NCBI RefSeq assembly: GCF_013307225.1
Contig: NZ_CP028942.1
Span: forward strand, 1,488,001 to 1,552,000
Reading direction: 5' to 3'
Origin: Polynucleobacter tropicus
GTDB taxonomy: Bacteria > Pseudomonadota > Gammaproteobacteria > Burkholderiales > Burkholderiaceae
Length of the DNA: 64,000 nucleotides
In this document: positions 1 through 64,000 of the stretch, one piece after another
Layout: each line of letters starts with the position of its first letter
How positions within the stretch are numbered: the first letter of the stretch is position 1
Program-made: the position numbers and the translations under genes
Notes under the pieces: model-generated
Told to the model about the DNA's origin: nothing
The model's database searches: none
What the model saw: only the letters and a program-made list of their open reading frames with translations

Positions 1-1209
1 TGGGCATGGACGAATCTCTCCCGCTAAGCCCACTTCACCAAACACAATTAACTCTTTTGGTAATGCGCGATTACGAATAGATGATTGAATCGCAAGTAAC
101 ACTGCCAAGTCAGCAGCTGGCTCTGAAATCTTCACGCCGCCAACGGCATTCAAGAACACATCCTGATCAAAACAGGCTACTCCAGCATGACGGTGCAAGA
201 CCGCTAACAACATAGCTAAACGTGCCTGCTCCAAACCAACGGCTAAGCGGCGAGGATTAGGCACATGGGCAGTATCAACAAGCGCTTGAATCTCAACTAA
301 GAGAGGTCTACTACCCTCTTGCGTAACCAACACACATGCGCCGGGAACCATTTGCTCATGTTGCGACAAGAAAATTGCTGATGGGTTTGTAACACCCCGC
401 AAACCTTTTTCAGTCATTGCAAATACACCTAGCTCATTGACTGCGCCAAAACGATTCTTAATAGAACGAATTAAACGAAACGAGGAGTGTGTATCGCCTT
501 CAAAGTACAACACGGTATCAACAATGTGCTCCAACACCCTTGGGCCCGCCAAATGGCCATCTTTTGTGACATGGCCCACCATCAATACACAAATGCCGCT
601 GGCTTTAGCCGCTCTGGTTAATTGAGCAGCGCACTCTCTCACCTGCGCAACTGAGCCAGGGGCGGAGCTTAATACTTCAGAGTACAAAGTTTGAATGGAG
701 TCCACAACCAAGACTTGTGGCTTAACAGTGTCCATAATAGAAATCAGCTTCTCCAACTGAATTTCTGCCAAAACTTCTAATTGTGGTGCATCCAATGCAA
801 TTCGCTTCGCACGCAAAGCAATTTGAGCGGCTGATTCCTCACCACTGCTATAGAGAACATTCATTCCAGCAGCACTCATCTCAGCAAGCGCCTGCAATAG
901 CAGAGTGGATTTACCAATGCCGGGATCACCACCAAGCAACACAACACCACCAGGCACCAATCCACCGCCCAATACGCGGTCAAACTCTTCTACACCAGTA
1001 CTAAATCTTGGCAAATCTTCAGCGGTAATCGTCGAGAGCTTTTGTCTAGGCAAAGATTGCGCTAGACCCTGAAACCGAGAGTTGGATGTCGTCTCTGGCA
1101 AACCCTCTTCCATCGTGTTCCAAGACTGACAAGATGGGCATTGTCCTTGCCACTTCGCCGAAGTGCCGCCACAAGACTGACAGATATAAACCGTTTTTAC
1201 TTTAGCCAA
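1..1209 (-). CDS. radA: DNA repair protein RadA (partial, 3' end beyond window)
   Basis: RecA-like ATPase that promotes branch migration of recombination intermediates. The N-terminus has a four-cysteine zinc finger (CQSCGG followed about 12 residues on by CPSC), then a Walker A loop GGDPGIGKST near residue 98, a Walker B-like VLVVDSIQT, and the RadA-specific KNRFG motif, followed by the start of the Lon-protease-like domain. About 403 codons are visible; the family usually has about 455, so the last 50 or so lie left of the window. The start is a TTG at 1209, because no in-frame ATG or GTG precedes the zinc finger; the upstream SD is weak. The gene follows the 169-residue secreted protein on the same strand. 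Identity is very secure, the exact start less so. Confidence 0.95.
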   Translation of the reverse strand, partial: MAKVKTVYICQSCGGTSAKWQGQCPSCQSWNTMEEGLPETTSNSRFQGLAQSLPRQKLSTITAEDLPRFSTGVEEFDRVLGGGLVPGGVVLLGGDPGIGKSTLLLQALAEMSAAGMNVLYSSGEESAAQIALRAKRIALDAPQLEVLAEIQLEKLISIMDTVKPQVLVVDSIQTLYSEVLSSAPGSVAQVRECAAQLTRAAKASGICVLMVGHVTKDGHLAGPRVLEHIVDTVLYFEGDTHSSFRLIRSIKNRFGAVNELGVFAMTEKGLRGVTNPSAIFLSQHEQMVPGACVLVTQEGSRPLLVEIQALVDTAHVPNPRRLAVGLEQARLAMLLAVLHRHAGVACFDQDVFLNAVGGVKISEPAADLAVLLAIQSSIRNRALPKELIVFGEVGLAGEIRPCP

Positions 1210-1238
1210 GAGATATCCAGCAATACCAAATTGAATTG

Positions 1239-1748
1239 TTAATCGAGTTGTGTACCAGCTTTATTTTCTTGAGCGCGCTTAGGCGCATCTTTACGACGTT
1301 GCTCTAGATCTGCCGCTCTAGCAGCTGAAGCTTTTTGCTTTTGTTCAAAATCACGTTGGTTATCAGCACGCTCGGCAGATTTTTCTGGAGATACGCGTTC
1401 GGCAGCACGCTTCTGATCCTTCTGATCTTTAATACTCTTACGCAAAGTTCGCTGCACTTCATGTAACGCGCGCTCTTGCTCGCCGATAGGATCAATTTCC
1501 TTTCGATACTGGGCTCGCGCGCTCCGCAAACAGTAATCTACCCAGTAATTTTGATAGCAATCAGTCTGTGCTTTGCCCCAGCGATACTTAGCCCAATCAC
1601 GTTGCAACTCTAGGTCCCGCTCAATTCTATCTAACTGCTCCAATTCAAGCTCTTCAGCCGGCGTGGCAAGCGTCACCCCACTAATGGCGCTAACCAGTAG
1701 AAAAAAGACGGTGAAGAACTTAGATTTCAAGGGAAGAAATATTCTCAA
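1239..1748 (-). CDS. Secreted, highly charged hypothetical protein
   Basis: Unrecognised protein of 169 residues. The first 28 or so residues form a signal peptide (lysines, then a hydrophobic stretch ending near ATP), so it is probably periplasmic. The rest is very rich in Arg, Lys, Glu and Gln with long heptad-like stretches, suggesting an extended alpha-helical coiled coil. Two cysteines about 9 residues apart ([11 protein letters not shown]) could form a disulfide after export. The start is a TTG that overlaps the kup stop codon by a few bases; an AAGGTAG Shine-Dalgarno lies about 6 bases upstream, which supports it and suggests translational coupling to kup. No catalytic motif is visible, so no function is proposed. 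Confidence 0.7.
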
Positions 1749-3688
1749 ATTTCTACCTTAGCGCCTAACTCAACTAAGCGATTGGCTGGAATTCTAAAAA
1801 AATCAGACGGCTTTGCAGCATTCTGCATCATCCAACTGAAAAGCTTTTCTCTCCACAATGCCATACCGGGAGATGAAGACGGAACAATAGTGTCTCGTGA
1901 AATAAAGAAAGAGGTATCCATGACGTCAAAGTGAATACCTTCATGCTTCTCGATCAATTTAAGCACATTATTAATGTCGGGCGTCTCTTTGAACCCATGA
2001 ACCGCTCTCACCAAATACACGCCCCCACCAAAGTCTTTCATCGTAATGCGCTGATCATCATTCACATAAGGCACATCCCAAGTACTCAACTTAACAAAAA
2101 AGATCCGCTCATGCATGACACGGTTATGCTTTAAATTGTGCAACATAGCTACTGGAACGTAGTCAACATGTGCCGTCAAAAAGATTGCGGTGCCCTCAAC
2201 TCGATGCGGCGGGTGAGCCAATAAACCTTCGACGAAAGCCTGCAATGGAATGGAGCCTTCAACCATTTTTGCGCGCAAAAGTTTGCGGCCCCGATACCAG
2301 GTAATTAGGCAGGTAAAAATTAAGAGCCCCAAAAATAATGGGTACCAACCACCATCTTTAATTTTGATGAGATTTGCGCTCCAGAAAGAAAAATCTAAAG
2401 TGAAAAATAAAGAAGTAAGCGCAATCACCAGAATTAAATTCATCTTCCATTCGCGATACATCACAACCGCAAGCAATACCGCAGTAATCATCATTGTCGA
2501 TGTCACGGAAATACCATACGCAGCCGCTAAATTAACAGACGCCCTAAACTCAATAATGGTAATCACAACCATAAACAATAAGGCCCAGTTAACCACTGGC
2601 ACATAAATCTGTCCTTGCTCAGAGTCAGAGGTGTGCATGATGGTCATACGCGGCATAAAGCCGAGCAATATTGCCTGACTCACTAGAGAATAAGCGCCAG
2701 AAATAACCGCTTGGGAAGCAATTACAGTGGCTGCAGTAGCCAAACCAACTACTGGCCACAGAGCCCATTCAGGGACCATCAAATAAAACGGATTAGATGC
2801 AGCATCTGGATTAGAAAGTAGCAGCGCACCTTGACCTAAGTAATTAATCAACAAACTTGGTAAAACCACAAATAACCACGCATAACGAACTGGATTCCGA
2901 CCAAAATGCCCCATATCCAAATACAAAGCCTCTACTCCAGTTACGACCAATACCACTGCGCCCATCACAATATAAGCAGTAGTAGGATGCAGAGACACAA
3001 AATGAACTGCATGCATTGGATTAATCGCACCAATAATTTGCGGTGCGGCTCCGATATTAATCGCCCCCAGAATTGCGAGCACAATAAACCAAGCTAGAGT
3101 AATCGGACCAAACAGTTTTCCTACGGCAGCGGTTCCAAATTTCTGAATTAAAAACAGCGCAATCAAAATGGTTAACGATATTGGAATGATGAATTTATGC
3201 AAACTCGGTGTTGCGATTTCGATACCCTCAACCGCAGAAAGAACAGAAATAGCTGGAGTAATAACCGACTCGCCCAAGAGCATGCATGCACCAAGCATGC
3301 CTAAAATCATCAAGCAGAAATACGTTTTTGAGTCACTCTTATAAGATCGCAGAGCAAGAGCCATCAAAGAGAGAACGCCGCCTTCGCCCTTATTGTCAGC
3401 ACGCATCACAAACAATACATATTTAAAAGTCACCACCAAAATCAGCGACCAGATCATCATGGCAATTACGCCGAACAAAGCCTCTGGAGAAAATGCAATG
3501 CCATGCTCTGGATCAAAGCATTCTTTAAGTGCATATAGCGGGCTTGTTCCAATATCACCAAACACAACACCGATGGCAGCGAGCATTACCGCTCCCAAGC
3601 TACCCTTTTTATGGCTGTTAGGGTCTTCATGCAAATTGACCGGGTTTAATAGTGTTGAACTGGAAAACTCTGGATTGCTAATTGACAT
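1745..3688 (-). CDS. kup: Low-affinity potassium transporter Kup
   Basis: Proton-coupled K+ uptake protein of the inner membrane (KUP/HAK/KT family). The family signature [17 protein letters not shown] lies about 40 residues in, followed by roughly twelve hydrophobic segments and a cytoplasmic C-terminal region of about 170 residues, as usual. The reading frame is open back to a TTG at 3748, but the ATG at 3688 is preferred: it has AAAGG about 6 bases upstream and gives 647 residues, close to the family length. The 3' end overlaps the start of the secreted protein gene, so the two are probably cotranscribed. Confidence 0.95.
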
Positions 3689-3801
3689 TGCAGGCCTTTG
3701 GCTCTTGTTGCGTGGCAATATATTACTCCCTAAACTAGACCTCCCCAAATGACATTAGGCAACCCAAAACCGCATTTTTTAAGCATATTTTGTAGAAATG
3801 G

Positions 3802-3831
3802 TCGACATTGCAGTGCAAAAAATGGTAGAAT
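3802..3831 (+). promoter_or_regulatory. Probable sigma-70 promoter of the initiator tRNA
   Basis: TCGACA at 3802-3807 and TAGAAT at 3826-3831 are separated by 18 bases. This places a transcription start about 6 bases before the tRNA, which is typical of tRNA promoters. Each box matches the consensus in 5 of 6 positions by eye; there is no experimental support. Confidence 0.6.
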
Positions 3832-3843
3832 CTCTGACTCAGA

Positions 3844-3920
<77 letters not shown>

Positions 3921-3933
3921 AGATTTACACACT

Positions 3934-3959
3934 AAGCCCTTAATTTTTAAGGGCTTTTT
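3934..3959 (+). terminator. Rho-independent terminator of the tRNA
   Basis: A perfect 10-base inverted repeat (AAGCCCTTAA / TTAAGGGCTT, loop 3) is followed by more T residues. It starts 13 bases after the CCA end of the tRNA. The arms are A/T-flanked, so it may also act for minus-strand transcripts leaving comEC. Confidence 0.85.
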
Positions 3960-3974
3960 GCTTTTTAGAGCAAT

Positions 3975-6455
3975 CTAATCATGTCGATGCCATAGACGCC
4001 CACTATCCCAACGCAGAAAACGACTTGATGCGCCAGACGAACCAATTCCGAAGGTCCAAACTTGAGCACCTGTTTCTGGGGTTTGATAAAACGGGATGCC
4101 TAGGCTCTTATATCTAGCTATAACCGTGGGATGTGGGTGCCCGTAGCGGTTGCGATAACCATTTTGAGCAAAAGCGATGTCTGGCTCTAAAGCTTTTAAC
4201 AGCTCAATCGATGAAGATGTTTTGCTGCCATGGTGTGGCGCCATAAAAATGATTTGTCGATCGCCAATCTCATTCAACATCATCGCGTCTAAGCGCTCAG
4301 TAATTTCTGCTTCGCCTTGACGCTCTACATCACCCGTCAACCAAAATGAATAATTTTTATTCCGCACCTCAAGAACACAACTCATTTCATTAGGCTTCAT
4401 GGGATATTGTTTTTGAAAATTAGTGAATTCATGGGGATGCCAAATCACAAATTCCACCTGATCCCATATCCAGCGCTGACCATAACGACAAGGAATACTA
4501 GGAATGTTTCTGGCGCTCAGATTCATTAATAATGGGTTATCGCTTGGTAAAGAACCCATCATCCCGTTAAATGTAATTTGCTTTAGCAATGAAGCCGCGC
4601 CACCCACATGATCGCTATCACTATGACTAATCACCATGCGATCAATTTGAGCAATTCCTCTGCCACGCAAATATGGCAATATGGTTCGCTGTCCAGCATC
4701 GTCCCCTTTGCCCTGTATAGGTCCCGTGTCATACAGTAAGCGCCTGTTTGCAGTTTCAACTAATACTGCGGTACCTTGACCAATATCCAGTACGGTCGCC
4801 TTAAATTCGCCCGATCTTAAGGTCTTACCCATGAAATGAGGCAAAGGCATAAAGAGTATTGCAGTTGGTATTAGCGCGCCTAACCTCGATCGCCAAGATA
4901 CCGACAACTCACCAGGCTGAATGGCATAAATCATTCCAATGATTGATGGAACTAAAAGCCACCAAAGGGGTTGACTTGACCAAGCTACTGCCCAATTCCA
5001 ACTTGCCATCCACTCTAATAAAATTGCTAAGTACTCCATAACTGTGTGGGCTGGTATTAGAAGCCACTTACCAAAAAATTCTGGTAACAATGATCCAGCT
5101 ATGGCCAAAGGAGTAACGATGTAACTCACCACAGGAATAGCAAAAGCATTAGCTAGTGGGGAAACTATTGATACCTGATAAAACCAAAATAACGTTATAG
5201 GTAAGAGCGCAATTGTCACAACAGCCTGCACTCGACAAGCCTCGCGACATGCTTGCATCAACCGCGATATCAATGGCGCCTCTAACTCCCTGCCCGTCGG
5301 AACACCTAACAACCCAGATGAATCTTTCATCGCATATAAGATGGCAGCCACAGCGCCAAACGATAACCAAAACCCTGGTGTGTAAGGCGCCATCGGGTCA
5401 ATCAATAAAACAAACGCAAGCGCCCACCACCAAATGTCAAAGGACCTTGGATTTCTGCCAGTCCAAAGGGCGAAAGCAACTACCCCAACCATGTACATGG
5501 TTCTTTGAGCCGGTATCTGAAATCCAGCTAGCCATGCATAAACAAACGCAGTCAAGAAACCTGACAATGCCTCAACCCTCCCAACAGGAAGGAGTAGTGG
5601 CAAAGATCTACGCCTCCAACAAAATGCGGCCAAAGCTGCTCCAGCACCTGCCAACATCGTGACATGCAAGCCCGATATTGAAATCAAATGACCAATACCA
5701 GTTGCATTAAATACACCCCAATCATCTTGATGGATTGCATTTTGATCACCTATTACAAGAGCAATAATCACACCCGCATATCGCGCATCTGGTGATAGTG
5801 CAGTTTTAATTTTTCTTCGTAGTTTGTAGCGCGCTAACTCCATTTGCAATGCAAACTCGAAAATGCCAATGTCATTCGCTCGCAATAATTCGCCTGATTT
5901 AACTGATCCACTAGCGCCAAAGTTTTGATGGAAAGACCAGCGCTCAAAATCAAACGTATGAAGATTTAAGGACCCATAAGGCCTCTTAAGTTTCACCTTC
6001 AAATTCCAGCGTTGGCCAGGAATAATTTCTGGAATGATTTGATGACTTCTCCAGGCAGGCTGCCAACTAAGATAAATTTGATGCGGGAATTGGGTCTTGT
6101 CTTCCCCCCAAAGAATCATCTGTGTGATTTCAAATGCAAACTTTACGCCAGACTCACCACCCTGAGGCAAACCAATCACTCTGCCCTCAATACTTAATTC
6201 TTCCCCCTCCAATTCCTGAGCAAGAATATTTTGCAAACGACTATCAGCGTAGTTTGCATTCCACGCAAAACCTAGAATAAATAACAACGCGCAGATCGAA
6301 AATTGACGCACCCACCCAGTCCGTTGAAACAGATATATCAGCAACGCGCACATCAAGCCGGTCCCAATAGAAAACCAATGCCATTGAGATGGCACCTTCG
6401 GCAAAAGAAAAAGGAACGATCCCCCGGCAATAAATGCCGTAATTGCTAAGCGCAA
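3975..6455 (-). CDS. comEC: ComEC/Rec2 DNA-uptake channel protein
   Basis: Inner-membrane protein thought to pass single-stranded DNA into the cytoplasm during natural transformation. The 826 residues hold an N-terminal membrane region with a soluble insert, the Competence domain (GIGHLISISGLHVTML near residue 255, then many membrane segments), and a C-terminal metallo-beta-lactamase domain with SHSDSDHVGG, LTGDVE and APHHGSKTSS. All the usual metal ligands are visible. The start is a TTG at 6455, 4 bases after the tatD stop, without a clear SD; a slightly later start is possible. It suggests competence, but the pilus and ComEA genes are not in this window. Confidence 0.93.
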   Translation of the reverse strand: MRLAITAFIAGGSFLFLLPKVPSQWHWFSIGTGLMCALLIYLFQRTGWVRQFSICALLFILGFAWNANYADSRLQNILAQELEGEELSIEGRVIGLPQGGESGVKFAFEITQMILWGEDKTQFPHQIYLSWQPAWRSHQIIPEIIPGQRWNLKVKLKRPYGSLNLHTFDFERWSFHQNFGASGSVKSGELLRANDIGIFEFALQMELARYKLRRKIKTALSPDARYAGVIIALVIGDQNAIHQDDWGVFNATGIGHLISISGLHVTMLAGAGAALAAFCWRRRSLPLLLPVGRVEALSGFLTAFVYAWLAGFQIPAQRTMYMVGVVAFALWTGRNPRSFDIWWWALAFVLLIDPMAPYTPGFWLSFGAVAAILYAMKDSSGLLGVPTGRELEAPLISRLMQACREACRVQAVVTIALLPITLFWFYQVSIVSPLANAFAIPVVSYIVTPLAIAGSLLPEFFGKWLLIPAHTVMEYLAILLEWMASWNWAVAWSSQPLWWLLVPSIIGMIYAIQPGELSVSWRSRLGALIPTAILFMPLPHFMGKTLRSGEFKATVLDIGQGTAVLVETANRRLLYDTGPIQGKGDDAGQRTILPYLRGRGIAQIDRMVISHSDSDHVGGAASLLKQITFNGMMGSLPSDNPLLMNLSARNIPSIPCRYGQRWIWDQVEFVIWHPHEFTNFQKQYPMKPNEMSCVLEVRNKNYSFWLTGDVERQGEAEITERLDAMMLNEIGDRQIIFMAPHHGSKTSSSIELLKALEPDIAFAQNGYRNRYGHPHPTVIARYKSLGIPFYQTPETGAQVWTFGIGSSGASSRFLRWDSGRLWHRHD

Positions 6456-6459
6456 AAAT

Positions 6460-7296
6460 TTAAGAGGCTAAGTTTAAATTTAGATTGCCGGCATAAAGCG
6501 CCGACCAACGAGGCAAAACCTGCATGGCATTGCGCCATACTGCGGAAGCAAACTCTGAATCACTCACGCCACGAATGATCGCTAGCTCCTTAGCAATTCT
6601 AGACAAGAATGCAGGTTCATTGAATGTTAAATTTTCTGCTTTCAACCAAGCCGGCGGGATATCAGGCGCATCAGTTTCCGTAACAATACTCTCAAGAGGC
6701 AATTCCTTGATGAGTCTACGAATTTGAAGAGCACGCTCATAAGTTGCAGCACCGCCAAACCCTAACTTGAAGCCAAATTCAATAAATTGCTCTGCCTGCT
6801 GAAAGCTACCATTAAATGCATGCGCAATGCCTCCCGGTACTTTGCGTCGACGCAAAGCTTTTAATATGGAGTCTTGCGAACGACGCACATGCAATATGAC
6901 AGGCAACTTAAATTGCTCCGCCAAATCTAATTGCGCATGAAAGAAATGTTCTTGCTTATGCGGATCTAAGTCCTCAACAAAATAATCTAAGCCAATTTCT
7001 CCAATACCAACAAACCTTGGGTCAGAAAGAGCTTTGTTTATTTGCTCCTCTAATAAATTGAGATCGCTTTCATGCGCTTGATTGGTATACAAGGGATGAA
7101 TACCCAATGTATAAACTAATCCTGGAATTTCATTGCTGTATTGTGAAACAAGGGATTGCACATTTTGTGTATCCGCCACCTTCACTGCAGGCAACAGAAT
7201 TGCGTTCACACTCATTTCTCTAGCTGAAGCAATGATTTCCGTCAGAGATGATGAGAACTCTGGTGCATCTAAATGACAGTGCGTATCAATCCACAT
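6460..7296 (-). CDS. tatD: TatD family metal-dependent DNase
   Basis: TIM-barrel hydrolase of the TatD/YcfH/YabD family, a metal-dependent 3'-5' exonuclease. Metal-binding motifs are present in order: DTHCHLD at the N-terminus, GEIGLDYF, LHVRRS, and ETDAPDIPP near the C-terminus. The ATG at 7296 (278 residues, starting MWIDTHCHLD) is preferred over an in-frame TTG 18 bases upstream, because TatD proteins begin directly before the first metal motif. It lies 7 bases after lolD and 4 bases before comEC, so lolC-lolD-tatD-comEC is probably one operon. Confidence 0.93.
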   Translation of the reverse strand: MWIDTHCHLDAPEFSSSLTEIIASAREMSVNAILLPAVKVADTQNVQSLVSQYSNEIPGLVYTLGIHPLYTNQAHESDLNLLEEQINKALSDPRFVGIGEIGLDYFVEDLDPHKQEHFFHAQLDLAEQFKLPVILHVRRSQDSILKALRRRKVPGGIAHAFNGSFQQAEQFIEFGFKLGFGGAATYERALQIRRLIKELPLESIVTETDAPDIPPAWLKAENLTFNEPAFLSRIAKELAIIRGVSDSEFASAVWRNAMQVLPRWSALYAGNLNLNLAS

Positions 7297-7303
7297 GGGA
7301 GCG

Positions 7304-8014
7304 TTACTGCGCAAAGGTTTTGAGTACTCCGCGCTCTAAATGCAAAATGCGATCGCAACGTTGAGCGCGAACTGGATCATGCGTCACAATTACAAAGGCA
7401 GTGCCTTGGTCGCGTGCTATATCCAACATCAAATCAAATACGCCATCAGCAGTTTCAGCATCTAAGTTTCCAGTAGGCTCATCCGCCAAAACACAACTTG
7501 GGTTACCAACCAAGGCTCTAGCCACAGCAACTCGCTGGCGCTCCCCACCTGATAACTCTGCGGGTGTATGTTCGATGCGATTAGCCAAACTGACAGACTC
7601 CAACATCTTTGCAGCTCTACGCTCACTCTCTATGCGATCAAGCCCCCTAATACGAAGGGGCAATGCAACATTTTCTAAAGCTGTGAACTCATCCAATAAG
7701 TGATGAAATTGATAAATAAATCCTAAATTCTCATTGCGTAGTAAATCCAACTGCTTAATTGAAAGTTGCGAAAGGATTAAACCTGATAGCGTAACTGAAC
7801 CAGCGCTGGGGGTATCAAGGCCACCCAACAAATGAAGCAAAGTACTCTTACCAGATCCTGAAGAGCCCACAATCGCGACTTTCTCTGCGGGGTCAACATC
7901 CAAATTAATGCCCTTTAAGACCTCAACCGCGTTAACTCCCTTGCCATAAGTTTTACTGAGGTTACGAGCAACCAACACAGAATTGAGGCCCTCTTGAATC
8001 ATTGCATTATTCAT
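7304..8014 (-). CDS. lolD: Lipoprotein-releasing ABC transporter ATPase LolD
   Basis: ATPase that drives extraction of outer-membrane lipoproteins from the inner membrane and their transfer to LolA. Walker [10 protein letters not shown], the Q-loop, signature [15 protein letters not shown], Walker [13 protein letters not shown] and a switch histidine (VTHD) are all present. The ATG at 8014 is chosen (236 residues, family about 230), with GAGG about 9 bases upstream; the open frame extends 75 bases further into lolC but that part is the lolC 3' end read out of frame. The start overlaps the lolC stop by 8 bases. Confidence 0.95.
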
Positions 8015-9275
8015 ATCGGAGTGCCTCAGCAGGTTGAACTTTAGATGCACGCCGACTTGGATATAGAGTTGCCAAGACTGATAATCCAAAAGCCATTAAT
8101 CCCACTGTGACCACATCGCCCATACGCACATCCGATGGCAACTCACTAATGAAATAGACATCGCGTGGCAAGAATCGCACGCGGAAGATGGCTTCAATTG
8201 CTGGAACAATAACATCAATATTGCATGCAATTAATAATCCAAGACCAACACCAGCCAATGATCCCATTAAACCAATTGCCAATCCTTGAACTAAAAATAT
8301 TCTCTGTATCAGCCCTGGGCTTGCGCCCATTGTTCTTAAGATTGCAATATCAGCTTGCTTCTCATTCACTGTCATTACCAATGTAGAGACCAAATTAAAC
8401 GCAGCTACAGCAATAATGAGTGTCAAGATGATGAACATCATTTTCTTTTCGGTTTGCACTGCTGCAAACCAATTGCGGTTAGATCGAGACCAGTCTGTAA
8501 CCCACAAGGCCTGCGGAACAACAGACGCAAGCTCAGCTGCAACTTCAGGAGCACGCTGCATATCATCCACTTTGATGCGCAAACCAGATGGGTCGCGTAA
8601 GCGTAATAAGGCGGCGGCATCCTTCCAATGCATGATCGCTAGAGAACTATCGTATTCATAATGACCGCTATCCACAATACCCATTACTTGAAGGGTGCGC
8701 ATTCTTGGCATTGCACCTGCTGGAGTTAAATCACTCTCAGGGACAATTAAATTAATTCGATCGCCAATACGTGCGCCAACGATAGAGGCTAATTGAGCAC
8801 CTAATGCAACACCAAAGCTGCCAGACTGAAGATCGTTAATATTTCCAGCGATAAATTGTTTCGGAAGATCAGAAACCTTTCCCTCTTCGCCTGGAGCAAT
8901 TCCGCGAATAGCAACGCCACGCATAACACTATTGCGAGTTAGCAATCCTTGTGAGCTCACCATAGGAGCAACTCCTATTACATGTGGCTCGTTAGCCAGC
9001 TTCTCGGCAAGCGACTCCCAATTGCTCAAACCATCAGGCGCAGTAATTTCTACATGGGAAAGCACGGACAGCATGCGATCGCGCACCTCTTTCTGAAAGC
9101 CATTCATCACCGACAGAACCACAATTAAGGAAGCGACCCCCAATGCGATTCCGGCAGTAGAAATTCCTGAAATAAAGGAAAGAAAGCCGTCACACTTACC
9201 AACGGCCTTTCGGCGCTTGGAGCGGGTATAGCGCAAGCCAATTTCTAGGTCAATTGGAAATCTCAACATAGCCAC
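8007..9275 (-). CDS. lolC: Lipoprotein-releasing ABC transporter permease (LolC/LolE, possibly LolF)
   Basis: Membrane subunit of the Lol exporter: one N-terminal membrane helix, a large periplasmic domain of about 200 residues, then three C-terminal helices (FtsX-like domain). The N-terminal [13 protein letters not shown] and the late [12 protein letters not shown] are family hallmarks. 422 residues is normal. GTG at 9275 or the ATG two codons later can be the start. Only one permease gene accompanies lolD here, whereas enterobacteria have lolC and lolE flanking lolD. A single permease could act as a homodimer (LolF type), unless a lolE lies elsewhere. Confidence 0.93.
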
Positions 9276-9315
9276 AGTTTAGACAATTGCGAGCGCATAC
9301 TGATGGAAACTCCAA

Positions 9316-10302
9316 ATGCCACCTAAAATTGAGGGAATGACTCAGAATTCAGCTCAAACCCAAAATACCCAAGGTCAGCCTAGACGCCTTACCCTGATGC
9401 TAACGGGGGAGGATGCCTTGGATGAACAAGGCGACAATCAGGCTCGCCAAGGATTGCCACATGAACGCTATCTGCTTGGAGATAAGGTTCCTCTTGCGCC
9501 AATTCTTCTTTTGGGACAATCCACAATCGGCTTTGATCCCAATCTCGAAATCGCATGCTTACAACCAGTTCATCTGCACGCCACTCGCGACCATCTGATT
9601 TTGATGGGTCAGAATCAAATTGATCTCACAGAAACTGAATCAAATAAATTACTAGATGCGGCACTGCCCCTCCTTAAAGAGGACTTTGATCATCAGTTGC
9701 TATTTCATAATCCATACCACTGGTTTATTCCAGCTGGACCATTTAGTAAATTAGCCAGCTATAGCGTTGATCAAGCACAAGGTCGCAATATTGATTGGTG
9801 GATGCCTCACGATACTCATGAGCAAGGCGTCGCTAAGCGTTGGCGTAAATTACAAAATGAAATTCAAATGCTTTGGCACATCGATTCAGTTAATGAAGAA
9901 CGGCAAGCAAGAGGTTTGCCTAGCATCAACTCCATCTGGATTAGCGGCATTGGCAAGCTAAATGATGTCAAAGTACCGTCAGCATTGGCGCGCGCAAGCA
10001 AGATATATGGGAAACACTCTCTACTATCAGGACTAGCAAAATTCTGCGGCATTCCAGTCAGCGCCTCAGTCGCCAATGAAAATCTTGTTGGTGCTTTTGC
10101 TTGGCCAGATAATCCGGAAATGCTTTGGCCTCAATTGGCAAGTCAATTACTGAATAAACAGCTTGATGAAGTGATGATTATTGATTTTCCTGAGGGAAAA
10201 ACTCGCGAGCGGATATTGACCTTGCCTGATATTCAAAAGAAATCTTGGATGTTCTGGAAAAAACCAGAAGTTCTTGCTTTGAATGATTTAATTCAATCGT
10301 GA
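9316..10302 (+). CDS. RpfE-like conserved protein upstream of recJ
   Basis: A soluble protein of 328 residues without a signal peptide or membrane segment. I recognise no catalytic motif. Its position before recJ, prfB and lysS resembles the Xanthomonas rpf region, where rpfE lies near recJ, prfB and the lysyl-tRNA synthetase gene, so an RpfE-like identity is inferred from synteny, not from motifs. Such proteins are sometimes labelled phosphoglycerate mutase; I see no basis for that label here. The start may be the ATG at 9316 or the one at 9337, which has GAGGGA directly before it. The end overlaps recJ as GTGA, so the two are translationally coupled. Confidence 0.75.
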   Translation: MPPKIEGMTQNSAQTQNTQGQPRRLTLMLTGEDALDEQGDNQARQGLPHERYLLGDKVPLAPILLLGQSTIGFDPNLEIACLQPVHLHATRDHLILMGQNQIDLTETESNKLLDAALPLLKEDFDHQLLFHNPYHWFIPAGPFSKLASYSVDQAQGRNIDWWMPHDTHEQGVAKRWRKLQNEIQMLWHIDSVNEERQARGLPSINSIWISGIGKLNDVKVPSALARASKIYGKHSLLSGLAKFCGIPVSASVANENLVGAFAWPDNPEMLWPQLASQLLNKQLDEVMIIDFPEGKTRERILTLPDIQKKSWMFWKKPEVLALNDLIQS

Positions 10303-12056
10303 GTCAATTTTCTAAACGATCTTTTTCAGAAAGAGCTGCTACTTGGCTAGAGCAAAGCGGCTTGCATCCATTATTAGCCAGACTATATGCAGCTCGAGGC
10401 GTGGAATCTCCCGAGGAACTTTCTCTTGAGCTAAAAAATCTACTCTCTCCAAATGATCTCAAAAACTGCATTAGTACTGCATCTTTGCTCGCTGATATTT
10501 TAGAAAAAAAAGAGCCCATGCTGATCGTTGCGGACTATGACTGCGATGGTGCAACAGCCTGCGCCGTTGGCCTGCGCGGCTTACGGATGCTTGGTGGCGC
10601 AGATACTCCTATTCAGTTTTTAGTGCCCAATCGTTTTACGATGGGTTACGGCTTAACGCCTGATGTCGTTGAGCTAGCAGCCCAACAAATCCCTAAACCA
10701 AAATATTTAATTACTGTTGATAACGGCATAGCTAGTGAATCGGGGGTTGAGCGTGCCAATGAACTTGGCATGTCCGTGATTGTGACTGACCATCACTTGC
10801 CCGGCGACAAATTACCCAAGGCCGCTGCCATCGTAAATCCCAACCAACCAAATTGTGCATTTCCAAGCAAGGCATTGGCTGGTGTTGGAGTAATGTTTTA
10901 TGTGTTGGTTGCGCTTCGTGCGGAATTACGTAAGCGTGGCAAATTTACCAATGAAACACAACCTAAACTAGAAAATCTATTAGATTTAGTAGCACTTGGC
11001 ACTGTCGCGGACGTTGCGCAACTAGATCGCAATAACCGAATCTTGGTTTCCAATGGTTTAAAACGGATTCGTGCAGGTATATCTCAACCTGGAATGCAAG
11101 CACTCTTCCAAGTGGCGGCTCGAGATCCCCGCAAAGCCAATACCTTTGATCTTGGTTTTGCCATTGGACCAAGGCTCAATGCCGCTGGGCGTCTTGCGGA
11201 TATGACGCTAGGCATACGACTACTATTAACTGACAGTACGGATGAAGCCTTGAGTCTTGCCCAAGAGCTAGATCGCATTAATCGTGAGCGACGTGTGATC
11301 GAGGCAGGCATGCAAGAAACCGCTCTTGCCCACCTTTCTGAAGAGCAACTCGCAGGCACGCTGTCACAACGCTCTAGCATTTGCCTGTGGAATTCCGAAT
11401 GGCACCAAGGTGTTGTTGGCATTGTGGCATCACGCCTAAAAGAACGTTTTAATCGCCCTGCGATTATCTTTGCTCCCGATGGCAATACTGGGGAAGAACT
11501 AAGGGGTTCGGGTAGATCTTTAACGGGATTTCATTTGCGCGATGCTTTAGACATTGTTTCGAAAAAAGAACCTGGCTTGATCTTGAAGTTTGGTGGCCAT
11601 GCGATGGCCGCAGGCTTAACTATTCGCAAAGATGACTTTGATCGCTTCGATGCCTGCTTTCAGGAAGTTGCTAATAGCTTGCTGACCGATGAGTTACTAG
11701 AGCGACAACATATTCATGATGGTGTTCTACAAACTTCAGAATTCACCCCTGAAATTGGTGATCTTCTTGCCGATGAAATCTGGGGCCAAGGATTTCCACA
11801 GCCCATTTTCTATGGCGACTTTGAAATCACCCAGCAGAGTCTGATGAAAGAAAAACATCTACGTTTGCTAGTAAAGCCATTAGGTGCAGACTCAAACCCA
11901 GCCACAGCAAAACCACTAACAGCCGTTTGGTTCAATCGCACCCAAAGCCTGCCAACTAAAGCCAAGCTTGCCTACCGCCTAGTTACTGACCGCTATCAAG
12001 GGCAAGCCCGCGTCCAACTGATGATTGAAGCTCACGATGAAAGCCCAGCCGCCTAA
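10299..12056 (+). CDS. recJ: Single-stranded-DNA-specific exonuclease RecJ
   Basis: 5'-3' exonuclease acting on single-stranded DNA in recombination and mismatch repair. The DHH domain shows DYDCDGATA near residue 79 and TDHHLPGD near residue 164; the DHHA1 domain carries RGSGRS and GGHAMAAGL; a C-terminal OB fold follows. All expected metal-binding aspartates and histidines are present. 585 residues fits the family. Start is a GTG overlapping the previous stop (GTGA), giving tight coupling. It is followed after 34 bases by prfB. Confidence 0.96.
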   Translation: MSQFSKRSFSERAATWLEQSGLHPLLARLYAARGVESPEELSLELKNLLSPNDLKNCISTASLLADILEKKEPMLIVADYDCDGATACAVGLRGLRMLGGADTPIQFLVPNRFTMGYGLTPDVVELAAQQIPKPKYLITVDNGIASESGVERANELGMSVIVTDHHLPGDKLPKAAAIVNPNQPNCAFPSKALAGVGVMFYVLVALRAELRKRGKFTNETQPKLENLLDLVALGTVADVAQLDRNNRILVSNGLKRIRAGISQPGMQALFQVAARDPRKANTFDLGFAIGPRLNAAGRLADMTLGIRLLLTDSTDEALSLAQELDRINRERRVIEAGMQETALAHLSEEQLAGTLSQRSSICLWNSEWHQGVVGIVASRLKERFNRPAIIFAPDGNTGEELRGSGRSLTGFHLRDALDIVSKKEPGLILKFGGHAMAAGLTIRKDDFDRFDACFQEVANSLLTDELLERQHIHDGVLQTSEFTPEIGDLLADEIWGQGFPQPIFYGDFEITQQSLMKEKHLRLLVKPLGADSNPATAKPLTAVWFNRTQSLPTKAKLAYRLVTDRYQGQARVQLMIEAHDESPAA

Positions 12057-12090
12057 GAGGCAATTGCAATAACCCCCTTATAATTAGGGG

Positions 12091-13195
12091 ATGGAAGCTG
12101 AACAACTAAACACCATCTCAAATACCTTGTCCGATCTGCTCACCCGTGAGCAAGCTCTTCGGGGGTATCTTTGACTACGAAGTAAAGTCACGTCGCCTTA
12201 CTGAAGTTAATTCCATCCTAGAAGATCCGAGCATCTGGGATGACCAAAAGAAAGCGCAGGCCTTAGGCAAAGAAAAGAAATTGCTTGATGGCGTGGTTTC
12301 TACACTAACCGATCTCAATACCAATATCACTGGCGCTATCGAACTCTTCGATATGGCTAAAGAAGAGAGTGATTTTGAAACAATCGCTGCTATCGAGAAA
12401 GATGTGGAGAGTTATAGCAAGATCATTAATGATCTTGAGTTCCGTCGTATGTTCCACAATGAGATGGATTCTTGTAACTGCTTTATTGATATACAAGCTG
12501 GGGCTGGTGGTACTGAAGCCTGCGATTGGGCAAGCATACTCTATCGACAATACTTAAAGTATTGCGAGCGCAAAGGTTACAAAACGGAGATTTTGGAAGA
12601 ATCCGATGGAGATGTTGCAGGCATCAAGAGTGCAACGATCAAAGTCGATGGTGAATATGCTTATGGACATCTGCGCTCTGAAACAGGCGTGCATCGCTTA
12701 GTACGCAAGTCCCCTTTTGACTCATCTAACGGTCGTCATACCTCCTTTGCTTCCATCTACGTCTATCCAGAGATTGATGATTCAATCGAAATTGAAGTGA
12801 ATCCTGCTGATATTCGTACTGATACCTATCGCGCTTCAGGCGCTGGTGGTCAGCACATCAATAAAACCGACTCCGCTGTGCGTTTAACGCACGTTCCAAC
12901 TGGAATTGTTGTGCAGTGCCAAAACGATCGCAGTCAACATCGTAATCGTGCGGAAGCCATGAGCATGCTGAAGTCTCGCCTCTATGAACATGAAATGCAG
13001 AAGCGTCGTGCTGAGCAAGATAAGTTAGAAGCCAGCAAAACCGATGTGGGCTGGGGTCATCAGATTCGCTCCTATGTTTTGGATCAAAGCCGCATTAAAG
13101 ACTTACGCACCAACGTTGAGATTTCGAATACTCAAAAAGTATTGGATGGTGATCTCGATGCATTTATTGAAGCCAGCCTGAAGCAAGGCGTTTAA
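12091..13195 (+). CDS. prfB: Peptide chain release factor 2 (programmed +1 frameshift)
   Basis: RF2 recognises UGA and UAA stop codons and triggers peptide release; the GGQ loop is seen in [15 protein letters not shown]. The true start is the ATG at 12091. After 27 codons the frame meets an in-frame TGA at 12172-12174, and the protein continues in the +1 frame to 13195, as in most bacterial prfB genes. This autoregulates RF2: when RF2 is scarce the ribosome pauses at UGA and slips. Annotating only the downstream frame from 12146 loses the N-terminus (MEAEQLN...). The start has AGGGG directly abutting the ATG, an unusually short spacing. Lies between recJ and lysS. Confidence 0.97.
12158..12175 (+). 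promoter_or_regulatory. RF2 programmed +1 frameshift site
   Basis: The string CTTCGGGGGTATCTTTGAC carries the SD-like G run, the slippery CTT codon at 12169-12171 and the TGA stop at 12172-12174 followed by C, the poor termination context used in E. coli prfB. Spacing of the G run to CTT matches the classical site. The peptide across it reads LRGYL then DYEV, as in other RF2 proteins. Confidence 0.95.
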
Positions 13196-13207
13196 TTAAT
13201 CACGAAT

Positions 13208-14764
13208 ATGAACGATAAAACAAATTCAGCTAACACCCAAGGTCCAGTAACTGAAGCTGTTGATGAAAATCACATCATCGCCGAGCGTCGCGAGAAGCTA
13301 GCGAAACTCCGCTCAAACGGAGTCGCTTTTCCTAATGATTTTGTGCCAACCCATTTGGCAGCAGATCTTCATGCTCACTACGACAGCCTGACTAAAGAAG
13401 AGCTCGCCGAGAAAAAGATCCACGTTAAAGTCGCTGGTCGTATGGTCCTTAAACGCGTGATGGGTAAGGCTAGCTTTGCCACCATTCAAGACCGTAGCGG
13501 ACAGATTCAGTTCTACATCAATGATGAACTCACTGGTGCCGATACCCATGGCGCTTTCAAGCACTGGGATATGGGTGACTTCATTTCCGCAGAAGGTAAC
13601 CTCTTTAAAACCAATAAGGGTGAACTTTCTGTTGAATGCAATCAATTACGTTTATTGAGCAAATCACTGCGCCCATTGCCAGATAAGTTTCATGGCCTCT
13701 CCGATCTAGAAACAAAATATCGTCAGCGTTATGTTGATCTGATTGTTAACCCAGAAAGCCGCAATACCTTTAAAGCGCGTAGTAAGGCAATTGCTTCTAT
13801 GCGCCGTCATATGCTGGATGCCGACTTCATGGAAGTCGAGACGCCAATGCTCCACCCCATTCCTGGTGGCGCAGCAGCTAAACCATTTATTACCCATCAC
13901 AACGCTTTAGATATGCAAATGTTCTTGCGTATTGCTCCCGAGCTTTACTTAAAGCGCTTGGTAGTAGGTGGGTTTGAGCGAGTATTTGAAATCAACCGCA
14001 ACTTCCGTAATGAAGGCGTAAGTCCTCGCCACAACCCAGAATTTACGATGATGGAGTTCTATGCGGCATACACAGATTACCGCTGGTTGATGGACTTCAC
14101 AGAAAGTTTAATTCGCGCTGCAGCAATTGATGCTCAAGGTACTGCCGTACTAACCCACCAAGGTCGTGAACTTGATTTAAGCAAGCCGTTCCAACGCTTA
14201 ACTATTAATGAAGCCATTCTCAAATACTGCGGTCAGTCTGGAAAAAGCTATGACCCCGCTCAACTTGAAGATGCTGCGTTCATTCGCGCGGAGCTCAAAA
14301 AAGGTGGCGAAAATCCAGATTCCCCAACCCTCAAAAACGCGGGTATTGGCGCATTGCAATTAGCGCTATTTGAATTGGTTGCCGAGGAACACCTTTGGGA
14401 GCCAACTTACATCATTGATTACCCAATTGAAGTTAGTCCGCTCGCCAGAGAATCCGATACCCGCCCAGGCATCACCGAGCGCTTTGAGTTATTTATTACT
14501 GGTCGTGAAATTGCTAATGGCTTCTCCGAGCTCAACGATGCTGAAGATCAAGCAAATCGCTTCCGCAAGCAGGTAGAGCAAAAAGAAGCGGGTGATGAAG
14601 AGGCGATGTACTTTGACCATGACTTCATTCGCGCCCTTGAATACGGCATGCCTCCGACAGGCGGTTGTGGCATTGGTATTGACCGTCTAGTCATGCTTCT
14701 CACTGACGCACCCAATATTCGTGACGTGATTCTCTTCCCACACTTACGTCGCGAAGAAGAATAA
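13208..14764 (+). CDS. lysS: Lysyl-tRNA synthetase, class II
   Basis: Charges tRNA-Lys in the cytoplasm. The N-terminal OB-fold anticodon-binding domain (about residues 60-170) is followed by the class II catalytic core: motif 2 around [15 protein letters not shown] and motif 3 [11 protein letters not shown] near the C-terminus. 518 residues, slightly above the E. coli length of 505 because of an N-terminal tail of about 20 residues. Starts 12 bases after prfB and ends in a strong terminator, so it closes the recJ-prfB-lysS operon. Confidence 0.97.
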
Positions 14765-14802
14765 TTCGGCGACAAGTTTTAATATCGGATTGAATGAGAA
14801 AT

Positions 14803-14828
14803 AAAAAGGCACCTTATGGTGCCTTTTT
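14803..14828. terminator. Bidirectional terminator between lysS and cysK
   Basis: AAAAAGGCACC and GGTGCCTTTTT form a perfect 11-base stem with a 4-base loop. A on one side and T on the other side make it able to end both the lysS transcript and the convergent cysK transcript. Confidence 0.92.
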
Positions 14829-14854
14829 ATTTGACTACGATGATCTAAGCTAAC

Positions 14855-15829
14855 TTAAGCTGGCAAACCCTTTTCATCGAAGACGCCTTCGAATAAAGCA
14901 GAGCTCAAGTAACGCTCGGCAGCATCTGGCAATACGACCACAATTGTCTTACCCGCATACTCTGGCTTTTTAGCCAAACGTACCGCAACGGCAGCAGCGG
15001 CGCCACAGGAAATGCCAACCAAAATACCCTCTTCCTTAGCAATACGGCGGGCAAATTCAATTGCCTCTTCATTGCTGACCTGCTCGACTTTATCTACCAC
15101 TGATAAATCGAGATTGTCTGGAATAAAGCCAGCTCCAATGCCTTGAATCTTATGGGGGGCAGGTTTAATTTCTTCACCATTGAGTTTTTGAGTAATGACT
15201 GGGCTGGCAGTTGGCTCAACTGCCACCACCTCAATATTCTTTTTCTTCCCATTCTTAATGTAGCGACCCACGCCAGAAATCGTGCCACCAGTGCCTACAC
15301 CCGCGACAAAGACATCAATCTTTCCATCGGTGTCTTCCCAAATTTCTGGACCAGTAGTTTTCTCATGAATCGCTGGATTCGATGGATTACTGAATTGCTG
15401 AAGCAATACATATTTACTAGGATCAGACTCGGCAATTTCTTTAGCTTTAGCAACGGCGCCATTCATTCCCTTCGGACCTTCAGTCAGAACAATCTTGGCG
15501 CCCAAAGCAGTCAATAACTTACGACGTTCTAAACTCATCGTTTCTGGCATTGTCAGTGTTAACGGAATACCGCGTGCAGCAGCTACGAAAGCCAATGCAA
15601 TACCTGTATTACCGCTAGTTGGCTCAACGATCTCTTTGCCAGGTCCCAAAAGACCTTTTTCTTGGGCATCGTTAATCATGGCCACACCAATACGGCATTT
15701 CACTGAATAGGCAGGGTTGCGCCCTTCAATTTTGGCGAGCACGGTTGCCTTGGCTCCGTCGATAACGCGATTAAGGCGCACTAAAGGTGTACGTCCAATT
15801 GTTTGTGAGTTGTCAGCAAAGTAAGTCAT
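14855..15829 (-). CDS. cysK: Cysteine synthase A (O-acetylserine sulfhydrylase)
   Basis: PLP enzyme making cysteine from O-acetylserine and sulfide. The PLP lysine is K44 in YSVKCRIG; the substrate loop [12 protein letters not shown] and the phosphate-binding loop [14 protein letters not shown] are intact. 324 residues. The ATG at 15829 has AAGGA upstream. The gene stands opposite to lysS and is followed by the shared terminator. Its location just outside the sulfate-assimilation operon fits the last step of that pathway. Confidence 0.96.
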
Positions 15830-15865
15830 TAATATTCCTTAAAACAATCAATCAGTTTGGTTGAG

Positions 15866-15894
15866 ATCTTATGAGGTAAAACAAAATCTGTAAA
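15866..15894 (-). promoter_or_regulatory. Probable sigma-70 promoter of cysK
   Basis: Reading the minus strand, TTTACA (15894-15889) and TAAGAT (15871-15866) are 17 bases apart, about 30 bases before the cysK start. The -35 box matches 5 of 6 and the -10 box 4 of 6 consensus positions. No clear LysR-type (CysB) dyad is obvious next to it. Confidence 0.5.
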
Positions 15895-15928
15895 AGAAAG
15901 GATTCTTATTAGCTAAGCACTAAATCTT

Positions 15929-16417
15929 CTATACGCTTAATTTTGGCTTTCTAAAGAATGTTGCAATCAATAAAAGCAGAAAAATGGTGAACCAAAGCAA
16001 AGACCACTCAGGCACCTGCAAACCAATAATGGGCGGAAGTTTCGCAGAACAAAGTCCATCTGCTTTAAATAACCAAGGAATATCCTGAGCCAATTGAAAT
16101 TGATTAATCCATGTCTCCAACGGATCAATGCCACATGAACTTTCTGGGTGAGAAAGCAGCCACACCTGGCGAGCGGCCACTGAAAACCCATAAGCAGCCG
16201 ACAATGTCGCTAGGCAATGAAAAAGCTTTCGCAATGGATTGGCTCCAGCAGCCATGAAGCAAAAGACAGCGATTCCTAGATAGCCAATTCGCTGCAAGAT
16301 GCACAGGGGGCACGGCAAGAAACTAACGCCCTGATAGCCTGTTTGCTGCAAGATAACTGCGAAGACAACCAAACAAAGACTTAACAAGGATAAGAATAGA
16401 TATTGGGATCGAGTCAT
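15929..16417 (-). CDS. dsbB: Disulfide bond formation protein DsbB
   Basis: Inner-membrane protein that reoxidises DsbA and passes electrons to quinone. Four membrane segments, the first cysteine pair in LPCPLCILQR, and the second pair in SSCGIDP and DGLC of the second periplasmic loop are all present. 162 residues from the ATG at 16417, preferred over a TTG two codons upstream. Stands between cysK and the divergent fpr gene. Confidence 0.93.
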   Translation of the reverse strand: MTRSQYLFLSLLSLCLVVFAVILQQTGYQGVSFLPCPLCILQRIGYLGIAVFCFMAAGANPLRKLFHCLATLSAAYGFSVAARQVWLLSHPESSCGIDPLETWINQFQLAQDIPWLFKADGLCSAKLPPIIGLQVPEWSLLWFTIFLLLLIATFFRKPKLSV

Positions 16418-16580
16418 ATACAAATGATAGCTGTCTACTTAAATAACAGCGCAAACACATAGTTTTCATTCACTTTATTACCAAAAGTTGACTAAATATA
16501 AAAAGTTATTTCATCAAACACTTAGTAAGCAGTCAAATAATGAGGATAATTAAGGTTTTGCAAAATTTACCCCACTTGCT

Positions 16581-17357
16581 ATGGCCGCATATAACACCGA
16601 AACCGTTTTAACCGTTCACCATTGGAACGACACCTTATTTAGCTTTACTACCACCCGCAACAAAGGCCTACGTTTTCGTAGCGGCCATTTTCTTATGATC
16701 GGTCTTGAAGTTGAAGGCAAACCATTAGTTCGTGCCTACAGCGTAGCAAGTCCTAACTACGAGGAGCACTTAGAATTTTTAAGCATCAAAGTTCAAGACG
16801 GTCCATTAACGTCTCGCCTACAAAAAATTCAGGTGGGCGACCCTATTCTTGTAAGTGAAAAGTCAGTTGGGACTTTGGTTCTGGATGATCTCAACCCAGG
16901 GAAACACCTCTATCTCTTTAGTACTGGCACCGGCCTTGCTCCATTTATGAGCATCATTCGCGACCCAGAGACTTACGAGAAATTTGAGAAAGTAGTTTTA
17001 ATTCATGGCGTGCGTTTAGTGAGCGAGCTTGCTTATGCTGATTACATCAAAAATGAGTTAACCCAAGATGAATATCTTGGTGAACTGATTCGCGAGAAGC
17101 TTATCTACTACCCAACAGTCACTCGTGAAGCATTCAAACACACTGGACGTTTAACAACTGCGATTGAATCGGGTCAACTCTTTAAAGACATCGGCTTGCC
17201 ACCACTAGATCCAGCAGTTGATCGCGCGATGATCTGCGGCAGCCCATCTATGCTCAAAGAAACATCTGAAATGCTGGATGCAAAGGGCTTCAAGGTTTCT
17301 CCAAGCCTTGGTCAGATGGGTGACTACGTATTTGAGCGTGCTTTCGTAGAAAAATAA
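16581..17357 (+). CDS. fpr: Ferredoxin/flavodoxin--NADP reductase
   Basis: FAD enzyme exchanging electrons between NADPH and ferredoxin or flavodoxin. RAYSVASP is the FAD-binding motif (R-x-Y-S), STGTGLAPFMS the NADP pyrophosphate loop, and the short C-terminal end FVEK is of the bacterial subclass I type. 258 residues as usual. It precedes the sulfate-assimilation genes by 119 bases containing inverted repeats, so it is probably a separate transcript. Its physiological partner could be the ferredoxin of the isc operon or a redox step in sulfur assimilation; this is not shown by the sequence. Confidence 0.93.
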   Translation: MAAYNTETVLTVHHWNDTLFSFTTTRNKGLRFRSGHFLMIGLEVEGKPLVRAYSVASPNYEEHLEFLSIKVQDGPLTSRLQKIQVGDPILVSEKSVGTLVLDDLNPGKHLYLFSTGTGLAPFMSIIRDPETYEKFEKVVLIHGVRLVSELAYADYIKNELTQDEYLGELIREKLIYYPTVTREAFKHTGRLTTAIESGQLFKDIGLPPLDPAVDRAMICGSPSMLKETSEMLDAKGFKVSPSLGQMGDYVFERAFVEK

Positions 17358-17376
17358 CTTCAAACTAGTCAAGCTT

Positions 17377-17428
17377 TATATATCTAAAAGTAATATAAAT
17401 ATCGCTATATATTTCTTGTAGATATATA
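17377..17428 (+). promoter_or_regulatory. AT-rich inverted repeat before the sulfate operon
   Basis: TATATATCTA at 17377-17386 is repeated inverted as TAGATATATA at 17419-17428, spaced by 32 bases that are themselves A/T-rich. It lies about 50-100 bases upstream of the first gene of the sulfate operon, the place expected for a promoter and for a LysR-type regulator such as CysB. The regulator is inference; the dyad is seen. Confidence 0.5.
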
Positions 17429-17432
17429 GACC

Positions 17433-17469
17433 CCTTGGTAAATTCTCTTTAACGAGTTATTTACCAAGG
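17433..17469 (+). promoter_or_regulatory. Hairpin that masks the Shine-Dalgarno of the sulfate operon's first gene
   Basis: CCTTGGTAAAT (17433-17443) and ATTTACCAAGG (17459-17469) form a perfect 11-base stem with a 15-base loop. The right arm contains the AAGG of the ribosome binding site for the ATG at 17477. No T run follows, so it is not a terminator. In RNA it would hide the binding site, which suggests translational control; alternatively it is a DNA operator dyad. Confidence 0.65.
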
Positions 17470-17476
17470 AATTTCG

Positions 17477-17641
17477 ATGTCCCCCGTTCGCGAGCATTAC
17501 AACCCCGTCATTACCAAGCTACTTCGGGAACATGACCGCCTTCCGCATGAGAAGGTCGCAGAACGCAAGCAATTCCAGCGTCAAATTCTATTTCTCATGA
17601 ACACTATCAAGCTCGAAGAGTTTGAACAGTCTTTTGCTTGA
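17477..17641 (+). CDS. Small conserved-looking protein of the sulfate-assimilation operon (54 aa)
   Basis: A 54-codon gene, MSPVREHYNP at the start and ending LEEFEQSFA. It has AAGGA 6 bases upstream of the ATG and stops 13 bases before the TauE/SafE gene, which has its own AAGGAAT site, so spacing is operon-like. It is basic and predicted helical, with no signal peptide, membrane segment or cysteine. I do not recognise a family. Codon use resembles its neighbours. It may be a small regulator or partner of sulfate assimilation, inferred only from position. Confidence 0.7.
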   Translation: MSPVREHYNPVITKLLREHDRLPHEKVAERKQFQRQILFLMNTIKLEEFEQSFA

Positions 17642-17654
17642 TAAGGAATAAATC

Positions 17655-18449
17655 ATGATTCAATTTTTCTTCGACTCCACGCAGTTCATCATTTCCGGTG
17701 CACTTGTAGGCCTTTTGGTTGGCATGACTGGAGTTGGTGGCGGCTCTTTGATGACACCACTCCTAACGATTATTTTTGGCGTAGCGCCAACAACCGCCGT
17801 TGGAACCGATCTTGCATTTGCGGCAATTACTAAAGGGTTTGGCACTGCCGCACACAGACTGCATGGCAATGTTCGCTGGGATATTGTTCGCTTGTTATGC
17901 ATTGGCAGCTTAACGACCGCAGTGATTTCAATTTTGACGTTGAAGTTTGTTGGCCCAGTTTCAAAAAATTTCAATCACTTTATTAGCGTTTCTATTGGCA
18001 TCTCAGTATTACTAACAGCAGTTTCATTGTTATTTAGAGCAAAAATTCTCAAATGGGTTCAAGATAACCCAAGCTTCTTACCAAGCGGTGTGCGCTTAAA
18101 GGCAGCCACCATTATTGTTGGTGCGGTAATTGGCGTCTTAGTAACCGTCTCTTCGATCGGTGCTGGTGCGATAGGAGCAACTTTGATATTGGTACTTTAT
18201 CCACACCTCAAACCAGCAGAGGTAGCAGGTACTGATATTGCCTACGCCGTCCCCCTAACGGCTTTAGCCGGCATAGGTCACTGGTGGTTAGGCAATGTGC
18301 ACTTTGATTTGTTGTTTGGCCTCCTATTGGGATCGGTTCCTGCAATTTGGCTAGGTGCAAAACTTTCTAGCGCTCTATCAGAGCGCGCCACAAGAACCAC
18401 TCTAGCTGCAACCTTGTTTTTAGTTGGAATTAAATTAGTCTCTTCATGA
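17655..18449 (+). CDS. TauE/SafE family sulfur-anion permease
   Basis: Inner-membrane protein with about eight hydrophobic segments in two internally similar halves, each starting with a glycine-rich loop (GLLVGMTGVGGGSLMTPLL and the related SSIGAGAIGATL). The family exports sulfite or related sulfonates, or imports sulfate in some bacteria. Its overlap (ATGA) with cysH ties it to sulfate assimilation: either taking in sulfate or relieving sulfite build-up. 264 residues, SD AAGGAATAAATC. Direction of transport cannot be read from sequence. Confidence 0.9.
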   Translation: MIQFFFDSTQFIISGALVGLLVGMTGVGGGSLMTPLLTIIFGVAPTTAVGTDLAFAAITKGFGTAAHRLHGNVRWDIVRLLCIGSLTTAVISILTLKFVGPVSKNFNHFISVSIGISVLLTAVSLLFRAKILKWVQDNPSFLPSGVRLKAATIIVGAVIGVLVTVSSIGAGAIGATLILVLYPHLKPAEVAGTDIAYAVPLTALAGIGHWWLGNVHFDLLFGLLLGSVPAIWLGAKLSSALSERATRTTLAATLFLVGIKLVSS

Positions 18450-19174
18450 TTACTCCAGAATTTTGGTCTATTCCGGCTAGAACCTTAAGCCCAGCCGAGC
18501 TTGCACAAAAGTCCACTGTTTTAAAAGAACGTCTGGCTGAAATTGTTAAGCGCTTTTCAGACGTTCGCTTTGCTACGAGTCTTGCCGCTGAAGATATGGT
18601 GGTCACTGATGCCATTCAAAAAGCAAAAGCCAATATCAAGCTTTTTACTTTAGCCACAGGCCGTCTTCATCAAGAGACTGTCGATATGGTTAAGACAACC
18701 GAAGATCATTACGGGGTAACGATTGAAAAAGTCTACCCTCAAGAAAACGATGTTCAGGCTTTCATCGATCAATATGGCATGAATGGTTTTTACGATGGTG
18801 AAGAGCCCAAGAAAGCCTGCTGCGGCGCGCGCAAAATCAAACCTTTGAATGCCGCATTACAAGGTGCAGATGCTTGGATTACTGGTCAACGTCGCGAACA
18901 ATCAACTACCCGCACTGAACTGAATCTTGAAGAACTGGATGACGCAAGAGGTATTGCTAAATTTAACCCTCTGTTTGATTGGAGTGAAGCTGATATCTGG
19001 GCTTACATCAAACAAGAAAATGTTCCCATTCATCCACTACACCTAAAGGGCTATCCCAGCATTGGCTGCGAGCCTTGTACACGCCAAGTAAAGCAAGGCG
19101 AAGACATCCGCGCTGGACGCTGGTGGTGGCTTCAAAGCGATAGCAAAGAATGTGGACTACACGTCAACCAATAA
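18446..19174 (+). CDS. cysH: Adenylyl-sulfate (APS) reductase, assimilatory
   Basis: Reduces adenylyl-sulfate to sulfite using thioredoxin. The protein carries C125-C126, C208 and C211 (KACCGARK and GCEPCTRQ), the four ligands of the 4Fe-4S cluster found in APS-type enzymes and missing in PAPS-type CysH, plus the catalytic C236 in KECGLH near the C-terminus. So a CysC kinase is not needed, which agrees with the unfused CysN downstream. 242 residues. Starts inside the TauE stop (ATGA) and is followed by cysD after 45 bases. Confidence 0.95.
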   Translation: MITPEFWSIPARTLSPAELAQKSTVLKERLAEIVKRFSDVRFATSLAAEDMVVTDAIQKAKANIKLFTLATGRLHQETVDMVKTTEDHYGVTIEKVYPQENDVQAFIDQYGMNGFYDGEEPKKACCGARKIKPLNAALQGADAWITGQRREQSTTRTELNLEELDDARGIAKFNPLFDWSEADIWAYIKQENVPIHPLHLKGYPSIGCEPCTRQVKQGEDIRAGRWWWLQSDSKECGLHVNQ

Positions 19175-19219
19175 CGTATTCATTATTAAAACTTAGTAGA
19201 AACAAAAGCGATTTACAGA

Positions 19220-20143
19220 ATGTCAGAACAAAAAATACTTGATGATCACCTAGATTGGCTCGAAGCCGAGTCGATCTACATTATCCGTGAAGTGGTAGCA
19301 CAGTGCTCTAATCCCGCAATGCTGTTTTCGGGCGGAAAAGATTCGATTGTAATGTTCCACTTGGCCCGTAAGGCATTCCAATTTGGTGATCGCCCTGTGA
19401 AGTTACCGTTTCCGATTTTGCACATTGATACAGGACACAACTATCCTGAAGTAATTCAATACCGTGACGATGTTGTTAAGAACACTGGCGTCAAACTCAT
19501 TGTTGGTCACGTAGAAGACTCTATTAAAAAGGGTACTGTTCGCTTACGTAAAGAGACAGACTCTCGCAATGCCGCTCAGGCAGTCACCTTGCTAGAAACA
19601 ATCGCTGAATATGAATTTGATGCCCTAATGGGTGGAGCACGCCGCGATGAAGAAAAAGCAAGGGCTAAAGAGCGTATCTTCTCCTTCCGCGACGAATTTG
19701 GCCAGTGGGATCCCAAGGCACAACGCCCTGAGCTCTGGAAACTCTATAACGCCCGCATTGCCAAAGGCGAAAACATGCGCGTGTTCCCAATTTCAAACTG
19801 GACTGAGCTTGATGTTTGGCAATACATTGCCCGCGAAAATCTAGCGTTACCTAGCATCTATTACACACATCAACGCGAAGTAGTGAAGAAAAACAATCTT
19901 CTTGTGCCGGTTACCGACGTCACCCCTAAAGCGCCTGGTGATATCAGCGAGATTCTCAGCGTTCGTTTCCGCACCGTTGGCGATATCAGCTGCACCTGCC
20001 CCGTTCTGAGCACAGCCGCTAACCCACTAGACATCATTGCCGAAACCGCCATTACTGAAATTACAGAGCGTGGCGCAACTCGTATGGATGACCAAACAAA
20101 TGAGGCCTCAATGGAGCGCCGTAAGAAAGAGGGTTACTTCTGA
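19220..20143 (+). CDS. cysD: Sulfate adenylyltransferase subunit 2
   Basis: ATP-pyrophosphatase subunit that makes adenylyl-sulfate from ATP and sulfate together with CysN. The PP-loop LFSGGKDSIVM appears near residue 37; GGARRDEEKARAKER and the C-terminal ERRKKEGYF are CysD hallmarks. 307 residues is standard. The stop overlaps the cysN start by one base (TGATG), giving coupled synthesis of the heterodimer. Confidence 0.97.
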   Translation: MSEQKILDDHLDWLEAESIYIIREVVAQCSNPAMLFSGGKDSIVMFHLARKAFQFGDRPVKLPFPILHIDTGHNYPEVIQYRDDVVKNTGVKLIVGHVEDSIKKGTVRLRKETDSRNAAQAVTLLETIAEYEFDALMGGARRDEEKARAKERIFSFRDEFGQWDPKAQRPELWKLYNARIAKGENMRVFPISNWTELDVWQYIARENLALPSIYYTHQREVVKKNNLLVPVTDVTPKAPGDISEILSVRFRTVGDISCTCPVLSTAANPLDIIAETAITEITERGATRMDDQTNEASMERRKKEGYF

Positions 20144-21477
20144 TGACAACTAATCAACATCAAAATGTGGTTCGCTTTATTACTGCAGGTAGCGTAGATG
20201 ACGGCAAGAGCACCTTAATTGGTCGCTTGCTTTATGACACCAAATCTATTCTGGTTGACCAACTTGAGTCCCTCTCTAAAACAAAGCATGCCCGTGTAAC
20301 GTCCTCAGACGCTGGGGTAGATTTAGCTCTTCTCACCGATGGTCTAGAGGCTGAGCGCGAACAAGGGATCACGATTGACGTTGCTTATCGCTACTTCGCA
20401 ACCCCTAAACGTAAATTTATTGTGGCTGATGCGCCTGGTCATGAGCAATACACCCGCAACTTAGTTACTGGAGCATCTCAATCTGATGTTGCTATCATTC
20501 TGGTTGATGCTACTCGTGTAGACCTCAATACAAACCCTGCAACTTTACTAGCCCAGACAAAACGTCACGCGGCTATTGTTCATTTGCTAGGCTTGCGCCA
20601 TGTGGTGTTTGCCGTCAACAAGATGGACTTGTTTGAATTCGATGAAAAAGTGTTCAACACCATTAAAGTTGCGATTGATGATCTTGCAGAAAAAATTGGT
20701 CTATCTAAGCCAACATTAATTCCGATCTCAGCCTTACTGGGCGCCAATGTCGTTACCCCAAGCAAGAATACCCCTTGGTACCAAGGCCCTACCCTCTTGG
20801 AGTGGTTAGAGAGCTTAGATACCAGTCCAGAATCTGAGAAGCTCGCTTTACGCTTCCCAGTTCAATACGTTGCACGTCAAGATGGTAGCGCTTCTGATGA
20901 TTTCCGCGGTTACCTCGGTGAGATTGAGTCAGGCAGTATTCGTAAGGGTCAAAAAATTACTGTTCTCCCAAGCGGCTCAGAAGCTACTGTTGCAGAAATT
21001 TATTTAGGCAATGGTTCGGATAGCAAGGGTAGTAATGCCGTAGATTCGGCTCAAACTGGCGAAGCAGTTGCTATTCAATTAGCCGAAGACATCGATGTAT
21101 CACGTGGCTCGTTATTTATCAGCGCTGAAGACCGCAATCCTCCAGTATTAAGCAAGCAACTCTCAGCAGATCTTTGCTGGCTTGATACCGAGCCTTTATC
21201 CCTGAGTCGTAAGTATGCTTTACGTCATACCACCAATACTGTTGGCGCAAAAGTAAAGAATATTCAGCAAGTATTGGATGTTCAAACCTTATCGCATGCG
21301 AGTGATGTTCACGCCTTATCCACTAACGAAATTGGAAGAGTGGATTTCATTTTGCAAAAACCGATTGTTGCCGACTTGTATGATCAATCTCAGCGCACTG
21401 GGGCTTTTGTTTTAATCGATGAAGCCACCAATCACACGGTTGCGGCTGGCATGATTCGAGAGGCAGTCGCCCAATAA
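20143..21477 (+). CDS. cysN: Sulfate adenylyltransferase subunit 1 (GTPase)
   Basis: Regulatory GTPase of sulfate adenylyltransferase, related to EF-Tu. G1 GSVDDGKSTLIGRLLYD, G3 DAPGHEQYTRN and G4 NKMD are present, followed by two beta-barrel domains. 444 residues, without the C-terminal CysC kinase seen in CysNC fusions, which fits the APS-type CysH. A terminator follows 20 bases later, so this is the last gene of the operon. Confidence 0.97.
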   Translation: MTTNQHQNVVRFITAGSVDDGKSTLIGRLLYDTKSILVDQLESLSKTKHARVTSSDAGVDLALLTDGLEAEREQGITIDVAYRYFATPKRKFIVADAPGHEQYTRNLVTGASQSDVAIILVDATRVDLNTNPATLLAQTKRHAAIVHLLGLRHVVFAVNKMDLFEFDEKVFNTIKVAIDDLAEKIGLSKPTLIPISALLGANVVTPSKNTPWYQGPTLLEWLESLDTSPESEKLALRFPVQYVARQDGSASDDFRGYLGEIESGSIRKGQKITVLPSGSEATVAEIYLGNGSDSKGSNAVDSAQTGEAVAIQLAEDIDVSRGSLFISAEDRNPPVLSKQLSADLCWLDTEPLSLSRKYALRHTTNTVGAKVKNIQQVLDVQTLSHASDVHALSTNEIGRVDFILQKPIVADLYDQSQRTGAFVLIDEATNHTVAAGMIREAVAQ

Positions 21478-21497
21478 TTGCAATTAATCGCCAGTCC

Positions 21498-21524
21498 AAA
21501 AGCCTCGCAATGCGAGGCTTTTTT
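21498..21524 (+). terminator. Terminator of the sulfate-assimilation operon
   Basis: AAAAGCCTCGCA and TGCGAGGCTTTT make a perfect 12-base stem with a single-base centre (in practice a 3-5 base loop), followed by further T residues. It begins 20 bases after the cysN stop. Confidence 0.93.
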
Positions 21525-21582
21525 ATTGATACAGGGTCAATCCTCTCTTTCCAGCCCAGCCTTAAAGAAATAGAATGGAGAG

Positions 21583-23412
21583 ATGCCTAACGCCTTTAAT
21601 TTCTCAGCATCCCCTTTCGATTGCCTGAACAGCCAAGAGCAAGATCTAGTTCGAAATAGTGTCGATATCGCCTACTTCAGAGAAGGTGAAATTATTCTAG
21701 ATGTGGGTTCAACACCAACCCATTTATTTATTCCTATCAAAGGATACGTTAAGCAGCTTGAGAATGGCGAAGAGGCAGCTGTTTATGGCCCAGATGATTG
21801 CTTTGATGGTCGCGGGCTGATTGCCGGTAAAGTTTCAAGTCAATTTGTTGCATCTGAAGAGGTAGTCAGCTATCAACTGGCCAAGTCAACAGTAACTGAG
21901 CTCATCTCAACCAATGCGACATTTGGCGCCCTTCTTTTTGCAGATCTTTCTAAGAAGCTCAATGCCTTAGCAGAAAGACGTAGTCAATATGAAATTAACT
22001 CTCTTAGTCTTGCGCAAGTAAGCGAGGCTTTTCTGAGGGAAATTCATATCGTTGACTTTAATACTAGCCTGTTTGATGTTGTCAAAATTTTCAACGACAA
22101 AAGAACAAATAATGTATTAGTTCGCAGTAAAGATCCTGACAACGAAGAATTGGGAATATTCACAACAACAAGTTTGCAACGGGCGATACTTGCTAAAGCC
22201 CCCCTTGATTCAACGCCGGCAGGACCTCTAAGCAATTACAAACTCATTACTGTTGAAGCTAAGGATCATTTATATGAAGCTTTAGCCATCATGATTCGTC
22301 ACTCTGTTCATCGCGTCATCGTGATGAACGAGGGGCAGCCAATAGGCACTTTGGAGCAAGTAGATTTATTGAGCTTTATCGCTAATAGCTCATCGCTTGT
22401 AGTCCAAGGCATTCTTGGTGCTAAGACGCTAGATGATTTGAAGGAAGCTGCCAATCAAATCACAAACCTCATTACTCTTTTACATCGCAATGGCACCAAA
22501 GTAGCCATGATTGGCCGACTGGTTCAAGAGCTAAATGCCAAACTCTTTGAAAAGGCATGGTCATTAATTGCAAGCCCAGATTTGCAGAAAAATAGCTGTC
22601 TTTTTGTGATGGGTAGCGAAGGTCGGGGCGAGCAAGTTCTAAAAACTGACCAAGATAATGGCTTAATTATCGCCAACGACTATGCAATCAATGCCGAGGT
22701 GGTAAGTGCTTGCGAGCAATTTTCCGCTGCATTAATTCAGTTTGGCTACCCTGAATGCCCAGGAAAGATTATGGTCAATAATCCCGCTTGGCGAATGCCA
22801 GAAAAAGACTTTACCGAGACTGCAAAGCACTGGTTACTTGAACCCACGCCAGATAGCCTCATGAATTTAGCTATCTTTTTAGATTCTCATGCGATCAGCG
22901 GCAATTCTTCACTCCTGGAAAGCGTAAAGCAGAACTTATTTAAATTGGCTACTGACAACCAATTCTTAATGGCACGATTTGCTGCTGCCATTGAGAGCTT
23001 TAACTCAGAGGTAGGTTGGTGGAACCGTTTACTTACTCTTGGTGGCGATAATTCAGACAATCGCATCAATCTGAAAAAAGCGGGCATCTTCGCTATCACC
23101 CATGGTATTCGTTCCCTAGCCCTTGAAAATCACATACGCTCGAACTCCACAGCCGAACGAGTGCGCGAACTCATCCAAATGCATAAGATTCCCCATGATC
23201 TTGGAAACGAGGTTGTTGAATCTTTGCATCTCTTAATGGAACTCAGGCTAAAAAGTGGCATAGCTGAACTAGAAACAGGCAAAGAAGTTTCTGGTGAAAT
23301 TGATCTTAGCCGACTATCTACGCTTGAACGAGACCTGCTTAAGGATAGCTTAAGTGTAGTGAAGCGCTTCAAGCAATACTTGCGTCAACACTTTCATCTT
23401 GAATTTGCATGA
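21583..23412 (+). CDS. cNMP-binding/CBS/DUF294 putative nucleotidyltransferase
   Basis: Multi-domain cytoplasmic protein of 609 residues. Order: N-terminal cyclic-nucleotide-binding-like beta roll (about 20-120), a CBS pair (about 150-280; SVHRVIVM), a GlnD-like nucleotidyltransferase core with GSEGRGEQ and KTDQDNGL (about 345-365), and a DUF294 C-terminal helical domain. The core aspartates of the polymerase-beta fold are present, so it may uridylylate or adenylylate a partner, but no substrate is known to me. SD GGAGAG. Overlaps the exonuclease gene (ATGA) and faces actP; this trio is often found with acetate-uptake genes in proteobacteria. Confidence 0.9.
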   Translation: MPNAFNFSASPFDCLNSQEQDLVRNSVDIAYFREGEIILDVGSTPTHLFIPIKGYVKQLENGEEAAVYGPDDCFDGRGLIAGKVSSQFVASEEVVSYQLAKSTVTELISTNATFGALLFADLSKKLNALAERRSQYEINSLSLAQVSEAFLREIHIVDFNTSLFDVVKIFNDKRTNNVLVRSKDPDNEELGIFTTTSLQRAILAKAPLDSTPAGPLSNYKLITVEAKDHLYEALAIMIRHSVHRVIVMNEGQPIGTLEQVDLLSFIANSSSLVVQGILGAKTLDDLKEAANQITNLITLLHRNGTKVAMIGRLVQELNAKLFEKAWSLIASPDLQKNSCLFVMGSEGRGEQVLKTDQDNGLIIANDYAINAEVVSACEQFSAALIQFGYPECPGKIMVNNPAWRMPEKDFTETAKHWLLEPTPDSLMNLAIFLDSHAISGNSSLLESVKQNLFKLATDNQFLMARFAAAIESFNSEVGWWNRLLTLGGDNSDNRINLKKAGIFAITHGIRSLALENHIRSNSTAERVRELIQMHKIPHDLGNEVVESLHLLMELRLKSGIAELETGKEVSGEIDLSRLSTLERDLLKDSLSVVKRFKQYLRQHFHLEFA

Positions 23413-24065
23413 GCCAGTTGCTGCCTGGGTTCATACAAAAACTCTATCGCTCTGTTTGGCGCGAATGGCTCATCTTTCATCTTGGTGATGAGCGCTATAA
23501 GTTCATGTTTGATAAACCACCCGCTAATGAGTGGGTAGTTATTGACTGCGAAACAACCGGTTTGAATATCGCTAAAGATCAAGTCATTTCGATTGGCGCC
23601 GTCAAGATTGTTGGCAATAAAATCATGACCAGCGAACGTCTTGAAATCTTGGTTAAACCCGACAAGGAAGTATCCGCCGAAAGCGTCAAGATTCATCGAC
23701 TGCGCGAACTTGATGTCGCAAATGGTCTAGATCCAGAAATCGCCGTTGCCAAACTTATGCAATTTATTGGTAGCCGCCCTATCGTTGGGTATTACTTAGA
23801 GTTCGACTTGGGAATGCTTCATAAAGTGATCTGGCCAATGTTAGGGCAAGGCCTCCCCCAAGAAAAGATTGAAGTTTCCGAAATGTACTATGAGTACAAA
23901 AATTCCAAGTTGCCACCAAATCAACGCGGACAGATGATTGATTTGCGTTTTGACACTCTGATGAAAGATCTTGGCCTGCCTACACGCGATGCGCATGATG
24001 CGATGAATGATGCCGTTATGACGGGAATGGCATTTATCAAATTACGAGAACTACTCAGGAAATAA
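23409..24065 (+). CDS. DnaQ-like 3'-5' exonuclease
   Basis: DEDDh exonuclease similar to the epsilon subunit of DNA polymerase III. ExoI is VIDCETTGLN (D46, E48), ExoII includes YYLEFDLGML, and ExoIII DAHDAMNDAVM holds the catalytic His and Asp. 218 residues with about 35 residues of N-terminal helix ahead of the fold. It starts inside the stop of the DUF294 gene (ATGA). Because it travels with DUF294 and ActP it is probably not the replicative proofreader but a specialised nuclease (role inferred). Confidence 0.9.
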   Translation: MSQLLPGFIQKLYRSVWREWLIFHLGDERYKFMFDKPPANEWVVIDCETTGLNIAKDQVISIGAVKIVGNKIMTSERLEILVKPDKEVSAESVKIHRLRELDVANGLDPEIAVAKLMQFIGSRPIVGYYLEFDLGMLHKVIWPMLGQGLPQEKIEVSEMYYEYKNSKLPPNQRGQMIDLRFDTLMKDLGLPTRDAHDAMNDAVMTGMAFIKLRELLRK

Positions 24066-24091
24066 AAAACCAGGATTGCTCCTGGTTTTTT
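24065..24091. terminator. Bidirectional terminator between exonuclease gene and actP
   Basis: AAAAACCAGGA and TCCTGGTTTTT form an 11-base stem with a 4-base loop, A-flanked on one side and T-flanked on the other, exactly between two convergent genes. Confidence 0.92.
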
Positions 24092-24114
24092 ATTTGTTTC
24101 AACTTCGCTCTAGC

Positions 24115-25842
24115 TTAGTGGCCAGATGCTCCTGAAGCACCAAGACCAGTTTCAGAACGAACTTGCTGTGCAGCAAATGAAGCGCGCTCTTTCTTAGCGT
24201 TTTCGCTGTTATCCAATACGGAGAACAACCAAACACCTACGAAACCAATCGTGATTGAGAATAAAGCTGGTGATGAGTATGGGAACAAAGCGGAGCCTTT
24301 AGGGTTGCCCAAAACCGCTTCCCACACTGAAGGCGATACCACTGTTAAAGCAACAGAAGATACCAAGCCCAAGAAACCACCGATCACCGCACCCTTAGTT
24401 GTGCAATTCTTCCAAAGTACTGACATAAACAATACCGGGAAGTTTGCAGATGCTGCAATCGCAAAGGCCAAGGAAACCATGAAAGCGATATTTTGCTTTT
24501 CAAAAGCGATTCCCAATACCACGGCGATCACACCCAAAGTCAAGGTTGTCAAACGAGATACTTTCAACTCAGCAGCACTATCAGCATTACCTTTTTTAAT
24601 AACTGTTGCATAAAGGTCATGTGACACAGCGGATGCGCCAGACAATGTCAAACCAGCTACCACTGCCAAGATGGTTGCAAAGGCTACGGCAGAGATAAAG
24701 CCGTAGAACACGTTGCCGCCTACAGTTTTAGCAACCAATACAGCTGCCATATTTGCAGTACCAGCACCACCCTTGATAACACCTTTAGCAACATCAGCCA
24801 TATCAGGGTTGGTCAACACCAAAGTGATCGCACCAAAACCAATGATGAAGATGAGGATGTAGAAGTAGCCGATCCATGTAGTTGCCCACAATACAGATTT
24901 ACGAGCTTCTTTAGCATCAGGTACTGTAAAGAAGCGCATCAAGATGTGTGGCAAACCAGCTGTACCAAACATCAAAGCCATACCAAATGAAATCGCGGAA
25001 ATCGGATCTTTAATGAAGCCGCCTGGGCCCATGATGCTTAAGCCTGCTTTTGCTGCTTCTTCTGGAGTTTTACCTGCGTTACCAGCAATCGCTGTTTTTA
25101 CTTCAACAGCTTTAGCAAACAATGCTTCTGGGCTAAATCCATATTGAGCCAACACCATGAATGCCATGAATGTAACGCCTGCTAATAACAAGCAAGCCTT
25201 AATGATTTGAACCCAAGTAGTTGCGGTCATACCACCAAACAACACATAGATCATCATCAAGCAGCCAACAATCACAACCGCCATCCAGTACTCAAGACCG
25301 AAGAGCAACTTAATTAATTGACCAGCGCCAACCATCTGAGCAATCAAGTAAAAAGCTACAACAACCAAAGTACCAGAAGCAGCAAATGCTCTGATTGGGG
25401 TTTGTTGGAAGCGGTAACCCGCTACGTCAGCAAATGTGAACTTACCGAGATTACGCAGACGTTCTGCCATCAAGAAGGTGATCACAGGCCAGCCCACTAA
25501 GAATCCAATGGAGTAAATCAAGCCGTCATAGCCATTAGCCATTACCGCTGCTGAAATACCCAAGAAGGAAGCGGCAGACATGTAGTCGCCTGCAATTGCT
25601 AAGCCATTCTGGAAACCAGTGATACCACCGCCACCTGTATAGAAATCAGCCGCAGATTTAGTTTTAGTAGCAGCCCACTTTGTAATGTACAAAGTGCCCG
25701 CTACGAAAGCAGCAAACATACCGATCGCCACCCAGTTGGTATCTTGCTTTTCAACTTGACCCATATCGGCGCCAGCAGCAATTGCCAAAACTGGGAGGGC
25801 AAATAGCGCTAAAGCGCTAAGAATTTTTTGAATACGTGTCAT
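24115..25842 (-). CDS. actP: Cation/acetate symporter ActP
   Basis: Sodium:solute symporter family (SLC5) carrier for acetate and similar short acids. 575 residues with a short signal-like N-terminus and about thirteen membrane segments; [19 protein letters not shown] and the SSS-type [10 protein letters not shown] stretch are typical of ActP. It overlaps the upstream DUF485 gene by 4 bases, the usual yjcH-actP arrangement. Works with isocitrate lyase elsewhere in the window for growth on acetate. Confidence 0.95.
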
Positions 25843-26147
25843 TTGTTTGCATCCTTCAAAATCTCTGCAGTTAATGTGTCGTATTCATTGTTAGCTCTAC
25901 GAACATAAATGCCAGTAATCAAAATAGTGAAAACGATTACGCCCATACCAATTGGAATACCCAAGGTAATAACGCCATCCCCGATTGGTTGTGCCAAAAA
26001 TGGCTTATCAAAAGCAATTAAGGCGATGTAACCGTAATAGACGATAAACATCAAAATACAGAGGGCCCAACCAAAAGTACTGCGCTTACGCTTTAGCTCT
26101 TGGTATTTTGGATTAGCCTCTATGCGTGTTACGACAGCATCAGACAT
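25839..26147 (-). CDS. DUF485 membrane protein, ActP partner (YjcH)
   Basis: Small inner-membrane protein of 102 residues with two membrane segments (around [19 protein letters not shown] and [18 protein letters not shown]) and charged ends, standard for DUF485. The ATG at 26147 is chosen: it has AAGGAGAG 5 bases upstream, while the ATG 27 bases earlier lacks a site. Overlaps actP by ATGA, so both are made together. Believed to be a small accessory subunit of the symporter. Confidence 0.93.
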
Positions 26148-26280
26148 GCATCTCTCCTTGAAAAAACTACTCATGGAACAACTAAATAAACCATGATTCT
26201 AATAAGGGATTTGCTTATAAAGCCCATATCTAAGGGTCTATCTCCATACGACTAGGGTTGATCCTATGAAGGTAATCCCT

Positions 26281-26311
26281 AGAAAAGAAAAGCCATCGCT
26301 TCCGATGGCTT
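26281..26311 (-). terminator. Terminator of the isc operon
   Basis: AAGCCATCG and CGATGGCTT form a 9-base stem with a 4-base loop. On the minus strand it is followed by TTTTCTTTTCT, so it ends leftward transcription from fdx, about 110 bases downstream of the fdx stop. A weaker dyad (GAAGCACT / AGTGCTTC, 26393-26420) sits at the fdx stop itself. No gene for IscX or any other protein is visible in 26148-26418; the part next to 26147 should hold the DUF485-actP promoter. Confidence 0.8.
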
Positions 26312-26418
26312 AAAGAGATTTATGGAGGTACAGAACAACAACTCCATATTAACTATGTGTTTATCAAGAATTCATACCAGATGCTTAGTTATGAAGCACT
26401 GTGCACTAATTTAGTGCT

Positions 26419-26757
26419 TCAATGATTCTCTTTGGCATGGTTAATTGAATATTTGGGGATTTCGATCACCAAATCCTGTCTGGCCACAATTGCTTGGCAA
26501 GATAAACGTGACTGAGAATTCAATCCCCAAGCACGATCAAGCATGTCTTCTTCATTTTCATCAGGAGGATTAAGACTTTGATAACCCTCTTTCACAATCA
26601 CATGACAAGTCGTGCAAGCACAGACCATGTCACAAGCATGCTCAATCGGAATGTCATTTTCCAATAAAGCTTCGCAAATAGATGTGCCAGGAGATACTTC
26701 TACAACAGCACCCTCAGGGCAATATTCACTATGAGGAAGAACAACGATTTGGGTCAT
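26419..26757 (-). CDS. fdx: 2Fe-2S ferredoxin of the ISC system
   Basis: Electron donor for iron-sulfur cluster assembly. The cluster ligands are in HACDMVCACTTCHV plus a fourth cysteine in SRLSCQAIV, the adrenodoxin/ISC-ferredoxin pattern with one additional nearby cysteine. 112 residues. Last gene of the operon, 38 bases after hscA. Confidence 0.95.
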   Translation of the reverse strand: MTQIVVLPHSEYCPEGAVVEVSPGTSICEALLENDIPIEHACDMVCACTTCHVIVKEGYQSLNPPDENEEDMLDRAWGLNSQSRLSCQAIVARQDLVIEIPKYSINHAKENH

Positions 26758-26795
26758 GATGGATTCTTAACTTTTTAGTTGCTGTTTTATCTATC

Positions 26796-28661
26796 TTAAA
26801 TCTCGGTAACATTTTTACCAGCCAAAGCTTTCTGAATACTGGCGTTCATACGTTTTTGCGCAAAATCATCAGTAGCTTTTGCTGCATGATCAACAGCCTT
26901 GCGAACAATTGCGCTATCTGTTTCTTCATTCAGAATCTCTTGTAGCAATTTGATTTCACGATCAATAGCAGACTGCTCTTCCTGATCTAAAAGATCACGA
27001 TCACTCGCTAATGCAGCCTGAACTGCATCAATTAAACGTTGCGCGCTAACTTGCTCTTCCCTCAGAGATCTTGCGAGCAAATCTTCTTTGGCAGAGGCAA
27101 AGCCATCCTGCAGCATTCGGGTGATCTCGGCATCCGTTAGGCCGTACGAAGGCTTAATGTCGATAGAAGCCTTCACACCTGAGCCTTGCTCGGTGGCGCT
27201 TACAGACAATAATCCATCAGCATCCACCTGGAAGGTCACGCGTATGCGCGCGGCACCAGCAGCCATCGGTGGAATACCCCTTAACTCAAAGCGGCCAAGA
27301 GATCGACAGTCTTGAGCAAGTTCACGCTCACCCTGCACTACTTGTATAGCCAGAGCTGTCTGACCATCTTTAAAAGTTGTAAAGTCTTGCGCCCTAGCGA
27401 CTGGAATCGGGGTATTGCGGGGAATAATTTTCTCCACCAAACCGCCCATAGTCTCTAAACCGAGGGATAAGGGAATCACATCCAATAACAACCACTCGTC
27501 ATCTTTACTTTGATTGCCAGCTAACAAATCAGCTTGCATTGCAGCACCTAATGCCACTACCTGATCGGGATTTAAATTATTTAATGGTTGGGTACCAAAT
27601 AACTCACCAACTGCGCGCTGCACGTTAGGCATGCGTGTAGAACCGCCCACCATCACAACGCCTTTGACATCTTCCGCCTTAAGACCAGCATCACGCAAGG
27701 CTTTTTTACATGCCATTAAGGTTTTAGCCACTAAGTTTTGAGTAATCTCAAAAAACTGGGCTTGGCTAACCCCAACATTCACTACAGTTCCATCAGATAG
27801 CGTTTCATGTACACGCGCCAAAGGGTTGTGACTTAGCAATTCTTTTGCATGCTTACAAGCCTGCAGCAATGTGCGATGGTCATGAACGGATAAAGGCGGT
27901 AGCTTTGCTTGTTCTAGAACCCAGCAATACAAACGATGATCAAAGTCATCACCGCCCAGTGCAGAATCACCGCCAGTAGAGAGCACCTCAAAGACGCCTC
28001 TACTCATTCGCAAGATAGAGATATCAAAAGTTCCACCGCCAAGATCGTAGACAGCGTAAACACCTTCGGAAGCATTATCCAATCCGTAGGCAATCGCTGC
28101 GGCGGTCGGCTCATTTAATAAACGCAGTACTTCAATGCCCGCCAACTTAGCAGCATCTTTTGTTGCTTGACGTTGCGCATCATCGAAATAAGCTGGCACA
28201 GTAATCACCGCACCAACAATATCTTCCGAAACAGAATCTTCAGCTAACTGACGCAAACGCGCCAATATTTCTGCAGAAACTTCAATGGGGCTTTTATCTC
28301 CGGCAACTGTTCTTAACTTCAGCATGCCAGGTTGATCTACAAAGTCATATGGTGCGCTTTCACTATTTTCAACATCGCTTAAGCCACGACCCATAAAGCG
28401 TTTTACAGAAATGATGGTATTTTTCGGGTCGCTTACCGCGTTCTCTAAGGCTTCGAACCCCGCTTGGGTTCTACCATTGGGTAAGTAGCGCACTACCGAA
28501 GGCAATAACTCGCGACCCTGCTCATCTGGCAGTACTTTTGGCAAAGCATCACGAACAATCGCTACCAAGGAGTTTGTCGTCCCCAAATCAATTCCCACAG
28601 CTATGCGACGCTGATGTGGGGCTAGAGATTTACCGGGTTCGGAGATTTGTAATAAGGCCAT
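26796..28661 (-). CDS. hscA: Fe-S assembly chaperone HscA (Hsp70 family)
   Basis: Specialised Hsp70 that with HscB helps release clusters from IscU. Hsp70 hallmarks: [39 protein letters not shown]; 621 residues, the shorter HscA type without the DnaK acidic tail. It recognises the LPPVK motif of IscU, which is present in the iscU gene here. Lies 17 bases after hscB. Confidence 0.96.
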
Positions 28662-28678
28662 AAGATTTCAGTGTATCG

Positions 28679-29218
28679 CTAGATGAGCGCAGCAATCGCA
28701 TCATCTAACTCAATAGCAAATTTGTCGACAAACAATAGGCCTCGAAGAAGCTCAGCGGCACGCTGATAATTTTTTGCGTTATCGATCGCCTGTGCAATTT
28801 CTACCAAGATATCGGCCTTTGTTTGTTCTACCTCAGCCATTAATACTTCAAGCTCTGGCAACTCTTCCGCTTGCTCATCAAGCGTTTCGCGCCACTCCAT
28901 TTGCTTCATCAAAAAAGCAGCTGGCATTGCAGTATTTGTCTCCAACTTTGCATCCACACCATGCAACTGACATAAATAAAGTCCACGCTGAATGGGATTC
29001 TTAAGGGTTTGGTATGCGGTATTAGCTAAGGTTGCCATTTGCATAGCCACGCGCTGCTCAGCCTCGCTGCCGCGAGCATGACGATCTGGATGAACTTCTT
29101 TTTGAATCGCTAAATATGCCTGATCGAGTGCAGGCAAGTCGATGTTGAATTGCTGATTTAGACCAAAGAATCGAAAGTAATCGTCAGACGCGGAAAGATT
29201 CGCCACAACCACACTCAT
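28679..29218 (-). CDS. hscB: Fe-S assembly co-chaperone HscB
   Basis: J-domain protein that delivers IscU to HscA and stimulates its ATPase. The J domain contains the HPD tripeptide in KEVHPDRHA; the C-terminal three-helix IscU-binding domain follows. 179 residues. The ATG at 29218 lies 35 bases inside iscA in another frame; a GTG at 29206 would shorten the overlap only slightly, since the conserved J domain starts at DDYFRFFGL. Confidence 0.95.
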
Positions 29219-29507
29219 CTTTTACGTTCGGATTCTGAAACTTAAATCCCTCGTTCAAACCCTCGCGCACAAAATCCAATTCAGTTCCATCTAAATAAGC
29301 CAAACTTTTTGGATCTACGAATACCTTAACGCCATTGGATTCAAATACTTGATCCTCGGCCGCAGGCTCATCCACATACTCCAACTGATAAGCCAAACCA
29401 GAGCAGCCAGTGGTGCGAACACCCAAGCGCAAGCCGCAACCTTTGCCACGCTTCTCTAGGTTGCGATTAACGTGCTTTGCAGCTTTTTCTGTTAAGGTAA
29501 TTGCCAT
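29184..29507 (-). CDS. iscA: A-type Fe-S carrier protein IscA
   Basis: Carries iron or clusters during assembly. The three conserved cysteines are present: TTGCSGLAY and the C-terminal CGCGESF. 107 residues is typical. The 3' end overlaps hscB by 35 bases in a different frame, so the codons for the C-terminal cysteines also encode the HscB N-terminus. Confidence 0.96.
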
Positions 29508-29547
29508 AATGAATCTCGAACTAAATCTCTAGTATTTCCTGCTCAAC

Positions 29548-29934
29548 TTATTTTGCAGGATGCTTTTCTTTGTAATCAGCAACAGCCGCTTTGATAGCAT
29601 CTTCAGCCAAAATAGAACAGTGAATCTTTACAGGCGGCAAGGCCAACTCTTCTGCAATCAAGGAATTCTTAATTTCAAGCGCTTGGTCTAAAGTCTTGCC
29701 CTTAACCCACTCGGTAACTAAAGAAGAAGACGCAATCGCAGAACCGCAACCGTATGTTTTGAACTTAGCATCCTCAATAACGCCTTGATCATTTACGCGG
29801 ATTTGTAATTTCATCACGTCGCCACACGCAGGGGCGCCAACCATACCAGTACCCACACTGTTATCACCCTTCTCAAAAGAACCAACGTTGCGGGGGTTTT
29901 CATAGTGGTCGATGACTTTATCGCTATATGCCAT
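29548..29934 (-). CDS. iscU: Fe-S cluster scaffold IscU
   Basis: Scaffold on which IscS sulfur and iron are built into clusters. The three ligand cysteines are in GAPACGDV, TYGCGSA and VKIHCSI; the HscA-binding motif LPPVK directly precedes the last one. 128 residues. Positioned between iscS and iscA as usual. Confidence 0.97.
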   Translation of the reverse strand: MAYSDKVIDHYENPRNVGSFEKGDNSVGTGMVGAPACGDVMKLQIRVNDQGVIEDAKFKTYGCGSAIASSSLVTEWVKGKTLDQALEIKNSLIAEELALPPVKIHCSILAEDAIKAAVADYKEKHPAK

Positions 29935-29968
29935 GGTATTTCCTCTTTAATTTCTCAATTTTGTTTCT

Positions 29969-31228
29969 TTAATGCGCAGCCCACTGAATAGTGCTGAGAT
30001 CAATTCCATCTTTGTACATTTCCCATAATGGGGACAACTCGCGCAACTTCGCAATCTTTTCTTTAACCAACTTAATTGTGAAGTCCACTTCTTCTTCGGT
30101 AGTAAAACGACCCAAGGTAAAACGAATCGAACTGTGCGCCAACTCATCATTGCGGCCCAAAGCACGCAATACATAAGAAGGCTCTAATGATGCGGAAGTG
30201 CAGGCAGAACCCGATGAGATTGCTAAATCTTTGAGGGCCATCATCATGGACTCGCCCTCAACATAGTTAAAGCTGATATTGAGATTGTGTGGCACACGGC
30301 TTTCCATGTCGCCATTTACATATACCTCTTCAATATCTTTTAAACCAGCCAATAAGCGATCGCGCAAAGCACGAATACGCTTGTTCTCTTCGGCCATTTC
30401 GATACGAGCAATACGGAATGCTTCACCCATACCCACGATTTGGTGAACCGCCAAAGTACCAGAACGCATGCCTCGCTCGTGCCCACCGCCATGAATTTGC
30501 GCTTCAATACGAATACGTGGCTTACGACGTACAAACAAGGCCCCAATGCCTTTCGGGCCGTAAGTCTTATGAGCAGAAAAACTCATGAGATCAACTTTGA
30601 TCTTTTCAAGATCAATTTCAACTTTGCCAGTCGCCTGAGCTGCATCTACGTGGAAGATCACACCACGAGAACGACATAAGTCACCAATGCGAGGAATATC
30701 CTGCACTACGCCAATCTCATTATTGACATACATCACGGAAGTCAAAATGGTTCCTGGCTTCATTGCAGTCTCGAGCTGAGCAAAGTCAATCAAGCCATTT
30801 GGCAATACATCTAAATAAGTCACTTCAAAACCTTCGCGCTCTAATTCGCGGCAAGTATCTAATGTGGCTTTGTGTTCTGTTTTAACGGTAATGATGTGAT
30901 TACCGCGATCCTTGTAAAAGTGAGCGGCACCTTTCAAGGCCAAGTTAATACTTTCAGTAGCGCCACTGGTAAAGACGATCTCTCTTGGGTCCGCATGAAC
31001 CAATTGCGCAATCTCAGAACGCGCCCACTCAACCGCCTCCTCCGCAGCCCAGCCGTATGCATGGCTACGAGAAGCAGCATTACCAAATTGCTCGCGCAAA
31101 TAAGGCAACATTTTGTCAACAACACGCGGATCTATTGGAGTTGTAGCCGAGTAATCCATGTACACCGGAAAGTGTTTAGGGCTAAACATCGGAACCGGTT
31201 GTTGAGGAAGGTCTTGTGGTGCGTTCAT
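29969..31228 (-). CDS. iscS: Cysteine desulfurase IscS
   Basis: PLP enzyme releasing sulfur from cysteine for clusters and tRNA thiolation. The PLP lysine is in [12 protein letters not shown]; the active cysteine is in [10 protein letters not shown]. 419 residues, about 15 longer than E. coli IscS because of an N-terminal proline-rich tail before YMDYSATTP. An internal start is possible but the upstream ATG is in good operon spacing (28 bases after iscR). Confidence 0.96.
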
Positions 31229-31256
31229 GTTGTATTTCTAAATAAAGAATTGCTAA

Positions 31257-31826
31257 TTAACTTTGCCGCGCTAAATTAAATACGGAATTCACAAGTGGCG
31301 CCTTTGGGGCAACTTCTTTTTTTGCTGCTAGTACTGGGGCTGGTTTTTCAGCCTTTGCACCTTCAATCTTGACTTTTTTAGGACGCATGTCTTGGATCAC
31401 AATGCCGCGCCCCTCTTGCTGCTGCACTAAATCACGCAAAGTCACAGAGCTAAGGTACTCAACCATCTTTAAGTTGAGATTGCTCCAGAGATCGTGCGTC
31501 ATACAACGGCCATGATTTTCTTCATCGGTATGACAATTGCCTTTACCGCCACACTGAGTGGCATCCAAAGGTTCATCAACCGCCACAATGATGTCGGCAA
31601 CACTCACTTCATTAGAGGGGCGTGCCAATGTGTATCCACCTCCAGGGCCACGCGTGCTTTCAACAATATTGAAACGGCGTAACTTGCCAAATAACTGCTC
31701 GAGGTAAGAAAGCGAAATTTTTTGTCTCTGACTAATTCCTGCCAATGTCACAGGACCATGCGTCTCACGCAGGGCTAAATCAATCATTGCGGTTACTGCA
31801 AAACGACCTTTAGTTGTAAGTCTCAT
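31257..31826 (-). CDS. iscR: Rrf2-family regulator IscR
   Basis: 2Fe-2S-binding repressor of the isc operon. Winged-helix domain at residues 1-65 (MRLTTKGRFAVTAMIDLA), then the cluster region with C92, C98 and C108. In E. coli the third cysteine is five residues after the second; here nine residues intervene, a four-residue longer loop. A following MTHDLW keeps the ligand histidine. The C-terminal tail of about 45 residues is Lys/Ala/Pro rich. 189 residues versus 162 in E. coli. A site matching its binding consensus lies 50 bases upstream. Confidence 0.95.
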   Translation of the reverse strand: MRLTTKGRFAVTAMIDLALRETHGPVTLAGISQRQKISLSYLEQLFGKLRRFNIVESTRGPGGGYTLARPSNEVSVADIIVAVDEPLDATQCGGKGNCHTDEENHGRCMTHDLWSNLNLKMVEYLSSVTLRDLVQQQEGRGIVIQDMRPKKVKIEGAKAEKPAPVLAAKKEVAPKAPLVNSVFNLARQS

Positions 31827-31876
31827 ATGTCACCTTGGTAATGGATTGTTATGGACAGCTAATAGACTGGCGGGTA

Positions 31877-31901
31877 ATACCTGACTATTCCACTCGACTT
31901 T
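31877..31901 (-). promoter_or_regulatory. IscR type 1 operator upstream of iscR
   Basis: The 25 bases at 31877-31901 fit the published E. coli type 1 IscR consensus (two GACT/AGTC-centred half-sites) at about 22 positions by my alignment. It lies 50-75 bases upstream of the iscR start, where it would overlap a promoter, consistent with repression by holo-IscR. Confidence 0.75.
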
Positions 31902-31971
31902 AACATAATCCCTAGCAAACTGCTCGGGAATTATCTCAAAAAACCCTATTGCTCATGAGACAAAAGGGGAA

Positions 31972-34128
31972 TTAACTTGGAAGATCCCTAGATCGCGCCC
32001 CAAATGCCATCTCCTTGATCTTGGAGAGCCTATCTCGCGTACTGGCGGCTTTTTCAAACTCGAGATTTTTGGCTTCGGCAATCATCTGCTTTTCTAAGCG
32101 TTTGATTTCATTAGACAATTCCTTCTCACTCATATCTTCATAATGAGCCCGCTCTTGCTCAACAGCCATTTCTTGACGCTTCTCTTTAACGTCATAGACG
32201 CCGTCAATAATGTCCTTAATACGTTTTTGGACCCCTTTAGGCTCAATGCCATGGGTTTTATTGAAAGCAATTTGCTTGCTACGGCGTCGCTCTGTCTCGC
32301 CCATCGCCCTGCGCATGGAATCAGTCACCTTATCGGCATACAAGATTGCTTTACCGCGAACATTTCGAGCGGCACGGCCGATTGTCTGAATAAGCGATCG
32401 CTCGGAGCGTAAGAAACCCTCTTTATCCGCATCCAAGATGGCTACCAAAGACACCTCGGGGATATCCAAACCCTCCCTAAGTAAGTTAATGCCAACTAAC
32501 ACGTCAAAGACACCTAAACGAAGATCGCGCAAAATTTCAACGCGCTCAACAGTATCTATATCCGAATGTACGTAACGCACTTTCACTCCGTTGTCAGAGA
32601 GAAAGTCAGTCAATTGTTCTGCCATGCGTTTCGTAAGAACCGTCACTAAAACGCGCTCACCAACTTTGACACGCTCATGAATTTGACTGAGCAAGTCATC
32701 AACCTGGGTGCTCGCCGGTAATACTTCAATTTCGGGATCAACCAAACCGGTAGGTCTAGCAACCTGCTCAACAACTTGACCTTGATGTTGACTTTCATAA
32801 TCCGCAGGAGTTGCGGATACGAAAATCGTCTGACGCATTTTGGTTTCAAATTCAGTGAATTTGAGTGGGCGATTATCCATTGCAGATGGCAAGCGGAAAC
32901 CAAACTCAACCAAAGTATGTTTACGAGACTTATCGCCGTTATACATAGCATTCAACTGCCCAATAAGCACATGACTCTCATCTAAAAACATCAAAGCGTC
33001 ATTCGGCAAGTAGTCCACCAAGGTAGGTGGGGCCTCGCCTGGCGCAGCACCTGATAGGTGGCGAGAGTAGTTCTCAATTCCTTTGCAAAAGCCAAGCTCA
33101 TTCAACATTTCTAAATCAAAACGTGTGCGTTGCTCTAAACGCTGTGCTTCGACTAATTTCCCATCTTTAACAAATTCATCCAAGCGAATTCGTAATTCTT
33201 CTTTGATCGTTTCAATCGCTTTCAAAACAGTTTCACGAGGAGTGACGTAGTGCGAACTTGGGTAAACCGTAAAGCGTGGAATTTTTTGGCGAATCTTTCC
33301 AGTAAGCGGATCAAAGAATTGCAAGCTTTCCACTTCATCATCAAATGATTCGACTCGAAGTGCTAGTTCATTATGTTCAGCTGGGAAGATATCAATCGTG
33401 TCGCCACGCACTCGGAATACACCGCGCTTGAAATCCGTTTCGTTGCGCTCATACTGCATCGCAATCAATCTGGTCAAAATATCGCGCTGACTCATTTTGT
33501 CGCCGGGTCGCAAGGTCATCACCATGCTGTGATAGTCGCCAGGGTTACCAATACCGTAGATCGCTGAAACTGTCGCCACAATCACTACATCGCGACGCTC
33601 CAACAGACTCTTAGTCGCCGATAAGCGCATCTGTTCAATGTGCTCATTAATGGAAGAATCTTTCTCAATAAAGAGGTCACGCTGAGGAACGTAGGCTTCT
33701 GGCTGGTAATAGTCGTAGTAACTAACAAAGTACTCGACCGCGTTTTTAGGGAAAAACTCCCTAAATTCACTATAAAGCTGAGCCGCAAGGGTCTTATTAG
33801 GGGCAAAAACAATGGCTGGACGCCCAGTTCTGGCGATCACATTGGCCATCGTGAAGGTTTTTCCAGACCCGGTGACCCCCAATAAGGTCTGGTAGGTCAA
33901 ACCGTCCTCAACCCCCTCTACCAGGGCATCAATAGCCGCGGGTTGGTCACCCGCTGGTGGGAATGGCTGGTATAGCTGATAGGGAGAGTCGGGAAAGCTG
34001 ACAAATTTGACTGAATCAAGCTCATGCCCGGCATTTTCAGGGGAATCCGAGCTGGCTTTTTTCTGAGCCACTTTTGGCTCGTTTTTTGCGTCAGTTTTGC
34101 TTAACTTAGGGGGCATCTCGGCTATCAT
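31972..34128 (-). CDS. uvrB: Excinuclease ABC subunit B
   Basis: Damage-verification helicase of nucleotide excision repair. Walker [13 protein letters not shown], the beta-hairpin region [16 protein letters not shown] box, the helicase motif QTIGRAARN and a C-terminal UVR domain (coiled coil that binds UvrC) are all present. 718 residues, about 45 longer than E. coli at the N-terminus: a low-complexity Lys/Ala/Ser segment precedes [12 protein letters not shown]. Divergent from the aminotransferase gene. A CTG-N10-CAG dyad lies in the intergenic region. Confidence 0.97.
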
Positions 34129-34204
34129 TTCACCTGTGAGTTTTCTTCACAGCGAATTTTGTACAAACAATGATTTTGCCGTTTTTATTAAGAAATAGTT
34201 AGCT

Positions 34205-34220
34205 CTGATCACAAAAACAG
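34205..34220 (-). promoter_or_regulatory. Possible LexA (SOS) box upstream of uvrB
   Basis: The 16 bases have CTG and CAG ten bases apart, with an A/T-rich centre; one half is CTGA instead of CTGT. They lie about 77 bases before the uvrB start. E. coli uvrB is LexA-controlled, so the idea is reasonable, but the match is imperfect and chance occurrence is not excluded. Confidence 0.35.
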
Positions 34221-34287
34221 ACAATTTAGCCTAATTTAACGTCAATTAATAACAAAACCACCCTTAAACCTCCATTTTCGAAACCAA

Positions 34288-35487
34288 ATGACCCTGTTTG
34301 CCTCAGTTCAATTAGCCCCAAAAGACCCTATTTTTGGCCTCACAGAAGCTTATGTAGCCGATCAACGTGCTGACAAAGTAAACCTTGGTGTTGGCGTGTA
34401 CTACACCGATGAAGGCAAAGTACCTCTTTTGAAGGCAGTTATTAAAGCTGAAGAAGCAATTGTGGCAAAGCATTCTCCACGCAGCTACATTCCAATCGAA
34501 GGTCCAAATCCATACAACACTGCAGTGCAAAACTTATTGTTCGGCACAGATTCAGCATTAATTAAAGATGGACGCGTAGTGACTGCAGAGTGTTTAGGTG
34601 GAACTGGTGCATTACGTGTTGGCGCTGACTTTATCAAACGCTTAAATTTGAATGCCCCTTGCGCAATCAGCAACCCTACCTGGGAAAACCATCGCGGTAT
34701 TTTTGAATCTGCTGGTTTTGAAGTGCTTGAGTACACCTATTTTGATGGCAAAACTCGTGGCGTTGATTTTGACGGCATGGTGAAGTCTCTTGAGTCCTTC
34801 CCAAAAAATACGACTGTTTTGTTGCACGCTTGCTGCCACAACCCAACAGGTGCGGATATTACTGAAGCGCAATGGCGTCAAGTCATCGACATCTGCAAAA
34901 ACAAAGGTTTGATTCCATTCTTAGATATGGCTTATCAAGGCTTTGCTGACGGTATTGAAAAAGACGGCGTCGCCGTGCGTCTCTTTGCTGAATCTGGCAT
35001 GTCCTTCTTTGTGTCTAGCTCCTTCTCAAAATCATTCTCACTGTATGGTGAGCGTGTTGGAGCTTTATCTATCGTTACACAAAGTAAAGATGAATCCACA
35101 CGCGTTCTCTCGCAATTGAAGCGTGTTATTCGTACAAACTACTCAAACCCACCTACTCATGGTGCAGCAATTGCTGCAGCCGTTTTGAATTCACCTGAAC
35201 TACGTCAACTTTGGGAAGATGAGTTAGCAGAGATGCGTGATCGTATTAAAGCCATGCGTCAAGGTTTAGTTCAAAAATTAGCTGCTGCTGGCGTTAAACA
35301 AGATTTCGCGTTTATTGAAAAACAACGCGGCATGTTTTCTTATTCCGGTCTAACCGCTGAACAAGTAGATCGTTTGCAAAAAGAAGATGGCATATATGCC
35401 CTTTCAACTGGACGTATTTGTGTTGCTGCTCTCAATACCAAAAATATTGATAAGGTAGCCAAAGCAATTGCCCGCGTTTTAGCCTAA
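34288..35487 (+). CDS. tyrB: Aromatic/aspartate aminotransferase (class I)
   Basis: PLP transaminase of the AspC/TyrB family, acting on aromatic amino acids or aspartate with 2-oxoglutarate. The PLP lysine is in SSSFSKSFSLYGERVG, with NNPTG-like HNPTGAD and the C-terminal arginine region GRICVAALN. 399 residues. AspC and TyrB cannot be told apart from sequence alone. Followed by phaZ after 28 bases. Confidence 0.9.
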   Translation: MTLFASVQLAPKDPIFGLTEAYVADQRADKVNLGVGVYYTDEGKVPLLKAVIKAEEAIVAKHSPRSYIPIEGPNPYNTAVQNLLFGTDSALIKDGRVVTAECLGGTGALRVGADFIKRLNLNAPCAISNPTWENHRGIFESAGFEVLEYTYFDGKTRGVDFDGMVKSLESFPKNTTVLLHACCHNPTGADITEAQWRQVIDICKNKGLIPFLDMAYQGFADGIEKDGVAVRLFAESGMSFFVSSSFSKSFSLYGERVGALSIVTQSKDESTRVLSQLKRVIRTNYSNPPTHGAAIAAAVLNSPELRQLWEDELAEMRDRIKAMRQGLVQKLAAAGVKQDFAFIEKQRGMFSYSGLTAEQVDRLQKEDGIYALSTGRICVAALNTKNIDKVAKAIARVLA

Positions 35488-35515
35488 GCCGTAATCAAGA
35501 TTTAGAGGAGGTAGC

Positions 35516-36784
35516 ATGCTTTATCAGTTACACGAGTTCCAAAAAGCCTTACTTCAACCAATGAGTTCATGGGCACGCGCTGCCTCTGAAGCATTGATTA
35601 ACGCAGCCAACCCTGCGTCTAAAGTTCCAGGCTCTGAGCGTTTGGCTGCCAGCTACGAACTTCTCTATCGCCTAGGTAAGAACTACAAAAAACCAGAATT
35701 CGGCATTCGTTCCGTGATTGCACATGGACATGAAGTTGCTATTCATGAAATGGTTAAGGTTGCAAAACCATTTTGCAACCTGATTCGTTTTAAGCGTTTC
35801 TCAGATGATGTAGAAACCATCAAGAAATTAAAGGATGATCCATCTGTTTTAATCGTGGCGCCACTCTCTGGTCACCATGCAACTTTGCTACGCGATACCG
35901 TTCGCACACTCTTGCAAGATCATAAGGTTTACATCACTGATTGGGTTGATGCTCGGAATGTTCCCGTAAGCGAAGGTGAGTTTGGTTTAGATGACTACGT
36001 TCACTATGTTCAAGAATTTATTCGCTACATCGGCGCAGAAGATTTGCACGTCATCTCTGTTTGCCAGCCTACCGTACCTACATTAGGCGCCATTTCATTA
36101 ATGGCTTCAGTCGGAGAGAAGACGCCCGCTTCGATGATCATGATGGGCGGTCCTATTGATGCACGTAAATCACCAACCGCTGTAAATAACTTGGCAGAAC
36201 AAAAGTCTCATGACTGGTTTGAAAGTCATGTAATTTACAAGGTTCCACCAACCTATACAGGCGCTGGTCGTCGTGTTTACCCAGGGTTCCTCCAACACAC
36301 TGGCTTTATCGCCATGAACCCTCAAAACCATTTGCAATCACACTGGGATTACTTCACCAATCTCGTGCGTGGAGATGAAGAGGACGCTGAAGCGCATATT
36401 CGCTTCTATGATGAATACAACGCGGTTTTAGATTTAGATGCAAAGTTCTACCTCGATACGATTAAAACTGTGTTCCAAGACTATGCGTTGCCAAACGGCA
36501 CCTGGGAAGTTGCAGGCAAACTCGTAAAACCAGAAGACATTAAAAAGACTGCCTTACTCACAGTAGAAGGCGAGCTTGACGATATTTCTGGAAGTGGTCA
36601 AACACGATCAGCCCATGGTTTATGTGCTGGCATTCCTAAAGAGGCGAAAGCGCATTATGAAGTCGCAGGCGCTGGTCACTACGGAATCTTCGCAGGTCGT
36701 CGCTGGCGCGAAAAGGTTTATCCAAAAATTAAATCCTTTATCCGAGAGCATCAACCTAAAAAACGCAAATCTGGCGCTAATTAA
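35516..36784 (+). CDS. phaZ: Intracellular polyhydroxyalkanoate depolymerase
   Basis: Hydrolyses intracellular poly-3-hydroxybutyrate granules. The protein (422 residues) matches the Ralstonia/Cupriavidus PhaZ type, where the nucleophile is a cysteine: C183 in ISVCQPTVP sits at the position known for that enzyme. The alpha/beta-hydrolase fold and a late GAGHYGIFAGRRWRE (catalytic His) are visible. Strong SD AGGAGG. Indicates carbon storage as PHB, though synthase and phasin genes are not in the window. Confidence 0.93.
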   Translation: MLYQLHEFQKALLQPMSSWARAASEALINAANPASKVPGSERLAASYELLYRLGKNYKKPEFGIRSVIAHGHEVAIHEMVKVAKPFCNLIRFKRFSDDVETIKKLKDDPSVLIVAPLSGHHATLLRDTVRTLLQDHKVYITDWVDARNVPVSEGEFGLDDYVHYVQEFIRYIGAEDLHVISVCQPTVPTLGAISLMASVGEKTPASMIMMGGPIDARKSPTAVNNLAEQKSHDWFESHVIYKVPPTYTGAGRRVYPGFLQHTGFIAMNPQNHLQSHWDYFTNLVRGDEEDAEAHIRFYDEYNAVLDLDAKFYLDTIKTVFQDYALPNGTWEVAGKLVKPEDIKKTALLTVEGELDDISGSGQTRSAHGLCAGIPKEAKAHYEVAGAGHYGIFAGRRWREKVYPKIKSFIREHQPKKRKSGAN

Positions 36785-36787
36785 TAC

Positions 36788-36815
36788 AAATGAGAGACCT
36801 TAGCGTCTCTCATTT
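36788..36815 (+). terminator. Hairpin after phaZ, probable terminator
   Basis: AAATGAGAGAC and GTCTCTCATTT form a perfect 11-base stem with a 6-base loop, starting 3 bases after the phaZ stop. Only a short T run follows (within the stem end), so it may be a weak terminator or an RNA 3'-end stabiliser before rnfB. Confidence 0.6.
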
Positions 36816-36835
36816 AAATTGGGAACTAGCAATTC

Positions 36836-37528
36836 ATGAAGATCAACGAGATGAAAGAGCTTGCTGATCGCCTAGAGGATCTCCTTCCTCAAACCCAATG
36901 CACTAAATGTGGCTACCCAGATTGCAGGGGATATGCCGAAGCCTTGGCCAAGGGTGAAGCACTTCCCAACCAATGTCCTCCTGGCGGAGTTGAGGGTATC
37001 AAAAGGCTTAGCAAAATACTAGCGCCAATCTATCCACAAGATGAATTTGATTTGCATCCAAATATCAATCCCGAATGCGGTATTGAACGCCCAAGAGCAG
37101 TAGCCTTTATTGATCCGCAGAAATGTATCGGCTGCACTCTTTGTATTCAAGCATGCCCTGTAGACGCGATCGTGGGAGCATCTAAGCAAATGCATGTAGT
37201 GCTCTCTGATTGGTGTACTGGCTGCGATCTTTGCATTCCGCCTTGCCCTGTTGATTGCATCTCGATGATCAATGTGACAGAAGAAAAAACTGGCTGGGAT
37301 GCATGGAGCAGTGATTTAGCCGAACTTGCACGTCAGCGCTACCATGATCGTGAACAGCGCTTAGATCGCGAGCAAAAAGATAATGATGAGCGCTTGGCTA
37401 AGAAAGCAGCAGTTAAATTAGCTACTGTAAATGCAGAGCAGCCCTCCTCAGCCGAAGAAGAAAAAGAGAAAGAGCGCAAGCGCGCAATTATTGCCGCCGC
37501 GATTGCAAGGGCTCAGCAAAAATCATGA
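36836..37528 (+). CDS. rnfB: RnfB-type electron transport protein
   Basis: Iron-sulfur protein resembling the B subunit of the Rnf complex. The N-terminal 4Fe-4S domain has CTKCGYPDCRGYAEA with a further CPPGG cysteine; two ferredoxin clusters follow (CIGCTLCIQACP and CTGCDLCIPPCP). The C-terminal 70 residues are charged helix. The N-terminal membrane anchor of canonical RnfB is missing, and no other rnf genes are near. The gene is coupled to nth (ATGATG overlap), an arrangement I know from other betaproteobacteria. It may supply electrons to another enzyme. Confidence 0.85.
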   Translation: MKINEMKELADRLEDLLPQTQCTKCGYPDCRGYAEALAKGEALPNQCPPGGVEGIKRLSKILAPIYPQDEFDLHPNINPECGIERPRAVAFIDPQKCIGCTLCIQACPVDAIVGASKQMHVVLSDWCTGCDLCIPPCPVDCISMINVTEEKTGWDAWSSDLAELARQRYHDREQRLDREQKDNDERLAKKAAVKLATVNAEQPSSAEEEKEKERKRAIIAAAIARAQQKS

Positions 37529-38184
37529 TGAACCCAGAAAAGCGGCGTGCTTTTTTCGAGCAACTAAAAGCAAACAATCCAACGCCTACTACCGAACTGG
37601 AATATAACTCACCTTTTGAGTTGCTGATTGCCGTATTGCTATCCGCTCAAGCGACAGATGTGTCAGTAAATAAGGGCACTCGAAAACTGTTTAAGATCGC
37701 CAATACCCCTCAAGCACTTCTAGATCTGGGCGAAGAAGGTGTACGTCCTTACATTCAACATATTGGGCTTTTTAATTCCAAAGGTAGACACATCCAAGAA
37801 ACCTGTCGCTTACTCATTGAAAAACATGGTGGGGAAGTACCGCAAAACAGAGAAGATCTTGAGGCTTTACCAGGCGTTGGTAGAAAAACAGCAAATGTTA
37901 TTTTAAATACCGCTTTTGGCCAACCCACAATAGCGGTAGATACACATATCTTTCGCGTATCCAATCGTACTGGTTTGGCGCCGGGCAAAGACGTTCTGGA
38001 AGTAGAGAAACAATTACTCAAGCGAGTTCCAAAAGAGTATCTTCTAGATGCGCATCACTGGTTAATCTTGCATGGTAGATATACTTGCAAAGCTCGCAAC
38101 CCTGACTGTGCACAATGCATTGTTGAGCCACTATGTGGATTTAAAGAAAAAACTGCTAAAGGAAAAGTTCGTGGCACTATTTAA
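37525..38184 (+). CDS. nth: Endonuclease III
   Basis: Base-excision DNA glycosylase/AP lyase for oxidised pyrimidines. The helix-hairpin-helix LPGVGRKTANVIL includes the catalytic lysine; the catalytic aspartate follows in AVDTHIFRV; the C-terminal 4Fe-4S cluster is CKARNPDCAQCIVEPLC. 219 residues. Starts inside the rnfB stop and overlaps the DUF1841 gene by 14 bases. Confidence 0.97.
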   Translation: MMNPEKRRAFFEQLKANNPTPTTELEYNSPFELLIAVLLSAQATDVSVNKGTRKLFKIANTPQALLDLGEEGVRPYIQHIGLFNSKGRHIQETCRLLIEKHGGEVPQNREDLEALPGVGRKTANVILNTAFGQPTIAVDTHIFRVSNRTGLAPGKDVLEVEKQLLKRVPKEYLLDAHHWLILHGRYTCKARNPDCAQCIVEPLCGFKEKTAKGKVRGTI

Positions 38185-38602
38185 TCCTACTCGCGAAGAA
38201 GTTCGACGCTTTTTTTGTGACACTTGGAAGAAAAAAAGTGAAGGGCAGATCTTAGATTCGATGGAGACACTTGCTAGCGACTGGATAGCGCAGCATCCGG
38301 AATATCACAATCTACTAGCAGACCCAGAGGGAGCTTTATCCCAAGACTACACACCAGAGCGCGGGGAAACCAACCCCTTCTTACACTTATCCATGCATTT
38401 ATCAATTAGCGAACAAATTTCGATTAACCAACCACCTGGCATTAGAGAAATTGCTGAGAAATTGAGTAAGAAACTAGGCTCGGAACACGAAGCTCAGCAC
38501 CTCATGATGGAATGTTTGGGGCAAGTGATGTGGGAATCACAGAGAGAAGGCAAACCCCTTAATCCCGAGAATTATCTCGAGGCCCTCAGGAAACTTTGTT
38601 AA
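38171..38602 (+). CDS. DUF1841 family protein
   Basis: A cytoplasmic protein of 143 residues that begins VALFNPTREEVRRFF, typical of DUF1841. The start is a GTG at 38171, because the conserved family sequence begins there; the frame is open to 38072 but that region codes nth in another frame. Contains a MHLSISEQ segment conserved in the family. Function unknown; the association with nth is common in betaproteobacteria to my knowledge. Confidence 0.85.
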   Translation: MALFNPTREEVRRFFCDTWKKKSEGQILDSMETLASDWIAQHPEYHNLLADPEGALSQDYTPERGETNPFLHLSMHLSISEQISINQPPGIREIAEKLSKKLGSEHEAQHLMMECLGQVMWESQREGKPLNPENYLEALRKLC

Positions 38603-38627
38603 AGCTCTGCTAAGGTTTAATTAATAA

Positions 38628-39038
38628 TTAAACAGGTTCAAAAAGATGGGTTTTTTGACCATCCTGCGTTTCTTGAAACACCACCCTTACCTTTTGCCCA
38701 ACCCGAATTGAATCAAAGTCGCAGTTAGCCAGGTGGGTCAGCATAGAAATCCCTTCTTGCAATTTTACGTAGGCCATTGCAAAAGGAACTTCTACACCGC
38801 GCCTCATGACGGTATAGGAGTAAATCTCTCCCAGCCCCGCTGACTTAACCCAAGTCGTGTCATTGCTTCCACAGTGCGGACAAATGGTTCGCGGATAGTA
38901 ATGCGCCTGATTGCAAGCATTGCAATGCTTCACTAACAACTCATCTTTTTGAGCTGCTTCAAGATAAGCCTTGTTCTCAGGATTTGCAACAGGACTTGGA
39001 AGTCGATGTTCTGAATTTTTTTGATTTACTTGACTCAT
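38628..39038 (-). CDS. DUF35 OB-fold/zinc-ribbon acyl-CoA-associated protein
   Basis: 136 residues: N-terminal helix, a four-cysteine zinc ribbon (CNACNQAHYYPRTICPHC) and an OB fold. Such proteins bind acyl-CoA chains and pair with thiolase-fold enzymes (for example PhlB with PhlC, or the archaeal thiolase complex). Its start overlaps the thiolase-like gene stop (ATGA), so the two subunits are probably made together as one complex. Confidence 0.88.
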   Translation of the reverse strand: MSQVNQKNSEHRLPSPVANPENKAYLEAAQKDELLVKHCNACNQAHYYPRTICPHCGSNDTTWVKSAGLGEIYSYTVMRRGVEVPFAMAYVKLQEGISMLTHLANCDFDSIRVGQKVRVVFQETQDGQKTHLFEPV

Positions 39039-40216
39039 TGCAATCTCCCCATAATCAATACTGAAGCGCCGTGACGAGTGCCTAACGCACCTCCAATGCC
39101 AGATGCAAGTGCAAATTCTAGATTTGGAACTTGCACTGCTGGATGAGCTTCTCCACGCAACTGTCTAACTGCCTCTATAACCTTGGTCATACCGCCACGA
39201 TTTGCGGGATGGTTATTACAGAGACCGCCGCCGTCTGTATTGAATGCCAATATTCCTTTGCCAGAAATGAGTTGACCACCTTCAACAAACTTACCGCCCT
39301 CCCCTTTTTTACAAAACCCAAGATCTTCCAACTGAATCAATACGGTAATAGTGAAACTGTCATAAATAGACGCATAACGAATTTGCTCTGGGGTTAGCTT
39401 TGCTTCTTTAAATGCCAAAGGCGCAGCCCAAGCCAGACCAGAATAGGTCAAATCGACTTTGCCACCCATTTGACCCTTAGTTGTTTCTCCAGCACCCATC
39501 ATGGTGACCACTGGTTTCTTTAAGGTCTTAGCAATATCAGGGTGAACTACTACCAACGCGCCACCACTGTCAGTCACTACACAGCAATCTGCACGATGCA
39601 GTGGATCTGCAATCATCGGTGAATTCAACACATCATCCACCGTTAACACATCTTTCAAAGCGGCATTTGGATTGTGTTGTGCATGATGGGATGCCGCCAC
39701 CTTAATCCAAGCAAGTTGCTCACTCGTAGTGCCAAACTCATACATGTGACGCATCGCGCACATTGCATAGGTATTTAATGGCGCTGGAGAATAGGGTTTC
39801 TCAAAGGCAAAGTCAGGTGCACTCGCCCATTGGCTGCGCACCTGTGTGCCACTAGATCCCTCGGATTTTGGGCGTCCCGCCAAGGTAATGAGCGCTACTT
39901 TGCATTGACCAGCGGCGATAGCGCGAGCGGCATGATTAACGTGCGTTAAGTAAGATGATCCGCCAGTATCGGTAGAGTCAAGATAGGTTAATTTCTTTAA
40001 ACCCAGATAATCAGCCATTGATACAGGCCCCATTCCAGGCGCATCACCAGCACAGAAATATCCATCCACATCATCCAAAGTGAGGCCCGCGTCTTGCAAG
40101 GCACCCCGAGCAACTTCAGCATGTAACTGAGCCACCGTATGATCTGGCGCAACCCTTAGCGGGTGCTCATAAATGCCAGCTATGCAGGCATCATACTTAT
40201 TAGCAGCAAATGACAT
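39035..40216 (-). CDS. Thiolase-fold (SCP-x/PhlC-like) acyltransferase lacking the usual cysteines
   Basis: 393 residues with the thiolase fold of the SCP-x-like branch. Where normal thiolases have the nucleophile in CxSG, this protein reads DSTDTGGSSYL, with no cysteine; at the late CxGGG site it has SGIGGALG, again no cysteine. The NNHPANRGGM histidine motif is kept. So a classical Claisen or thiolysis mechanism is doubtful; the family includes catalysts and lipid-transfer-like members. It is coupled to a DUF35 gene and downstream of a CoA-transferase and a Bug receptor, suggesting a role in acyl-CoA catabolism of an unknown substrate. Confidence 0.85.
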   Translation of the reverse strand: MSFAANKYDACIAGIYEHPLRVAPDHTVAQLHAEVARGALQDAGLTLDDVDGYFCAGDAPGMGPVSMADYLGLKKLTYLDSTDTGGSSYLTHVNHAARAIAAGQCKVALITLAGRPKSEGSSGTQVRSQWASAPDFAFEKPYSPAPLNTYAMCAMRHMYEFGTTSEQLAWIKVAASHHAQHNPNAALKDVLTVDDVLNSPMIADPLHRADCCVVTDSGGALVVVHPDIAKTLKKPVVTMMGAGETTKGQMGGKVDLTYSGLAWAAPLAFKEAKLTPEQIRYASIYDSFTITVLIQLEDLGFCKKGEGGKFVEGGQLISGKGILAFNTDGGGLCNNHPANRGGMTKVIEAVRQLRGEAHPAVQVPNLEFALASGIGGALGTRHGASVLIMGRLQ

Positions 40217-40250
40217 GAATGTTTAATGCCTTTCTAAATCTTTTATTGAA

Positions 40251-41225
40251 TTAATCGATCGTAATTTGAGATTGCGCAATTAATTTACGCCACTTCTCAA
40301 TTTCAGCTTTAATGAAAGTGGAGAATTGTTCAGGCGTTCCCGGCATCGGATCGGCCCCCTGCGCAATGAGCTTATCCTTAAATTTTGGATCAGCCAGAAT
40401 ACCCTGCAGCTCTTTATTAATTCGATTGCGAATCTCTACCGGTAAATTTGCTGGCGCCACTAAACCATACCAAGTAGCCATGTCATAACCAGGAAGTCCA
40501 GATTCAGCTATCGTCGGAATGTTTGGTGCTGCCGCTGATCGTTTTGCAGTGGTGACACCAAGCGCTCTCAAGCTGCCTGACTTTACATGCGGCAAGCCGC
40601 TTGGCAAGTTTGGAAAACTCATATCAACCTGCCCTGAAATGACATCAGGCATAGCACTTCCCGTACCCTTATAGGGTACATGAATCATGTCGATCTTAGC
40701 CATCTTTTCAAACAACACTGCTGATAGATGGACAGATGTTCCGCTACCACTAGAGGCAAAAGTGAGCTTACCGGGATTTGCTTTTCCAGCCGCAATCAAT
40801 TCATTTACAGATTTATAAGGCGAATTTGCGGGAACGATGAGGATGTTTGGTGCCGAAAACACCCCACCAATCGCCGTGAAATCTTTTACAGGATCATAAG
40901 GAAGATTTTTATAGAGTGAAGCATTGACCGCATGTCCAATCGAAGGGAAATACAAAACATAACCATCCGGCGCTGAACGCGCAACATACTCAGCGGCGAT
41001 ATTTCCGTTTGCGCCTGCCTTGTTTTCAACAACGACTGGCTGACCCAGCCTCACCGAAAGCCCCTCTGCTAATGCTCGCCCAACTGTATCAGCGGAACCT
41101 CCAGGAGAAAATCCCACAATTAAATGAATTGGCTTACTTGGATATTCAGTTTTGTTCTGAGCGTATGCGATTCCTGCGAAAATCCCAGCAGCAATCAAAA
41201 ATACTATTTTGCTGTGCGCCCTCAT
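40251..41225 (-). CDS. Bug-family (TctC-like) solute-binding protein
   Basis: Periplasmic binding protein of the tripartite tricarboxylate transporter family, common and numerous in Burkholderiales. Signal peptide of about 22 residues, then YPSKPIHLIVGFSPGGSADT, the typical ligand-loop start, and the later conserved VPYKGTG and DMSFPNLPSG. 324 residues. The start ATG directly abuts the stop of the CoA-transferase B gene, so it is in the operon and its ligand is probably the acid activated by that enzyme. Confidence 0.92.
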   Translation of the reverse strand: MRAHSKIVFLIAAGIFAGIAYAQNKTEYPSKPIHLIVGFSPGGSADTVGRALAEGLSVRLGQPVVVENKAGANGNIAAEYVARSAPDGYVLYFPSIGHAVNASLYKNLPYDPVKDFTAIGGVFSAPNILIVPANSPYKSVNELIAAGKANPGKLTFASSGSGTSVHLSAVLFEKMAKIDMIHVPYKGTGSAMPDVISGQVDMSFPNLPSGLPHVKSGSLRALGVTTAKRSAAAPNIPTIAESGLPGYDMATWYGLVAPANLPVEIRNRINKELQGILADPKFKDKLIAQGADPMPGTPEQFSTFIKAEIEKWRKLIAQSQITID

Positions 41226-41891
41226 TTAGCGTGAAGACCCCTGAATCATTGGCACACCACTTAAGGCTTGTAGATCTTCAAAGCTGAGACCATCTACCCA
41301 ATCCACTGCAACAAGCCCTTCGGATGTAACGGCGATTGTTGCCAAATCGGTATAGACACAGTCAACAGCAGCCAAAGCAGTCAAAGGATAAGTGCACTCT
41401 TTAACAAATTTTGACTCACCGGATTTAGTGAGATGCTCCATCATGACAAATAATTTCTTTGCGCCCAAAGCTAAATCCATTGCCCCACCAACCGCTGGTA
41501 TAGCTTTTGGATCACTGGTGCGCCAATTTGCGATATCGCCTTTTACTGAGACCTGAAAGGCTCCCAATACGCAGATATCAATATGACCGCCGCGAATCAT
41601 CACAAAGGAGTCTGCGTGATGGCAGAGTGATGCGCCAGGCAACATGGTTACCGGCTGCTTACCAGCATTCACCAACTCTTCATCTATCTCATGATCTTTT
41701 GCAAGTGGGCCCATGCCAAGCAATCCATTCTCGGAGTGCAATAGGATCTCTTTATCTGAAGGTAGGTAATTAGAAATGGTCATCGGCTGTCCGATACCCA
41801 AGTTCACATGCGCGCCATCGGGAATATCTTGAACAATGCGCTTAGCAATGTCTGCTGTTGTGCGTTTTTGTACTTTAGAGAGGTCAATCAT
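41226..41891 (-). CDS. 3-oxoacid/3-oxoadipate CoA-transferase subunit B
   Basis: Beta subunit of a family I CoA-transferase. The catalytic glutamate lies in the SENGLLGMGP motif near residue 53; GGHIDICVLGAFQVS and GGAMDLALGAKK are conserved. 221 residues. Overlaps the A subunit by a few bases. Acetoacetate (ScoB/AtoA) and 3-oxoadipate (PcaJ) enzymes cannot be told apart here, and no pca genes are near, so no gene symbol is given. Confidence 0.92.
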   Translation of the reverse strand: MIDLSKVQKRTTADIAKRIVQDIPDGAHVNLGIGQPMTISNYLPSDKEILLHSENGLLGMGPLAKDHEIDEELVNAGKQPVTMLPGASLCHHADSFVMIRGGHIDICVLGAFQVSVKGDIANWRTSDPKAIPAVGGAMDLALGAKKLFVMMEHLTKSGESKFVKECTYPLTALAAVDCVYTDLATIAVTSEGLVAVDWVDGLSFEDLQALSGVPMIQGSSR

Positions 41892-42559
41892 AATTTACCC
41901 TCCACCAACACAATACGTTTTACAAAAATTCCAGGAGTGACGATCACTTCAGGATCTAGTTGACCCAATTCCACCACTTCATTGACTTGCGCAATCGTGC
42001 AGCGCGCAGCCGTTGCCATAATGGGTCCAAAGTTACGGCCAGTTCGGTGATAAGTAAGATTACCCCAACGATCACCTTTATCGGCCTTGATGAGCGCATA
42101 GTCCGCTTTTATCGCCGTTTCAAAAATATGATCAAAGCCATCGATAACGCGCGTATCTTTTCCTTTAGCCAACTCTGTGCCAAAACCGGTGGGCGTATAA
42201 AAGCCGCCAATACCAGCGCCACCAGCACGGATACGCTCAGCCAGGGTGCCTTGCGGAACTAACTCCAGCTCAATTTTTCCATCGCGATACAGATCATCGA
42301 ATGCACCTGATTCTGGCTGACGAGGAAATGAGCAAACTACTTTTTTAACCTGGCCATTACCAATTAACTTGGCAATACCGATTCCTGAATTTCCAGCATT
42401 GTTACTGATGATGGTGAGATTTTTTGCACCCTGCTCTGCCAAGGCATCCAATAAATAAATTGGCAGGCCAGCGCCACCAAAACCTGAAACCAAAATGGTT
42501 GAGCCATCAGATATATCCTGGACGGCTTGCGCCACACCAGGAATAATTTTGTTTATCAC
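41888..42559 (-). CDS. 3-oxoacid/3-oxoadipate CoA-transferase subunit A
   Basis: Alpha subunit: GFGGAGLPIYLLDAL at the CoA-binding loop, then SNNAGNSGIGIAKL and GGFYTPTGFGT, all conserved in the family. 223 residues from a GTG with GGAGACAA upstream. First gene of the operon (A, B, Bug, thiolase-like, DUF35). Transfers CoA from succinyl-CoA to a 3-oxo acid. Confidence 0.92.
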   Translation of the reverse strand: MINKIIPGVAQAVQDISDGSTILVSGFGGAGLPIYLLDALAEQGAKNLTIISNNAGNSGIGIAKLIGNGQVKKVVCSFPRQPESGAFDDLYRDGKIELELVPQGTLAERIRAGGAGIGGFYTPTGFGTELAKGKDTRVIDGFDHIFETAIKADYALIKADKGDRWGNLTYHRTGRNFGPIMATAARCTIAQVNEVVELGQLDPEVIVTPGIFVKRIVLVEGKL

Positions 42560-42624
42560 TACTTGTCTCCATCTATTTTTATTATGGGTGCTGCTTTTCA
42601 GCTTTGCGCTGATTTTCTATTAAT

Positions 42625-43065
42625 TTAATACATTTGCGAGATCGCATCCCGAATAATGGCAGGCAGCTTCTTGGCAAGCGCTCTTCTAGACTCAAGCGCC
42701 GTTTTTGAACCTTCTCTCACCTTGGCAGACCAGGGTGAACCTGGGAAATATGCATCATCCTGATATCGAGGAATCACATGCCAATGAATATGGGGAACCA
42801 TATTACCCAAGGTGGCGAGATTGACTTTATGCGGCTCCATTACCTCACGAATAACCTCTTCAACAGCAAACACTAGAGACATGATGTGCTCACGCTCGCC
42901 ATAAGTAAGATCAGACATCTCGGGTACATGACGATTCCAGATTACCCGGCAAAATCCCGGCAAATCTGGATCATTCACCATAATCACTCGGCAGTCGTCA
43001 CCACGCCAAATTAACTCGCCCTCCTCGGGCTTGAGCTCATCCTTACAAAGTGTGCAATTGGTCAT
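42625..43065 (-). CDS. HIT family hydrolase
   Basis: Histidine-triad nucleotide hydrolase/transferase of 146 residues. The triad is HIHWHVIPRY (H-x-H-x-H). An N-terminal CTLC with WRGDDCRV may bind a metal. It lies between aceA and the CoA-transferase operon on the same strand; gaps and a hairpin suggest an independent transcript. Substrate unknown. Confidence 0.9.
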   Translation of the reverse strand: MTNCTLCKDELKPEEGELIWRGDDCRVIMVNDPDLPGFCRVIWNRHVPEMSDLTYGEREHIMSLVFAVEEVIREVMEPHKVNLATLGNMVPHIHWHVIPRYQDDAYFPGSPWSAKVREGSKTALESRRALAKKLPAIIRDAISQMY

Positions 43066-43085
43066 GCAATGAATGTATACGAAAA

Positions 43086-43124
43086 CGGCATCTAAGTCAC
43101 CTTTGTGGGGTAATTTAGATGCCG
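43086..43124 (-). terminator. Probable terminator of aceA
   Basis: CGGCATCTAA and TTAGATGCCG form a 10-base stem with a 19-base loop; on the minus strand it is followed by TTTTC. A second dyad (GCAGTAA / TTACTGC, 43127-43145) sits nearer the aceA stop. The first is 45 bases downstream of aceA. The long loop lowers confidence. Confidence 0.5.
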
Positions 43125-43168
43125 CGGCAGTAAGGGTGTTACTGCTACTACAGACTACTTAGGGATTC

Positions 43169-44467
43169 TTAGTGGAACTGCTCTTCTTCAGTAGAACCAG
43201 TCAACGCTGTAACAGATGACTTGCCACCCTGAATAACAGTTGTTACATCATCAAAGTAACCTGTGCCAACTTCTTGCTGGTGTGACACGAAAGTGTAACC
43301 ACGATCACGCGCAGCAAATTCTGGCTCCTGTACTTTCTCAACATAAGCAGTCATACCACGCTTAGAGTAGTCTTGCGCCAAGTCGTACATGTTGTACCAC
43401 ATGGAGTGAATACCAGCGAGAGTAATGAACTGATACTTGTAGCCCATCGCGCCCAACTCACGTTGGAATTTCGCAATCGTTGCATCGTCCAAGTTTTTCT
43501 TCCAGTTAAAAGATGGTGAGCAGTTGTATGCCAACATCTTGCCCGGGAACTTAGCGCGAATCGCTTCAGCAAACTGACGCGCAAAATCCAAATCAGGTGT
43601 GCCAGTTTCACACCAAACCATATCAGCGTATTCAGCGTAAGCCAAACCACGTGAAATTGCCTGATCCAAACCTTTGCGAGTCTTGTAGAAACCTTCTGCG
43701 GTGCGCTCACCAGTTAAGAATGGCTTGTCGTTTTCATCGTAGTCAGAGGTCAACAAGTCAGCAGCTTCAGCATCAGTGCGAGCCAAGATAATAGTTGGCA
43801 CGCCCATTACGTCAGCAGCCAAACGGGCTGCGATCAACTTCTGTACAGACTCACCAGTTGGCAACAATACCTTACCGCCCAAGTGGCCACACTTCTTAAC
43901 AGAAGAAAGTTGGTCTTCAAAGTGAACGCCAGCAGCGCCTTGTTTGATCAATGCTTTAGCCAATTCAAATGCATTCAATACACCACCGAAACCAGCTTCA
44001 GCATCAGCAACGATTGGCGCATAGTAGTCGATATAACCTGCATCGCCAGGGCCAATACCTTTAGCAGTTTGAATTTCATCAGCACGTTGGAATGAGTTGT
44101 TAATACGCTCAACCATCTTTGGAACAGAATCAACTGGATACAAAGATTGATCTGGGTACATTGCTGCATATGAGTTACCGTCAGCAGCTACTTGCCAACC
44201 AGACAAATAGATTGCTTGAATGCCAGCTTTAACCTGTTGCATTGCTTGACCACCAGTCAATGCACCTAAGCAATTTACATATGCTTCGTTATTAACGAGA
44301 TCCCATAATTTTTCAGCGCCATGCTTTGCCAATGTGTGCTCAATCATTAATGAGCCGCGAAGACGTACAACATCCTCCGCTGTGTAGCCGCGCTTAATAC
44401 CTTTCCAACGTGGATTGGTATCCCAATCCTTCTGAATTGCTGCGATTTCAGCTTTGCGATCTGCCAT
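43169..44467 (-). CDS. aceA: Isocitrate lyase
   Basis: First enzyme of the glyoxylate bypass: cleaves isocitrate to glyoxylate and succinate. The catalytic [11 protein letters not shown] motif is present, along with [11 protein letters not shown]. 432 residues, the short bacterial type. With ActP it supports growth on acetate or fatty acids. Malate synthase is not in this window. The upstream 304-base region should contain its promoter. Confidence 0.97.
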
Positions 44468-44771
44468 GTTTTTCTCCCTAAGTTAAACAAGTAATTCAAA
44501 AATTCGAAGAGCTTTAAGAACTGATTTAAGTCTTATGTCTTATATAAGAGTTTAGAGGGATATAAAAAGCAGACAAGATCTATTTCAATCTTTTTTGAAA
44601 ATATTTAACCTATAATTTTCAGTTACTTAGGAATATTTTTTTATAATGCGGAATGTATACCCGCTCTGCGAAATCAGAATGGTGGCGCTATGCTGCAGTG
44701 CATTTTATGCAGTGTAATGAAGTTTCATATTATGAAAATATGGACGCCCTGCGCTAACCTCCATGAAGTAT
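44468..44771. other. Non-coding region upstream of aceA
   Basis: No credible gene. The half next to aceA is A/T rich and contains CTTATATAAG (a palindrome with a possible -10 box for minus-strand aceA). Further away are TTTCATA T TATGAAA (44723-44737), a perfect 15-base palindrome, and imperfect repeats of TGCAGTGCA/ATGCAGTG. These are candidate regulator sites for acetate-responsive control, unproven. Confidence 0.5.
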
Positions 44772-46004
44772 TTAAGCGGGCTTATGAGAAGTTGATGAAA
44801 CTTTAAATACGGTTGGAATAATCATCAACTGGAATAGCGCAATACCAATGAAGAGCGCTTTTGGTAATCCGGCATCCATAAAGAAGCCGAACACGAACGG
44901 CCCAACAGCCGCACCCAAATCAATTCCTGAATACACGATGCCGTAAACCCGCCCAGCAACACCTTTTGGTGTTGCCAATTTCACCAACAAGTCTCTTGAA
45001 GGAGCAACAACACCATAACCAAACCCCAAAGTGCAAAAAGCAATTGGGATAATTTGCATAGGAATTAAACCTGTAGCCAAAAGCAAGCAAATGACGATGG
45101 TGATGGATAGAAAGCTCGACACTATTCGCTCGGGGGTATACAGCTTCGCAGCCAGATACCCACCCACCAAAACACCTGCTGCACTACCAAGCGCCAAAAG
45201 CGTTAAGTAATAATTTCCGACGTTAACAGGTAAGTCATAAATCTTGAAAAGCGCACTGGGCGAAAATGATTGCAGGCTTGAAGTAGAGGCCATGCTAAAG
45301 AAAAAGAATATCCAGCACAACCAAACCGCTTTTAATCTTAAGAATGCAAACGTTCCTTCTGTAGTTGCCCCAGATTTACTAGATGAATTACTTTCTTGAA
45401 CACTTTCATGACGCTCTTTAACGTTATCAATCAGTTGACTCTTATTCATCCAAAGAATTAATAGAATCATTGCCTCCAATAAAGCTGCCGATAAGAAAGC
45501 GATGCGCCAATCTGAAATCTGCGCAATTCCCACCATAAATGCCGGCGCTGCGGCCCAGCCTAGGTAACCTGTTACACCATGCATAGAGTAGGCATAAGGC
45601 AAATTTGGCGGGGAGATTTTGTGATTAATGAGTGTGTAATCAACCGGATGAAATATACCGTTACCACACCCCGCAATCACCGCGCCCATCACCAACATCC
45701 AATATCCATTGCTTTGAGAATAAGTAAGGGCAGCCAAAGCTAGTAGGCCCACCCCCGCAAAGAGAATGGGTCTCGCACCAATGCGATCAACCAAAAATCC
45801 AGAAGATGCCTGCACTACGCAAGAAACTACAAAGAAGACGGACATTAATAGTCCAAGCTCAGCGTAATTGAGTGCGAATTCATTCTTCAACCACGGAAAC
45901 ATTGGCGGAAGAATCAGGTGAAAAAAATGGGAGCTGCCGTGCGCTAGGCTAATAAGACCAATAACCCGGACATCACTGGCACGCCTACTAAGCGCAACAG
46001 TCAT
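44772..46004 (-). CDS. Major facilitator superfamily transporter
   Basis: 410 residues with about twelve membrane segments and the loop 2-3 motif GFLVDRIGARPILFAG (MFS signature A). A charged central loop of about 50 residues divides the two halves. Substrate cannot be read from sequence. It stands 48 bases downstream of clpB on the same strand; a shared transcript is possible but a functional link is unlikely. Confidence 0.85.
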   Translation of the reverse strand: MTVALSRRASDVRVIGLISLAHGSSHFFHLILPPMFPWLKNEFALNYAELGLLMSVFFVVSCVVQASSGFLVDRIGARPILFAGVGLLALAALTYSQSNGYWMLVMGAVIAGCGNGIFHPVDYTLINHKISPPNLPYAYSMHGVTGYLGWAAAPAFMVGIAQISDWRIAFLSAALLEAMILLILWMNKSQLIDNVKERHESVQESNSSSKSGATTEGTFAFLRLKAVWLCWIFFFFSMASTSSLQSFSPSALFKIYDLPVNVGNYYLTLLALGSAAGVLVGGYLAAKLYTPERIVSSFLSITIVICLLLATGLIPMQIIPIAFCTLGFGYGVVAPSRDLLVKLATPKGVAGRVYGIVYSGIDLGAAVGPFVFGFFMDAGLPKALFIGIALFQLMIIPTVFKVSSTSHKPA

Positions 46005-46052
46005 GTACCGAGTGTACTAGCGCAGGATGATTCCTGCAAAAACTACCGAGGT

Positions 46053-48656
46053 TTAATGTACTTGGCGGGTAAAGCTGAACTCGCCATTCTTATCCACATC
46101 TACTGGCACAACATCCTTAGGACCAAACTTGCCCTCCAGAATCATCTTGGAAACAGGGTTCTCAATGTGTTGCTGGATGGCGCGTTTTAATGGACGCGCA
46201 CCGAAGATCGGATCAAAACCAACCTCAGCAAGCTTGCTTAAAGCGGCATCGCTTACCTCAAGTTGCATATCGACCCTCGCCAATCGTTCTGACAAGTTCT
46301 TCAACAGGATCTTGGCAATATTAGAAATATTGTCTTTATCCAAACCATGGAAGACCACAATCTCATCAATACGGTTTAAGAATTCAGGGCGGAAATGATT
46401 CTTCAACTCCTCGAAAACTGCTTCCTTGATTTCGGCCTGCTTCTTATCCGCCATGGATTGAATTAGCTGCGAGCCAATATTGCTGGTCATCACAATGACA
46501 GTGTTCTTGAAGTCTACAGTGCGACCCTGACCATCAGTCAGGCGACCATCATCAAGCACTTGTAACAGTACGTTAAAGACATCTGGATGCGCTTTCTCGA
46601 TCTCATCAAATAAGATCACGCTATAAGGATGACGACGCACTTGCTCAGTCAAATAACCACCTTCTTCGTAACCAACATAACCAGGAGGCGCGCCAATCAA
46701 ACGAGCAACACTATGCTTCTCCATAAATTCACTCATGTCGATACGAATCAAATGGTCTTCACTGTCAAAGAGAAATCCAGCCAATGCCTTGCAAAGCTCA
46801 GTCTTGCCAACACCCGTTGGTCCCAAGAACAAGAAAGATCCATAAGGACGGTTCTCTTCTGCCAAACCAGCACGGGAACGACGAATTGCATCAGACACAG
46901 CGCGAATCGCTTCATCTTGACCAACCACACGCTTGTGCAATAGCTCTTCCATCTTGAGCAGCTTGTCACGCTCGCCTTGCATCATCTTTGATACAGGAAT
47001 ACCTGTCGCACGAGAAACCACTTCCGCAATTTCTTCTGCGCCAACCTGTGTGCGAAGTAGCTTATTCTTCACTACACCATCCTTATCACCCTTTGCTTCA
47101 GCGGCAGCGGCTGACTTCAGCTTTGCTTCGAGCTCAGGCAATTTACCGTATTGCAATTCAGCAACCTTCTCGAGCTTGCCTTCACGTTGTAATTTCGCAA
47201 TCTCAGCGCGTGTCTTCTCAATCTCTTCTTTCAAATGAGCAGCACCCAGTACCGCACCCTTTTCAGCCTTCCAGATTTCTTCTAAATCGGCATATTCAGC
47301 ACCAAGGCGCTTAATCTCATCCTCAATCAAAGCTAGACGCTTCTGAGAAGCCTCGTCTTTCTCCTTCTTCACAGCCTCACGCTCAATCTTGAGCTGAATT
47401 AAACGGCGATCTAACTTGTCCATGACTTCAGGCTTGGAATCAATCTCCATGCGAATGCGTGAACCCGCCTCATCGATCAAATCGATTGCCTTATCTGGCA
47501 AGAAACGGTCAGTGATGTAACGGTGAGATAACTCAGCCGCAGCAACGATTGCTGGATCAGTAATTTCAATGCCATGGTGAAGCTCATAGCGCTCTTGTAA
47601 ACCGCGCAAGATAGCGATAGTTGCCTCAACACTGGGTTCTTCTACCATGACCTTTTGGAAGCGACGCTCTAATGCAGGATCTTTTTCGATGTACTTACGA
47701 TATTCATCCAGGGTGGTTGCGCCAATGCAATGCAATTCGCCACGAGCTAAAGCAGGCTTAAGCATATTGCCAGCATCCATTGCGCCGTCACTCTTGCCCG
47801 CGCCAACCATCGTATGGATCTCATCGATAAAGATGATAGTCTGACCTTCATCTTTAGCTACATCGCTTAGAACTGCTTTTAGGCGCTCTTCAAATTCGCC
47901 ACGATACTTCGCGCCCGCCAAAAGCAAAGCCATATCCAACACCAAAACACGCTTGTCTTTTAGTGTCTCAGGCACTTCGCCGTTCACAATGCGTTGTGCC
48001 AAGCCTTCCACAATCGCAGTTTTACCTACACCTGGCTCACCAATCAAAACAGGATTATTTTTACCGCGTCTTTGCAAAATCTGAATGGTGCGGCGAATTT
48101 CATCGTCACGACCAATCACGGGATCAAGCTTGCCCATACGAGCACGCTCAGTTAGATCCACGGTATATTTTTTCAAGGCCTCGCGTTGACCTTCAGCATC
48201 TGCACTATTCACTGACTCTCCTCCGCGGACTAAATCAATCGCCGCCTCAAGTGATTTACGATTTAAACCATTCTCACGAGCTACTTTACCGAGCTCGCCT
48301 TTATCATCTGCCACCACTAGCAAAAATAATTCGCCAGCAATGAACTGATCATTGCGTTTGTTTGCCTCTTTTTCACATAAGTTGAGCCAATTAGCGAGAT
48401 CGCGCCCTACTTGAACCTCACCACTAGTGCCCTGCACTTCTGGCAAGTTATTGATGATCTTTTCTACGCCTTTTTCCAGACCAGCAATATTGACCCCAGC
48501 ACGAGTTAATAAACTCTTGGCAGCGCCATCTGAGTCCCGCAACATTGCCAGCAACAAATGAGCTGGCTCGATATATTGATTGTCTTTAGCTAAAGCTATG
48601 CTCTGAGCCTCGCTCAAAGCCTGTTGAAATTTGGTTGTTAATTTATCAATTCTCAT
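46053..48656 (-). CDS. clpB: ATP-dependent disaggregase ClpB
   Basis: Heat-shock AAA+ protein that rescues aggregated proteins with DnaK. N domain, first ATPase domain ([15 protein letters not shown]), the long coiled-coil middle domain (about residues 410-520), and second ATPase domain ([15 protein letters not shown]). 867 residues. A sigma-32 promoter sits just upstream, in line with heat-shock induction. Confidence 0.97.
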
Positions 48657-48696
48657 TTTTATTGCCTCATGTATTCCATGTATTTATATCTATAGA

Positions 48697-48724
48697 ATAT
48701 AAGGACTATATTGCGAATTTCAAG
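48697..48724 (-). promoter_or_regulatory. Sigma-32 heat-shock promoter of clpB
   Basis: On the minus strand CTTGAAA (48724-48718), an exact match to the -35 consensus, is followed after 13 bases by CCTTATAT (48704-48697), 6 of 8 matches to CCCCATNT. It is about 40 bases before the clpB ATG. Confidence 0.85.
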
Positions 48725-48762
48725 GCTTCTTAAAGCACTTTTTACCCAAATTTAGCCTCAAA

Positions 48763-49017
48763 TTGACCTGGTTTGTTTACCTCCTCGAGTGCTCTGATGG
48801 CAGCTACTATGCTGGGATCACCAATCGTCTCGAACATCGCATCAATGCTCACAACTCAGGGCAAGGCGCACGCTATACCCGATCTCGCGGGCCAGTGAAA
48901 TTATTAGCAACCCAAGAGCATCCGGATCGATCTGCAGCCTCTAAGGCTGAGGCGCAACTTAAACGTCTTGCTCGGTCTCAAAAATTGGCATTCTTTCAAC
49001 CCGATGATGAGCTTTAA
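48763..49017 (+). CDS. GIY-YIG nuclease family protein (YhbQ/UPF0213-like)
   Basis: Small GIY-YIG domain protein of 84 residues: FVYLLECSDGSYYAGIT (the GIY-YIG motifs appear as VYLLE and YAGIT) and GARYTRSRGPVKL. The start is a TTG at 48763, the only in-frame start before the conserved domain, with no clear SD. It is divergent from clpB and ends exactly where the convergent membrane protein gene ends. A cellular substrate is not known from sequence. Confidence 0.88.
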   Translation: MTWFVYLLECSDGSYYAGITNRLEHRINAHNSGQGARYTRSRGPVKLLATQEHPDRSAASKAEAQLKRLARSQKLAFFQPDDEL

Positions 49018-49737
49018 TTAGGACAGGCAAAAGCCCCCTTTAAGTAATGCCTCAGGCAAAGTCCATGCCCGATACAAACCAAAACCAGCGCCAGTAAATA
49101 GCAAGGAAGCAGCAAAATATCGTACCCATGCGTATTGTCCAAACTGGGTTAATGCTGCAGAGAACTTGGAAATCAATAATAGGTTTGGCAAAGTTCCTAA
49201 GCCAAAAACAAACATGATGGTTGCGCCCGTCAATACATCACCAGACAAAAAAGCTAATGGCAAGACCCCGTAAACCAAACCGCAAGGCACTAGCCCCCAT
49301 AACATTCCACTAAACCAGCGAGACGGCCCGTTAGCAAAACGTCCAAGATATTTAGCCCAATAATTGGCGATTTGAGCACCGAGCCATTTACCACCAATCC
49401 GCACACTAGAACCACCTGAGTTGAGCAAGCGCACTCCCATTACAAATAATAGGATGGAAGTCAGTACAAATAAGGTGCGCTGAATGGGCAATATGTTTTG
49501 TTGCCAAACAACCACCCCAATCCATGCAGCGAGAGCACCCAATAAAACATAAGTGCTGATTCGCCCCAAATGCATGATCAGCTGGTCATATATCAACTGG
49601 GATTTAGCACGCAAGGGCACCTGAGAGGCTACAGGACGCTCAATTGCGGCGGCAATGCCGCCACACATCAATGCACAATGCCAGCCACTGACAAGCGAAC
49701 CCAAAAAAATAGCGGTCAATAAGCTAGCGGTTAGCAT
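49018..49737 (-). CDS. DsbD_2/TauE-SafE-like membrane protein of the cbb3 cluster
   Basis: Inner-membrane protein of 239 residues with six or so hydrophobic segments. The N-terminal SGWHCALMCGGIAAA, with two cysteines in a membrane-edge HCxLMCGG motif, is characteristic of proteins found beside cbb3 oxidase or copper ATPase genes; they are thought to help metal or heme/thiol handling, not sulfite export. Divergent from fnr, which adds to the link with oxidase assembly. Function inferred from context. Confidence 0.85.
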   Translation of the reverse strand: MLTASLLTAIFLGSLVSGWHCALMCGGIAAAIERPVASQVPLRAKSQLIYDQLIMHLGRISTYVLLGALAAWIGVVVWQQNILPIQRTLFVLTSILLFVMGVRLLNSGGSSVRIGGKWLGAQIANYWAKYLGRFANGPSRWFSGMLWGLVPCGLVYGVLPLAFLSGDVLTGATIMFVFGLGTLPNLLLISKFSAALTQFGQYAWVRYFAASLLFTGAGFGLYRAWTLPEALLKGGFCLS

Positions 49738-49810
49738 GCCAATTCGCCAATTTTGGGGTAGAAACGTCTTTCACCCTAGTAGAATAAACTGTCTGCATAA
49801 TTAACCCAAT

Positions 49811-50581
49811 ATGAATTACAAGCCTACCGATACCCCTACCAGCAAATGCTCGGTTTGCGTTTTGGGGCAATTTTGCCTTCCGGTTGGCTTAAGCTCTAGC
49901 GATGTATCCAAAATTGATACCCTGGTAAAAGAGCGGGTGCATTTACAAAAGGGCGAAAGTCTTTATCGCCACGGAGATCCATTAAGTTCTGTATACAGCG
50001 TGCGGTTTGGCACCCTCAAAACTGAGTACTGCCTTCAAGATGGCCGACAGCAAGTCATTGGCTTTCATCTTCCCGGTGAAATTCTTGGTCTAGATGGCAT
50101 TGGGGATGGTCACTATCAATCTGACGCGATTGCCCTAGAGGAGAGTGACGTATGCATTATTCGTTACGAAGCCTTTGAAGATCTTGCAAGACAAATCCCG
50201 GTTCTACAAAATCAGTTTCATCGAATTATGAGTCGCGAGCTCACTCAAGATCAGCGCCACCTTCTCTCTCTTGGCACAATGCGCGCAGAAGAGCGATTGG
50301 CAGCATTCTTATTAAGCCTCTCACAACGCTTAGCAGCGCGCGGCTACATGAACAACGAATTCGATCTACGCATGAGTCGCGTGGATATCGGTAGCTACCT
50401 AGGTATTCAGATTGAGACTGTCAGTCGCATGCTCTCAAGATTTGCCGAATCAGGCCTGATTCAAATTAAACAACGTCATATCAAACTCATTGATATGAAT
50501 GGCCTCTATGAATTGGCGGGCATACCAAATCCCGATAGAACTGTCTGTGTAAGCCCTGATATCCCTGTAAAACAGGGATAA
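49811..50581 (+). CDS. fnr: FNR-type oxygen-sensing transcription regulator
   Basis: CRP/FNR-family activator. Cysteines C13, C16 and C22 (KCSVCVLGQFC) and C115 (ESDVC) match the four 4Fe-4S ligands of E. coli FNR. Then come the cNMP-like beta roll, long dimer helix and a C-terminal helix-turn-helix VDIGSYLGIQIETVSRMLSRF, where ETVSR is the FNR recognition helix pattern. 256 residues. An FNR box lies before ccoN in this window, which it very probably controls. Confidence 0.93.
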   Translation: MNYKPTDTPTSKCSVCVLGQFCLPVGLSSSDVSKIDTLVKERVHLQKGESLYRHGDPLSSVYSVRFGTLKTEYCLQDGRQQVIGFHLPGEILGLDGIGDGHYQSDAIALEESDVCIIRYEAFEDLARQIPVLQNQFHRIMSRELTQDQRHLLSLGTMRAEERLAAFLLSLSQRLAARGYMNNEFDLRMSRVDIGSYLGIQIETVSRMLSRFAESGLIQIKQRHIKLIDMNGLYELAGIPNPDRTVCVSPDIPVKQG

Positions 50582-50584
50582 GCA

Positions 50585-50845
50585 CTAAATTAATCCGCGA
50601 TCGATTTCTTTATTGTCTGGAGATTCGATGCCAGGCAGGATATAAGCCGTTAGAGCACTAGAGACGGCGCAAAAAGTCCAGATGACAAAAAATCCAATCG
50701 TGTAAACACCCTCATCCGATACTTCTGGGTGATATCCAAAAAATAACAGATCCTGCGGATGGATAACGGTAAACAACAACCCTTCCGCCATGCCGGCGAC
50801 CAGGAATGAGGGCCACAAAATCCAAATGAGTAGTCGATATTTCAT
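50585..50845 (-). CDS. Unknown small membrane protein ending the cbb3 operon
   Basis: 86 residues with two hydrophobic segments (around WILWPSFLVAGMAEGLLF and GFFVIWTFCAVSSALTAYIL) and a polar tail with acidic residues. I recognise no family. It overlaps the FixH-like gene by 4 bases (ATGA), so it belongs to the cco operon, and ends 3 bases from fnr (convergent). Possibly an assembly factor of the oxidase; inferred from position only. Confidence 0.75.
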   Translation of the reverse strand: MKYRLLIWILWPSFLVAGMAEGLLFTVIHPQDLLFFGYHPEVSDEGVYTIGFFVIWTFCAVSSALTAYILPGIESPDNKEIDRGLI

Positions 50846-51060
50846 TTGTGAGCCTGCGCGTCTTTAAGTTGTTCAACTTTTAAACCTTGCTTCATTACTC
50901 CATCACGCAAAGGTTTATCAGCATGCATATTGACCGCAAGCCAAATTGTAATGATGCAACCAATCATCGCAACTGCAGGGCCACTAATTAAGAGCCAAGG
51001 CCACAACTGCTTCCACCAGGGCTTGCTAATTTGCTGTTCGGTCATATGCTTACTCTCCAT
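50842..51060 (-). CDS. Short FixH-like protein
   Basis: 72 residues: a cytoplasmic stretch, one membrane helix (WPWLLISGPAVAMIGCIITIW) and a short periplasmic end with ADKPLRDGVMKQGL, reminiscent of the D-Y-Y-x-x-G-L part of FixH/CcoH. FixH is usually about 150 residues, so the periplasmic domain is nearly absent. The position straight after ccoG is that of fixH (ccoGH). CcoH is an assembly factor that stays with the complex. ATG at 51060 or 51045 may be the start. Confidence 0.75.
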   Translation of the reverse strand: MESKHMTEQQISKPWWKQLWPWLLISGPAVAMIGCIITIWLAVNMHADKPLRDGVMKQGLKVEQLKDAQAHK

Positions 51061-51075
51061 CTTTTGCCTGATAGC

Positions 51076-52533
51076 TTAACGAGGAATGATAAAGCTGGAT
51101 TTTTCATTACGAGTTCTGGTAATGATCTCATTGCCAGCCTGCTCTTGTGCCGTTACATCAAAATGAATTGGGTAGTTTCCAGAGTCATTTTGACCAATAT
51201 TGGTACTTACTTTAACCGGTATCAACTGATTGCTTGCGGGCCCAACATTGACCTCAGTTACCTCTTGACCCTGAGAATTCAAAATCTTCAAATCATTTAG
51301 ACCAGTCGCCTTCATCTGCACCTTCATAGGATTTTCAGATGCATTCATGATTTGAATACGATAAATATTCTCAATGCGAACACCCTCCACCTCACGCGCT
51401 AAGGCACCACGATCGCGCATGACATCCACACGAAGAGGATTTCTAGTGGCTAATGAAAATAGGAATGCGGAAGTCAATAGCGTAATGAATGCGGTATAGA
51501 AAATCACTCTCGGGCGGAATATATGTTTGATGGCGCTTTGGTTGGTCTCTTTATCCAACATCGCTCTCTCGGTGGTGTAGCGAATTAGGCCTTTTGGATA
51601 ATTAACCTTCTCCATTACTTGATCGCATGCATCAATACAGGCACCACAACCGATGCACATGTATTGCAATCCATCACGAATATCAATTCCCGTTGGACAT
51701 ACTTGCACGCAAATACTGCAGTCAACACAGTCACCCAAGCCTAAAGCGGCATGGTCGGCAGACTTGCTACGACTACCACGAGGCTCGCCACGGACTTTGT
51801 CATAGGTCACCAAGAATGTATCTTTATCAACCATCACACTTTGGAAGCGTGCATAAGGGCACATGTATTTGCAAACCTGCTCGCGCATGAAGCCTGCATT
51901 ACCCCAAGTTGCAAAGCTATAGAAGCATAGCCAGAATGTCTGCCACGGACCAAGAGACAAATGCAAAATAGCAGCACCCAAGGTTTCAATCGGAGTGAAG
52001 TAACCGATAAAGGTAAAACCAGTCCAGAACGCAATCAATAACCAAAGGAAGTGCTTGGTGATCTTCAGGCGCCACTTTCTGAAACTCCATGGCCACTCTT
52101 CGCCGTCTAAACGAATACGCGCAAAACGATCACCCTCTACCTTGCGCTCGATCCACATGAAGATCTCTGTGTACACCGTCTGTGGACATGCGTATCCGCA
52201 AAATAAACGACCTGCTACCGCAGTAAACAGGAATAACGCTAAAGCAGAAAGAATTAAAAGTAGTGTGAGATAAATCACATCCTGCGGCCATAAAACCAAA
52301 CCGAAGATGTAAAACTTACGCTGAATTAAATCGAAGAGAACCGCTTGACGACCATTCCAACTCAGCCAAGGTAGACCATAAAAGAGGAGTTGGGTGGCAA
52401 ATACGAGGATGAAACGCCAGCGGGCAAACAAGCCTGAGACGGATCGTGGGTAAATCTTTCGCCGGACCTCGTAAAGAGATTCCTCTATTACTTCTATCGG
52501 AACGGGCTTTCCACCCGGCGAATTCTCTGACAC
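51076..52533 (-). CDS. ccoG: Cbb3 oxidase accessory protein CcoG (FixG/RdxA)
   Basis: Polyferredoxin membrane protein reported to reduce copper for cbb3 assembly. Several N-terminal membrane segments, two 4Fe-4S clusters (CVDCSICVQVCP and CIGCGACIDAC), another cysteine motif YACPQT, and a C-terminal immunoglobulin-like periplasmic domain. 485 residues. GTG start. Downstream of ccoP in the same operon. Confidence 0.95.
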   Translation of the reverse strand: MSENSPGGKPVPIEVIEESLYEVRRKIYPRSVSGLFARWRFILVFATQLLFYGLPWLSWNGRQAVLFDLIQRKFYIFGLVLWPQDVIYLTLLLILSALALFLFTAVAGRLFCGYACPQTVYTEIFMWIERKVEGDRFARIRLDGEEWPWSFRKWRLKITKHFLWLLIAFWTGFTFIGYFTPIETLGAAILHLSLGPWQTFWLCFYSFATWGNAGFMREQVCKYMCPYARFQSVMVDKDTFLVTYDKVRGEPRGSRSKSADHAALGLGDCVDCSICVQVCPTGIDIRDGLQYMCIGCGACIDACDQVMEKVNYPKGLIRYTTERAMLDKETNQSAIKHIFRPRVIFYTAFITLLTSAFLFSLATRNPLRVDVMRDRGALAREVEGVRIENIYRIQIMNASENPMKVQMKATGLNDLKILNSQGQEVTEVNVGPASNQLIPVKVSTNIGQNDSGNYPIHFDVTAQEQAGNEIITRTRNEKSSFIIPR

Positions 52534-52554
52534 TGTTACTTCACTTACGCCGCT

Positions 52555-53481
52555 TTACTTACTTGCAGGTGCTTGCTTATTATTTGATAAGCCCCATACA
52601 TAAGCTGTTAGCAACTGAATCTTCTCAGGACTTAATACTTTATCCTGGGCAGGCATTTGTGCCATACGACCTTTTGTAACAGTCTCAACAATAGTCGCCT
52701 CAGAACCACCATACAACCAAGTTTTATCCGTTAAATTAGGCGCGCCTAAAGCAATATTGCCTTTCCCATCTGGGCCGTGACATGCCGCGCAGTTTGCTTT
52801 AAATACTTCTGCACCACGGGCTGCCTTGAGATCATCAGCTGGCAAGCCAGACAAGCTACGAACATAATTTGCTACGTCCACAATTTGCTTGCTGTCTAAC
52901 TGTGGGAATGGAGGCATCACACCACCACGACCATTGGTAATAGTTGTTTTGATGTTTTCTGGTGAGCCGCCATATAACCAGTCGCCATCGGTCAAATTCG
53001 GGAACCCTTTAGAGCCACCAGCATCAGAGCCGTGACATTGTGCGCAAGAATTCAAGAACAAACGTTGACCCATTTCACGAGCCTGAGGATCAGCTGCGAT
53101 TTGCGCAATATCCATCTTCACGTATTTTGCGTAGACTGGCTTTAACTCATCGTTGGCTGTAGTCATCGACTTCATCAATGCACCATCAGTGCTATAGCCC
53201 AAAATACCCGGATAGGAACCCAATCCTGGATAAAGAGCTAAATAAACTAATGCGAATATGCAGGAAATCAAGAACATCCACATCCACCAGCGTGGGAGTG
53301 GATTATTCAATTCACGTAAGTCGCCATCCCAAACGTGACCTGTATCGGCGACAGCTCCATCTGGGGTATGAACTACCTTCGCCTTCCTTTGTGAAAACAA
53401 GAGCCATACACACCAAACAATCCCAACTAATGCCACTAGAGCAATATAGGTACTCCAACCGCTACTAAGAAAGTCGCTCAT
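52555..53481 (-). CDS. ccoP: Cbb3 oxidase subunit III (diheme cytochrome c)
   Basis: Passes electrons to CcoO/CcoN. N-terminal membrane helices, then two c-type heme sites CAQCHG and CAACHG, each followed later by a methionine ligand region (GGVMPPF, AQMPAQ). 308 residues. Overlaps ccoQ by 4 bases (ATGA). Belongs to the ccoNOQP operon. Confidence 0.96.
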   Translation of the reverse strand: MSDFLSSGWSTYIALVALVGIVWCVWLLFSQRKAKVVHTPDGAVADTGHVWDGDLRELNNPLPRWWMWMFLISCIFALVYLALYPGLGSYPGILGYSTDGALMKSMTTANDELKPVYAKYVKMDIAQIAADPQAREMGQRLFLNSCAQCHGSDAGGSKGFPNLTDGDWLYGGSPENIKTTITNGRGGVMPPFPQLDSKQIVDVANYVRSLSGLPADDLKAARGAEVFKANCAACHGPDGKGNIALGAPNLTDKTWLYGGSEATIVETVTKGRMAQMPAQDKVLSPEKIQLLTAYVWGLSNNKQAPASK

Positions 53482-53645
53482 GATTTTTCCTTACTAAATT
53501 CATCCGGTAGATCAAATGGAAGTTCAGCCGATTCCTGGTTCGCCTTTTTTCTTCTTGGTGACCAAGCCCACCAAACTATTCCCAGAAAAAAGATTAAGCC
53601 TATGGATGTTGAAAATGCTGAAAGATAAGGAACAATCTTTTCCAT
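53478..53645 (-). CDS. ccoQ: Cbb3 oxidase subunit IV (CcoQ)
   Basis: 55-residue single-helix protein, MEKIVPYLSA start, hydrophobic helix ending WWAWSPRRKK, then an acidic tail ending SKEKS. Position between ccoO and ccoP, size, and the W-AWSxxRK motif are typical of CcoQ/FixQ, a stabilising subunit. It overlaps ccoP by ATGA. It was absent from longer ORF listings because of its size. Confidence 0.92.
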   Translation of the reverse strand: MEKIVPYLSAFSTSIGLIFFLGIVWWAWSPRRKKANQESAELPFDLPDEFSKEKS

Positions 53646-53677
53646 TTGATTTATACGTTTTAACTATTTAATCACTT

Positions 53678-54328
53678 TTACTTACTAGTTACTTCATCAA
53701 CAATGATGTAACGACGTGAAACTCCAAGGCCCTGAAGATAGGCAACCAAAGCATCAAGCTCAGTCTTGCCTTCTAACTCTTTTGGCGCATTAGCAATATC
53801 CTCATCGGTATATGGAACACCTAGACGGCGCATTGCTGTCATATGAGATTGAATGGTGCCAGCGTTAGCAGCATTTTTTGACAACCAAGGATATGCGGGC
53901 ATGTTTGATTCCGGCACTACATCTCGTGGATTGTTCAAGTGAATTTGATGCCAAGCATCGGAATATCGACCGCCTACACGCGCCAAGTCTGGACCAGTTC
54001 GCTTACTTCCCCAAAGGAAAGGGTGATCAAAAACAGATTCACCAGCTAGCGAATATGGGCCATAACGCTCAACTTCAGAACGCAAAGTACGAATCTGCTG
54101 CGAATGACATCCAACACACCCTTCACGCTGATAAATGTCACGACCCGCTAAACGCAATGCAGAGTACGGCACCACCCCAGGGCTAGGCTCTGTAGTGGAG
54201 TGCTGGAAAAATAATGGAACAATTTGTACTAAGCCTGCAATTGAAACAACCACAATCGTAGCGATAATCAACCAGCCAACGTTTTTCTCAAGCGTGCCAT
54301 GGGAAAAGAATTTATTTTCACTAGACAT
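53678..54328 (-). CDS. ccoO: Cbb3 oxidase subunit II (monoheme cytochrome c)
   Basis: Membrane-anchored cytochrome c with heme site [10 protein letters not shown] and a distal methionine ([10 protein letters not shown]). One N-terminal helix. 216 residues. Lies 12 bases after ccoN and 32 before ccoQ. Confidence 0.96.
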
Positions 54329-54340
54329 TTTCTTCTCCTT

Positions 54341-55780
54341 TTAGTGGGCAACTATTGCTGTTGGAATTGGTGCATTCACAAATTTTTTGCCCTGCACGGT
54401 TTTAAATACGTTGTAAGCCATAAGTAACATGCCGGTTAGGTAACACAATCCACCAAGCAAACGAATGACGTAGAAGGGGTAAGTCGCTTTTACCGACTCA
54501 ACAAAGCTATAAGTTAGAGTGCCATCTGGCTCGAAGGCCCTCCACATCAATCCTTGCATTACACCTGCAATCCACATAGCAGCGATATAGATCACAACAC
54601 CAATCGTGGCAATCCAAAAATGTAACTCGATCAATTTTGTACTGTACATATCTTTCTGACCAACCAAACGTGGGATGAGATAGTACAAAGAACCAATGGT
54701 GATCATTGCAACCCAGCCTAGAGCGCCAGAGTGTACGTGGCCAATAGTCCAGTCTGTATAGTGAGACAAGCTATTCACTGTCTTGATAGACATCATGGAG
54801 CCCTCGAAGGTAGACATACCGTAAAAGGACAAAGCAACTACCAAGAACTTCAAGATTGGATCACGACGCAATTTATGCCATGCGCCAGATAAAGTCATGA
54901 TGCCGTTGATCATGCCGCCCCATGAAGGTGCCAACAAGATTAGAGAGAACACCATACCCAAAGATTGAGTCCAGTCAGGCAAGGCAGTGTGTTGCAAGTG
55001 GTGAGGACCTGCCCACATATAAGTGAAGTTCAATGCCCAGAAGTGAACGATTGACAAACGATATGAGTAGATTGGACGTTCTGCTTGCTTCGGAATGAAG
55101 TAATACATCATGCCCAAGAAGCTGGTAGTTAAGAAGAATCCTACTGCGTTATGACCATACCACCATTGAACCATTGCGTCTTGTACGCCCGCATACGCTG
55201 AGTAAGACTTCCATAGGCTTGCAGGCATCTCAATATTATTAAAGATATGGAGGATTGCAATAGTGAGGATGTATGCACCAAAGAACCAATTAGAAACATA
55301 AATATGTTTAGTCTTCCTTTTCATTATGGTGCCAAAGAAGACAATTGCATAAGCAACCCACACTACAGTTATCAGCAAATCAAGCGGCCACTCGAGCTCT
55401 GCATATTCTTTCGATGTAGAAATTCCCAATGGCAAAGTAATCGCTGCGCCAACAATGACCAGCTGCCAACCCCAGAAAGTGAATGCGGCTAACTTATCGC
55501 TAAATAAACGAGCCTGACAAGTGCGCTGAACAATGTAATAGGAGGTTGCAAAAAGCGCTGAACCGCCAAAAGCAAAAATCACAGCGTTGGTATGCAATGG
55601 GCGCAAGCGGCCATAGCTTAACCAAGGAATGTTGAATGTAATTTCAGGCCAAATCAATTGCGCAGCCAGTATTACGCCCACGAGCATACCAACAATTCCC
55701 CATAGGACAGTAACAATGGCGAACTGACTAACTACTCTGTAATTGAAGGTATCTTGATTGCTCCCCACGGCTAGTCCCAT
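54341..55780 (-). CDS. ccoN: Cbb3 oxidase subunit I (catalytic)
   Basis: Catalytic subunit that reduces oxygen at a heme b3-CuB centre and pumps protons. Twelve helices, with conserved histidines in [34 protein letters not shown] and [12 protein letters not shown]. The ATG at 55780 (479 residues) is preferred: AAAGGAG lies 5-7 bases upstream, while the frame runs open further without a site. An FNR-dependent promoter precedes it. Confidence 0.96.
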
Positions 55781-55832
55781 GGTTTCTCCTTTTTTTGACC
55801 AAACAGCGACATAATCCAAATAGACTGTGCTG

Positions 55833-55874
55833 ATTATCAAATTAAGGCGCTATCAGAGGTTTGATCTATGTCAA
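55833..55874 (-). promoter_or_regulatory. FNR-activated class II promoter of ccoNOQP
   Basis: TTGATCTATGTCAA at 55861-55874 matches the FNR box (TTGAT-N4-ATCAA) at 9 of 10 positions. On the minus strand GATAAT at 55838-55833 is the -10 box; the centre of the FNR site is about 32 bases upstream of it, the standard class II distance (centre at -41.5). The predicted start is about 46 bases before the ccoN ATG. This implies induction at low oxygen. Confidence 0.85.
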
Positions 55875-55944
55875 AAAGGGTGGGGCAAATTGATTTTGTC
55901 ATAAAAATTTCTCTGACAAAATACTAACTATATGATTTATAAGA

Positions 55945-56124
55945 TTATTTATTGAAGTGTTCACTAACTTTATCTAGATTTGGAGCGTCATCATCCATAA
56001 GAATAGCCTCGCCAGGACCATCCAAATCATCAAATTGACCACTCTTGATTGACCAATTTAAAAACCAAACAATCAAAACCAATAAGCCTAGAGAGATCGG
56101 GATCAATAAATATAAACTTTCCAT
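55945..56124 (-). CDS. ccoS: Cbb3 oxidase maturation protein CcoS
   Basis: 59-residue protein with one N-terminal helix (MESLYLLIPISLGLLVLIVW) followed by NWSIKSGQFDDLDGPG, the conserved W-A/S-x-x-x-GQFDDLEGP signature of CcoS/FixS. Needed for cofactor insertion into CcoN. It starts 9 bases after ccoI and ends 164 bases upstream of ccoN, so it is in the ccoI transcript, upstream of the FNR promoter. Confidence 0.95.
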   Translation of the reverse strand: MESLYLLIPISLGLLVLIVWFLNWSIKSGQFDDLDGPGEAILMDDDAPNLDKVSEHFNK

Positions 56125-56133
56125 TCCGACAGT

Positions 56134-58578
56134 CTATGCCTTTCTCAATCGCCAGGCATTTAATGTGACTGCCAGCGAAGATAAAGACATTCCTATTCCC
56201 GCTATCCATGGATTTACCAAACCCAGCATCGCGGCTGGTATTGCCAATACGTTATATATCAATGCCCACAACAAATTTTGCTTGATGATTGCTTGAGTTT
56301 TGTCGGCTAATGTCAGGGCTTTAGCTAGGGGCTCTAAAGAGTTTGCCGTCAATATGGCATCGGCACCAGCGGCAGCAAGTGGTGCACCTGCGCCTACCGC
56401 AACTGAAACATCAGCGCGCGCCAGTAAAGGCGCATCATTTACACCATCTCCAATTGCCCATACAAAGCACCCCTCTTGTTGCAAGCGATCTATGTAATCA
56501 AATTTATCTTCGGGCGTACAAGCACCACGATAACTTTCAATTCCGACTAACTTTGCCCACCAAGCAACTGTATGTGCATTATCACCAGACACCAAATGCA
56601 CTCGAATATTTTTTCTCTTAACTGCCTGTAATAGATTTTCTAAACCAGGTCTTGGTGTATCTAAGAAAACAAAGCTGGCAATGATTCCTTGTTCATCCGC
56701 TAGATGCACTTGACCATATTGCCCATCAGATGAATTCATTACACCCTGCTGCAAGCCTAGCCAATCCGAACTTCCAAGGCGATACGAGCCAGAACTCAGG
56801 CCTTTGCCAAGCAGATTATTTACTTGCTCAGATAGCTTAATTGGAGTTACGTTTTCTAATTCAGCAGCTCGCAATATCGATAAAGCCAGTGGATGCTTTT
56901 GTCCAGCCTCTAGAGCTGCCGCAATTGATAAAGCATCACGCTTAAGAAATCCTGAGCGCAATATCGCAATCTCCTTAAGCTCAGGCTGCCCCATAGTAAG
57001 CGTACCGGTTTTATCTAAAACCAAATCACTTGCTTTAGATAAACCTTCGAGCACATGACCACGCACAATCAATAAGCCTAATTTTGTAACGGCACCTTGG
57101 GCTGCAGCAAGCGCAGTTGGTACAGCCAGTGAAAGAGCACATGGACAACTTGCTACCAAAACCGATACCAATACTGTCCACGCCTGACTCGGATCAAAGT
57201 ACAACCAAATCGTCGCAGAAACAAATGCACTAAGCAAAAGAAACCCAACAAAGTAAGCCGTCCATTTTTCAGCTAAGCCAACCATCACTGGCTTGGCAAG
57301 CAGCGCTTGATCTAACAAAGAGGCAATACCAGCGATACGGGTTGACTGCCCTATCGCATCAATTCGCATAATCAAAGGGTTGAGAATGTTGTGAGTTCCC
57401 GCATAAACACGATCACCAATTCCTTTATCGACCGGCTTGGACTCGCCAGTTAGCAAGGACTCATCTAAGGAGCTGGGGCTTTCAATCAATATGCCATCGG
57501 CAGGAAGCACCTCTCCTGGCGAAACACGCAAGTAATCGCCAGCGCTGCAATTAACCACAGGCACAACAGCAACTGTTTTTGACTCTGGGTAATTACCCAA
57601 TCGCCCACATGTTGCTGGAAGTTGTTTTGCTAATGCTTCCGCACCACCTTGTGCATCCTGTCTTGCTAATAGCTCTACATAACGAGCCGCCAAAATAAAT
57701 GCGACAAACATGGTGATTGAATCAAAGTAACTCTGGCCCGATCCTTTGATGAGATTAATCGTGCCAGCAGTAAATGCGAGAAATAATGCCAGGGCAATTG
57801 GTACATCCATACCCAACATATGGGTTTGTTTAAATGTACGCACGCTACGCCATGCAGCTTGAAAAATAGGGCCAGCTGAATATACCATCACCGGCACTGT
57901 TAAGGCCCAGCTTGTCCAGCCCAGCAAGACCTCAAACTCGGGAGTGATGTCGGCGCCTACATAGCTTGGCCATGCATACATCATGACTTGCATCATGCCT
58001 AACATCGCCACACCAAGCCGAGTTAATAATTGGCGACGCTCCTTCTTGGACCTCTCGGCAGAAAGCGAGGGCTCAAAAGGCCAAGCTTCGTAACCAATGC
58101 GCTCAATCTCAAATAACAAACGAGCAAGACTAGAATTTTCAGGCGAGTAACGCACAATGACTTTCTGCGTTACGTAATTGATCTGCACATCTTTCACGCC
58201 AGCGATTCTTCTAAGATGCTGCTCACACAACCATACACATGCAGCGCAACGGATCTTCTCTAGGCGCAAAGTTGTCTCTAAATCGCCTACCTCGCCGTAA
58301 GGTCGAGTAAAACGCGCGCCCAATGATGGATCATCGTAAGGCTTTAGATTTTCAGGAATCTCATTGCTGGCAAGATAGGCTGTGGGCTTTTCGCTAGACT
58401 GTGCTCGTCGCGCATAAAACACTTCAAGACCTTCGCCATGGATCGTCTGCGCAATCGCCATGCAGCCCGCACAACAAAATTGACGCTGTACACCAGCCAA
58501 CTCGGCTTCAATAAGATCACTAGGTAAGATGCTGCTTGAACAGTGATAGCAAGTGAATGAATGATTGCTATTCATCAT
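56134..58578 (-). CDS. ccoI: Copper-translocating P-type ATPase CcoI
   Basis: P1B-ATPase supplying copper for CuB of CcoN. N-terminal cysteine-rich domain (CYHCSSS and CCAGCMA), a heavy-metal-associated domain with CAACVWLC, membrane CPC in ASCPCALSLAVP, phosphorylation site DKTGTLTMG, and the hinge GDGVNDAPLL. 814 residues. Only 4 bases separate its ATG from the MFS gene stop upstream, so the two are likely coupled; ccoS follows. Confidence 0.95.
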   Translation of the reverse strand: MMNSNHSFTCYHCSSSILPSDLIEAELAGVQRQFCCAGCMAIAQTIHGEGLEVFYARRAQSSEKPTAYLASNEIPENLKPYDDPSLGARFTRPYGEVGDLETTLRLEKIRCAACVWLCEQHLRRIAGVKDVQINYVTQKVIVRYSPENSSLARLLFEIERIGYEAWPFEPSLSAERSKKERRQLLTRLGVAMLGMMQVMMYAWPSYVGADITPEFEVLLGWTSWALTVPVMVYSAGPIFQAAWRSVRTFKQTHMLGMDVPIALALFLAFTAGTINLIKGSGQSYFDSITMFVAFILAARYVELLARQDAQGGAEALAKQLPATCGRLGNYPESKTVAVVPVVNCSAGDYLRVSPGEVLPADGILIESPSSLDESLLTGESKPVDKGIGDRVYAGTHNILNPLIMRIDAIGQSTRIAGIASLLDQALLAKPVMVGLAEKWTAYFVGFLLLSAFVSATIWLYFDPSQAWTVLVSVLVASCPCALSLAVPTALAAAQGAVTKLGLLIVRGHVLEGLSKASDLVLDKTGTLTMGQPELKEIAILRSGFLKRDALSIAAALEAGQKHPLALSILRAAELENVTPIKLSEQVNNLLGKGLSSGSYRLGSSDWLGLQQGVMNSSDGQYGQVHLADEQGIIASFVFLDTPRPGLENLLQAVKRKNIRVHLVSGDNAHTVAWWAKLVGIESYRGACTPEDKFDYIDRLQQEGCFVWAIGDGVNDAPLLARADVSVAVGAGAPLAAAGADAILTANSLEPLAKALTLADKTQAIIKQNLLWALIYNVLAIPAAMLGLVNPWIAGIGMSLSSLAVTLNAWRLRKA

Positions 58579-58582
58579 TGAG

Positions 58583-59818
58583 TCATGAATTCACTTTATC
58601 AACCCAACCGCTGCGGCGTTCATAGATTACAAATAAAACACCCCAAATGACAACGGCTGCGTATGCCCAAATCCACGCAATCGAAGAAGAGCGTGAACCA
58701 GCAACATCTAATACGAAACCAAAAATAGCTGGCCCCATTAAGCCGCCACCAAATCCCATTAATGAATGCAGACCCATCGCAGCACCCTTAATATTTTCTT
58801 GAGCGCTAATCACTAGACCAGCAGTTAAGGTTGAAGAGTCTGCCATGATAAAAATGGCGTGACCAATCGCAAGCGCAACAATCAACCACCACGAGTGCCC
58901 AGTCGAAGAGGCCAAAGTAATTCCCATGATGGCGCTGGTCAACATCACGATGCAAACCCACTTTTGTCGCCCTACTCGCAAAGCGATTTCATTACCAAGA
59001 ATGGATGAAGGCACCCCAAAGAAATTAATCACTCCAGCTAATGTGGTTGCGGTTAAAAAGAAGCTTTCCCCGGAAGCGGCAGCGCAAAATGCAAAGAACG
59101 CCACAATCCAACTTCTAGAGGCGAATAACTCCAAAGAGTGCGCGGTGTAACCAAAAATAAATCCTGATGCTTTTTTATCCATCAAGACTAATTTCCATTT
59201 ATCTACAGGAAATATGTCATGCAAGCGAATTCGAATTGGACCCTTCCATTTTTCATGGGCCAGCGGAGGAATACAGAAGAGCACAATTAAAAATGCCGCG
59301 AAAGGTCCAAGCGCAATGATTCCAAATACATAATGCCAACCCAAGGCACTCAAGATCCAACCCGAACATAAATAAGAAAAGCCAGTGCCAATACCAAAGA
59401 ATGCCGTGTAAAAAGCAATGTGCCTTGTCAACTCTCCTGATTGAATGCGGTCGGACAATATTTTGAGTCCCGGCATATAGGTACCTGCAAGCCCAGCGCC
59501 ATTAATAGACATAAACAACAGAGCTGTCCAAAAATTGTTTGCCAATAGGGCCATTCCCAATAAGCCAGAAGTAGCGGAAATCCCCCCTACTAAATAAACT
59601 TTACGGGCATCGACACGGTCAGTGAGCGCTGTCGCCAAAGGCACCGCCAACATATAACCAAAGAAAAAAGCACTCGCAATTAGGCCGGACTGGAGATTAG
59701 ATAAATGCCACTCTTCCTGCAAGGGGGCTAGGACTACGGCATAGCATGCGAAACCCAATAAGGCACAGGTTTGTGCCATAAGCATAAATGGGGTGTAGCC
59801 AACTGATCGAAAACGCAT
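58583..59818 (-). CDS. MFS transporter coupled to ccoI
   Basis: 411 residues, twelve predicted helices. The MFS loop motif is TALTDRVDARKVYLVGG. It ends 4 bases before ccoI, an arrangement suggesting co-translation. In Rhodobacter a copper importer of the MFS (CcoA) supplies cbb3 oxidase, but I do not see the M-x-x-x-M pairs typical of CcoA, so this could equally be an unrelated carrier (aromatic acid or nitrate-type). Function open. Confidence 0.85.
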   Translation of the reverse strand: MRFRSVGYTPFMLMAQTCALLGFACYAVVLAPLQEEWHLSNLQSGLIASAFFFGYMLAVPLATALTDRVDARKVYLVGGISATSGLLGMALLANNFWTALLFMSINGAGLAGTYMPGLKILSDRIQSGELTRHIAFYTAFFGIGTGFSYLCSGWILSALGWHYVFGIIALGPFAAFLIVLFCIPPLAHEKWKGPIRIRLHDIFPVDKWKLVLMDKKASGFIFGYTAHSLELFASRSWIVAFFAFCAAASGESFFLTATTLAGVINFFGVPSSILGNEIALRVGRQKWVCIVMLTSAIMGITLASSTGHSWWLIVALAIGHAIFIMADSSTLTAGLVISAQENIKGAAMGLHSLMGFGGGLMGPAIFGFVLDVAGSRSSSIAWIWAYAAVVIWGVLFVIYERRSGWVDKVNS

Positions 59819-59902
59819 AGAGTACCGGTGAAATCGTCAGCTCATTCTACTCGCCCAGATGATCCAGACCCGCTACACTAATAAAAATTAGATGGAGACC
59901 AT

Positions 59903-60874
59903 ATGAAACGCACAATTTTCCTCAGATACCTAACTGGCGCATTACTTGCACTCGGCAGCTCATTTGCATGTGCGGATAACTACCCCTCTAAACCTATCAA
60001 AGCTATTGTTCCCTTTGCGCCAGGCAGCGCCACTGATCAAATCGGTAGAGCATTTGCCGCCAAGATGGCTGAGTCCCTTGGTCAACCAGTAGTCGTTGAA
60101 AATCGACCTGGGGCCAATGGCATGATTGGCGCTGATGTAGTTGCAAAATCCCCCGCTGATGGTTACACCCTACTATTTGGAACCAATAGCACCAATGCCG
60201 CTTTAAAAAGTTTGGTTAAGAACTTGCCTTACAACCAAGATACAGCCTTTACACCAATTGGCTACTTTGGTTCGGTACCTCTCATTGTTGCCATAAATAA
60301 TGATGTTCCAGCTAAATCGCTCAATGGTTTTGTATCTATTGCTAAAGCCAATCCTGGAAAAATGACATTTGCATATGCCAGCACCTCTCAACGCGTCTCT
60401 TCAGAGATGCTAGCGAACGATGCAGGCATCAAGATGACTGGTGTTTCATATAAAAGCGGTCCAAATGCAATGACTGATCTTATTGGCGGTCAAGTCAATA
60501 TGTTTACGGCAGACTTTGCAGTGACCTTGCCACAAGTTCAAGCAGGAAAAATTCGAGGACTAGCAGTGACCTCCTTAAAGCGCTCTCCAGCTATTCCTGA
60601 ATTGCCAACAGTTAATGAGGCACTTGGCATCAAGAACTATGAATTAATTGCTTTCTTTGCAGCCTTTGGGCCTGCAGGCATGCCAAAAGATGCTGTGCTG
60701 AAACTTAACAAAGCTATTAACGATGCGGCGAAATCAAAAGAATTAACTGAACGATTTGCTTCTATGGGTTTTGAAACACAACCAGGAAGCCCTGAAGCGC
60801 TTGGCCAGAAGATTAAGCTAGAAACTGATAAGTGGGCAAAGGCTATTAAAGCTGCAGGTATGGAAGCGGAATAA
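59903..60874 (+). CDS. Bug-family (TctC-like) solute-binding protein
   Basis: Periplasmic binding protein of 323 residues. Signal peptide of about 24 residues ending in a cysteine-containing FACADN, mature start NYPSKPIKAIVPFAPGSATD with the Bug ligand loops (GANGMIGADVV, DLIGGQVNMF). SD GGAGA before the ATG at 59903. It stands alone on the plus strand between the MFS gene and the AtuA-like operon and is convergent with the latter. Ligand unknown; probably a small carboxylate. Confidence 0.92.
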   Translation: MKRTIFLRYLTGALLALGSSFACADNYPSKPIKAIVPFAPGSATDQIGRAFAAKMAESLGQPVVVENRPGANGMIGADVVAKSPADGYTLLFGTNSTNAALKSLVKNLPYNQDTAFTPIGYFGSVPLIVAINNDVPAKSLNGFVSIAKANPGKMTFAYASTSQRVSSEMLANDAGIKMTGVSYKSGPNAMTDLIGGQVNMFTADFAVTLPQVQAGKIRGLAVTSLKRSPAIPELPTVNEALGIKNYELIAFFAAFGPAGMPKDAVLKLNKAINDAAKSKELTERFASMGFETQPGSPEALGQKIKLETDKWAKAIKAAGMEAE

Positions 60875-60880
60875 AAAGTT

Positions 60881-60904
60881 TAATTTGCGTTAATTTGCGT
60901 TAAT
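60881..60904. repeat. Tandem 10-base duplication at a convergent gene end
   Basis: TAATTTGCGT occurs twice in direct succession (60881-60890, 60891-60900) and is followed by TAAT. The first copy spans the stop region of the minus-strand AtuA-like small gene and lies 6 bases after the plus-strand Bug gene stop. It looks like a recent small duplication. Confidence 0.8.
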
Positions 60905-61213
60905 CTCCATGGATAAGAGCCAATATGAAAGGCTCTTTCCATGAGAATCTAAATTTAAAGATAGATTAACGCCGCCATCTAATAGGTCATCAATAACAAA
61001 ATTGAGTGCCTGCAGATTAGGCAAGTCATAGCGCTTTACCGCACTCGGATTGCGGAATCCAAAATGAGCCTTGACTTTCTCTTCTGTTAATTCTCTTTGC
61101 AAGATAGGGAAATCTTCTTTTCGATAGGCGATCACGCTGATGTTGGATCGAGAGCCCTTATCCCCCGTACGCGCATGCGCAATTTGATGCAGAGGCACTA
61201 AATGATTTTTCAT
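60890..61213 (-). CDS. AtuA-like C-terminal domain protein
   Basis: 107 residues beginning MKNHLVPLHQIAHARTGDKG, the ferredoxin-like fold domain often attached to DUF1446/AtuA proteins (HARTGDKGxxxNISV motif). The ATG at 61213 is chosen: AAGGAGG lies 10 bases upstream and it overlaps the previous stop as ATGA. The GTG three codons earlier sits within the SD. So AtuA is split into two coupled polypeptides here. Confidence 0.85.
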   Translation of the reverse strand: MKNHLVPLHQIAHARTGDKGSRSNISVIAYRKEDFPILQRELTEEKVKAHFGFRNPSAVKRYDLPNLQALNFVIDDLLDGGVNLSLNLDSHGKSLSYWLLSMEINAN

Positions 61214-62583
61214 TTTGAGCACTCCTCCTTATAAAACACATAGGAAGACTTTATTTCGGCACGAGGAATAAGGGCAACCAAGGTATTCAGTCTAGGTTTC
61301 AAGCTAGTTCGAACACCGCCCCCACCTGCGGGGCCACAGGTATATAAAGCAGTCACTTCACGACACACTCGCATTGCCAGTTGTCGATCTTGATGAGCCG
61401 CTGCAACACGAAGGCGAATGTCTTCAAACGATTTCGAAGGATTCATTGCGGGGCCCTCTCCAGAATCACCCATAAAAACACTAGACGACCCAATGAAATC
61501 GATCCTGAGCATTAAATCTTTCCCAATTCGATCACGAATAATCTGTGCTGCTAGCTTTGCGCGCTCAAGGGCGTGGTGACCCGCATACGAAATCTCAGCC
61601 TCAGCGAGCCATCCTCCATCAATGCAAATATTTGCTTTCAGAGAATCCGGCTTGGGATGTCCTATGACACCCTTCAATTCAACTCGGTTATTTCCAAGAT
61701 CACAAATCGCAGCCTGCGTAATATCTGCTACAACATCAGGAGTTAAATAAGACGCAGGATCATGCAACTCATACAGCAATTGCTCAGTGACAGTTAAGCG
61801 ATTAACAACACCCCCTGTACCTTCAGGCTTAGTAACACAGATATTGCCTTGCGCATCAAACTCGACAATTGGAAAACCGACATTACTTAAGTTAGGAACG
61901 TCCTTATAACCTGGATCCGCAAAATAACCGCCTGTGACCTGAGCCCCACACTCCAGCAGGTGCCCAGCCATCGTGGCGCTAGCCAAGAAGTCCCAGTCTT
62001 CCCAACTCTTTTTAAAGTGAGCCATCAATGGACCTACAGTAAGCGCTGGATCAGCAACGCGACCTGTCACCACAACTTGAGCACCAGCAGTTAACGCATC
62101 CGAAATCTCTTTAGCACCAAGATATACGTTCGCACTAACTAGCTGACTATGCCCCAATAACTCTTGATCTGACTTAGCAAGATGCGCCTCAATCATTTTT
62201 CGATAGCTGGATTCAGAAATATCATCACCCACAACAACTGCGATCTTTAATTCTGGTAAATTTTTTTCTTTTGCCAAGCGTGCAATAACTGCAGCAGCTG
62301 CAAACGGATTGGCAGCGCCAAAATTACCAACAATTGGAATACCTGCCTGTACACAATCAGACAAAATGGGCTCGAGCATTTCTTCAAGCAAGGGCTCATA
62401 CCCCAATTGATCATTTTGTCGACGCTCTAATTGCGCAAGAGCAAGCGTTCTCTCAGCTAGACTTTCAAAAATAAGGCATGCTGGCTCTCCATGCTTTATC
62501 AAGGCATTAACCAGCGGCTTCGCCACCCCCAAGCGATCGCCTGAGAACCCTGCGGCACAAGCTACGCGATAAATGTCCGACAC
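61210..62583 (-). CDS. DUF1446/AtuA-family acyclic-terpene-utilisation-like protein
   Basis: 457 residues from a GTG start, MSDIYRVACAAGFSGDR. Conserved segments: GNFGAANPFAAA, VVVGDDISES, VTGRVADPALTVGPL, HLLECGAQVTGGYFADPG, GTGGVVNRLTVTEQLLYE and CGPAGGGGVRTS. The family is linked to catabolism of branched acyl-CoA and terpenoids in Pseudomonas (atu), but no atu carboxylase or dehydrogenase genes are near. Partner of the small AtuA-like gene downstream; 13 bases after the dioxygenase gene. Confidence 0.9.
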   Translation of the reverse strand: MSDIYRVACAAGFSGDRLGVAKPLVNALIKHGEPACLIFESLAERTLALAQLERRQNDQLGYEPLLEEMLEPILSDCVQAGIPIVGNFGAANPFAAAAVIARLAKEKNLPELKIAVVVGDDISESSYRKMIEAHLAKSDQELLGHSQLVSANVYLGAKEISDALTAGAQVVVTGRVADPALTVGPLMAHFKKSWEDWDFLASATMAGHLLECGAQVTGGYFADPGYKDVPNLSNVGFPIVEFDAQGNICVTKPEGTGGVVNRLTVTEQLLYELHDPASYLTPDVVADITQAAICDLGNNRVELKGVIGHPKPDSLKANICIDGGWLAEAEISYAGHHALERAKLAAQIIRDRIGKDLMLRIDFIGSSSVFMGDSGEGPAMNPSKSFEDIRLRVAAAHQDRQLAMRVCREVTALYTCGPAGGGGVRTSLKPRLNTLVALIPRAEIKSSYVFYKEECSK

Positions 62584-62596
62584 AATGGATTAAGGG

Positions 62597-63352
62597 TTAT
62601 TGTTGACTGCGGTTAGGAGAATCTTGAAAACCGTTAGATCTAAATGTGAGAACCAAGGTATCACGATACCCATAGTCAGCAAGTGGCTGAATAGGTGTAG
62701 ATTCATGAATCATTCGCTCGTCATTCATTAATAACAATGACCAAGGCTGAGTTAATGTGAAACGCAATCCTGCAGAACCTTTTGCATCAAAGATTCGAGT
62801 TTCGCCGCCCTTAATACCCACGCGATCCAATAAAAACACTGCAACAAAATCCACTCCATCACGATGCGCGCCTTCAGGTGTTGGACGACCAATACCATCA
62901 GTTGTATCAATTCGGAACTGATGGGCCTCAACAAACCATGTCTTTACCGGCTTTAATCCTCTTAAGAGATTGGCTAGACCAAGTAACACGCCTTGCCAAG
63001 CAGAATCATTCAAAACGGCAGGCAGAACAGACTCAAACCAACGCTCTATACCGCCATGCAAGGCGTTGTAGTCAAGCGATTGCCAATGAGCGCGATGCGG
63101 AACTAAATTTAACTTTTGGTTTTGAATCTCAAAACTGGCGTGACGACGAAACCGATATCGACCCCCATCTTTAAGATAAGGATCGCGCGGCAAACCTTCC
63201 CAATATTGAGAGAGGCTTTGCAAATTTGCTAGTGGTACACCGCTGATTTCAGCCACTGTGTCCGGTGAGGCCACCACAAAACCATCCTGGCTCAAGGCTT
63301 TAGCAAGCTCTTTTGCTGGAGTTAGCCTAGGCGAGAGAATGGCAGCAGTCAT
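62597..63352 (-). CDS. 2-oxoglutarate/Fe(II) dioxygenase family protein (PF10014-like)
   Basis: 251 residues. The iron-binding triad is HRD (GAHRDGVDFV) and the distal His in DERMIHESTP, with an Arg likely binding 2-oxoglutarate (RDTLVLTFR). This family includes free amino-acid hydroxylases such as isoleucine 4-hydroxylase. The ATG at 63352 is preferred over a TTG 18 bases upstream. Between a Bug receptor gene and the AtuA-like genes, all on one strand, so the substrate may be the acid bound by the receptor or a derivative of it. Confidence 0.85.
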   Translation of the reverse strand: MTAAILSPRLTPAKELAKALSQDGFVVASPDTVAEISGVPLANLQSLSQYWEGLPRDPYLKDGGRYRFRRHASFEIQNQKLNLVPHRAHWQSLDYNALHGGIERWFESVLPAVLNDSAWQGVLLGLANLLRGLKPVKTWFVEAHQFRIDTTDGIGRPTPEGAHRDGVDFVAVFLLDRVGIKGGETRIFDAKGSAGLRFTLTQPWSLLLMNDERMIHESTPIQPLADYGYRDTLVLTFRSNGFQDSPNRSQQ

Positions 63353-63378
63353 AGATTGATTGTAGGGCAAGCAAAGGC

Positions 63379-64000
63379 TTAATCAAGCTGTGCGCCAGAT
63401 GCCCTCACAATTTTCGCCCACTTAGCCAATTCATCTTTAAGTAATCCAGAGAGTTTTGCTGGTGGCACTGGATTTAAATCCAAGCCTTGGGCGATCAATT
63501 TTTCGCGTACATCTGGCTTGGCCATTAACTTATCCATTGCTAATTGGATTTTCTTCACAACATCAGGCGGCGTCCCATTTGGGGCAAATAAAGCAACCCA
63601 AACCTCGCCCACACAATCTGGGTAGGTCTCTGCAATTGTTGGTATCTCTGGTGCCGCACTAGAGCGCTTTGCTGAACTAATCGCAATTGCTTGAAGCTTC
63701 CCTGCTTTGATGTAATTTAATGCAGAAGGTAAGCTAGCAAATGCCAAGGGAACTTGTCCGCCAAGAACATCATTAATTGCAGGGGCTACACCCTTATAAG
63801 GGATGTGCTGCATATCCACTCCAGCGCTCGTATTTAACATGGCGCCTAAGAGGTGGCTGATCGTTCCATTACCAGCAGAGGCATAAGACAACTCGCCTGG
63901 CTTCTTTTTAGCAGCAGCAATCACATCAGCTAAGGTCTTGTATGGTGAACCTGGTGGTGAAACCAATACATATGGCGTTGCTCCAATGTAGTAGAGCGGA
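63379..64000 (-). CDS. Bug-family solute-binding protein (partial, 5' end beyond window)
   Basis: About 207 residues of the C-terminal part are visible, continuing out of the window on the right. The reading frame shows LYYIGATPYVLVSPPGSPYK, then conserved IPYKGVAPAINDVLGGQV and KRSSAAPEIPTIAE, typical of Bug receptors. The likely first gene of the receptor-dioxygenase-AtuA-like operon. The signal peptide and upstream part cannot be seen. Confidence 0.92.
   Translation of the reverse strand, partial: PLYYIGATPYVLVSPPGSPYKTLADVIAAAKKKPGELSYASAGNGTISHLLGAMLNTSAGVDMQHIPYKGVAPAINDVLGGQVPLAFASLPSALNYIKAGKLQAIAISSAKRSSAAPEIPTIAETYPDCVGEVWVALFAPNGTPPDVVKKIQLAMDKLMAKPDVREKLIAQGLDLNPVPPAKLSGLLKDELAKWAKIVRASGAQLD

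Follow-up and report, generated by a model that had tools for sequence, protein, structure and literature searches.

In tightly packed genomes transcription leaks between genes, and in the insertion elements IS10 and IS50 transcripts entering from outside form a fold that covers the transposase start and stay untranslated, while those begun at the elements' own promoters are translated. Long transcript isoforms that are not decoded are known from yeast, and classical CysB sites lie upstream of the -35 element. The closest described system is gene e (lysozyme) of phage T4, in which late promoters lie in the region encoding the 5' strand of the hairpin and long transcripts give a 100-fold lower lysozyme synthesis; soc and 49 are further T4 genes with a sequestered ribosome site (PMC3014915). 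The long early transcripts of gene e, and also those of I-TevI, fold in such a way that the ribosome site is hidden, as is predicted for the leader described here.

This leader precedes a 54-codon gene located behind a gene for a ferredoxin-NADP reductase (fpr) and carries a hairpin over the ribosome binding site. It is considered fairly probable that the hairpin is a translational insulator, which silences the read-through mRNA of fpr and lets a CysB-type promoter retain control. RNA polymerase continuing past the co-directional fpr would produce an mRNA containing both arms of the hairpin; this long mRNA would fold, its AAGG would be hidden and the small protein would not be translated. When the CysB-type promoter is active, presumably under sulfur limitation, mRNA would begin at about position 17451, between the arms, and this shorter mRNA, devoid of the left arm, would expose a free ribosome site in a leader of 26 bases. 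One sequence would have two roles: -10 box in the DNA and blocking strand in the read-through RNA. If true, this would be a cheap way to silence a conditional gene behind a same-strand neighbour, with the blocking strand placed in the promoter; such a device is known for phage lysis genes and is here predicted over 94 bacterial loci, a few of them with different stems. This suggests that the device may be common, and that it may be searched for as ribosome sites pairing with their own -10 region.

Membership in the T4 gene e type may be regarded as partly established, since by prediction and comparison the ribosome site of the long transcript lies within a stable stem, in its 3' strand. The likeness is one of mechanism and is predicted; a common origin is not expected. 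The T4 cases are phage genes with late promoters and a role in timing, whereas the present one is bacterial and chromosomal, with a LysR-type dyad at its promoter and presumed read-through from fpr. Likewise, IS10 and IS50 are mobile elements facing random neighbours, whereas gene order is fixed here and the promoter is of a nutrient type. What is shared with CysB-regulated promoters is the presumed activator dyad upstream of the start, the sulfur genes nearby and the presence of CysB-family proteins in the genome; the hairpin, in contrast, lies downstream and outside the classical sites. A literature search at the level of titles and abstracts, with subscription papers largely outside it, returned no paper that deals with this leader or describes a device of this kind at a sulfur gene.

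The window (the whole stretch of 64,000 nucleotides that was analysed) is part of a genome of 2.04 Mb assembled in a single contig. The genes around the hairpin are the following.

16581 to 17357, forward strand: fpr-like ferredoxin-NADP reductase gene (Pfam FAD_binding_6 and NAD_binding_1; NCBIfam ferredoxin--NADP(+) reductase below cut-off)
17477 to 17641, forward strand: 54-codon gene with a coding pattern of changes, no match in Pfam or NCBIfam, present in 105 of 186 genomes of the same genus
17655 to 18449, forward strand: gene of a TauE/SafE-type permease (tauE; Pfam PF01925), the next gene here
18446 to 21477, forward strand: cysH, cysD and cysN (Pfam, NCBIfam)

The fpr-like gene, the presumed source of read-through, lies on the same strand as the small gene and its stop is found 119 bases ahead of it. 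The 54-codon open reading frame is coding, as the changes over codons 2–50 on a tree of 94 loci show: they amount to 249, 118, and 1022 at codon positions 1, 2, and 3, respectively. The features of the leader, which include a conserved promoter core and the two arms of the hairpin, are listed below.

17377 to 17428, no strand: A/T-rich dyad with 21-nt arms, 90% complementary, spanning about -74 to -23 relative to the predicted start
17399 to 17403, forward strand: ATATC box of the conserved promoter core, which precedes the small gene with and without the hairpin
17416 to 17421, forward strand: -35 element TTGTAG with a conserved YTTG, the hexamer ending 17 bases before the -10 box
17433 to 17443, forward strand: left arm of the hairpin, expected only in transcripts begun upstream
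17439 to 17444, forward strand: -10 element TAAATT, overlapping the left arm by its first five bases, with placement and spacing common to loci without the hairpin
17451, forward strand: predicted transcription start (A), 7 bases past the -10 box, within a conserved TAAC in the loop
17459 to 17469, forward strand: right arm of the hairpin, holding the Shine-Dalgarno AAGG, with rarely changed inner positions that neither promoter nor ribosome site explains

The left arm (CCTTGGTAAAT) and the right arm (ATTTACCAAGG) are perfect complements of 11 bases separated by a 15-base loop, the AAGG (17466–17469) that serves the ATG at 17477 is inside the right arm, and no T run follows, all as a sequence-only reading of this DNA had described. 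The second A/T dyad, which that reading had placed just upstream, is present as well (arms 17377–17397 and 17408–17428, spacer of 10). The hairpin (37 nt) has a predicted folding energy of -16.4 kcal/mol. Perfect inverted repeats with arms of at least 11 and loops of 3–20 bases occur six times in the window versus 0.28 ± 0.52 times in 60 dinucleotide shuffles. The other five are located at 14799–14832, 21498–21522, 24060–24095, 35757–35781, and 36788–36815, the first three of them at gene ends by their coordinates and with a terminator-like look. Identity of the hairpin as an intrinsic terminator was rejected in view of the absent T run, and a terminator scan of the stretch from fpr to the small gene found nothing terminator-like. 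A known Rfam element was discarded too: with Rfam 15 at the gathering threshold tRNA alone was recovered in the window and nothing at the hairpin, the matches below that score at the leader being far beneath the threshold.

The promoter core common to the loci is ATATC-N11-YTTG-N20-TAMATT. It occurs in the window and in 14 of 18 long relative loci (tolerating one mismatch in the window and two in the other loci), only before the small gene; within two mismatches it was not found in L117, L124, L126, and L127. Most long loci that lack fpr upstream have no repeat, and 10 of 13 keep the core as ATATC-N11-YTTG-N20-TACATT (at most two mismatches), TACATT being the prevalent -10 box of loci without the hairpin. 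Since the shared core places the -10 box at 17439–17444, transcription should start at about 17451, inside the loop, and therefore the gene's own mRNA would be devoid of the left arm. The predicted own leader has 26 bases, and the same rule gives 23–31 bases in the 12 other loci for which a value is obtained. A scan with the sigma-70 consensus reported no promoter here, which would not be surprising if the promoter depends on an activator. The position of the dyad at 17377–17428 fits that of a site for a LysR-type (CysB-family) activator, which would presumably bind it and place the predicted promoter under sulfur control; the genome encodes two proteins that match a CysB-family regulator of a relative (76% and 53%). 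A search of this genome for the core with up to two mismatches gave 28 matches versus 11 in the control, the known site being the only exact one.

The comparison set comprised 109 loci, the start points of which were taken from the best tblastn match, and 108 after L003, a duplicate place of L001, was removed from all counts. In 94 of the 108 fpr is found directly upstream on the same strand; these 94 constitute the fpr alignment, and 91 distinct leaders the covariation alignment. Opening costs of the ribosome site were scored in 107 loci (L070, without a recognisable ribosome site, was left out) for the read-through transcript, with 125 bases upstream, and for the own transcript, which was taken to begin at TAAC or otherwise 27 bases before the ATG. 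Upstream bases were shuffled for opening costs and pairing probabilities with base content kept and dinucleotide content free.

In the 94 fpr loci the median opening cost is 7.6 kcal/mol for the read-through transcript, 1.0 for the own transcript and 2.1 after shuffling of the upstream bases. The cost exceeds that of all 20 shuffles in 70 of these loci, and the difference between read-through and own transcripts is at least 3 kcal/mol in 86; it is smaller in eight (L018, L044, L051, L059, L069, L077, L084, and L096) and nil, for instance, in L018 and L069. In 75 of the 94 loci the site is paired (probability above 0.5) with bases upstream of the predicted start, compared with 11 after shuffling. 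The small gene in the window has an opening cost of 8.16, or 0.97 from its own start, and 26 other genes of the window used as a control show a median of 3.25, with one at 7.4 and none at 8 or above. A recomputation from the -10 box in 18 loci yielded 13 values (L090, L101, and L108 have no -10 box; L070 and L093 have no candidate ribosome site). Six loci have an upstream gene in divergent orientation, so that read-through is not expected, and show differences of 2.3, 0.8, 1.7, 3.5, -1.0, and 0.3 versus a median of 5.8 in the co-directional loci (n = 101; Mann-Whitney p = 0.0002), a contrast that represents only a trend because the loci are not independent (shared ancestry) and just six are divergent. 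The divergent L094 and L093 still reach 4.5 and 6.0.

The leaders share a conserved layout that consists of TTGTGG, 17 bases, CTTGGTAAATT, a variable stretch with TAAC, and ATTTACCAAGGAA. The inner positions R5–R11 of the right arm, which are dispensable for both promoter and ribosome site, show 3 to 14 changes on the tree versus about 14 to 29 at free positions nearby. Over the 91 distinct leaders, paired cells amount to 84.2% (80.1 ± 0.5 in shuffles) and the covariation score to 0.158 (0.097 in shuffles; 0.025–0.085 in slid structures). Conservation of the pairing among relatives, on which the sequence-only reading had made its proposal depend, is borne out to the extent that the stem pairs covary moderately, with 61 double-changed cells versus 28 in shuffles; two other measures stay within the shuffled range, namely the pairs changed on both sides (7 versus 6.2, reached in 185 of 500) and the further pair types (23 versus 20.8, reached in 78 of 500). 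When the right arm was left to evolve independently on the tree (500 runs), the observed number of double-changed paired cells was reached once for all 11 pairs and never for pairs 5–11, and the observed paired percentage 3 and 13 times, respectively. The clearest case is the sixth pair, which passed from G-C through G-U to A-U, A having arisen, by parsimony reconstruction, solely opposite U. Much of the covariation signal is carried by one clade of 13 genomes with two pairs changed on both sides, and in the -10 box A has changed to C ten times, at the cost of a pair that was not repaired.

Covariation of single pairs is modest. A blind scan of column pairs ranked hairpin pairs 4th, 13th, and 17th of 743, the top three being non-hairpin pairs and the high ranks being mixed with pairs that stem from shared changes of one clade. 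RNAalifold with default scoring returned no consensus structure for the 91 leaders, and with RIBOSUM scoring it returned the 11-bp stem. For 43 distinct pairs of arms the mean energy is -8.19 kcal/mol with the own partner versus -6.25 with swapped partners, and none of 200 shuffles was as low (a comparison made without a tree control). Among 26 pairs in which both arms are variant, the own right arm is better than the consensus right arm in 18, tied in 2 and worse in 6; the own left arm exceeds the consensus left arm in just 10 (both tallies by eye).

The repeat could instead be the dyad of a dimeric repressor bound over the -10 box and the start, with the complementarity in RNA being incidental. 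An overlap with -10 and start is an ideal place for a repressor, the arms are 15 bases apart in most loci, and symmetric change of an operator would likewise yield covariation. However, arm distance varies by ±1 (25 in 49, 24 in 4, and 26 in 5 of the 58 leaders in which TTGG/CCAAG is retained), and the consensus stem extends past a one-base bulge with an inner covarying pair (CG in 39, UA in 22, UG in 10, and other in 20 of 91). In addition, unrelated stems cover the same ribosome site in other groups, i.e., (T)CCTCT/AGAGG(A) in place of the usual stem in the fpr loci L103, L104, and L106, and CCTAAA(T)/(A)TTTAGG in L086, L089, and L091, which lie behind tauE; these alternative stems have 5–7 bp and a left arm at or across the predicted start, part of which would remain in the own transcript. 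Nor does a regulon appear: the exact repeat pattern was matched in 45 of 186 genomes, once per genome and in 44 of them at the small gene, and a covariance model gave 95 matches at E ≤ 1e-5, spread over 94 genomes (two in G070) and without exception adjoining the small gene, with weak matches elsewhere only in G136, G146, G023, and G052 (E 0.0017–0.0076). As these leaders were themselves the source of the model and strict filters were applied (32 candidates scored per genome, so that weak sites may be missed), it is just the absence of other strong matches that is informative; the agreement of pattern and model matches with small-gene locations was compared by eye. The variable arm distance, the covarying pair past the bulge, the unrelated stems and the lack of a regulon favour an RNA element over a DNA dyad, and a repressor site is judged unlikely. 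The sequence-only reading had offered a pair of operators for a CysB-like regulator as its second option, and for the upstream dyad the position fits. For the hairpin, occurrence at more than one sulfur promoter, with constant spacing, would be expected, and a multi-site operator was rejected on account of the single strong copy per genome (two in G070) and the variable arm distance.

An RNA switch or thermosensor acting in the gene's own mRNA, as that reading had proposed, would need a promoter ahead of the hairpin. In that case the ribosome site would lie within a hairpin of -16.4 kcal/mol, and a further -10 box could reside in the A/T-rich TATATA stretches upstream. Within the loop, in addition to TAAC, the bases A and G at 17455–17456 (22 and 21 bases ahead of the ATG) show 84–90% conservation, which neither the 11-bp stem nor the start explains and for which the inner stem extension may account in part. 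Against such a switch, the promoter core common to loci without the hairpin puts the start within the loop, five other loop positions are just 45–59% conserved, and no Rfam family reaches the gathering score. The cover over the ribosome site is real and conserved, but a switch in the own mRNA that responds to a ligand or to temperature is judged very unlikely because the start, predicted at 17451 from promoter conservation, lies downstream of the left arm (17443), a placement that the reading itself had named as incompatible with its proposal. The hairpin could also serve fpr by stabilising the 3' end of its mRNA or by acting there as a processing signal, the cover over the ribosome site being a side effect: stable 3' hairpins can block exonucleases, this one lies 76–112 bases past the fpr stop and the small gene follows fpr in 94 of 108 loci. 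Such a role appears highly improbable, since no T run or terminator is present, the right arm sits on the ribosome site, the stems behind tauE likewise cover the ribosome site, and L097 (the second copy of G070) keeps a 9-bp stem with no fpr within its 6-kb stretch. A further possibility, held to be quite unlikely, is that fpr read-through is itself regulatory, in that a stable, untranslatable long isoform, possibly together with a disturbed promoter, would allow redox-linked fpr activity to repress the sulfur gene; if true, bacteria would have an equivalent of the undecoded long isoforms of yeast, genus-wide and rebuilt with different stems. Translational insulation from fpr read-through is the reading retained in what follows.

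The hairpin had been attributed to the leader gene of a sulfate operon, which holds for part of the genus. Downstream genes were counted for 81 distinct leaders from loci with longer flanks, 66 of them behind fpr: tauE and cysH follow in 38 of the 66 and are absent in 28, 27 of which have the next open reading frame of at least 100 aa on the opposite strand and one is cut by the contig. Because these 28 leaders have no tauE-cysH downstream, the hairpin device belongs to the small gene. Here, silencing of read-through may also lower the sulfate genes downstream, through the lost translation of the read-through mRNA. A terminator-like stem with a T-rich tail is found at 17607–17625, within the 3' end of the 54-codon gene and ahead of tauE (0.5 expected by chance).

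Beyond the genus, the 54-aa protein was found in none of the other genera among 25 genera and 398 genomes of the family. The 45 named records with the small gene comprise 30 from Polynucleobacter and 15 metagenome-assembled genomes (MAGs) without a genus label; L191 (3001–3153), the sole one of the 45 labelled as another family, holds a weaker relative of the protein (61% identical) in a MAG labelled Comamonadaceae, which could reflect transfer or misassignment. Two copies of the gene occur in one genome in three cases (L127 in G070, L118 in G104, and L123 in G159); the second copies of G104 and G159 have internal stops, and that of G104 is without the left arm. In five loci (L114, L117, L119, L120, and L121) the small gene lies behind an fpr-tauE pair, divergent from an open reading frame of 87–97 codons and without the hairpin, and the promoter core is kept in all of these except L117. 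The gene is located near TauE, cysHDN or sulfate-transporter genes, or stands alone behind fpr.
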